Assembly: GCF_007993045.1 (NCBI RefSeq)
Contig: NZ_VOOR01000052.1
Span: 1-33,622, forward strand
DNA: 33,622 nt
DNA from: Phaeodactylibacter luteus
Lineage (GTDB): Bacteria; Bacteroidota; Bacteroidia; Chitinophagales; Saprospiraceae
Direction of reading: 5' to 3'
The translations under genes and the position numbers were made by a program. Position 1 is the first letter of the stretch, and each line of letters opens with the position of its first letter. This document shows positions 1-33,622 of the stretch, piece after piece. A model generated the notes under the pieces. That model made no database searches, was not told the DNA's origin, and saw only the letters and a program-made list of their open reading frames with translations.

Positions 1-1184
1 CCATTGAAGCGCCCTTCGTCTACCAGCCCCCACAGCGCGAACTTGGCTTCCCCTTTCAGATTGATGAGCCCAAAATGGTTCTCCGAGCCTCCAGGGTTGC
101 CGGCATCTTTCCACTGTTCGTCAAATGCCTCAAAGTAAAAACAGGTGATACTGTCCCGGGCAGTCCATTCCCGCATAGCCTGATAATATAGAGCAGACTT
201 GTACTCGTCTGTAGCGCGGGAACCTGCCGCCCCATAATGGCCATTGGACTGCGTGGCCCAGCCGGTCTCCCCTATGTGCACCGGTTTGGAAAGGCCTAGT
301 GCGGCTACATAATCTACTACGCTTCGGTACTGCTCTTGGGCATAGGCCAATGCACGGCCCATGGCAGCATCAATTTGTTGCAGGGTATCTTGAACGGCCG
401 CATCCGGAGGAGCAAGCCAAAACTCGGGGTTGTAATGCGTATCGTGCATGGGGTAAGTGTGCAAAGAGATGAAATCCACAGCAGCAATGAGTTTATCCAA
501 ATCTTCCACGTGGTACTCTTCTCCTCCCCCGCCCCAAGAAGCGAAATTATCAGAACTCGTAATCCAAAGGCTTGCGGGCAGCTCCCCCTTTGCCTTCAGC
601 CCTTGTAAATGATTGACCCACTTGAGGATGACCCCAGGCTGCACATAATAGCTTGCGGCCCATTTGACCATAGCCTCATTGCCCACCGCAATGATCTTGA
701 CAATTTCAGGGTATTCCTGAGCCAAAGCTACCGCCCTGGCCACTTCACCCTCATTCTGCTCGCTCTCCTGATCGTGGTCGGGCGGCAAGCCTGACCACGC
801 ATTCTTGCAGTCGATCCAAGCTCCGAGCATCAGATACATCTCAAAACCAGGCTCTTCGGATTGCAGCTCCCGGATAGCCGCCAACAAGTTGGCGGCTTCA
901 TCAAACTGTACATTATAGGTACGCAGCAGTTTGATGCCCATAGCAGACAGCAGCCTCAGGTCTTCTTTCAATTGGGGTATAGTGGGCTGTATGTCTCGCG
1001 TAGAGGCCCGGTAGCCGCCATAAGAGATGGCCTGGTAATCCGGATTACCTAGTATTTCAGCAGCAGTAAGCCCTTTGGCCAATGGCTTTTCACGGGCCGG
1101 GGCGCAGGAAAACAAAGCCAAAGCAGAGAGCAAGGCTCCTGCCAGCATACGAAGTATCCGGACGGGCTGTAGATATTTTCTCAT
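1..1184 (-). CDS. GH17-like beta-1,3-glucanase lipoprotein (3' end cut by window edge)
   Basis: The reading frame opens at ATG 1184 and stays open to base 1, giving about 394 residues without a stop, so the C-terminus lies outside the window. The N-terminus has a basic start, a hydrophobic core and a lipobox (LALFSC), indicating a lipoprotein. The body is a TIM-barrel glycosidase: VGNEAM places the likely acid/base at Glu170, and HIGETGWAT places the likely nucleophile at Glu306, both typical of GH17 enzymes that cut beta-1,3-glucan. The tail FEAFDEQWK...HFGL is also usual for GH17-like proteins. The ATG lies 3 nt after the stop of the phosphorylase-like gene, so the two are almost certainly co-transcribed. 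Family assignment comes from motif recognition, and exact specificity (hydrolase or transglycosylase, beta-1,3 or beta-1,6) is not shown. Confidence 0.8.
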   Translation of the reverse strand, partial: MRKYLQPVRILRMLAGALLSALALFSCAPAREKPLAKGLTAAEILGNPDYQAISYGGYRASTRDIQPTIPQLKEDLRLLSAMGIKLLRTYNVQFDEAANLLAAIRELQSEEPGFEMYLMLGAWIDCKNAWSGLPPDHDQESEQNEGEVARAVALAQEYPEIVKIIAVGNEAMVKWAASYYVQPGVILKWVNHLQGLKAKGELPASLWITSSDNFASWGGGGEEYHVEDLDKLIAAVDFISLHTYPMHDTHYNPEFWLAPPDAAVQDTLQQIDAAMGRALAYAQEQYRSVVDYVAALGLSKPVHIGETGWATQSNGHYGAAGSRATDEYKSALYYQAMREWTARDSITCFYFEAFDEQWKDAGNPGGSENHFGLINLKGEAKFALWGLVDEGRFN

Positions 1185-1187
1185 GGC

Positions 1188-4100
1188 TTATAACTTTAGT
1201 AAAACCTCAATGCGGGCAATCTTCCCTGCGCGGCCGAACACCGCCCGGCTGTCTTCAGCTGTCAGCACCTTACCCGGTATCTGCTGCCCTTTGCCATCCG
1301 TATACTGTACCCTTATTTCATCTGCTTCAGCCAAGGTGTACACTATGGGTACATTGCAGTAAGTAAAAGCGAGCTGCCCGGCTTCGAGGGGCAAGCGCTG
1401 TGGCTGCCCTTCCACGTCGATGTACCCCAACTCATCTGTACTGCTGAGGAAAGCCTCCTTGCGCAGCAATCGGGGGCTGAAGCACAGCTTTCCGCCCAGC
1501 ACTTCCACGCCCATTTCCCCTATACGGGAAAGAATATCCTCCTTGACCTGCCCGGTCATGCCCGGCTGCTGCGCACCCCGGTGCTGAGGGGTGTGAGAAT
1601 AGGCATCAGTGGGGAAAGCGCCATACAGCCCCGGCGGTTTATGGACACCGATCCCGGCCTGAATCTCGTAATAGTGGTCCAACAGCCCTCCAATGATTTC
1701 AGGGGGAGCCCCCTCTGCCATAGCCTGAAGACAGCATTCCTGCACCGCCAACAACAGCTTGGAAACCATATGCCAGTAAATAGAGCCTAAGCCTTCATAG
1801 GCAAAGAAGGTACCGGAGCGCCCAGTGAATGCCTTGTGGTTGAATACTTCCTCGAACACGCTCAAGAGCAGCTGACGTTCCTGTGAGGCCAAGCCCCCAT
1901 ATTTGGTGCCTGAGAGCGCATCCAAAGCCTTCGCCAGGTCTTTTGCATTTTTGAAGTTCCCATTAAAATGCAAGCCGCCCTTGATATCTTGCTCTACAAT
2001 CTGTTTTGCGCCATCAGCTAACATCTGCTGTATCAGCGCAGATCGCCCTGCCGCTTCTGCGGGGATGGTATTTTTATGGAGAAAACCTGGCAGCTCCTTG
2101 TTAGGGTACAGTATGTAGCTATATTGGTCTTCTCGGAATAATGCACTGTTTTTTAAAGCATTAAGCACCGAAAGCGCCTCCTCTGGCTTTAGACAGCCAG
2201 CGCTCAGCACGGCCACCTGGCCTTCGAGCATCTCGCTGAGGTGCCCGCGGGCAATGCCATTGCCTTCCACGGCCATTAGGTTGTAAGCGTGGTACAATCC
2301 ATCCGGGCGCCGGTTGGCCTTTATAGCATGGTCAATAAATGCCAGGCAATCCTTGGCAAAAACCGATACCTGGCTCAGGGAAAGGCCCTCCATCTTGCCC
2401 GAAAAGCCTTTCTCATAGACCTCCTCCCGGTAGTCGGAGGCGGCCTGCCCTAATGCATCCACTACTGCCTTTCTGCTCTGATCGGTAAACGGGGCAGACA
2501 ATAAGCCCTGATGGCTGGCCAGCACTTCCGATATGCGCTGGAAAAAGCGGGCCAGCTCAGCCGAAACGCTTATCTCCTGTTCTTCTGCCCCCTGCAACTG
2601 CAGCAACAGGAAGTGCATAAAACGCCGCAGGTAGTACAAAGTGACCATAGAAACGCCATTGCCTACCAAGGCGTTATTGGCATCGTTCCATTCTGGGCGC
2701 TGTGTATTCATCCAGATGCCTGTCCCTGGGATCAAATTTGAGACCTTCGCCAGGACGGTTGCCAAGACCTTTTCCAGAAAGGTCACGTGGTGAATGCTGC
2801 CGTCGCCGAGCCGCAGCAGCGCCCCATCAGCCCCCTCCTCTGCACGCCTTTTGCGGATTGCAGCATCCCACTCATGGTCAAACGCTATAGTATCCTGAGG
2901 GTCTTCCAGCAGCTTTTCGTAAGGCTTGATGACATAGGGCACAGCGGCGTACACAAACCATGGCTGCCCGAGGAAAGATTGCAGCTTGCCCGGCTGGTGC
3001 TTCTCGATGATTTCCAGGAACTTCTGCAGATAAATAATCTGATGATCGCCCCAGTAGCCGATATACGACCAAGGGTCATCGGGCTCGATAATTTCCCAGT
3101 CAAAGCCGCCTTTGGTCACCCGGTAAGGGTTGTACCCATCGAAAGTGGAAGCATTAAGGAATTTAAAGATCATGCCTGTTATAAAATCAGGATAGGCGTA
3201 AGCCAGCGCTTCCCAGTTCTGGAAAAGATCACGCCAGTTGCCTTCGTAGTCCAGGATCTTGGAGCCGTCCAGCTCGCTTTGGGTATTGATGGAGAAGTAA
3301 TTCCACGGACGGCTGGGGTCGCCGTGGCGGCGGCTGAACTTCAGCGGCAAGTACTCTGTACCTAAGCGGATAAGATCAGGGTCTCCGGTTTTCAGGAGCA
3401 AGGTTTCCAGAGCTTCCCGGCTGAACCTGCCGCCAAGGCCTTTCAAACGATCTTGGTACCGGGCGGCCAAAGTAGCGTTGGCCTTGTGCAAGTATTCCAG
3501 GAAGTCGGAAAGCTCTATCAGATAGCCATCGTCGAATATACCGCCCCGCATAATATTGAAAAGCACATTTGAAAAATGGCGGGTGTCGTTGAGTTTGTCA
3601 GCGGTGCATTGCATACCATCGGCACTGCCCACGAGCTTGGCCAAGCCCGCCGTGCCCCCAGCAATATCTTCTTCCAGTTCCTGCAAAAGGCCAGGGCGCT
3701 CCTTGATTTCAGCAGCAAGGCTGATCACCTGTGCCTGTGTCTGATTGACATTGGCCACGATGCCCCAATTCAGGGCGCTCCCTGCTTTTGCGGTAGCTGT
3801 GGCAGAAACAAAATAGCTGCCGCGTTCCCCTTTGATGTCCGTCTCCGTCTGCACCTGCTGGCCCGAACGGAAAATGGGCAATTGTAGAGACGAGAGCAGG
3901 TAAGCTTCAGCTTCCAACCCAAAAGACCAGGCTACATTGGCTTTCAGGGCTTCGCTAGGCTCTGCCTTGTCCACAATTATGGCGCTAAGGGCATAAATCC
4001 CCAATCCAGACTCCGGCTCCAGCTCATTGCGTTTATAGGCATCAACCAGGTTGCTCGTTGAGCGCTGCAGATCGCTGGGCACTCCGTGTGGCATGATGTT

Positions 4101-4694
4101 CTGAATACCGTCTAAGAGCACTACTTCGGCATTTTCCCTACCGAGGTTTTCCAGGGCAGCATGGCGGACAAATCCGTAAACCTTGCTTGTGCTCCATTGA
4201 TAACGGAAAGACAGCTGCAGGCTGTGGTTGATCTCCTCAAAAATGATCTTATTGCCGTATATGCTCTTATAAAGGTTCCTGCTGATGTTGTACTGCTCTG
4301 CCGAGCGGCTGGTAAAAGGCTCCCAAATGTGAGCTTCCCCCGATCTCTGCACTTGGAAAAGGGACTTGCTCCCAGTTACGTCTGCAGACTCCGTTATCTT
4401 GTCGTCGGTATAGTATGGGAACAAAGCAAATTCAGGGTTCTTCCGGCCCGCAGTTAGCCCTCCGGTACTGGAGATGTACATCCAATGGTTGGCATCACTT
4501 ACGATGGTCATAAAGAATGGCCTCATACTATGGTAATTGGCCATCTTGAAATAGCGCTCGCCATTAAGGTCGACCATTTCCATGGTAGGCCCGGTTGCTG
4601 CCAGGCCAGCGGTTTGTGCTAAACTTGCTTTACTCACAATTTTCGTTTTATACTTTTTGCTTAAATCCCACACGGCAGGGCTGAAGAGCTGCAT
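1188..4694 (-). CDS. GH94/GH149-type beta-1,3-glucan phosphorylase (putative)
   Basis: This 1168-aa protein has no clear signal peptide, which fits a cytoplasmic enzyme. The early motif YISSTGGLTAGRKNPEFALF followed by PYYTDDKI resembles the N-terminal beta-sandwich of GH94-type phosphorylases. RPEWNDANNALVG matches the catalytic loop of that clan (WNDCLN in cellobiose phosphorylases), making Asp671 the likely general acid. The length is well above GH94 (about 800 aa) and fits GH149, a family of beta-1,3-glucan phosphorylases of about 1,100-1,200 aa reported from Euglena and from bacterial laminarin clusters. Sitting between GH16 and GH17 genes supports phosphorolysis of beta-1,3-oligoglucosides to glucose-1-phosphate. 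ATG 4694 is the first start after the GH16 stop (72-nt gap); a start a few dozen codons further in is also possible. Phosphorylase activity is inferred, not seen. Confidence 0.75.
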   Translation of the reverse strand: MQLFSPAVWDLSKKYKTKIVSKASLAQTAGLAATGPTMEMVDLNGERYFKMANYHSMRPFFMTIVSDANHWMYISSTGGLTAGRKNPEFALFPYYTDDKITESADVTGSKSLFQVQRSGEAHIWEPFTSRSAEQYNISRNLYKSIYGNKIIFEEINHSLQLSFRYQWSTSKVYGFVRHAALENLGRENAEVVLLDGIQNIMPHGVPSDLQRSTSNLVDAYKRNELEPESGLGIYALSAIIVDKAEPSEALKANVAWSFGLEAEAYLLSSLQLPIFRSGQQVQTETDIKGERGSYFVSATATAKAGSALNWGIVANVNQTQAQVISLAAEIKERPGLLQELEEDIAGGTAGLAKLVGSADGMQCTADKLNDTRHFSNVLFNIMRGGIFDDGYLIELSDFLEYLHKANATLAARYQDRLKGLGGRFSREALETLLLKTGDPDLIRLGTEYLPLKFSRRHGDPSRPWNYFSINTQSELDGSKILDYEGNWRDLFQNWEALAYAYPDFITGMIFKFLNASTFDGYNPYRVTKGGFDWEIIEPDDPWSYIGYWGDHQIIYLQKFLEIIEKHQPGKLQSFLGQPWFVYAAVPYVIKPYEKLLEDPQDTIAFDHEWDAAIRKRRAEEGADGALLRLGDGSIHHVTFLEKVLATVLAKVSNLIPGTGIWMNTQRPEWNDANNALVGNGVSMVTLYYLRRFMHFLLLQLQGAEEQEISVSAELARFFQRISEVLASHQGLLSAPFTDQSRKAVVDALGQAASDYREEVYEKGFSGKMEGLSLSQVSVFAKDCLAFIDHAIKANRRPDGLYHAYNLMAVEGNGIARGHLSEMLEGQVAVLSAGCLKPEEALSVLNALKNSALFREDQYSYILYPNKELPGFLHKNTIPAEAAGRSALIQQMLADGAKQIVEQDIKGGLHFNGNFKNAKDLAKALDALSGTKYGGLASQERQLLLSVFEEVFNHKAFTGRSGTFFAYEGLGSIYWHMVSKLLLAVQECCLQAMAEGAPPEIIGGLLDHYYEIQAGIGVHKPPGLYGAFPTDAYSHTPQHRGAQQPGMTGQVKEDILSRIGEMGVEVLGGKLCFSPRLLRKEAFLSSTDELGYIDVEGQPQRLPLEAGQLAFTYCNVPIVYTLAEADEIRVQYTDGKGQQIPGKVLTAEDSRAVFGRAGKIARIEVLLKL

Positions 4695-4766
4695 TAGGAT
4701 AGCCCACAGCCCTGCCGAGCGAGAAAAGAGTTGGTTTTTTGAGGTTGCGCCGAGGGCAGTGCCCTT

Positions 4767-5600
4767 TTAATTGGCATTTTGGTACACCCTGACATAGTCT
4801 ACGGTCATCCGTTGAGGGAAGGGGGTGTCCGCGGTTGGGAAGCCCACATAGTTGCCCCCAACCGCTACGTTCAGCAGCATGAAAAAAGGCTGGTTGAAGA
4901 CCCATTCTCCGGGCACATCATCCCGCAGGATGCGCTGGTAGAGGAAGTCGTCTACAAAAAAGTCGATCTTGTCTTCATCCCACTCCACTGCGAAGAGGTG
5001 GAACTCGTTGTCAAAGCGGGCCCTGTCCAGGGAATAGCCTTTGGTAATGGGGTTGCCGCCAAAATAGCCCGGCCCGTGGATAGAGCCGTGGATGATATGA
5101 GGCTCCTGCCCACGCAGCTCCATGATATCAATTTCTCCACATTGAGGCCAAGAGACGGTTTCGATATTGGCGCCCATCATCCAAAATGCAGGCCACAGCC
5201 CCGGCCCATAGGGGGTTTTCAGCCGTGCCTCAAACCGGCCATATTGCTGGGCAAAGCGCCCGAGGGTCTTGATGCGGGCAGAGGTGTAGCTGTTGCCCGA
5301 CTGCAGGGCGGTGATGACCAAGTTCCCTTCACCATCCATAGAGATGTTTTCCGGGGCATCGGTATAAACCTGCAGCTCCTCGTTGCCCCAGCCGTTATCG
5401 CCTCGGCCAAGGTCGTATACCCACTTCTCCGGGTCGGGCGATTCTCCGGCAGCGCCATCAAACTCGTCGCTCCAAGTGAGCTGCCAATTGCGTTCGTCCA
5501 GCTTTTGGAACTCATCGACCTCACAGCCTGGGAAGAACACCATACTGCCCAATAACAACAGGGCAACTGAGAGAATATGTCTTTCTATACTTAGCATCAT
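4767..5600 (-). CDS. GH16 endo-beta-1,3-glucanase (laminarinase) lipoprotein
   Basis: This 277-aa secreted enzyme should hydrolyse internal bonds of laminarin-type beta-1,3-glucan. The start is ATG 5600 (an alternative ATG lies at 5597), 10 nt after the upstream gene's stop; it puts a short signal and the lipobox FFPGC at the N-terminus, so a surface or periplasmic lipoprotein is expected. A longer frame exists but would overlap the upstream gene and bury the signal. The catalytic motif GEIDIMELRG gives nucleophile Glu156 and acid/base Glu161 in the bacterial EIDIME arrangement. WQLTWSDEFDG near the N-terminus, GLWPAFWMMG, HGSIHGPGYFGG and the closing MTVDYVRVYQN are standard GH16 beta-jelly-roll segments. 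The whole protein is a single catalytic domain with no extra CBM; binding is probably supplied by the preceding lipoprotein. Confidence 0.92.
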   Translation of the reverse strand: MMLSIERHILSVALLLLGSMVFFPGCEVDEFQKLDERNWQLTWSDEFDGAAGESPDPEKWVYDLGRGDNGWGNEELQVYTDAPENISMDGEGNLVITALQSGNSYTSARIKTLGRFAQQYGRFEARLKTPYGPGLWPAFWMMGANIETVSWPQCGEIDIMELRGQEPHIIHGSIHGPGYFGGNPITKGYSLDRARFDNEFHLFAVEWDEDKIDFFVDDFLYQRILRDDVPGEWVFNQPFFMLLNVAVGGNYVGFPTADTPFPQRMTVDYVRVYQNAN

Positions 5601-5610
5601 GCTTGGGTTT

Positions 5611-7464
5611 TTATTTGCGGAAATAGATGTTGTCCAGGAAAATATCCCCGTTCCCATCAAACTTGAGCTGAATCAGGTTGTCCAGGGCTACAGGGGAGAA
5701 GTCAGATAACGGGATGTCTACACTGCCCCAACCGGAAGTTGGCACCGTAAGGGAAACGGGAGTCTCCACCGGGCCTGGGCTGATCAGGAAAACATTGAGC
5801 TGTGCCGAATTGTCAGTCCAATAATCAATGTGCAAGAAAGCCATATCAGATACGTCTTGTGCCTCAGCCAGCTGTATGCCCTGATAGTTCAGCCCTGTGT
5901 ACTTTAAAGTATTGTTGCCGTCTATGGCCACTTCGCTCACGACCGTAGCCTGCCCCCAATTGGGGAAAAAGTCTGTGCCCTCTAAGGAAGGATAGGCCTC
6001 ACTGAAGATAGAAAGGACATCATCGGAAGGATGAGTAGGCGTTGGCGCTGCCGTGGCCGGCATGGTAGGCGGCGTGCTATCGTCATAAAAGAAGATATTG
6101 TCGGCATAAAACCCTGGGATGTTGCCATTGACATCCACAAAGATGACCTGCGCCAGCTCTGCCCGGCTGCCAAGCCCAGCAAAGTTGGACAAAGGCACAT
6201 CAAGGCTGATCCACTGCTGTGCTTGTGAAGCCGGGATATCCGTAGCAAAAACGCCAGTGCCCCCGCTCCCGAAGTCTACTACTTCCAATTGCATGCGCGC
6301 TGTGCCAGCAAGTGGGTTGGGCAGGTAAATATCGATATGCAAGTGGGTCATTGCCGTAGCATCAATTGTGGGAGAGGTGAACTGTATGCCCACAAAGTTG
6401 AAATCGGTATAATTCAGCACCCGGTCTCCATTAACCTCAAAATCAGCAGACAACGTGGTCTGGAAAGGCTCCCAGAAGCCATTGTAATAATCTACAGGCT
6501 CGTTCATGTAGGCCTCGCTGAACAGAGAGATCACATTGTCCTGTGGAATCACGGGTGTAGGGGCATTCACAAAATCGCCAACCGACTCAATGGTAAGGGA
6601 GCCCTCTGCTGCCACACCCCCTACAGTAGCCGTGATCTCTGCAGTGCCAGGGCCGCCTACTACCGTCACTACCCCACTGCCATCTACCACAGCGATAGAC
6701 TCGTCGGAGGAAGCAAACTCAAAGTATGCTGGCGTAACACCTACCGTACGGTTGACCCCCGTGGGCAAGTTGAAAGTAGAAGACAGGCCTTCTATCCTTT
6801 TGGAAACCCCCACAAATGAGGTTTCTACCTGATCTTCCCCGTTCAGCATGCTGTGCTTGGGGTGGGCCAGTGTGCCCAGTTTTTCGAACTTGAGCTCGTC
6901 TACCCAAAAGGTATAGCCTCTGCCGTCTTCCGGGCCTTCAGAATAGTAGAACAGGCCCTTTTCAGCCGTCAGCCTTGAAGGGTCAGGCAGGGGGATGATG
7001 TATTTCTGCCAATTGGTCGTAATGGCTAAGCCACTGACAGACGCCTGATGCCGGGCTTCGCCCAAATCATTGCCGAAGCCTACCACATCAATATTGGCAG
7101 CTTTAGAAGCCTTGGCCCAGAAGGTCAGGGCATCATATTCTGTCAGGTCCCTGCCAACTGTCGTAAAAAAGGCGCCTCCTGCATAAGCTCCCCGGGGGTC
7201 GCCTGCGTCGGGCACTTCAAAGCGCATAGAGGTTTCCGAGGTATTCAGGTAGGTCACCTCATTGTCTACATCGAATGCCGTAGGCACCGACCCACCAAAG
7301 GCAGCGTATTCCAAACCTCCGCTGAAACCGTCAATAAAAACGTTAGGGTTAGAAGGGTATTCAGCAGGCTGAAGGTCATCCAACTCCCGCTCACAACTGA
7401 AAGCCAGAACCATAGCAACGCTCAGTGGGAGTATTTTTGCAAACCGGTTGTTCATTATCTTCAT
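5611..7464 (-). CDS. Surface glycan-binding lipoprotein with Ig-like and repeated CBM-like domains
   Basis: This 617-aa lipoprotein starts at ATG 7464, 13 nt after the upstream stop; the lipobox AFSC follows a short hydrophobic stretch. Residues about 30-190 form a beta-sandwich resembling carbohydrate-binding modules (FWAKASKAANIDVVG, TTNWQKYIIPLPD, WVDELKFEKLG). A BIG2-like Ig domain follows (ESIAVVDGSGVVTVVGGPG). The C-terminal half has two related modules, opening with SLFSEAYMNEP and SIFSEAYPSLE; both continue with LNYTDFNFVGIQF or LKYTGLNYQGIQL, then HLHIDIY or FLHIDYW, and end with ADNIFFY or LDNIYFR. No catalytic motif is visible. Position before GH16 suggests it tethers beta-1,3-glucan at the surface, the role filled by SusE/F or SGBP proteins in other polysaccharide utilization loci. 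Ligand is inferred from neighbours. Confidence 0.78.
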   Translation of the reverse strand: MKIMNNRFAKILPLSVAMVLAFSCERELDDLQPAEYPSNPNVFIDGFSGGLEYAAFGGSVPTAFDVDNEVTYLNTSETSMRFEVPDAGDPRGAYAGGAFFTTVGRDLTEYDALTFWAKASKAANIDVVGFGNDLGEARHQASVSGLAITTNWQKYIIPLPDPSRLTAEKGLFYYSEGPEDGRGYTFWVDELKFEKLGTLAHPKHSMLNGEDQVETSFVGVSKRIEGLSSTFNLPTGVNRTVGVTPAYFEFASSDESIAVVDGSGVVTVVGGPGTAEITATVGGVAAEGSLTIESVGDFVNAPTPVIPQDNVISLFSEAYMNEPVDYYNGFWEPFQTTLSADFEVNGDRVLNYTDFNFVGIQFTSPTIDATAMTHLHIDIYLPNPLAGTARMQLEVVDFGSGGTGVFATDIPASQAQQWISLDVPLSNFAGLGSRAELAQVIFVDVNGNIPGFYADNIFFYDDSTPPTMPATAAPTPTHPSDDVLSIFSEAYPSLEGTDFFPNWGQATVVSEVAIDGNNTLKYTGLNYQGIQLAEAQDVSDMAFLHIDYWTDNSAQLNVFLISPGPVETPVSLTVPTSGWGSVDIPLSDFSPVALDNLIQLKFDGNGDIFLDNIYFRK

Positions 7465-7477
7465 TTTATCTATGGTT

Positions 7478-10400
7478 TTATTTGCCAATATTTATGAATA
7501 CGTAGGTCCTGATTTCCCACTCGTTACCGTTGTCGAAACCGACCAGGTCGGGGTCCGGTACAAGGTTGCCCGCAGCAGAGATCGTCTCCAAGGGGGCATA
7601 ACGGGGTGAGAACCGGTCCAACGTCCGATAGGTGCCCCTTACCCCAATACGGGTATCAGGCATATCGATAAAGTCCGCCTTGCCCAAAGACAAGGATACA
7701 TCGAGCATCATCTGCAAAGGGAAAGTCAGGTTGAAATCACGGTGGTAATCATAAGGGCCCCAATCATTTACCCGCACAAAGGAGTTGACTTTAAGGGCTT
7801 TGTAAAGGACCCGCAAATCTGTGCCAAAGCGGCGGATGAGGCGGTCGTCGCTGCCATTCGCCTGTGCATCCCCTGCATAGATATTGGCAATCCAGCCGAA
7901 ATCACTGTTGATTTTAGAGACCAGGCGGACGTGGGTCTCCCAAAGGTCGGCCGCAGGTGCTGCGCCCGGGAAAGCAAAGGTCGTACGCCCATCAGGCAAG
8001 ATACCGATAGCAGCATCTTGGGTGGTAGGCAGGTGGCGGTACACCACCCCTGCGCTCACAGCAAATTTAGCGTCCTCGCTGCGGTCGGTATCCCAGTTGT
8101 ACATCCAGGTGCCAGGCGTGGGGTCGTAAGTCAGCAGCAGCTCCCCCGCTACTTGCTCGCGGTTGCCCCGCACCACGAAGGGGTCTTCGAGGATATTCCT
8201 TGGCCGGCCAGGCGCGGCTACATCTCCTGGCATTGGGCCTTCAATGGGCTTCTGCCAAAGGAAGTTGGGAGCAATCTGCCAATTGCCCATCGTATAAGCA
8301 AACCCAGTCAGGACATTATATTGGTTGCCGCTGCCGCTGTCCTTGAGCCGCCAGCCAGTGAAAGTCTGGGTTTGGTCAAACCCTCCATTGGCGACCAGCC
8401 CCATAGCTGCAGACTGTGCGTACCAGTTGAATTTGCCGCCTTCGTAGGTCAGCTTTACCTTCCCGCCGAAGTTGTCCTCCGCCCGTATCACATCTTGGAA
8501 AACCTGCGTCTCCCCTTCTACTTCTCGGGTCGTCTGAAAGACCCTGCCTTGCAAGGGCTGCCCGCCCCAAATACCGCCAAGGTCTACTTCCAGCTTGCCA
8601 AAAGAGCGGTTCGCATGCAGGGTGAGCCTGCGGGTTTTCGGCTGAGGGATGGCAAAGGAGCTCTCGGTGAGCCCAAGCTGATCAATGTCTTCATGGAACA
8701 CCCCAGTGACGTTGTACTTGCCCAGAGCTTTGCGGTACTTGACCAGCACAGCAGGGTTGGCGCCCCACCATAGCTGTGGGCCAAAGGCTGCTTTAAGCCC
8801 CTCGAGCTCTTTCTTGCCTTCGAACTCCATGCCCAAGGGGGCGATACCATTGTAGATATCCATTACGGGTCCATAATTGGCTTCGGGGTAAAGGTTGAAA
8901 AAGTCCCCCTCGTAAGCCCAATGGTAATGCCCAGTCCGGTAAAAGCCTTTCAGGTTGAAAAGGCTGTGGTTCCATTCGTACTCCGCAGAGTAGAGCTGTA
9001 CCCGGTTGATGGACTCCACCGTTACGTTGCCATTCGTAGGCGAGCTGAGCTGTACGCGCCGGGCGCGGTTTTCATAAAATATCTGGTCGATTGGGTTCTG
9101 GGCTACATTGCCCAGCACGTTCACTTCCACATTAGCGCGGAAGTTGGAGGTAGGGTTGGCCTCCACGCCGATAAAGAAAGACTGCATGTGGTCGAAGCCC
9201 AGCTGATCCGGAAAAGTCGTATTGCCCGGTATAGGGCTGTTAGGGGTAGAAATCAGGCTGCCGCCAGTGTTGAAGGTCGTAAGCTGAGCGCTCAGGCGGC
9301 TCAGGCTGATCTTCTTGAGCCTCTCCCCTTCCATGGCCGCTTTATCCCCACGCGCCAGCAAGCGGGCGTCAGCCAATTGGATACTGCCAAAATGTTGTGC
9401 AATAGTACCGAGGCTCGCACCCTCCGCATACGGGTTGTACCGATGAGCCTCTTTCAGCGCATAGTAGGCAGCACGGGGGTACAGCTGATAAAAACCCTTC
9501 GTGTCTGTTGGGCCTTTGGCGCAAATGCCAAACCACTCCTCGTTCATATTATTCTGCTCGGGGACGTGGTCAAAGCGGTAGCCGCCATTTTCCCAAGAGG
9601 CGTTGGAGTCGTGTATGTCCAGGTTTTTGGTCTGCCCATATTTCCACCAGCCATCGCTGAACTGAAAAGTGAACCCGCCTAAGGAGTTGCCCGCTTTGCC
9701 CATGCCTGCGGCGTTCTCGTAAATTTCCCGCCAGTTCTGCAGATCGTAATAAGCCTGGTCCAACTGTGCCTCTTCCATCGTCACGGCGTTAAACGCATCC
9801 GAGCCGAACTCAGTGAGCAAAACCGGCTTACCGTATTCGCTCCTCACCCGGTCGTACAAATCGCCAAAAGACTCGCCCCGGTATACATTGATACCGAGGA
9901 TGTCCACATCCGGGCATTCCTTGGCGATGATGTCAAGGAACAACAGGTCGCCGTTGCAAATGGCGATGGGGTGGCCAGGGTCTGCCTTGCCCATCGCCAC
10001 TGCGGCCTGATTGAACAGCTTGTACATAAACTCAGCACGCTTGGTAGATGCCCTATCCTCAATAGGGATATCTTCGGTTTCAGCTCCTCCCCAAAACAAG
10101 CCATAGTTGTTCTCGTTGCCCAGCAGATAGAGCAACAGGCCCGGCGTATTCCGGTAAGTTTCCGCCAGGGCTGTCACCTCGCTTAGCAGTAGCTCTTTCA
10201 CACGTGGGTCGCTATACTCTGTGTTGCCCATCCACGCTCCGTTCAGCGTTACGCCGTAGCGGCCAAAGGAATGGTTGAGCATCGTATAAATGCCATAATT
10301 CTCATAGATGTAAGTAATCCACTTGGGCTGTATGCCCGTGTAAACACGGATCACATTGACACCCATATTGCGGAGCATCGACATTTCGTCATCCAATGCT

Positions 10401-10621
10401 TTTTGGATAAAGGCGTCTGATTGGTTCCAAAGGCTGTAGGAGTAATTGGTCCCGATCGGGAAGTAATCCCAGTTCATGCCGTTGACCATGACCGGAGCGC
10501 CATCGACTGTCAGGCGCAGCCCGTCCGCTCCCTGATCTACCTTGACCTGATTGGCCTGGCCGCTCGCAGAAAGGGCCAAACACAGCAGGGAAATTGATAA
10601 TAGAATTTGTTGTATCCGCAT
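7478..10621 (-). CDS. Glycoside hydrolase TIM barrel fused to outer-membrane beta-barrel-like domain
   Basis: The protein has 1047 aa from ATG 10621; MRIQQILLSISLLCLALSAS followed by GQA is a Sec signal peptide. Residues about 25-390 are a TIM-barrel glycosidase of the clan-A type related to GH2-like catalytic domains: LLGNENN supplies a probable acid/base at Glu170 and LLTEFGSDAF a probable nucleophile at Glu271. From about residue 430 to the end the sequence changes to alternating hydrophobic/polar strands with many aromatic residues (FFIGVEANPTSNFRANVEV, FNLKGFYRTGHYHWAYEG, EWEIRTYVFINIGK), as in an outer-membrane beta-barrel. This is the first gene of the glucan cluster. A single chain joining a glycosidase and a barrel would anchor hydrolysis at the outer membrane and might couple it to uptake. 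The barrel call rests on strand pattern only. Confidence 0.72.
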   Translation of the reverse strand: MRIQQILLSISLLCLALSASGQANQVKVDQGADGLRLTVDGAPVMVNGMNWDYFPIGTNYSYSLWNQSDAFIQKALDDEMSMLRNMGVNVIRVYTGIQPKWITYIYENYGIYTMLNHSFGRYGVTLNGAWMGNTEYSDPRVKELLLSEVTALAETYRNTPGLLLYLLGNENNYGLFWGGAETEDIPIEDRASTKRAEFMYKLFNQAAVAMGKADPGHPIAICNGDLLFLDIIAKECPDVDILGINVYRGESFGDLYDRVRSEYGKPVLLTEFGSDAFNAVTMEEAQLDQAYYDLQNWREIYENAAGMGKAGNSLGGFTFQFSDGWWKYGQTKNLDIHDSNASWENGGYRFDHVPEQNNMNEEWFGICAKGPTDTKGFYQLYPRAAYYALKEAHRYNPYAEGASLGTIAQHFGSIQLADARLLARGDKAAMEGERLKKISLSRLSAQLTTFNTGGSLISTPNSPIPGNTTFPDQLGFDHMQSFFIGVEANPTSNFRANVEVNVLGNVAQNPIDQIFYENRARRVQLSSPTNGNVTVESINRVQLYSAEYEWNHSLFNLKGFYRTGHYHWAYEGDFFNLYPEANYGPVMDIYNGIAPLGMEFEGKKELEGLKAAFGPQLWWGANPAVLVKYRKALGKYNVTGVFHEDIDQLGLTESSFAIPQPKTRRLTLHANRSFGKLEVDLGGIWGGQPLQGRVFQTTREVEGETQVFQDVIRAEDNFGGKVKLTYEGGKFNWYAQSAAMGLVANGGFDQTQTFTGWRLKDSGSGNQYNVLTGFAYTMGNWQIAPNFLWQKPIEGPMPGDVAAPGRPRNILEDPFVVRGNREQVAGELLLTYDPTPGTWMYNWDTDRSEDAKFAVSAGVVYRHLPTTQDAAIGILPDGRTTFAFPGAAPAADLWETHVRLVSKINSDFGWIANIYAGDAQANGSDDRLIRRFGTDLRVLYKALKVNSFVRVNDWGPYDYHRDFNLTFPLQMMLDVSLSLGKADFIDMPDTRIGVRGTYRTLDRFSPRYAPLETISAAGNLVPDPDLVGFDNGNEWEIRTYVFINIGK

Positions 10622-10643
10622 ATCGACCAAATATTAGTGTTGA

Positions 10644-10672
10644 CAAATTAAGGAAGAAGATACTTTCAGCAA
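10644..10672 (-). promoter_or_regulatory. Possible promoter of the glucan cluster
   Basis: On the minus strand TTG (10670-10672), an 18-nt spacer and TTAATTTG (10644-10651) match the Bacteroidota TTG-N17-23-TAnnTTTG pattern with one mismatch. The -7 box lies 22 nt before ATG 10621. It is an inspection-based match only. Confidence 0.35.
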
Positions 10673-10978
10673 CTTCCGCGTTGGTCTCTAAATGTAATGC
10701 GAATCGGACAAGAGGCCATCTATACATTATATATACAAAGCCGTTTTTGGGGTTAAACCTGTCAAAAACAACTCCTTAAAACCCTTACTTACAGTACTTT
10801 ATGATGTTTATATATTTTTTTGCCAATCCGCGTCATTTGGCGGATGTATATAAACCGGCACGTAATTTTATTTCAAATAAAATCAAGATCCAGTATTTCT
10901 ATCCACTAACACAACAGCTATTGCAAGTTTTATTCCAAATGCCAGTTGCCAGGCACCAATCAGATTGCCGCTTTTTGA

Positions 10979-11074
10979 GCCTGCCCCTGCCTGTGGGCAG
11001 GTGCCGCTATGCTACGGGGCTCGCTGTCCGCTCGGCCCTTACGGGCTTGACACCCCTCCGCAGCGCTAGGCCGG
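10979..11074 (+). repeat. GC-rich dispersed intergenic repeat, copy A
   Basis: About 95 bp that recurs at 21430-21523 (opposite strand) and 31106-31200. Conserved blocks include CGCTATGCTACGGGGCTCGC and CACCCCTCCGCAGCGCTAG. Two small hairpins stand out: CCTGCC-TGTG-GGCAGG (10986-11001), and a GCCC/GGGC stem whose 4-nt loop differs in every copy (TTAC here). All three copies lie between genes. Confidence 0.85.
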
Positions 11075-11284
11075 CAAATCATAAAAACGGAAACCTGATA
11101 ACCTCTTGGGCTGTACCGCACAGCCGGCTCGTTTATCCAAAACCAGAAAGGCCTGACAGCAACTGCCAGGCCAAATCAGCACCCAAAGCACAAAAAAACA
11201 AGCGGCTGAGGAATCTAGAGATATCACCCTGTGAAGGGGGCAACAAAGCGCTGTCGAAGCCTGCGCTGGAAAAAAGCAAAGGAA

Positions 11285-11307
11285 GGGCTAGGGGCAAGCC
11301 CCAGCCC
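11285..11307 (-). terminator. Strong hairpin, possible terminator for the small gene at 11508-11690
   Basis: GGGCT(A)GGGGC-AA-GCCCCAGCCC forms a 10-bp stem with one bulge. Read on the minus strand it is followed by TTCCTTTGCTTTTTT, so it could end transcription coming from the Lacal_2735-type gene through the MITE-like element. A role as a plain DNA hairpin is equally possible. Confidence 0.4.
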
Positions 11308-11342
11308 AGTCTGAAACCGGTTTTAGGTTAAGCACCTAGCCG

Positions 11343-11511
11343 CTAGTGCCTTAAGTCATAAATCTCTGATACTTAAGCTGAAGTTGTTTTCCGGTTAATC
11401 AAGGCGAAGGTTCGCGACTTTAGCCCGAGCTAAAGGAGCGGTTCTTTAACGAAGAGTAGGCGGAAAAGAACGAAACTTGGGGTGGCAAGGATTTATGGCT
11501 TGAGGCACTAG
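11343..11511 (-). mobile_element. MITE-like element, copy A (169 bp)
   Basis: The element has 22-bp terminal inverted repeats matching at 20 positions: CTAGTGCCTTAAGTCATA... at 11343-11364, and the reverse complement of 11490-11511, which begins CTAGTGCCTCAAGCCATA. The outer CTAG may be a 4-bp target duplication. Inside is a second inverted repeat (GTTTTCCG with CGGAAAAGAAC) and a perfect CTTTAGC-CCGA-GCTAAAG hairpin. It carries no gene. A second element of nearly the same length (21251-21420) shares internal blocks AATCAAGGCG and AACGAAGAGTAG, which supports a mobile family. The parent transposase is not in the window. Confidence 0.7.
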
Positions 11512-11690
11512 GCTTTACCCTTATCCGCACGGAGCTGCTCCAACTCCTGAGCGACCGCCTCGGCCTCGGCCGATTTGGCCGCGAAGGATTTGATATCGCC
11601 ACTGCGCTGAATCTGCATGGCTTCTTCCATGAGCTTTTCGTATTTCTTCTCCAGCTCTTTCTCCGGATCTTTTTTGAACCAACCAAACAT
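11508..11690 (-). CDS. Small Lacal_2735-type (DUF6435-like) protein
   Basis: A 60-aa protein starting at ATG 11690 with MFGWFKKDPEKELEKKYEKL, followed by a charged helical region (EEAMQIQRSGDIKSFAAKSA, EAEAVAQELEQL). This opening and length match the small Lacal_2735 family proteins common in Bacteroidota, whose function is unknown. A longer frame begins at 11726 but its extra residues look non-native. The protein is almost entirely alpha-helical and probably coiled-coil, with no membrane segment or signal. Its TAG stop (11508-11510) lies inside the CTAG at the end of MITE-like element A, so the element has landed at the stop codon without visibly shortening the protein; the original stop context cannot be recovered from one genome. 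Confidence 0.75.
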   Translation of the reverse strand: MFGWFKKDPEKELEKKYEKLMEEAMQIQRSGDIKSFAAKSAEAEAVAQELEQLRADKGKA

Positions 11691-11795
11691 AATTCGACAT
11701 TTTGCTAAATAAATGATAAGCGCCACTTTGAGCAGCAGCCATTCCCAATACTTGAGCGCTTAACAGCAATGCGGGGAATTAGTTGGGGCGCGAAG

Positions 11796-11844
11796 CCTAA
11801 AAATGAAAGGCCGCCGCTTGCTGCCAAGAGCAAACGGCGGCCTT
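11796..11844 (-). terminator. Rho-independent terminator of sucC
   Basis: AAGGCCGCCG (11807-11816) pairs perfectly with CGGCGGCCTT (11835-11844), and an inner TTGCT/AGCAA stem extends the hairpin. On the minus strand it is followed by TCATTTTTAG. It lies about 20 nt after the sucC stop. Confidence 0.75.
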
Positions 11845-11866
11845 AAAAAAGCCAAGGGGCGCCTGC

Positions 11867-13069
11867 CTAAGCCACAGCCTCCTTCACCAGGTCAGCTGCT
11901 TCGCGCAGCAAGATGGCCGATTTGACAGCCAGGCCAGACTCGTCGATGAGCTTTTTGGCCACATCAGCATTGGTGCCCTGCAGGCGCACGATGATAGGCA
12001 CATCGATATTGCCCATATTTTTGTAAGCATCCACCACACCCTGTGCCACACGGTCGCAACGGACGATGCCGCCAAAGATGTTGATCAGGATAGCCTTTAC
12101 GTTCTTGTCTTTGAGGATGATGCGGAAAGCCTGTTCCACGCGGGCCGCATCAGCAGTGCCCCCTACATCCAGGAAGTTGGCAGGGTCGCCCCCGCTGAGC
12201 TTAATGATATCCATAGTCGCCATAGCCAGGCCAGCACCGTTCACCATACAGCCTACGTTGCCGTCGAGCTTCACATAATTGAGGCCGTACTCCTTGGCTT
12301 CCACCTCGGTAGGGTCTTCTTCGTCTGTATCCCGCATAGCAGCCAAGTCTTTATGGCGGAAGAGAGCGTTCTCATCGAGGGTTACCTTGCAATCGACCGC
12401 AATAATCCGGTCATCGCCAGTTTTTAGGCAAGGGTTGATCTCAAACAGCGAGGCATCGGCACCGACAAAAGCACTGTAAAGGGAGCTGATGAACTTCGTC
12501 ATTTCTTTGAACGCCTTGCCGCTAAGCCCCAAATTGAAAGCGATCTTGCGGGTTTGAAAGCCCTGCAGGCCGAGAGTCGGGTCAATATATTCTTTGTGCA
12601 CCAGGTGCGGGGTCTCTTCGGCCACCGTCTCAATGTCCATCCCCCCTTCTGTGGAGTAAATGATAACGTTGCACTTGCGCTCGCGGTCCATCAGTACAGA
12701 AACGTAGAACTCATCGCATTCATCTGGAGAAGGCACGTAAGCATCTTCAGCCACCAGAATTTTGCGGACCAGCTTTCCCGGGCCTTCCATCCCACCAGGC
12801 GTCTGTGGGGTTTTGAGCATCATGCCCAGTATGTTGTCAGCCTTTTCTTTCAGGTCGTCCAGGCTTTTGACCAGCTTTACGCCACCGCCTTTACCGCGGC
12901 CTCCAGCGTGGATTTGGGCTTTGACTACTGCGAATTTGGAGCCGGTCTCTTCCGCCAGCTTATTGTAAGCCTGTGCGGCTTCTTCTACAGTATGGGCCAC
13001 TGTTCCTTCCTGAATGGCTACGCCGTAGCTCTTCAGCAATTCTTTACCTTGATATTCGTGAAGATTCAT
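11867..13069 (-). CDS. sucC: Succinate--CoA ligase (ADP-forming) subunit beta
   Basis: This 400-aa enzyme subunit interconverts succinyl-CoA and succinate with formation of ATP (or GTP) in the TCA cycle, as a partner of SucD, which is not in this window. The start at ATG 13069 gives the family-typical MNLHEYQGKELLKSYGVA; a longer frame adds 25 unlikely residues. The ATP-grasp domain is seen in VVKAQIHAGGRGKGGGVK (Lys50 and the glycine-rich loop at 56-63), EFYVSVLMDRE and SLFEINP. The C-terminal ligase domain shows NGAGLAMATMDIIKLSGGDP, FLDVGG, INIFGGIVRCD and VRLQGTNAD, all diagnostic of SucC. Length is normal for the family (about 390-400 aa). It is a single gene with its own promoter (13099-13127) and terminator (11796-11844), so sucD is probably elsewhere, as is common in Bacteroidota. 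Confidence 0.97.
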   Translation of the reverse strand: MNLHEYQGKELLKSYGVAIQEGTVAHTVEEAAQAYNKLAEETGSKFAVVKAQIHAGGRGKGGGVKLVKSLDDLKEKADNILGMMLKTPQTPGGMEGPGKLVRKILVAEDAYVPSPDECDEFYVSVLMDRERKCNVIIYSTEGGMDIETVAEETPHLVHKEYIDPTLGLQGFQTRKIAFNLGLSGKAFKEMTKFISSLYSAFVGADASLFEINPCLKTGDDRIIAVDCKVTLDENALFRHKDLAAMRDTDEEDPTEVEAKEYGLNYVKLDGNVGCMVNGAGLAMATMDIIKLSGGDPANFLDVGGTADAARVEQAFRIILKDKNVKAILINIFGGIVRCDRVAQGVVDAYKNMGNIDVPIIVRLQGTNADVAKKLIDESGLAVKSAILLREAADLVKEAVA

Positions 13070-13098
13070 GCTGTGATTAATGGTTTGTGATGGATGCC

Positions 13099-13127
13099 CA
13101 AATGTAATGATTTTTGATGGCCCTAAA
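13099..13127 (-). promoter_or_regulatory. Promoter of sucC (Bacteroidota consensus)
   Basis: On the minus strand TACATTTG (13099-13106) matches TAnnTTTG exactly. TTTA (13124-13127) lies 17 nt upstream in place of the -33 TTTG. The -7 box ends about 30 nt before ATG 13069. Confidence 0.5.
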
Positions 13128-13162
13128 TAGTAAATCCTACCCAAAAGCTAAAGTTATATGCC

Positions 13163-13192
13163 TTGACTAACCCCCAGAAATGCGTACCTTTC
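13163..13192 (+). promoter_or_regulatory. Possible promoter of the DUF4442 gene
   Basis: TTG (13163-13165), a 19-nt spacer and TACCTTTC (13185-13192) match the TTG-N19-TAnnTTTG pattern with one mismatch. It is divergent from, and close to, the sucC promoter and would leave a 5' leader of about 60 nt. Confidence 0.4.
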
Positions 13193-13258
13193 AACGCATT
13201 TGCAGCAGTAAGGCCTGTAAATCAACCGACTGCCTGCCTCACCCTTAATTCCTGGATT

Positions 13259-13789
13259 ATGGCTCAAACGCCCTATGCTGAAACCACTGCCCCTGCCCTC
13301 AATGGCTCTGCTATAAAGCTGATGGCCAATTTTAAAGCGCCTTGGAAAATGAGGCTTTTCTTCCTGCAGCGCCTCCCCTCTTGTTTATTTTGGGGGGTCA
13401 GGATAGAATCGTGTACCGCATCGGCTTGTGCGGTCAGCCTGCCCTACCGATGGGCCACGCAAAACCCTTTCCGTTCTATTTATTTCGCAGCACTAGCCGG
13501 TGCAGCCGAGCTCTCCACCGGCGCGCTAGCCATGCTAGCACTGTCCGGGCAGCCCCCAGCCTCCATGCTGATCACAAAAGTGGAAGCCCACTTCATCAAA
13601 AAGGCGGATACCCGCACCACCTTTACCTGTGAAGACGGGGCAGCGCTCAGAACAGCCGTACAACAGGCCTTACAAAATGAAGAGGGGCAGGAGTTCACTG
13701 CTATTTCTACCGGCCGCAATATACACGGGGAGGCGGTCTGTACGGTACGCCTGACTTGGTCTTTCCGAAAACGCCGCAAAAAAAGATAA
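13259..13789 (+). CDS. DUF4442 hotdog-fold (thioesterase-like) protein
   Basis: This 176-aa protein starts at ATG 13259; a longer frame depends on a TTG and encodes residues that do not look native. The core KLMANFKAPWKMRLF...NPFRSIYFAALAGAAELSTGALAM, followed by MLITKVEAHFIKKADTRTTFTCEDG, matches the DUF4442 branch of the hotdog superfamily: the central helix FAALAGAAELSTG is the usual hot-dog helix and the rest is beta-strand. Proteins of this family resemble PaaI/YiiD-type acyl-CoA thioesterases, but no catalytic residue can be assigned and the substrate is unknown. The C-terminus is very basic (WSFRKRRKKR). It is transcribed away from sucC and alone; a repeat region separates it from the convergent topA. 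Confidence 0.8.
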   Translation: MAQTPYAETTAPALNGSAIKLMANFKAPWKMRLFFLQRLPSCLFWGVRIESCTASACAVSLPYRWATQNPFRSIYFAALAGAAELSTGALAMLALSGQPPASMLITKVEAHFIKKADTRTTFTCEDGAALRTAVQQALQNEEGQEFTAISTGRNIHGEAVCTVRLTWSFRKRRKKR

Positions 13790-13790
13790 A

Positions 13791-13853
13791 AAAGGAGGTG
13801 ACCCCAAAATGTCGCAGGTGTTTAAGCTTTTCAGGCTTTAGGCTGGCACCTGC
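13791..13853 (+). other. Shine-Dalgarno-like sequence and hairpin downstream of the DUF4442 gene
   Basis: AAAGGAGGTGA (13791-13801) is a full complement of the usual 16S 3' end, directly after a stop codon and 7 nt before an ATG that opens only 10 codons. GCAGGTG and CACCTGC (13814-13820 with 13847-13853) form an inverted repeat. The block AATGTCGCAGG is also found near 21229. It is more likely part of a dispersed repeat than a gene. Confidence 0.4.
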
Positions 13854-13854
13854 C

Positions 13855-14017
13855 CTCCGTGGCAAAAACAGACACTGAGGCACCGAGCACACCGAGCGCC
13901 ACTGAGATAGAAGCCCGATGTGAAACTCCGTGCTCCCCGTCTCCTTGGCAAAAACAGACACTGAGGCACCGAGGCCACTGAGCTGCGCTGAGATAGAAGC
14001 CCGCTGTGAAAATCCGT
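13855..14017. repeat. Imperfect direct repeat, two copies of 77 bp
   Basis: Copies at 13855-13931 and 13941-14017 share GGCAAAAACAGACACTGAGG followed by CACCGAG, then GAGATAGAAGCCCG and TGTGAAA.TCCGT, with a period of 86 bp. They lie between the convergent DUF4442 and topA genes. I see no coding potential. Confidence 0.85.
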
Positions 14018-14032
14018 ACCCGGGCTCAACAG

Positions 14033-16630
14033 CTACTTTTTAGCCTTAGGCTTAGCCGGGGCTTTCTTTTTGCCAGTGGCTGGCTTTTTCTTAGCCGGGG
14101 CCTTTTTCTTTTTCTTGAACGCATCCGGGATTTCCGCCTCGATGATCTTTTTCACGTCTTCCAGCGTCATCTCCTTCGCCATCTCAGGCGTCACCTTCTC
14201 CCCATCAACCTTCGGGAATTTGACGTTCCTTTTGTTGAACTTGATGAAGGGCCCCCAACGGCCGTTCTCTACCGATATCTTTTCATCGTCCCAGCGGTGG
14301 ATGTATCGGTTGGCTTCTTTTTGCACTTTCTGCTCGATCAGCTCGTGCATCTCTTCCAGGGAGATGGTATCGAAATCATATTTGCGGGGCACATTCACGA
14401 ACATGCCGTCCCATTTCAGGAAGGGGCCGAAACGGCCTTTCCCTTTGGTAATCGGCTTGCCTTTGTAGGTGCCCACCGGCGCATCTTCTTTGATTTTAGC
14501 ATTGATGAGCTCAAGGGCACGCGCTCTGCTTATCTTCAAAGGGTCCTCCCCTTTAGGGATGGAGACAAAGAAGTTTTCCCCTTTGCGCACATAAGGCCCA
14601 TAGCGGCCCACACCGATCTGCACCGGCTCGCCCTCGTGCTCGCCCATATCCCTGGGGAGCTCGAACAGCTTCATCGCCTCTTCGTAGGTGATCGTCTCCA
14701 TAGACTGCCCAGGGCGCAAATTGCCGTACTTCGGCTTTTCGTCCTCCTCGAGCTCGTCCGGCGAGCCGATCTGCACCACTGGCCCAAGGCGGGTCATGCG
14801 CGTGAGCACCGTGCGGCCCGTTTCGGGGTCCTTGCCCAGTACTCGCTCCCGGGTTGGGCGCTCAGCGTTCTCGATGGTCTCTTCCACTGTTTCGTGGAAA
14901 GGCTTATAAAAGCTGGCCAACATTTGCGTCCACTCCCTCTGCCCTTCCGCAATGACATCAAATTGTTTTTCGATATCAGCAGTGAAACCGTAATCCATGA
15001 TCTCTTTGAAGTGCTCGCTCAGAAAATCGCTCACGGTCATCCCCATATCGGTAGCGAACAGGCGGTTTTTGACCGTGCCGGTAACTTCCGTTTTCACCTC
15101 GCTGTTGATCTTGCCTGCTTTGTTTAAGGTGAGCAAGGTATACTTCCGCTCTTCACCATCCCGAGACTCCTTGGTGATGTACCCTCGTTCAGGCTCCATG
15201 ATTTTGCTGATCGTAGGGGCGTAGGTAGATGGGCGGCCAATGCCAAGCTCCTCCAATTTTTTGACCAGGGCCGCCTCCGTATACCGGGCAGGCGGGCGGG
15301 TAAACCGCTCAATGGCCGTCATTTCAAAGAGATTGAGCAGCTGGCCCACTTTCAGCGGCGGCAGCATGCCTTTTGCCTCTTCCTCCTCATCATCATCATC
15401 TGTAGACTCTAGGTAGACCTTTAGGAAGCCGTCAAACTTGAGCACTTCGCCTTCTGCTTTCAGGTAGGCATCAGGCACTGTGGAAATGCCCACCTTGACG
15501 ATGGTCTTTTCCAGCTCTGCATCCGACATTTGGGAGGCGATGGTCCGTTTCCAGATAAGCTCATAAAGCCGTTGCTCATCTCGGTCAGAGGAGGCCATCT
15601 GCTTATTGATATAAGTAGGCCGGATAGCTTCGTGCGCCTCCTGTGCCCCTGCGGATTTGCCTTTGTAGCGGCGTGTTTTGAGGTAATTGCTGCCGTACAA
15701 ATGCGTTATCTCCTGCGCAATGCTTTTCAGGGCAGTCTCGCTCAGGGCTACGGAGTCTGTACGCATATAAGTGATATGGCCCGCTTCGTACAGCCGTTGC
15801 GCTACGCTCATCGTGCGCTGTACGCTAAACCCGAGCTTACGGCTGGCCTCCTGTTGCAGGGTGGAGGTAGTAAACGGGGCTGTCGGGCGGCGCTTGAGCG
15901 GCTTGACGTCGATATCTGTAATTTCGAAAGCCGCCTCTCGGCACTGCTCTAAAAACTGCTGCGCCCCTTTTTCATCGTTAAACCGGGAGGGGTTCTCGGC
16001 TTTGAGTTTCACTGCCTTCCCCTGTTCATTTTTGACATCAAAAAGCGCGTTCACCCGGAAAAAAGGGCTAGGGTCGAAGTTGATGATCTCTCGCTCGCGC
16101 TCTACCAACAGCTTTACAGCCACCGATTGCACCCGGCCGGCAGAAAGCTTGCCGCGCACCTTCTTCCACAGTACGCCAGAAAGCTCGTACCCTACAAGGC
16201 GGTCTAGGATACGGCGGGCTTGCTGTGCATTGACCACGTTGAGGTCTACCGTTCGCGGCTGCGTGACTGCCTTTTGGATGGCCGGCTTGGTAATCTCGCG
16301 GAAAACGATGCGTTTGGTATGCTTTTCGTCTAGCCCAAGGACTTGGCAGAGGTGCCACGAAATAGCCTCCCCTTCCCGGTCTTCGTCCGTTGCGAGCCAT
16401 ACCTCATCCGACTTCTTGGTCAGGTCTTTCAGCTCACGGACCACCTTCTGTTTTTCAGGGGAGATCACATATTTGGGCTCAAAATTATTTTCTATATCGA
16501 CGGCCCCGCCTCGCTTGTCCAAATCGCGGACATGGCCGAAGCTGGACTTGACGATGAAATCCTTGCCCAGGATTTTCTCAATGGTTTTTGCTTTGGCTGG
16601 AGACTCGACTATTAGCAGGTTCTTTGGCAT
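14033..16630 (-). CDS. topA: DNA topoisomerase I (type IA)
   Basis: This 865-aa enzyme relaxes negative supercoils by cutting one strand through a 5'-phosphotyrosine. The N-terminal Toprim domain is clear: MPKNLLIVESPAKAKTIEKI and WLATDEDREGEAISWHL with the acidic DxDxxEG triad. The active-site tyrosine is Tyr288 in HITYMRTDS, and LGIGRPSTYAPTISKI is another type IA hallmark. Instead of Zn fingers, the C-terminus has repeated Toprim-associated beta units (GRYGPYVRKGENFFVSIPKG, GRFGPFLKWDGMFVNVPRK, GRWGPFIKFNKRNVKFPK), normal for Bacteroidota. It ends in a lysine/alanine/proline tail (KKKKKAPAKKKPATGKKK) likely to bind DNA. Start ATG 16630 follows a consensus -7 box. The gene is monocistronic and divergent from the WG-repeat gene. 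Confidence 0.97.
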   Translation of the reverse strand: MPKNLLIVESPAKAKTIEKILGKDFIVKSSFGHVRDLDKRGGAVDIENNFEPKYVISPEKQKVVRELKDLTKKSDEVWLATDEDREGEAISWHLCQVLGLDEKHTKRIVFREITKPAIQKAVTQPRTVDLNVVNAQQARRILDRLVGYELSGVLWKKVRGKLSAGRVQSVAVKLLVEREREIINFDPSPFFRVNALFDVKNEQGKAVKLKAENPSRFNDEKGAQQFLEQCREAAFEITDIDVKPLKRRPTAPFTTSTLQQEASRKLGFSVQRTMSVAQRLYEAGHITYMRTDSVALSETALKSIAQEITHLYGSNYLKTRRYKGKSAGAQEAHEAIRPTYINKQMASSDRDEQRLYELIWKRTIASQMSDAELEKTIVKVGISTVPDAYLKAEGEVLKFDGFLKVYLESTDDDDEEEEAKGMLPPLKVGQLLNLFEMTAIERFTRPPARYTEAALVKKLEELGIGRPSTYAPTISKIMEPERGYITKESRDGEERKYTLLTLNKAGKINSEVKTEVTGTVKNRLFATDMGMTVSDFLSEHFKEIMDYGFTADIEKQFDVIAEGQREWTQMLASFYKPFHETVEETIENAERPTRERVLGKDPETGRTVLTRMTRLGPVVQIGSPDELEEDEKPKYGNLRPGQSMETITYEEAMKLFELPRDMGEHEGEPVQIGVGRYGPYVRKGENFFVSIPKGEDPLKISRARALELINAKIKEDAPVGTYKGKPITKGKGRFGPFLKWDGMFVNVPRKYDFDTISLEEMHELIEQKVQKEANRYIHRWDDEKISVENGRWGPFIKFNKRNVKFPKVDGEKVTPEMAKEMTLEDVKKIIEAEIPDAFKKKKKAPAKKKPATGKKKAPAKPKAKK

Positions 16631-16942
16631 AAATTCTGTTTATTTAAAAGCAGTGGCTGTCTGCAAATGTATAAATTTTGAAGTTTGTTCTCTCCACCGG
16701 CCATTTTTCCCTGGCCACAATGAGCTTCACAGCGCCACATTTTAAACTAATTGACATACATAAGCAATGCATTAACAAATTACTAAGCAAAAAAGTATTT
16801 TTGCCTCTGCGCTGTACGCCCCAAGAAGTTTCCGGAAAGGAAAACAATAATGCCGGGCAGATTGCGTATAAACCCTGGGCATTTGCGCAAAATCCGATGA
16901 GCAGCCCGGAAGCCCAATATGACCTACTCACAGGACCTGCAT
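16631..16942. other. Divergent topA/WG-repeat intergenic region
   Basis: This 312-bp AT-rich region holds the topA -7 box and, on the plus strand, TATTTTTG (16796-16803), an exact TAnnTTTG match that could serve the WG-repeat gene with a leader of about 140 nt. No RNA gene or repeat was recognised. Confidence 0.45.
16664..16671 (-). promoter_or_regulatory. Promoter -7 box of topA
   Basis: TACATTTG on the minus strand matches TAnnTTTG exactly, 33 nt before ATG 16630. No clear -33 TTTG is found at the usual distance. Confidence 0.45.
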
Positions 16943-19900
16943 ATGATACAACGACTCAGCCTGCTATTCTGGTTCATTTATTTAGGTTGCTCCTCCTGTC
17001 TCATAGGGCAGCAGGCTTGCTTCCCCATAAAGCAAAACAATATGTGGGGGCTGATGAACGCAGATGGCAAGATTGTCCAGGCTCCGGTATACGATGCCAT
17101 CGGTGAATTCCAGCACTTCGGGTACGCTGTCATGCAACAGCATGGGCGGGTGGGCCTGCTGAATGCTACAGGGCAAGAGCTCCTTCCCAGCCGGTATGAG
17201 GACCTCAAAATCCTCGATTCCCTCTTCATTGCGGTTATGCGGGACGGGGCTTGGTCGGTCATCCACATCAATGGGCACCAAGTCTTGGGCTCGGGCTATG
17301 AGCAGGTAGAAGTGCCTGCCCAAGGGTATTTGGCCTTTGCCAAATCGGGGAAATGGGGGCTTGTAGACGAAAGGGGCGCTGTGCTTGCCCCTCCGCGGTA
17401 TGACCAAATCAGCTGCTTCAGCCAGCAGTACTTCAGCATTTGGGAAGGCTCGCGCCAAGGCCTCATCACCCGGGATGGGCGCATTGTCCTGGCCCCGGTG
17501 GCCACAGATATCCAAATCGAAAAAGACAGCCTGATCTGTTTTGAACAGGACCGCAAATGGGGGGCGGCCACCCCTGACGGCGTTATCCGGGTGCTGCCTG
17601 CTTTCAATACTTACCAGGCCATGGAGCACGGTTTCATCGCTTGGTACAGCGAGTCCGGTGCAAAGGCCTACTCTATGAACTGCCGGCGTATGATCACACC
17701 TGCTTTTGCCGATGGCTTTTATGCCTTTTCCCCCCGCTACCTGTTGTTCAAAAAAAACCGGCAGCTGGGGCTCCTCAATTGGTGCGGGCAGCTCGTATTC
17801 CCTGCCCAATACGATGAGATACAGCCTTTTACAGACAGCCTGTTCCGGGTCAACCAAAACGGGCAATGGGGGCTGGCCTTCCCGGGCGGGGAGCTGGCTA
17901 TGCCTCCTTCTTACGACTATATCGCACCGCCTACCGGAGCAGTGAGCTTGGTCAAAAAGGATGGGCTTTACGGGGTTTGCAATCTGGAAGGGCGCCCCCT
18001 CGTAAAAACCGCCTACCACCGGATAACCCTGGAAAAAAACCAGGCCAAAGCTTACCAGCAAACGCCCGGGGAAGGCGAAGCCCTTACCCTCTTTGCTTTC
18101 ACAGCAAACGGCCAGCTCCAGAGTGGGCAAGCCCTGAGCCAACAGCATTTCCAAGTGAAGGTAGGCCATGCCAGCCGCCCCCTCGCCCCTGAGCCTTCAT
18201 TGGAACAGCAGCGCCGCCTTCGCTACTTCGAGTGGTTTTACTCGCCAGAACAAGACCGCTGGGGCATGCGCAAGCTCTCCGATGGCAGCGTACAGATCGA
18301 GCCGATGTTCACCTCTATAGCAGTAGAGCCGGCACTCGGGTTTACCCTTGTCGGGCTGCCCAAGTCTGTCACCTATCAATTCGACCGTACGGCTTTCCGC
18401 TTTGAGCAGGTCTTCGGCCTGGTCAACAATGAGCTGGGGCTGATCGTCACGGAGCTGGACTTGCTCCACCTTCAGGTTGAAGATTTCAAAAAAGGCAGCC
18501 GCCTGGCCCGCTGCACCTTTTCCAATGGCACCCAAGGCCTGATCGACCGCCAAGGCAAGATCCACCGCCAAGGGCTTGCTTTTGTAGGCCCATTTTCCGA
18601 TGACGGGCTGGCGCGCTTCAGTTTTGCCGGGCAGCTTTCCGGTGCCCTCGAGCCCAAGCACCACCTGGGCATGCTCTCTGAGTTCCTTCAGGGCATGTCT
18701 GCCCCTAGTATTATGACCGACTATACGCAGCACGACCAGAAGTTCAGGGCTTCCGCATACCTTACTTGTGAGGACTGCGAATGGGGCTATCTGGACACCA
18801 CCGGGCAAGTGGCCATCGCACCGGCGTTCACATTTGCCGAAGACTTTACTGAAGGGGCCGGGATTGTCGCTTGCGGGGACAAATGGGGCCTTATCAACCG
18901 GGCCGGCCGCATGGTCATTGAATGCCAATATGATGAGGTACAGCTTATGTCCAACGCTGGCCGGAGCATGGTGAAGGTGTATAAAAAAGAGCCCAAATAT
19001 GGCCTGATCGACACCCTGGGGCAGCTGGCAGTCAGTGCGGTATACGATGAGATCGCCCACTTCAGCGAAGGGCGGCTGGCTGTGCAGCGAAACGGGCTTT
19101 GGGGCTTTGTCAATCTTGACGGGCAAGAGGTCATCCCCTGCCGCTTCCGGGAGGTACAGAATTTCAGTATGGGCCTTGCTGCGGTGCGCCTTGGGCACGA
19201 GTGGGGCTTCATCGACAAATTGGGGCATATCGCTATCGACTTTGAGTTCAAGCGGGCCGGAAATTTCAGCCACGGGCTGGCCTGGGCCCTTACGGAAAAT
19301 GGGGCCGGGTATATTGACGAATCTGGCCACTTCAGGATCACTCCTCAGTTCGATCGTGCCTACGACTTTCAGTGGGGGCTGGCCCGGGTCATCGACAATG
19401 GGCTATATGGGCTCATCGACATCAACGGCACATTTGTACAGCGCCCAAGGTTCAGTGCAGTTTCCGCTTTCGACGAAAACGGGCTGGCTATTGCCCGCTA
19501 CGGCAACAACAAAGTGAAATACGCCCTGCTCGACCGGTCGGGAGCGCTACAGGCACAAGGCGATTTCCAAGAAATTGAGCCTTTCCATGAGGGGCTGGCT
19601 GTGGCCAAAGGCAAAAATGGCTACGGGTACATTAACACCAAGGGCGAATGGGCCATTGAGGCCAGGTATTCCAAGGCAGGGCATTTCGCAGAAGGGCTTG
19701 CTCCTGTACAGTTGGACGGGCAGTGCGGCTACATCAACGCCCAGGGCACAGTGGCCATCCCTTTTCAATATACCCGCTGCCAGCCTTTTGAAGATGGCCG
19801 GGCGGTAGTGTACCAGGGGCTGAGGAAGGCCGGCCTGATCGACCGGCAGGGCCAGGAAATCATACAGCCTAGTGTCAACCGCCTGCTCAACTTTCAGGAA

Positions 19901-20287
19901 GGGCGGGGGCTTGTGCGGGACAACCAATACCGTTTCTACTACATTACAGAGGAAGCCAGCCCCTACAAAGGGTATTACGAGCAGGCTACCGAGTTTCAGC
20001 ATGGGGTCGCTGTCGTGCAGGTCAATGGAAAGTGGGGCATCATCAACCAAAAAGGCATTGAGATCATCCCGCCCCGCTACGACAAAATAGAGCGCTTTGA
20101 AAATGGCTATGCCAAAGTCCGCATACAGGGCTTTTCAGGTTTGGCCGACCTCGACGGCAAGGTACTGGTGCAGCCCGATTACGAATACATCTCCTACGCT
20201 GGCCAGGGGCTGTTCCGGGTGGAGAAAGGGGGCGAGATCGGGTATTTTGATGAAAAAGGGGAATGGGTATGGGCTTTAGCCAAATAA
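16943..20287 (+). CDS. Giant WG-repeat protein, probably exported
   Basis: This protein of about 1114 aa is built almost wholly of WG repeats: units of roughly 30-45 residues with the pattern W-G-[LFY]-[IV]-[ND]-x-x-G, then a PxxYDxI-like segment. I count more than 20, e.g. KWGLVDERGAVLAPPRYDQI, KWGLINRAGRMVIECQYDEV, LWGFVNLDGQEVIPCRFREV, KWGIINQKGIEIIPPRYDKI. Repeats in the second half are closest to consensus; those near residues 430-620 are degenerate. ATG 16943 gives a compact signal sequence (MIQRLSLLFWFIYLGCSSC), perhaps with a lipobox; ATG 16919 is an alternative adding eight residues. WG proteins probably form extended beta-propeller-like or solenoid surfaces for binding; no enzyme motif is present and no function is established. 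The next gene on the same strand starts 100 bp later. Confidence 0.85.
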   Translation: MIQRLSLLFWFIYLGCSSCLIGQQACFPIKQNNMWGLMNADGKIVQAPVYDAIGEFQHFGYAVMQQHGRVGLLNATGQELLPSRYEDLKILDSLFIAVMRDGAWSVIHINGHQVLGSGYEQVEVPAQGYLAFAKSGKWGLVDERGAVLAPPRYDQISCFSQQYFSIWEGSRQGLITRDGRIVLAPVATDIQIEKDSLICFEQDRKWGAATPDGVIRVLPAFNTYQAMEHGFIAWYSESGAKAYSMNCRRMITPAFADGFYAFSPRYLLFKKNRQLGLLNWCGQLVFPAQYDEIQPFTDSLFRVNQNGQWGLAFPGGELAMPPSYDYIAPPTGAVSLVKKDGLYGVCNLEGRPLVKTAYHRITLEKNQAKAYQQTPGEGEALTLFAFTANGQLQSGQALSQQHFQVKVGHASRPLAPEPSLEQQRRLRYFEWFYSPEQDRWGMRKLSDGSVQIEPMFTSIAVEPALGFTLVGLPKSVTYQFDRTAFRFEQVFGLVNNELGLIVTELDLLHLQVEDFKKGSRLARCTFSNGTQGLIDRQGKIHRQGLAFVGPFSDDGLARFSFAGQLSGALEPKHHLGMLSEFLQGMSAPSIMTDYTQHDQKFRASAYLTCEDCEWGYLDTTGQVAIAPAFTFAEDFTEGAGIVACGDKWGLINRAGRMVIECQYDEVQLMSNAGRSMVKVYKKEPKYGLIDTLGQLAVSAVYDEIAHFSEGRLAVQRNGLWGFVNLDGQEVIPCRFREVQNFSMGLAAVRLGHEWGFIDKLGHIAIDFEFKRAGNFSHGLAWALTENGAGYIDESGHFRITPQFDRAYDFQWGLARVIDNGLYGLIDINGTFVQRPRFSAVSAFDENGLAIARYGNNKVKYALLDRSGALQAQGDFQEIEPFHEGLAVAKGKNGYGYINTKGEWAIEARYSKAGHFAEGLAPVQLDGQCGYINAQGTVAIPFQYTRCQPFEDGRAVVYQGLRKAGLIDRQGQEIIQPSVNRLLNFQEGRGLVRDNQYRFYYITEEASPYKGYYEQATEFQHGVAVVQVNGKWGIINQKGIEIIPPRYDKIERFENGYAKVRIQGFSGLADLDGKVLVQPDYEYISYAGQGLFRVEKGGEIGYFDEKGEWVWALAK

Positions 20288-20387
20288 CCCCTTTTATCCG
20301 TTTTTTACCCCTTTTCGGCTATTGCGCTTGCCCTTTTGCCCCCCAGGTTCTACCTTGTTGTTTTTTGCAACAGGAGATGGGCTTTTT

Positions 20388-21212
20388 ATGAAAAACAAGA
20401 ACCTTACAGGCGTTCTCGCCCTGCTTTTTGGCATGTTTGGCGTACACCGGTTTTACCTGAACCAGCGGTTCATTGGCGCGCTTTATTTTATCGGCGGCAT
20501 TTTTTCCATTATCATCACGGCTGAAGAGGGCTTCCCCCTAGTCCTTTTCCCTGCTCTGCTTGCCCTCGTCGACGCTATCCTGTTTTTTGCTATGCCCCGG
20601 CGAGACTTCGACCGCAGGTACAATAATGAGGCTGCCAATCATTCCTGGGCAGGGCGTTTCCGCCAAAAGCGCTCCCCTGGCCGTTTCCCGCGCGACCGCA
20701 GCCGCTACCACACTTCAAAGCTTGACGTGCTGAGGGAGGATGCCCTGGCCAATTTCAGGTCTGGCTATTTTGCAGCAGCCGCTGAGCGATTTGAACAAGC
20801 CATCTCCATTGAGCCGCTCGACCCCCTACTGCACTACAACTTGGCAGCAACCTACGCCATGATGGAGGACGAATCCCTGGCTTTCTCCCACCTTGATGAA
20901 TCCGTGCGCCTGGGCTTCGACAACTGGGACAAAATCCATACGCACGATGCGCTAGCTTACCTGCGCACCTTCCCAGCATTTGACACCTTCGTTCAGAATG
21001 GGTACCGCCTCCCGGCACAGGGGCTGATGCCTGGGCGGGAGGAGGAGCTCGAGCTCCCTCCCCTGGCAAAAGCGCAGCCCAAGAAAAAAGAACCGGTACG
21101 GGATAAGCTGCTGGACCAGCTATCGGAGCTGGCACAGCTGCGCGAAAAAGGCATACTTACTTTGGAGGAGTTTGAACAGCAGAAAGCCAAAATGCTCAAC
21201 AGCCGCTCCTGA
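20388..21212 (+). CDS. TM2-domain, TPR and SHOCT protein
   Basis: This 274-aa protein starts at ATG 20388, which has a good ribosome site (AGGAG at 20372) and begins exactly at the TM2 domain; a longer frame from 20322 adds an unlikely prefix. Residues about 4-70 are a TM2 domain with two or three membrane helices and the hallmark FGMFGVHRFYLNQRFIGALY. A basic linker follows (RFRQKRSPGRFPRDRSRYH), then one or two TPR-like units (ANFRSGYFAAAAERFEQAIS, LHYNLAATYAMMEDESLAFS) at about 120-190. A SHOCT-type helix pair closes the protein (LLDQLSELAQLREKGILTLE, then EFEQQKAKML). The combination suggests an inner-membrane protein with a cytoplasmic interaction platform. It may be co-transcribed with the WG-repeat gene. 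The role is unknown. Confidence 0.85.
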   Translation: MKNKNLTGVLALLFGMFGVHRFYLNQRFIGALYFIGGIFSIIITAEEGFPLVLFPALLALVDAILFFAMPRRDFDRRYNNEAANHSWAGRFRQKRSPGRFPRDRSRYHTSKLDVLREDALANFRSGYFAAAAERFEQAISIEPLDPLLHYNLAATYAMMEDESLAFSHLDESVRLGFDNWDKIHTHDALAYLRTFPAFDTFVQNGYRLPAQGLMPGREEELELPPLAKAQPKKKEPVRDKLLDQLSELAQLREKGILTLEEFEQQKAKMLNSRS

Positions 21213-21250
21213 TACGGGCGCAGGCCAGAATGTCGCAGGCGTTGCAGGCA

Positions 21251-21420
21251 CTAGTGGTCTGTCAAGGCTAAAACTAGGGGTTGCCTGCGGCGACTTTTGA
21301 GGCTACTCTTCGTTGGACAACCCCTTACGTAGCGCTGCTATGCGCGGGAACATCCGCCTTGATTTAGCCTCAAAATCCGCTCCCACTCAACCCATAAATT
21401 AACACTTGACAGACTACTAG
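21251..21420 (+). mobile_element. MITE-like element, copy B (170 bp)
   Basis: Terminal inverted repeats CTAGTGGTCTGTCAAG (21251-21266) and CTTGACAGACTACTAG (21405-21420) match at 15 of 16 positions, with the outer CTAG as a possible target duplication. A perfect 11-bp inner inverted repeat TTTTGAGGCTA/TAGCCTCAAAA (21296-21306, 21365-21375) encloses CTACTCTTCGTT and CGCCTTGATT, which are also present in copy A (11343-11511) in the opposite orientation. It has no coding capacity. Confidence 0.7.
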
Positions 21421-21429
21421 GCTGCCATT

Positions 21430-21523
21430 GGCCTAGCGCTGCGAAGGGGTGGCAAGCCCGACAGGGCCGAGCGGATAGCGAGCCCCGGAGCATAGCGGCA
21501 CCTGCCATCAGGCAGGGGCAGGC
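21430..21523 (-). repeat. GC-rich dispersed intergenic repeat, copy B
   Basis: On the minus strand it aligns along its whole length with copy A. Its small hairpins are CCTGCC-TGAT-GGCAGG and GCCC-TGTC-GGGC, with loops that differ from the other copies. It abuts MITE-like element B. Confidence 0.85.
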
Positions 21524-21597
21524 CCCTTTCCCCCCAAAAAAAACGACATTCTGTTTCTCCTTCCCCTGACACGCAGGGACGGCTGTTGGGATTGGCC

Positions 21598-23259
21598 TTA
21601 AAACCGGACCATAATCCCAGCCAGGGCATTGATGCCAAAAGTAGGATAGCGGAACCACCGCTCCCTCCGGTTGTTGGCCAAATTGTTCAACTGTACAAAA
21701 CCGCCGAACCGCTCTGAGAAGTAGTATTCTGCCCCCAGGCTTACATCGAACAAGGCGTTGAGGTTATCTGCTTCCCCTTCTGCATTCACAAAGGGCACCC
21801 CATTCTCAAGGAAGAAATCACCACGGACCGTAAGCTTGTTCTCAAGGGTAGTGTAACGCCCGCCCACATTCACGGTCAGCGCAGGCAGGTGCCAAGGCTT
21901 CTCTTCGTTGTCGAGGTCATAGATGTTCTGGCTGAACGCACCGATGATCTCAAAGCCCTCAAAAAGAGGTGCAGTGAGGGAGCCCTTGATCGTGATGATG
22001 CTGCCGTCATCGTATACCACATCGAACCGGGGCGTCTCGGAGAAAGGGTCGAGCAGGCGGAAAGTCGCCAGATCGTCAATCGCTTTGTAACTGGCCTGAA
22101 AATCGTAATCTATGCCTTCTACATGGCCTTTCACGCCACCGTAATACCGGTAGTACAGGCTGTTCCGAATGCGGAGGGGCGAACTGATGAAAGGGTTGTA
22201 GTTTGCCAGGTTCCGGAAATTGTTCTTCTGAAGGGTGCCATCTGTGCCCACATAGGCGTTGACAACCCCCTCAACCAGGACAGCCGTCACTTCAATATCT
22301 GGGAAAAACGTAAAAATATCGTTGTTAGAAGCCAAGTTAAGCCCCACTTTTGCGCGGAAGCGCTCAGCGTGGTAAGTGAAATTGGGGCGTAGGAAGAAGT
22401 TGTTCAGGTCCTGATCCCCTTCGGTATCGTCATAGCCCGTAAAATCAGTCTGCAGCTCAATGCTGAGGGGGTGGGTATCGTCAAACCACTTGGTGCCTCC
22501 GATGCGGAGGTCAAACCCGTTCTCACGGGAGGCGGAGTAGCTGTCGTTCATCAAATAAGCCTTGAAGCCAGCGTGATAGTTGAAATCGGCCTCGGTCCGG
22601 GCGCTGTTGTAGATACTGGCTTCAGCATCAAAAATCCCAAAGCGCTGACGGACCTCCTCCTTGTCAAAGGAGATGGTCTCTTCTAAGGCTTCAGCTACTT
22701 CGTTGTAGCCATAATAGAAGACCGCATCCGAAGTATAAGCCAGTTTGGTATTCACAGCAAAGCCCTGATCAAAATAGTAGGTGCCATCTACGCCCCCTGT
22801 GGTCCAGCTGAACCGCTGATTCTCGACATTTTGGCTGTTATTTGCGCTGTGGTGGTCCGCGAAGAGGTCAAGAGAGAAGGTTTCGTCATTGCCCAGGTGG
22901 TAGAAGCCCTGCCCAAGGAAGGAGGCCGGGAAACCGCCGCCGAGCTTGACATAGCCATCGTACCCTTCTTCCATTTTTTCCCTGCGCATAGCCAGGGGCC
23001 TGATCTTTGGCGGGAGGTATTCTACCGGGAGGGTTTTGGAGAACACGCGGTAGTCCAGCCGCCGGGTAGCCGTGTCGAGGGGCGGCAGGGAGGGGTCGAG
23101 CTGAAAACGGTTGGCATCGCCCAAACGGGCATCAAAGCTCTTGATGATGTCTACCTCCTCAGCAGGCAGGTCGGGGTCTCCGCCGGGCTGCGCCCAAGCA
23201 GTAGCAGCACACAGCAAGAAAACAAGGACAAGGAAAGTTGGCAATAATCGGGTAGTCAT
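21598..23259 (-). CDS. Outer-membrane beta-barrel protein (TonB-receptor-like barrel without plug)
   Basis: This 553-aa protein starts at ATG 23259, after AGGAAT, with a clean signal peptide (MTTRLLPTFLVLVFLLCAAT then AWAQ). A longer frame from ATG 23361 would place the signal internally and is rejected. After a short periplasmic segment (about residues 30-90) the rest is amphipathic beta-strands with dense aromatic residues: YVKLGGGFPASFLGQGFYHL, FSLDLFADHHSANN, FRAKVGLNLASNNDIFTFFP, LYYRYYGGVKGHVEG, ending LAGIMVRF with the C-terminal Phe typical of BamA substrates. No TonB box or plug is evident, so it is a barrel of unknown transport role. It follows the large TPR protein on the same strand with a 230-nt gap, and the two probably act together in the envelope. 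Confidence 0.78.
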   Translation of the reverse strand: MTTRLLPTFLVLVFLLCAATAWAQPGGDPDLPAEEVDIIKSFDARLGDANRFQLDPSLPPLDTATRRLDYRVFSKTLPVEYLPPKIRPLAMRREKMEEGYDGYVKLGGGFPASFLGQGFYHLGNDETFSLDLFADHHSANNSQNVENQRFSWTTGGVDGTYYFDQGFAVNTKLAYTSDAVFYYGYNEVAEALEETISFDKEEVRQRFGIFDAEASIYNSARTEADFNYHAGFKAYLMNDSYSASRENGFDLRIGGTKWFDDTHPLSIELQTDFTGYDDTEGDQDLNNFFLRPNFTYHAERFRAKVGLNLASNNDIFTFFPDIEVTAVLVEGVVNAYVGTDGTLQKNNFRNLANYNPFISSPLRIRNSLYYRYYGGVKGHVEGIDYDFQASYKAIDDLATFRLLDPFSETPRFDVVYDDGSIITIKGSLTAPLFEGFEIIGAFSQNIYDLDNEEKPWHLPALTVNVGGRYTTLENKLTVRGDFFLENGVPFVNAEGEADNLNALFDVSLGAEYYFSERFGGFVQLNNLANNRRERWFRYPTFGINALAGIMVRF

Positions 23260-23489
23260 ATTGATTCCTATTTTTTGGGCAGCCCGGCTGCCGGATATTC
23301 CAATGGGTTGATAAAGCCTGTTCAAACGCAGGGCATAAGCGCTTATTTGGAGTAGTTTCATGATAAAAATCAGGGGCTTACCATTCTGGCCAAGCCACTA
23401 AGTTTGAGCTTATCGGGCTAAATAAAAAAACAGCGAGGAAGCCAAGCCCATAAGCCTCTGATTTACAGCAGGAAACTCCAGACATGCAT
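23260..23489 (-). other. 230-bp gap between TPR and beta-barrel genes
   Basis: On the minus strand a run GCTGTTTTTTTATTT (about 23419-23433) follows a weak GAGG/CCTC stem and may partly terminate the TPR transcript. An ATG at 23361 is in frame with the barrel gene but lies ahead of its signal peptide. Nothing else is recognised. Confidence 0.3.
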
Positions 23490-26400
23490 CTAGTTGCCTC
23501 CTTCTTCCTCCATGAAGGCATCTTCATCCGGGCTAGTGTTCAGCCTGCTCGACTGATTGATCAGGCTGTTGATGGTCTGCAATTTCTGACGGGCTTCGTT
23601 GACCAGGGCGGGGTCTTCCTGATAATTCTCCAGCAGCGCCTCCAGCACAGCTTGTGCATTATAGAGGTCGCCTTTTTCCCTAAGTATGTCAGACAACAGC
23701 AGTACGCCTTTAGCCACCCAGAAAGGATAAGCTGAGCTTTCCTTATTGGAGTTGATACAGATTTCCTGCGCCTTTTCCAGGTTGCGCCTCAGGTAATAAA
23801 TGTACGCAATCAGATAGCGCGCCTCAGCGGTTTGTTCATTATCGCTCATGCGCTCCACCTCTTGAAAAGCGGTCAGTGCATTTTCGTAATCCTGCCGGTC
23901 GTACGCCATTTTGCCGAGGTAGAAGTTGGCCGTGGCAACCTGCAGCTGCGATGCGTTGGGGTTGGTGGCCACTTTGCGCGCAAGCGTATAAACCGCATCG
24001 TTGCGGTTGGTGCGATAGGCTGAGCGCAGTGCGCCAAGCTGTGCGTCAAACCGTTGATCGGCTTTGGTGGTCGCCTCCTCGAGCTCTACGTAAAGGTCGT
24101 AGCTCATCGAAAAATCCTCTTCGTGGTTGTAGGCGATCAGCGCAGCCTTCTCCAGGGCGCGCAGATAGTAAGAGCTCTGCCCCCGTTCTGCCACATTGAG
24201 GTAATCTTGGAGGGCATTGCTGTACTGCCGCAGTACACTGTAAGACTCGCCACGATGGTAAGTGGCCGGGAGGGTATAAAGCCCCCTTGGGAACTTGCGC
24301 AGGTAATCGGTATAGCTCTGCACTGCCCGCTCGTAATTGGCGTTTTCGAACTGCGACTCCGCAGCACGGAAGTTGATCGAGTCGCGCACTTCGTTTTCAA
24401 CGTTGCCCTGCACCGTCTCCAGGAAAGCAAAATAATTGTCAGCCTGCCCGAGGTCATCTACATAGATCTCTTCTAAGGAAGCCAGGGCGAGGTTGGCCTC
24501 GTTGGGGTCGGGGTTGTTGGCAAAAACCTGCTTGTAGTAGTTGATGGCGCCATCCAGGTTGCCCTGATTGTAGCTGATCAGCCCAAGGCGGAGCAGGGCT
24601 TTGGTTATGAGGTCCGATTTCCCCTGATAGCGCTGCAAGAGCTTTTTGAGCGGCTCAGCTGCTTTGCTCAGCTGATTGATCTCCTGATAAGTCGTGCCCA
24701 GCTGCAACAGGGCGTCATCGGCGTACTCCGACTCCGGGTAGCTGCGCTCGATTTCCTCCAAGGCGACAATCTTGTTGGTGGTCCGCCCCAGCAGCCCTTC
24801 TATAATGGCTTTCTGGTAAAGCGCATAAACGTAGCCCGAATAGCGGTTCTGCACTGCCCGGTCGTAATACTCCACCGCCCGTACATATTGGTTGCGCTTG
24901 AACAGGCAATCGCCAGCACGGAGGGTCGCATCGCCCAACACCTGCTCTTTCACTTTTTGGTTGCGGATAAAAGAGCGGTTGCGGTTGATGCCGCGCACGG
25001 CTTCTTCAAAAAAGCCCAGTGCAGCGGTGTAATCTTCCTGCTTGAGGTAATTGTACCCTTGGGTGTAGTTGGCCGTAAAGATAGAGGCCTCGTCAGGCAG
25101 GCTGCTGAGGGTTTTGGCGATCGTCAGGTATTGGTTCAATAGGCGGATACTCGCATTGTATGCACCGTCCCGGTGGGCAATATCCCCAAGCCAGTAAATG
25201 GCCAGCGCACGGGTGCGGTTGTCGATAGAGACATCGAGCGATTTTTCAAAATACTGCTTAGCCGCTGCCTCCTGCCCATTCTGCAGCAACTGCAGCCCCC
25301 GCAGATAAGCCACCTGCTGATAGGTCTCCTGCAGCTTGGGCGTCCGGTTGGGCAGGCGCTCGATGATATCCAAAGCCTGTTGGTAATCCCGGTAGTTGAG
25401 GAAGATGTCGCTCATCAGCTCCTGCGCCTCAAGATAGTAAGGCGACTCGGGCCGGAGCTCCTGCAAGGCCAGGATGGCTTCCCTCGGGTCTTTGAGCTCA
25501 TACGAGAGCTTAGCATAGTTCCACAGGGCCTCCTCTTGTATGCCTTCATCGTAGGGCATGCGCTTGGCGCTGCCAAAGGCCGTACGGGCAGATGGGCGCT
25601 GATTGAGGCGCAGGTAGGCGTCGCCAAGTATGAACATGGCGTTCTGCCCGATTTCGGACTCCACCGTGGTGAGGTCTTTCAGGTACTGAACCGCCCGGGT
25701 ATAATCTTCTACCTGATAGTAAGTGTACCCGATCTGGTAGAGCTCTTCCTCGCGCAGGCGGCCAGAGCGCTCTGCATAATACTGCAAGTACGGCAAGGCT
25801 TTCCGGAATTCGCCTTTTTCGAAATAGGACTGCCCCAGCAGCTGCTTGATCTCCTTCTCCTTGCGGATGCTCGGGTCTTTAGCCCTAGGCTCTGCATAGG
25901 CGATCAGCTCATCAAACCGGCGCTCAGCGAAATAAATCTGTGCCAGGTAGTAAGGCACATGGGGCCTGTATTTTTTCGAGCGCTCCACGATGCGGAACTG
26001 AGCGATAGCCGCATCATAGTTCCCTTCAAAGAAATAGCAGAGCCCGAGGTAGTAATTTGTGGGGTAGTAATAGTCATTCTCCAGGTTTTTGATGTCCCGG
26101 AAATTGGTTTTGGCACGGTTGAAGTCCTTCTTGACGAAGAGGGCGTAGCCGAGCTTGAACTTCACGGCAGCTTTTTGCTCCCGGCTCATGCCGGTAGTCG
26201 GTATCTTGCTGTAAAACTCAATGGCCTTATCGTACTCCCGGGCATTGAAGTAGTACTCCGCCACTTCGGCCAGGGCATCGTTCGCGATGGTATTGGGGGC
26301 GTACTTGCGCACAAATTCCAGGATCAGCTTTTCCCCATCTTCGGCTTCCATGCGCACGGCCGCGCGGGCGGCATTCAGCTCCGCCTTGGTCTGCAACAGC

Positions 26401-26609
26401 TCGGCCTGAGCTTCGTTGACGGGCTGCAGCAAGCGGTAAGCACGCTCAAAGTGCCGCCTGGCTTTGGCGTAGACACCTTGTTCGAAAAGTGCTTCTCCGG
26501 TCTTGTAAGCCTCGTTCGCTTCTGTAAAAACGGCCGTCTGCTGGGCCATTACCGGCAGCCCGCTCAGGGCGATCAACAAGGTAAACAGTGGGGCAATTCT
26601 TTTCAGCAT
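23490..26609 (-). CDS. Large periplasmic or surface tetratricopeptide-repeat protein
   Basis: This 1039-aa protein starts at ATG 26609 with a signal peptide (MLKRIAPLFTLLIALSGLPV then MAQQ). The rest is a nearly continuous helical solenoid of TPR and Sel1-like units, e.g. EANEAYKTGEALFEQGVYAK, AEYYFNAREYDKAIEFYSKI, KFKLGYALFVKKDFNRAKTN, YLGLCYFFEGNYDAAIAQFR, YQIGYTYYQVEDYTRAVQYL, LLQLGTTYQEINQLSKAAEP, LGLISYNQGNLDGAINYYKQ. It ends in an acidic tail (DEDAFMEEEGGN). Such proteins serve as scaffolds for other envelope proteins. Bacteroidota genomes commonly pair a large secreted TPR protein with a following outer-membrane barrel, and that order is seen here. No catalytic motif is present and the partner is inferred from position only. 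Confidence 0.88.
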   Translation of the reverse strand: MLKRIAPLFTLLIALSGLPVMAQQTAVFTEANEAYKTGEALFEQGVYAKARRHFERAYRLLQPVNEAQAELLQTKAELNAARAAVRMEAEDGEKLILEFVRKYAPNTIANDALAEVAEYYFNAREYDKAIEFYSKIPTTGMSREQKAAVKFKLGYALFVKKDFNRAKTNFRDIKNLENDYYYPTNYYLGLCYFFEGNYDAAIAQFRIVERSKKYRPHVPYYLAQIYFAERRFDELIAYAEPRAKDPSIRKEKEIKQLLGQSYFEKGEFRKALPYLQYYAERSGRLREEELYQIGYTYYQVEDYTRAVQYLKDLTTVESEIGQNAMFILGDAYLRLNQRPSARTAFGSAKRMPYDEGIQEEALWNYAKLSYELKDPREAILALQELRPESPYYLEAQELMSDIFLNYRDYQQALDIIERLPNRTPKLQETYQQVAYLRGLQLLQNGQEAAAKQYFEKSLDVSIDNRTRALAIYWLGDIAHRDGAYNASIRLLNQYLTIAKTLSSLPDEASIFTANYTQGYNYLKQEDYTAALGFFEEAVRGINRNRSFIRNQKVKEQVLGDATLRAGDCLFKRNQYVRAVEYYDRAVQNRYSGYVYALYQKAIIEGLLGRTTNKIVALEEIERSYPESEYADDALLQLGTTYQEINQLSKAAEPLKKLLQRYQGKSDLITKALLRLGLISYNQGNLDGAINYYKQVFANNPDPNEANLALASLEEIYVDDLGQADNYFAFLETVQGNVENEVRDSINFRAAESQFENANYERAVQSYTDYLRKFPRGLYTLPATYHRGESYSVLRQYSNALQDYLNVAERGQSSYYLRALEKAALIAYNHEEDFSMSYDLYVELEEATTKADQRFDAQLGALRSAYRTNRNDAVYTLARKVATNPNASQLQVATANFYLGKMAYDRQDYENALTAFQEVERMSDNEQTAEARYLIAYIYYLRRNLEKAQEICINSNKESSAYPFWVAKGVLLLSDILREKGDLYNAQAVLEALLENYQEDPALVNEARQKLQTINSLINQSSRLNTSPDEDAFMEEEGGN

Positions 26610-26863
26610 TCTTCAGATTTTAGTCGGTCTGTCGCATTTTGGGCGGTTGCGCGGCAAGCAACTGGCCCGAGCACGAATTTATAAAAAAATAATTCGTTTT
26701 GAACGGAGAACCTCGCCTCCCGCGCAACGCATGGGAAACGCCTGCAGCCATCGTAAAATTGTAGGCAGCAGGCAGCAGAAAAGCCGGGCCCCTTACTTTA
26801 TGGCGCCCGGCTTCCTGTCTTTCCGCAGTGGCTTGAGCAGCCTGAAACGGCAGCCCCGCCCGG
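26610..26863. other. 254-bp gap between rocD and the TPR gene
   Basis: It contains the rocD terminator (26777-26812) and an AT-rich stretch at about 26678-26705 that may carry the TPR gene promoter; TATTTTTT on the minus strand is the closest -7 match and no -33 box is evident. No gene is seen. Confidence 0.35.
26777..26812 (-). terminator. Rho-independent terminator after rocD
   Basis: AAGCCGGGC (26781-26789) and GCCCGGCTT (26804-26812) form a 9-bp stem with a 14-nt loop; on the minus strand it runs into TTTTCTG. It lies about 50 nt after the rocD stop and would end the four-gene operon. Confidence 0.65.
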
Positions 26864-28111
26864 TTAACCTTCGAATTCCAATATGGTCTGCTCGATGATG
26901 CCGCAGCAATCGTTCAGCTGAGCTTCCGTCATCACAAGGGGCGGCGCAAAACGGATGATATTGCCATGCGTAGGCTTAGCCAACAGCCCGTTCTCTGCCA
27001 GTTTCAAGCAAATATCCCAGGCTGTCCGGCTGTCTTCCTCCTCGTTGATGACAATAGCGTTCAGCAGCCCTTTGCCGCGCACGAGCGTCACCAGCTCTGT
27101 TTTCTCTACCAAGTTCTTCTGCATCCGGGCCCGGAAAATCTGCCCCAAGCGCTCCGCATTCTCTGCCAGCCGTTCTTCCCTGACCACATTGAGGGCAGCC
27201 ATGGCCACCGCACAGGCCAGGGGGTTGCCGCCAAAAGTGGAGCCGTGCTCACCGGGCTTTATGGTCAGCATGACCTCGTGGCTCGTCAGCACTGCCGACA
27301 CGGGGAACACCCCGCCCGAGAGCGCTTTGCCCAATATTAGGATATCCGGCTTGAAGCCTTCGTGCTCGCAAGCGGTCAGGCGGCCGGTACGGGCGATGCC
27401 GGTCTGCACTTCGTCGGCAATAAAAAGCACATTGTGCGCCTTGCACAGCTCATAAGCTTTGCGCAAGTAGCCTTCATCCGGCACCACTACCCCGGCTTCC
27501 CCTTGTATAGGCTCCACCATGAAGCCCGCTACGTTCTCGTCTTGCAAAGCCGTTTCCAACGCACCGAGGTCGTTGTAAGGGATGATTTCGTAGCCCGGCA
27601 TGAAGGGCCCAAAATTGGACGTGCTGCTAGGGTCTGTGGAAGAAGAAATAGCGCCCAGGGTGCGCCCCCAGAAGTTGCCGGTGACAAAAAGGATTTTAGC
27701 CTGATTGGCGGGCACGCCTTTCACTTCATAAGCCCACTTCCGGCATAGTTTGACGGCAGTCTCTCCGCCTTCTACGCCTGTGTTCATCGGCAGGACACGG
27801 TCGTAGCCAAAAAACTCCGTGATGAACTTCTCGTAAGGCCCGAGCATGTTGTTGTAAAAAGCACGGGAAGTCAGGGTGAGCTTGTGCGCCTGCTCCCCTA
27901 GGGCCGCAATGATATCGGGGTGGCAATGCCCCTGATTGACGGCAGAGTAGGCCGCCAGGAAGTCGTAGTATTTCTTGCCTTCGACATCCCACAAGAACAC
28001 ACCTTCCCCTCTGGCCAGCACCACGGGCAGTGGGTGATAGTTGTGCGCCCCGTACTGATCTTCCATTTCAATGTATGCTTCCGCAGATTGTAGCGTTTCC
28101 TGCTGTACCAT
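26864..28111 (-). CDS. rocD: Ornithine--oxo-acid aminotransferase
   Basis: This 415-aa PLP enzyme moves the delta-amino group of ornithine to 2-oxoglutarate, giving glutamate-5-semialdehyde, and so links arginine/ornithine breakdown with proline and glutamate. The start is ATG 28111. Class-III aminotransferase features are clear: [20 protein letters not shown] near the N-terminus, the phosphate-binding [31 protein letters not shown] with the PLP-ring aspartate, [18 protein letters not shown] with the Schiff-base Lys262, and [17 protein letters not shown]. NHxPLPVV and the [10 protein letters not shown] variant are characteristic of ornithine rather than GABA or acetylornithine transaminases. 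It is the last gene of the operon, 90 nt after pncA, and is followed by a terminator. Confidence 0.93.
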
Positions 28112-28201
28112 GCGTCTGATTTTTTCGTGTTAAAAATGGTTAGGGTGTAATTAAACTCTTTATTTCACAAAATCAAAAATCTCTGTCGTCGAACGGGCGC
28201 C

Positions 28202-28822
28202 TCAAGCGGGCAGCAACTCGGCAGACTGTACAACAACAGCGCCTTTTGCTTTCATTTCCCGGACAGCCGCATCGGAGTCCCCGGGCTTCAGGTTGACGCC
28301 CCGGCAGCCGTCTTCTACCAAATAGGTGGCAAAGCCCAGCTCGAGGGCATCTAAAACCGTAAACTTGACACAAACGTCCAAGGCCAGCCCCAGGACGTAG
28401 ACTTCGTCCACTCCTTTTTCCCGGAGGTACTCCCCTAGCCCAGTCGCTTTGCGATGCCCGTTGTCAAAAAAGCCGCTGTAGCTGTCAATCTCGGGGTCTG
28501 TCCCTTTCACAAAGACCCGGTCGATAGCAGCGGTGTTCAGCTCGGGCACAAACTCTGCCCCAAAGCTGCCTTGTACACAGTGGATAGGCCAAAGGATCTG
28601 CTGCAGCCCATTAAGGTCTATGACCTGGCCCGGGTAGCGCCAAGGGTGCATAGCGGCGAAGCTTTTGTGGTTGGCCGGGTGCCAGTCTTGGGTGGCCACG
28701 GCCAATTCAAAATGTGGGATGAGGGCGTTGGCCACCGCAACCGTCTGATCGCCTTCCGCCACTTCGAGGGCTCCGCCTGGGCAAAAGTCGTTCTGTATAT
28801 CGACTATCAGTAATGCTTTCAT
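28202..28822 (-). CDS. pncA: Nicotinamidase (bifunctional nicotinamidase/pyrazinamidase type)
   Basis: This 206-aa cysteine hydrolase deamidates nicotinamide to nicotinate in the NAD salvage pathway. The catalytic triad is visible as Asp8 in IVDIQNDFCPGGALEV, Lys106 in VFVKGTDPEIDSYSGFFDN and Cys151 in LGLALDVCVKFTVLDAL. The metal site is Asp46, His48 and His52 in TQDWHPANHKSF. PIHCVQGSFGAEF is the usual WPxHCVxGTxGAE segment, with serine in place of threonine. Length and start (ATG 28822) match E. coli PncA. It follows the DUF389 gene by 24 nt and probably shares its transcript. Confidence 0.94.
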   Translation of the reverse strand: MKALLIVDIQNDFCPGGALEVAEGDQTVAVANALIPHFELAVATQDWHPANHKSFAAMHPWRYPGQVIDLNGLQQILWPIHCVQGSFGAEFVPELNTAAIDRVFVKGTDPEIDSYSGFFDNGHRKATGLGEYLREKGVDEVYVLGLALDVCVKFTVLDALELGFATYLVEDGCRGVNLKPGDSDAAVREMKAKGAVVVQSAELLPA

Positions 28823-28846
28823 AACTTCATTCTGCTTTCGCGCAAA

Positions 28847-30313
28847 TCAGTAACTGATGACTTGCAGGGTATCAAATTCGGTACTTACCTTGAGAATGCC
28901 TTCGAGGCGCTCTTTGTTTGCCTTCGTCCCTTTGCGGTTTTTCCATTCTACCAAGTACACATGCTGATTGTTGAGGGTGGCGCTGTCCCCCAGCACCTTG
29001 GTCCGCTCGGCATACTGTATGCCCCCGATCTCGTCCGGGAAGGCTTCCCGGGCCAGACGGAGGCTCTTTTCCACCAGAGCTGAATCGCTCCGGCTCCGGG
29101 CCAGCTGCAGCTTGAGCTCCTCGGCCTGAAGCATGGCATCTGTCGCAGCCCTACGTTCTGACTCGATCATTTTCACCACTTCCTGCCGTTGGGCCTGAAG
29201 AGAGGACTTGACGTCGTTCAGGCTCATTTCGGCTTGGACCGGGAAAAGCCGGACGGGCTTGTGCAGGTCGAAATCCTCTTCCAGTATCTGCTCGTAGTGG
29301 GCGATAGAGTCTTCCGGTATCCGGCGCCCCAACAGCTGCAGAATGAGCTTGTTGGTGTCCGGGTCTATCCCTGTCAGCTCATAATTGATACAGACCTCCG
29401 GGAAATATTCGTCCACAAAACGGGTCACCTCCTGCTTGTCCTGCTGCATTTGGTACAGCCGGTAAAGGATGAACGCACTTGGCAGAGACACCAACATGCT
29501 GAAGAAAGCAGTGATCATCCGGTTGCGGTACGCCTCGCGCGCATCTACATAAGACTTGAGCGGGAAGCGAAGAAAGCGGATGATGAGGTAGGTGGTCAGG
29601 GCGATAAAAAAAGAGTTGAGGAAAAAAAGGTAGAAAGAGCCGAAGATAATGCCGGCCGTCCGGCTCAGCTCCTGCGCATAAAGCCCGCTGCTCATCCCTC
29701 CTTTCCGGATCAGCAGCTCAAACAGCTCGGCTATGCCAAAGCCGGTCACGCAAAGCGGGGGCATCAAAGCGGTGGCTATGGCAACGCCCGGAATGGCGTT
29801 CGATTTGTCTTTGCGGGTAGCAGAGATGATGCCGGCCAGCCCCCCAAAAATCGCGACCAGGCCATCGAGGAAGGTTGGGCTCGTCCGCCCCTGTATCTCA
29901 GGCGTCACATTGCCGAAAGGCGTCACAAAAAAATAGAAGGTACTGGTGACCAGGGCAATGAGTATGGCCACGCCAAAGTGCCGCAGCGAATTGAACATGG
30001 TGTACTGATCGTTGATGGCCACCCCCAGCCCGATGCCCAAGATTGGGGACATCAGCGGGGAGACCAACATCGCGCCGATGATCACGGCCGGGGAGTTGAG
30101 GTCGAGCCCTAAGGACGCGATCATAATGGAACACCCCAGCAGCCAGGCATTGGCGCCTTGCATCTTGCGGTTGTTGCGGATGGAAATCACGGCCCCTTCC
30201 CGGTCGAGCCCTTCTTCCAGGTCGAAAAGCGTGTGGAACCAGCTTTTTATCAACCCAAACAGCTCCATGATCAATGCTCTGGGCGAGCGGGCAGGCATAT
30301 TGGTTTGGCTCAT
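28847..30313 (-). CDS. DUF389 membrane protein with C-terminal coiled coil
   Basis: This 488-aa integral membrane protein starts at ATG 30313, 27 nt after the LolD-like gene's stop. The DUF389 core lies at about residues 50-275: ANAWLLGCSIMIASLGLDLN, SPAVIIGAMLVSPLMSPILG, IGLGVAINDQ, FLDGLVAIFGGLAGIISATR and GVAIATALMPPLCVTGFGIA, giving about six membrane helices with the conserved glycine/proline-rich segments of the family. The remaining 190 residues are soluble and include a charged helical region (about 370-425, VKSSLQAQRQEVVKMIESER and following) likely to form a coiled coil. Family members have no settled biochemical function; a transporter-like role has been suggested from the fold. 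Nothing in the neighbours fixes it. Confidence 0.88.
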   Translation of the reverse strand: MSQTNMPARSPRALIMELFGLIKSWFHTLFDLEEGLDREGAVISIRNNRKMQGANAWLLGCSIMIASLGLDLNSPAVIIGAMLVSPLMSPILGIGLGVAINDQYTMFNSLRHFGVAILIALVTSTFYFFVTPFGNVTPEIQGRTSPTFLDGLVAIFGGLAGIISATRKDKSNAIPGVAIATALMPPLCVTGFGIAELFELLIRKGGMSSGLYAQELSRTAGIIFGSFYLFFLNSFFIALTTYLIIRFLRFPLKSYVDAREAYRNRMITAFFSMLVSLPSAFILYRLYQMQQDKQEVTRFVDEYFPEVCINYELTGIDPDTNKLILQLLGRRIPEDSIAHYEQILEEDFDLHKPVRLFPVQAEMSLNDVKSSLQAQRQEVVKMIESERRAATDAMLQAEELKLQLARSRSDSALVEKSLRLAREAFPDEIGGIQYAERTKVLGDSATLNNQHVYLVEWKNRKGTKANKERLEGILKVSTEFDTLQVISY

Positions 30314-30340
30314 AGGTTGGTCATTTTAGGAGTCAATGGC

Positions 30341-30991
30341 TTAAGCCAGCAAACCGTCCTTCATCTCCAGCCGGCGGTCGCTCATAGCAGCCAGCTCTTC
30401 GTTGTGGGTGACTATGACAAAGGTCTGACCCATATCGTCCCGCAGCTGGAACAACAGCTGATGCAGCTCTTGGGAAGATGCAGAATCGAGGTTGCCGCTG
30501 GGCTCGTCCGCAAATACCACCGCCGGGCTGTTCATCAGGGCGCGGGCCACGGCCACCCGCTGCTGCTCGCCCCCGGAGAGCTGCCCCGGCTTGTGCTCAA
30601 GGCGCCCGCCCAGCCCAAGGTAATCCAACAGCTCAGCCGCACGCTTGCGCGCAGCCTTCTCTTCGGTCTTGGCGATCAGCGCAGGGATAAGCACATTCTC
30701 ACGGGCAGTGAACTCCGGCAGCAGATGATGGAACTGAAAAACGAAGCCAATCCTCGCATTGCGGAACGCGGCCAGCTTTCGGGTATTCAGCCCAAAGACA
30801 TCCTCCCCGCCAATAGACAAGGTGCCACTATCTGGCCGGTCGAGGGTGCCGAGGATGTGCAGTAGCGTGCTCTTGCCGGCACCTGATTTCCCCACCACAG
30901 AGACGAACTCCCCGGCCCTGATGGCCAGGTCCACCCCTTTCAACACCTGAAGCTGCCCGTAGGCTTTCGCTATCCCTTTTGCCTGAATCAC
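30341..30991 (-). CDS. lolD: LolD/MacB-type ABC transporter ATP-binding protein
   Basis: This is a 216-aa ATPase. A GTG start at 30991 gives [20 protein letters not shown], which aligns with the usual MI.A..I.K.YG opening; frames extending further upstream depend on a TTG and add unlikely residues that overlap the promoter. Walker A is GKSGAGKST (34-42), the Q-loop is Gln86, the signature [15 protein letters not shown] begins at 138, Walker B is AVVFADEP (157-164) and the H-loop is His196. [20 protein letters not shown] is characteristic of the LolD branch, which with LolC/E releases lipoproteins from the inner membrane. The permease is not adjacent here, so the exact system is uncertain and MacB- or FtsE-like partners are possible. 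It is the first gene of the lolD-DUF389-pncA-rocD run. Confidence 0.85.
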
Positions 30992-31013
30992 AATTGCTGT
31001 TTTTTGTCGTGGG

Positions 31014-31043
31014 TAAAAATAGGAAAAACCACAGGCTGACAAA
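31014..31043 (-). promoter_or_regulatory. Promoter of the lolD operon
   Basis: On the minus strand TTTG (31040-31043), an 18-nt spacer and TATTTTTA (31014-31021) match TTTG-N17-23-TAnnTTTG with one mismatch. The -7 box is 22 nt before the GTG start, which also supports the shorter protein. Confidence 0.45.
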
Positions 31044-31105
31044 GCAATCGGCAAGCTTAGTTATCTTGAAATGCTGAGCCCCCCCAAACAGGCCACCGTT
31101 TTTAT

Positions 31106-31200
31106 GGGGCTCCCCCAGCCTGACGGCAGGGGGCGCTATGCTACGGGGCTCGCTCCTCGCTCGGCCCTACCGGGCTTTCCACCCCTCCGCAGCGCTAGCC
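31106..31200 (+). repeat. GC-rich dispersed intergenic repeat, copy C
   Basis: It aligns with copies A and B. Its first hairpin differs (CCCCCAGCC-TGAC-GGCAGGGGG, one A-A mismatch), yet pairing is kept, and the second is GCCC-TACC-GGGC. It lies between the lolD promoter and the CRISPR leader. Confidence 0.85.
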
Positions 31201-31206
31201 CTCTCC

Positions 31207-31450
31207 GCAGTGCAACGGCTGAGCGGAAGGCAGCAGCAAGAATTTCAGCAAAATCCCCCCAAAAGGGAACAATCAGCGGAAAAAAGCTGTATATTGCTTC
31301 AGTACCGATGAGGGCAAACGGCCCTTGTTTGGCTTATTTTTTAGTATTTTGCACAGCAGGTTTTGCAGAAAAAACCCTTGTTAAAAAGTGTTAAAATTCT
31401 CCGTTCTTTGACATCAACTTGCTCATTTTCAGTAAATTGCAAAACATGCT
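31207..31450 (+). promoter_or_regulatory. CRISPR leader with probable promoter
   Basis: An AT-rich, non-coding stretch of about 240 bp directly before the first repeat. TTTG (31407-31410), a 22-nt spacer and TAAATTGC (31433-31440) resemble the Bacteroidota promoter, with the start of transcription expected just before the first repeat at 31451. The leader side is set by the intact first repeat here and the decayed last repeat at 33558. Confidence 0.6.
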
Positions 31451-32070
31451 ATCAGAGTCCCTATCCAGTCCAGAGTAGGATTAAGACATGCCATAGACAA
31501 GATCTTCAGCGTACTTACGAGCATCAGAGTCCCTATCCAGTCCAGAGTAGGATTAAGACTTCTCAAAATTAGGGCTTTTGATAATAAAAAGCATCATCAG
31601 AGTCCCTATCCAGTCCAGAGTAGGATTAAGACTTCACATCATCTATATCAAGCGAAGCTCTTGATGAGGATCAGAGTCCCTATCCAGTCCAGAGTAGGAT
31701 TAAGACTGACTAACCTAGCTACTCGGAGCGATAGCAGGAACTTATCAGAGTCCCTATCCAGTCCAGAGTAGGATTAAGACTTCGCTCTCGCCAGCGACAG
31801 CGGCTTGAACGTTAAATCAGAGTCCCTATCCAGTCCAGAGTAGGATTAAGACAGGCAGCACACCGACTGTGGTGTAAATTGTGCAGATCAGAGTCCCTAT
31901 CCAGTCCAGAGTAGGATTAAGACCAGCGCAGCAGCTAGATTTCCTCCTCGACTAGAAGATCAGAGTCCCTATCCAGTCCAGAGTAGGATTAAGACAGCCA
32001 TTTCTTGTATATGGCAAACTGGTATGCCACATAATCAGAGTCCCTATCCAGTCCAGAGTAGGATTAAGAC

Positions 32071-32094
32071 GGTCTTCCCGCATCCGGGAGGACC
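32071..32094 (+). other. Spacer 9 hairpin
   Basis: Spacer 9 (32071-32105) opens with GGTCTTCCCG-CATC-CGGGAGGACC: a 10-bp stem with one T-G pair and a 4-nt loop, starting at the first spacer base. Confidence 0.85.
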
Positions 32095-32142
32095 AAATAG
32101 TATGTATCAGAGTCCCTATCCAGTCCAGAGTAGGATTAAGAC

Positions 32143-32173
32143 ATGGGAGGTGTGACGGTTATACACCTCCCAT
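32143..32173 (+). other. Spacer 10 hairpin
   Basis: Spacer 10 (32143-32178) opens with a perfect 11-bp inverted repeat, ATGGGAGGTGT and ACACCTCCCAT, around a 9-nt loop, starting at the first spacer base. Confidence 0.9.
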
Positions 32174-33448
32174 CCATTATCAGAGTCCCTATCCAGTCCA
32201 GAGTAGGATTAAGACGATTGCATTTTTCACTGTAACAGAGCTGAGATTGTTGGTATCAGAGTCCCTATCCAGTCCAGAGTAGGATTAAGACTGATTTTTG
32301 TTGTTTTGATAATACATATATACATATATCAGAGTCCCTATCCAGTCCAGAGTAGGATTAAGACGGGTCTTCTGAAATTGTTGCTCTTCGCTCAGAGAGA
32401 TCAGAGTCCCTATCCAGTCCAGAGTAGGATTAAGACAAGGGCGCTGGTATTTTACAGAAGGGGATTACTCAATCAGAGTCCCTATCCAGTCCAGAGTAGG
32501 ATTAAGACGTTTTTCATGTGGGTATTTCATCGCGCATTTTAAATTATCAGAGTCCCTATCCAGTCCAGAGTAGGATTAAGACCTGTCTCATACCCTCTAA
32601 CTCATCACTAGCATCAATCAGAGTCCCTATCCAGTCCAGAGTAGGATTAAGACCTTGCCGAATGACTTGTAACGCTTTTCTAGGTTCATCAGAGTCCCTA
32701 TCCAGTCCAGAGTAGGATTAAGACTTGTTCTTGATATATGTACAGTCCAAAAGTCGATTCATCAGAGTCCCTATCCAGTCCAGAGTAGGATTAAGACGTA
32801 ACAACGTATATTGTTTTGTGTTTTGATAATAATCAGAGTCCCTATCCAGTCCAGAGTAGGATTAAGACTATAGACTAATAAAACTTCTCAAACTTCAGAG
32901 CTAAATCAGAGTCCCTATCCAGTCCAGAGTAGGATTAAGACAGAGCTTCTTTGTAAAGAAAGTTTACTTTTCTTTCCATCAGAGTCCCTATCCAGTCCAG
33001 AGTAGGATTAAGACGAACTCACTTCTCCGTAGAAAAGAGCTGATAGTTTGTATCAGAGTCCCTATCCAGTCCAGAGTAGGATTAAGACATGTAGGGTTCG
33101 ATTTTAAAAACCCGTCCGAGAATAAATCAGAGTCCCTATCCAGTCCAGAGTAGGATTAAGACTTTTTCACATTAAAAGACCAAATCAAACTTATCATATC
33201 AGAGTCCCTATCCAGTCCAGAGTAGGATTAAGACCCCTCCCCTGCTGGGTTGTCAAACCAAGCAAAAAGATCAGAGTCCCTATCCAGTCCAGAGTAGGAT
33301 TAAGACCATCACAAAGGCTCGTAGTCTTTATCTTCGTCGCATCAGAGTCCCTATCCAGTCCAGAGTAGGATTAAGACTCGCTTATGTTAGTGTAAAGCAC
33401 GCTAGACACCAATCAGAGTCCCTATCCAGTCCAGAGTAGGATTAAGAC

Positions 33449-33474
33449 TCCCCGTTCTCTTCCTGGAACTGGGA
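33449..33474 (+). other. Spacer 28 hairpin
   Basis: Spacer 28 (33449-33484) pairs TCCCCGTTCT with GGAACTGGGA: nine pairs including one T-G, with one C-T mismatch and a 6-nt loop, starting at the first spacer base. Confidence 0.75.
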
Positions 33475-33527
33475 GATTGCCTTGATCAGAGTCCCTATCC
33501 AGTCCAGAGTAGGATTAAGACGTGATT

Positions 33528-33549
33528 TCTGTCAGGTTATCCTGACGGA
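33528..33549 (+). other. Spacer 29 hairpin
   Basis: Spacer 29 (33522-33557) contains TCTGTCAGG-TTAT-CCTGACGGA, a 9-bp stem with one T-G pair and a 4-nt loop. Confidence 0.85.
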
Positions 33550-33622
33550 TGCCATTTATCAGAGTCCCTATCCAGTCCAGAGTAGGATTTCCCGCTCAAG
33601 TGACACTAAGGCTCCTCCGTCG

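What the first reader, a model, noticed from the sequence alone, without database searches (positions are those of the whole stretch)
31488..33557. CRISPR spacers that are themselves strong hairpins
Four of 29 spacers fold on themselves with 9-11 paired bases: spacer 9 (10 bp, one wobble), spacer 10 (11 bp perfect), spacer 28 (nine pairs, one mismatch) and spacer 29 (9 bp, one wobble). Spacers 2, 3 and 26 have 6-7 bp stems, nearer to chance. My rough count for a random 36-mer with 3-10-nt loops (about 150 placements) expects a perfect 6-bp stem in about 4% of spacers and an 11-bp stem in a few per 100,000. In spacers 9, 10 and 28 the stem starts at the first spacer base, and strong cases sit next to each other (9/10, 28/29). 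This suggests capture biased toward structured templates such as terminators or structured RNA, as might arise with a reverse-transcriptase-linked Cas1, or from hairpin-rich mobile DNA. A hairpin guide would also be expected to hinder targeting.
Basis: partly seen in the sequence, partly recalled or inferred. Interest (0 to 1): 0.75.

Follow-up and report, generated by a model that had tools for sequence, protein, structure and literature searches.

The report
Hairpin spacers in type III CRISPR
A bacterial immune memory bank holds a few stored snippets that fold into hairpins, and comparison with relatives suggests that this kind of system, which carries its own DNA-copying enzyme, picks up hairpin-shaped DNA more often than ordinary CRISPR systems do.

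Summary
The array is real (29 spacers, 37-nt repeat). Spacers 9, 10 and 29 are strong folding outliers; 28 is marginal, the other 25 are at chance, and adjacency is not significant. Repeat, leader and trailer match two arrays on contig C35 that flank a III-B Cmr operon with cas1, cas2 and a CAPP_B-type primase-polymerase. No RVT_1 match exists in the genome, so RT capture is not supported. Spacer 9 is antisense to P-loop codons. The pattern generalises: in 57 other CAPP loci, perfect stems of 9 bp or more occur in 25 of 1654 spacers (1.9 expected), against 1 of 1641 in type I and II arrays (locus permutation p 2.5e-4). Hairpin sites were often captured more than once in one array. Best reading: these type III systems preferentially acquire hairpin-forming DNA, as reported for laboratory III-A adaptation (PMC9048733). 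That CAPP, rather than type III in general, is responsible is not shown; RT-linked arrays are intermediate. No source element was found.

The parts
31231..31450 (+). leader of the array; its last 120 bases match the leaders of the two C35 arrays in 113 and 91 of 121 alignment columns
31451..33589 (+). CRISPR array: 29 identical 37-nt repeats, 29 spacers of 34-39 nt, truncated last repeat from 33558
   Evidence: same repeat on contig C35
32071..32105 (+). spacer 9: 10-pair stem (one wobble), z -5.2; minus strand 32103-32071 reads ILFGPPGCGKT (P-loop codons)
32143..32178 (+). spacer 10: 11-bp perfect inverted repeat starting at base 1, z -3.7; no match in phages or plasmids, and none elsewhere in the genome
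33449..33484 (+). spacer 28: weak hairpin, z -2.0, p .038, not significant after 29 tests
33522..33557 (+). spacer 29: 9-pair stem (one wobble), z -4.2; no other copy in the genome
33558..33622 (+). truncated last repeat and trailer, shared with both C35 arrays; on C35 the trailer continues as an inverted repeat, here the contig ends

Best explanation
The window carries an array of a type III-B (Cmr) system whose cas2-CAPP-cas1 genes lie on another contig (shown). Arrays linked to CAPP hold DNA that forms hairpins (inverted repeats) far more often than chance and more often than type I and II arrays (shown statistically). In 10 of 16 clusters of overlapping spacers the same complete hairpin recurs with different borders, so there it was already in the source DNA and was captured repeatedly (shown). 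Inferred: single-stranded DNA of invaders folds, and the short duplex is a good prespacer for Cas1-Cas2, with CAPP priming or extending it into double-stranded DNA. No RNA or reverse-transcription step is needed. In the window, spacers 10 and 29 and possibly 9 are products of this bias; 28 and the rest are ordinary.
For: Shared repeat, leader and trailer with C35 arrays beside Cmr1, 3, 4, 5, 6, Cas10, Cas1, PrimPol and Cas2. Perfect stems of 8 bp or more: CAPP loci without this genome 37 of 1654 (6.5 expected by shuffling), type I 3 of 1004 (2.3), type II 2 of 637 (0.9), chromosomal fragments 10 of 2399 (5.9); of 9 bp or more 25 (1.9), 0, 1 and 6. MFE z below -3: 71 of 1654 against 27 of 1641, Fisher 4.5e-6. 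Holds when labels are permuted over loci (p 2.5e-4 to 5e-4) and when matched by order: 10 of 373 against 5 of 1483. The two larger sets, drawn separately, agree (10 of 373 and 25 of 1125). Hairpins in 16 of 61 multi-spacer clusters against 49 of 1399 single spacers; 10 of the 16 show the same complete hairpin in two spacers. Stems have few G-U pairs (6% for z below -3; like for like at E below -9, 8% against 14% in shuffles), and both strands show the excess (72 and 84 of 1548), as expected for DNA hairpins. Type II control loci carry HNH/RuvC or Cas9 proteins in 16 of 16. Structure preference by an RT-free III-A system is summarised in PMC9048733 (section 11 read).
Against: No protospacer was found for the eight hairpins tested (window spacers 9, 10, 29 and five patterns from relatives), so source hairpins are inferred from overlapping spacers only; 6 of 16 clusters do not show the complete hairpin twice, and two of the ten that do share a stem of only 4-5 bp. 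The third CAPP set alone is not significant (2 of 156, p .08). Against this genome's own I-B array alone, CAPP spacers do not differ in z below -3 (23 of 423 against 4 of 128, Fisher .21), and set 2 against I-B by rank gives .059. RT-linked arrays are intermediate (6 of 546) and differ from CAPP only marginally (locus permutation p .06-.09). Spacer 9 can be explained by P-loop codons alone. The bias touches only about 2-4% of spacers.
Confidence: 0.64

Rival explanations
1. Snap-back synthesis: CAPP extends a folded 3' end of single-stranded DNA, copying one arm, so that the hairpin is made during adaptation and is absent from the invader.
For: CAPPs prime and extend on short ssDNA (PMC8211822 discussion); long perfect stems are the most enriched class (25 against 1.9 expected); a few overlapping pairs diverge just where an arm continues (L054 spacers 19 and 32, L189 spacers 23 and 26).
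Against: In 10 of 16 clusters the same hairpin is complete in two spacers with different borders; wobble pairs occur in spacers 9 and 29; stems are not strongly tied to spacer ends (16 of 37 perfect-stem spacers flush within 1 nt, 12.2 expected).
Confidence: 0.12
2. Structured RNA or terminators captured through reverse transcription.
For: RT-linked loci of the same class show a mild excess (6 of 546 against 2.2 expected); one III-B array with an RT beside cas1 (L253) has 5 of 44 spacers with z below -3.
Against: No RVT_1 match in this genome; Cas1 is unfused and its neighbour is a PrimPol; no strand asymmetry and few T-rich tails; few wobble pairs.
Confidence: 0.04
3. Ordinary spacers: three hairpins among 29 are a reader's selection, and their stems are accidents of coding sequence such as P-loop codons.
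For: Spacer 9 reads as a P-loop; hairpin spacers have as many open frames as other spacers (3.50 against 3.43 of 6); the other 25 window spacers are at chance.
Confidence: 0.13
4. Source bias: elements remembered by these arrays (for example rolling-circle or conjugative elements) are richer in inverted repeats, without any preference by the adaptation machinery.
For: Protospacers are unknown.
Against: Repeated capture of one hairpin within an array (21 of 72 hairpin spacers have an overlapping partner against 93 of 1476 others) points to preference within a source; type I and II arrays of the same order lack the excess.
Confidence: 0.2

Closest known systems
CAPP_B-associated type III CRISPR-Cas systems (Zabrady et al. 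2021, PMC8211822; abstract, sections 6 and 15 and found passages read)
   Same: VirE_N/BT4734-like PrimPol encoded next to cas1 and cas2, in a type III operon of a Bacteroidota genome
   Different: the parts read report biochemistry and gene neighbourhoods; the word 'hairpin' does not occur in its main text and no spacer statistics were seen
Structure-biased adaptation of RT-free type III-A systems (reviewed in PMC9048733; section 11 and found passages read; the primary papers on S. thermophilus and S. epidermidis were not read)
   Same: S. thermophilus III-A favours stem-loop regions, S. epidermidis III-A favours rRNA and tRNA regions, unlike type II in the same hosts; spacers of about 36 bp; no RT encoded by the system
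   Different: those are laboratory acquisitions; here natural arrays of CAPP-linked type III systems in Bacteroidota, with repeated capture of the same hairpin visible in the arrays
RT-Cas1 and RT-linked type III systems
   Same: a replicase linked to the adaptation genes; a mild hairpin excess in RT-linked arrays sampled here
   Different: no RT in this genome; the enzyme here is a primase-polymerase

Membership tests
type III-B (Cmr) CRISPR-Cas | Cas10/Cmr2 with Cmr1, Cmr3, Cmr4, Cmr5 and Cmr6 | tested here: met
   PADLOC profiles on C35
type III-B (Cmr) CRISPR-Cas | the window array uses the same repeat and leader as the arrays beside that operon | tested here: met
CAPP_B | VirE_N/BT4734-like PrimPol in an operon with cas1 and cas2 | tested here: met
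   PF08800 at 1.5e-15; Cas2 1294-1776, PrimPol 1776-2804, Cas1 2801-3781 of L011, all on the minus strand
CAPP_B | no other fused domain | tested here: inconclusive
   besides PF08800 only a sub-threshold TBP-TOTE match at the C-terminus (18.5 bits, cut-off 27)
CAPP_B | DNA-dependent primase and polymerase activity, association with Cas1-Cas2 | not testable with these tools
   needs purified protein
RT-Cas1 / RT-linked adaptation | reverse transcriptase fused to or beside cas1 | tested here: not met
   PF00078 0 of 1 genome; Cas1 326 aa, unfused
structure-biased type III adaptation | new spacers enriched at hairpin-forming DNA | tested here: inconclusive
   spacers of the family's arrays are enriched; acquisition itself was not observed and the source DNA is unknown

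The most novel reading that the evidence does not exclude
The CRISPR-associated primase-polymerase itself sets the preference: DNA hairpins act as built-in primer-templates or duplex handles that CAPP and Cas1-Cas2 turn into prespacers, so CAPP systems are a distinct adaptation route that samples the fold of invader ssDNA, a counterpart to RT-Cas1 sampling RNA, and natural arrays record it as hairpin spacers and repeated capture sites.
Probability: 0.3. Interest if true: 0.8.

Novelty: new variant of a known kind. Interest (0 to 1): 0.6.

Why it matters
Which factor recognises structured prespacers in type III adaptation is listed as open in PMC9048733 (passage), and how CAPPs take part is called under study in PMC8211822. 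A measurable hairpin signature in natural CAPP arrays gives a test: inactivate CAPP and see whether hairpin capture disappears. It would also show that natural arrays, not only laboratory acquisition, keep hairpin spacers although a folded guide might be expected to work poorly.

Tried and rejected
RT-based capture: no RVT_1 match in the genome. Terminators as source: T-rich tails after 5 of 72 stems; Rfam on 28000-33622: 0 families. Self-targeting by spacers 10 and 29: only the array itself matches with up to 3 mismatches. Protospacers: spacer 10 no match in phages or plasmids; spacer 9 five phage records at E 1-4, three of them annotated PhoH-like or polynucleotide kinase (P-loop proteins by recall), one hypothetical, one portal; spacer 29 three weak records. 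Viral contigs: the stem of spacer 10 with a free loop gave 0; that of spacer 9 gave 1, over GPPGTGKT codons (49; letters in 105); that of spacer 29 gave 16, all carrying one similar coding stretch that matches 23-25 of 36 bases, taken as chance; five exact patterns from relatives gave 0. Adjacency: not significant. Edge signature of snap-back: weak.

Labels corrected: the class 'otherIII' was wrong; L101 is a type I locus (63), and L103 and L104 have an RT match (84). In 'III_noCAPP_noRT' was wrong, since its loci have RT matches (84; L253 by profile, 82). One search is the corrected table. What the labels rest on: type II, 16 of 16 loci have an HNH_4, RuvC_III or Cas9 protein (107-109); type I, 13 of 16 have a Cas3, Cas7, TM1802 or Cas6b match (103, 109), while L089 (only a weak Cas10d match), L096 (no match for the one protein tested) and L094 (not tested by profile) rest on Cas1 kinship and repeats; type V rests on its repeat (recall); 'RT-III' means an RT match in the stretch (84), with a type III effector match in 10 of 18 (103), so I call it RT-linked here. 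CAPP relatives: blast with this genome's effectors typed few of them (0 of 11, 2 of 41 and 1 of 5 with a type III match, 103); by profile 12 of 15 checked loci have a Csm3, Csm5, Cas7_IIId or Cas10 protein, two only a CARF-HEPN protein and one none (20 proteins, 110, 111), so relatives look III-A/D-like rather than III-B. No clean sample of type III without CAPP or RT was obtained.

Rows dropped: arrays with too few repeats (below 3-6 by call), irregular spacing or short repeats; spacers outside 28-44 nt (24-44 in controls), with N, or duplicated; 204 spacers of the second set already in the first (53). Of 20 CAPP regions fetched, 11 had usable arrays. The search for related loci kept 80 of 125 relatives (52). 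Five untyped loci are kept apart.

Full report
What is there. The window is a whole contig (C250) of a 6.0-Mb draft of 301 contigs. Its last 2.1 kb is a CRISPR array on the + strand: 29 identical 37-nt repeats, 29 spacers of 34-39 nt and a truncated 30th repeat. The repeat ends in ATTAAGAC and the truncated repeat is on the right, so transcription is taken to run left to right (inference).

The hairpins in the window. With 1000 dinucleotide shuffles per spacer, spacers 9, 10 and 29 are clear outliers (z -5.2, -3.7, -4.2). Spacer 28 is marginal (p .038) and the other 25 have mean z -0.04.

Which system it belongs to. The same repeat occurs in two arrays on contig C35 (the left one with a variant repeat). 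Leaders and trailers of all three are homologous, and the first 26 bases of the trailer occur only at these three places. Between the C35 arrays lies a III-B operon: Cmr1, Cmr4 (twice), Cmr5, Cmr6, Cas10, Cmr3, a CARF-PDDEXK and a CARF-HEPN-Csx20 protein, a helicase, Cas1, a PrimPol and Cas2. The PrimPol has a BT4734-like/VirE_N domain and fits CAPP_B of PMC8211822. The genome has no RVT_1 match. A second system with Cas3 and 128 distinct spacers on C146 served as internal control.

Does it generalise? A search with the CAPP protein found relatives in 25 of 396 genomes of the order, this genome included. Twenty regions were fetched; 11 had arrays, 13 in all, with 373 spacers, besides the 50 spacers of this genome. 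A separate scan of genome contigs gave 1125 further spacers, and a third small set 156. By profile, 12 of 15 relatives checked have a type III Csm3, Csm5, Cas7_IIId or Cas10 protein. Controls are type I and type II arrays from the same order plus three type I loci from the class, RT-linked arrays, and random chromosomal fragments; their labels were checked.

The corrected table is. Perfect Watson-Crick stems of at least 8 bp with loops of 3-12 nt: CAPP without this genome 37 of 1654 (6.5 expected from shuffles), type I 3 of 1004 (2.3), type II 2 of 637 (0.9), RT-linked 6 of 546 (2.2), untyped 0 of 148, type V 0 of 67, chromosomal 10 of 2399 (5.9). Stems of at least 9 bp, in the same order: 25 (1.9 expected), 0, 1, 3, 0, 0 and 6. 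MFE z below -3: 71 of 1654, 17 of 1004, 10 of 637, 13 of 546, 3 of 148, 2 of 67 and 25 of 2399. By set, stems of 8 bp or more are 10 of 373, 25 of 1125 and 2 of 156; the last alone is not significant (p .08). Permuting class labels over loci gives p 2.5e-4 to 5e-4 for CAPP against type I and II, but .06-.09 against RT-linked; 20 of 57 CAPP loci, 5 of 32 type I/II loci and 4 of 18 RT-linked loci have at least one such stem. Type I and II show no clear excess over their own shuffles (5 of 1641, 3.2 expected). Less favourable tests: CAPP against this genome's C146 array alone for z below -3 gives Fisher .21, and set 2 against I-B by rank .059. The window, which suggested the idea, is left out of the tests.

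What the hairpins look like. In the 1548 CAPP spacers of the first two sets with this genome included, 72 have z below -3 (23 of 423, 49 of 1125). Both strands show the excess (72 and 84), 6% of stem pairs are G-U, T-rich tails follow 5 of 72, and stems sit anywhere in the spacer with at most a slight leaning to the ends. They have as many open frames as other spacers. This points to DNA inverted repeats rather than to RNA elements or terminators.

Repeated capture. Within arrays, 21 of 72 hairpin spacers share at least 14 bases with another spacer, against 93 of 1476 others. These counts are not independent, because partners share the hairpin. By clusters it is 16 of 61 multi-spacer clusters against 49 of 1399 single spacers. 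Type I-B arrays also show this on small numbers (4 of 15 against 18 of 675), there partly as near-identical neighbours. In 10 of 16 clusters the complete hairpin recurs in two spacers with different borders, two of them with stems of only 4-5 bp; examples are L219 spacers 22 and 25 in opposite orientation and four overlapping spacers in L152. In these cases the hairpin was in the source and was not made during acquisition.

Spacer 9 in particular. Its minus strand reads ILFGPPGCGKT, a P-loop; the codons for GPP and GKT are nearly complementary. A viral contig carries the same stem over codons that read GPPGTGKT (read by eye). So one of the three window hairpins can be an accident of coding, or was favoured because it folds.

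Mechanism. Shown: the anatomy, the statistical excess, and the presence of the hairpin in the source for 10 of 16 testable clusters. Inferred: single-stranded invader DNA folds; Cas1-Cas2 prefers the duplex; CAPP, which prefers DNA templates in the two enzymes tested (PMC8211822), completes it. The review PMC9048733 (section 11 read; open question seen as a passage) describes structure preference in laboratory III-A adaptation and asks whether Cas1-Cas2 or another factor recognises it. My data cannot separate CAPP from type III in general: all 11 loci with a type III effector match and no CAPP also had an RT match.

What is known in print. Searches of the held library listed no paper that links CAPP to hairpin spacers; subscription papers are mostly not held, and the primary III-A papers were not read.

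Limits. No protospacer was found for the eight hairpins tested.

Noticed in passing
33558-33622; L011 about 120-216 (minus), L012 about 6272-6380: All three arrays of this repeat end in the same truncated repeat followed by the same trailer, which on C35 is an inverted repeat (TCCCGCT..AGTGACACT....AGTGTCACT..AGCGGGA). Its first 26 bases occur nowhere else in the genome, so arrays may be copied as leader-array-trailer units.
   Followed up: partly
window spacer 26 (33307-33340) and C35 left-array spacer 10: The two spacers overlap with one difference (ATCACAAAG[G/A]CTCGTAG), so both arrays remember related elements.
   Followed up: no
L011 1294-12437 (C35): The III-B operon carries two CARF effectors (CARF-PDDEXK and CARF-HEPN fused to Csx20), two Cmr4-like genes, and a RecD/PIF1-like helicase upstream of cas1; a relative of the helicase lies in 12 of the 20 CAPP regions.
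   Followed up: partly
loci: Loci of this class have either a CAPP or a reverse transcriptase near or fused to cas1; none of the 7 CAPP loci screened had an RT match, though one genome (G268) has each at different loci.
   Followed up: partly
CAPP relatives, for example L045, L153, L189, L213: CAPP relatives mostly carry Csm3/Cas7_IIId-type effectors, unlike the III-B Cmr set of this genome, although repeats and the cas1-CAPP module are alike: the adaptation module seems to travel between type III subtypes.
   Followed up: partly
32071-32103 minus strand and L129 5720-5750: P-loop codons (GPP...GKT) are nearly self-complementary, so spacers over Walker A motifs will often fold into hairpins.
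   Followed up: partly
L013 11187-19951 (C146): A long type I array of 133 spacers, 128 distinct, with repeated spacers that suggest an internal duplication.
   Followed up: no
L253 5828-8896: A III-B array with a stand-alone RT beside cas1 has 5 of 44 spacers with z below -3, the highest rate among the RT-linked arrays sampled.
   Followed up: partly
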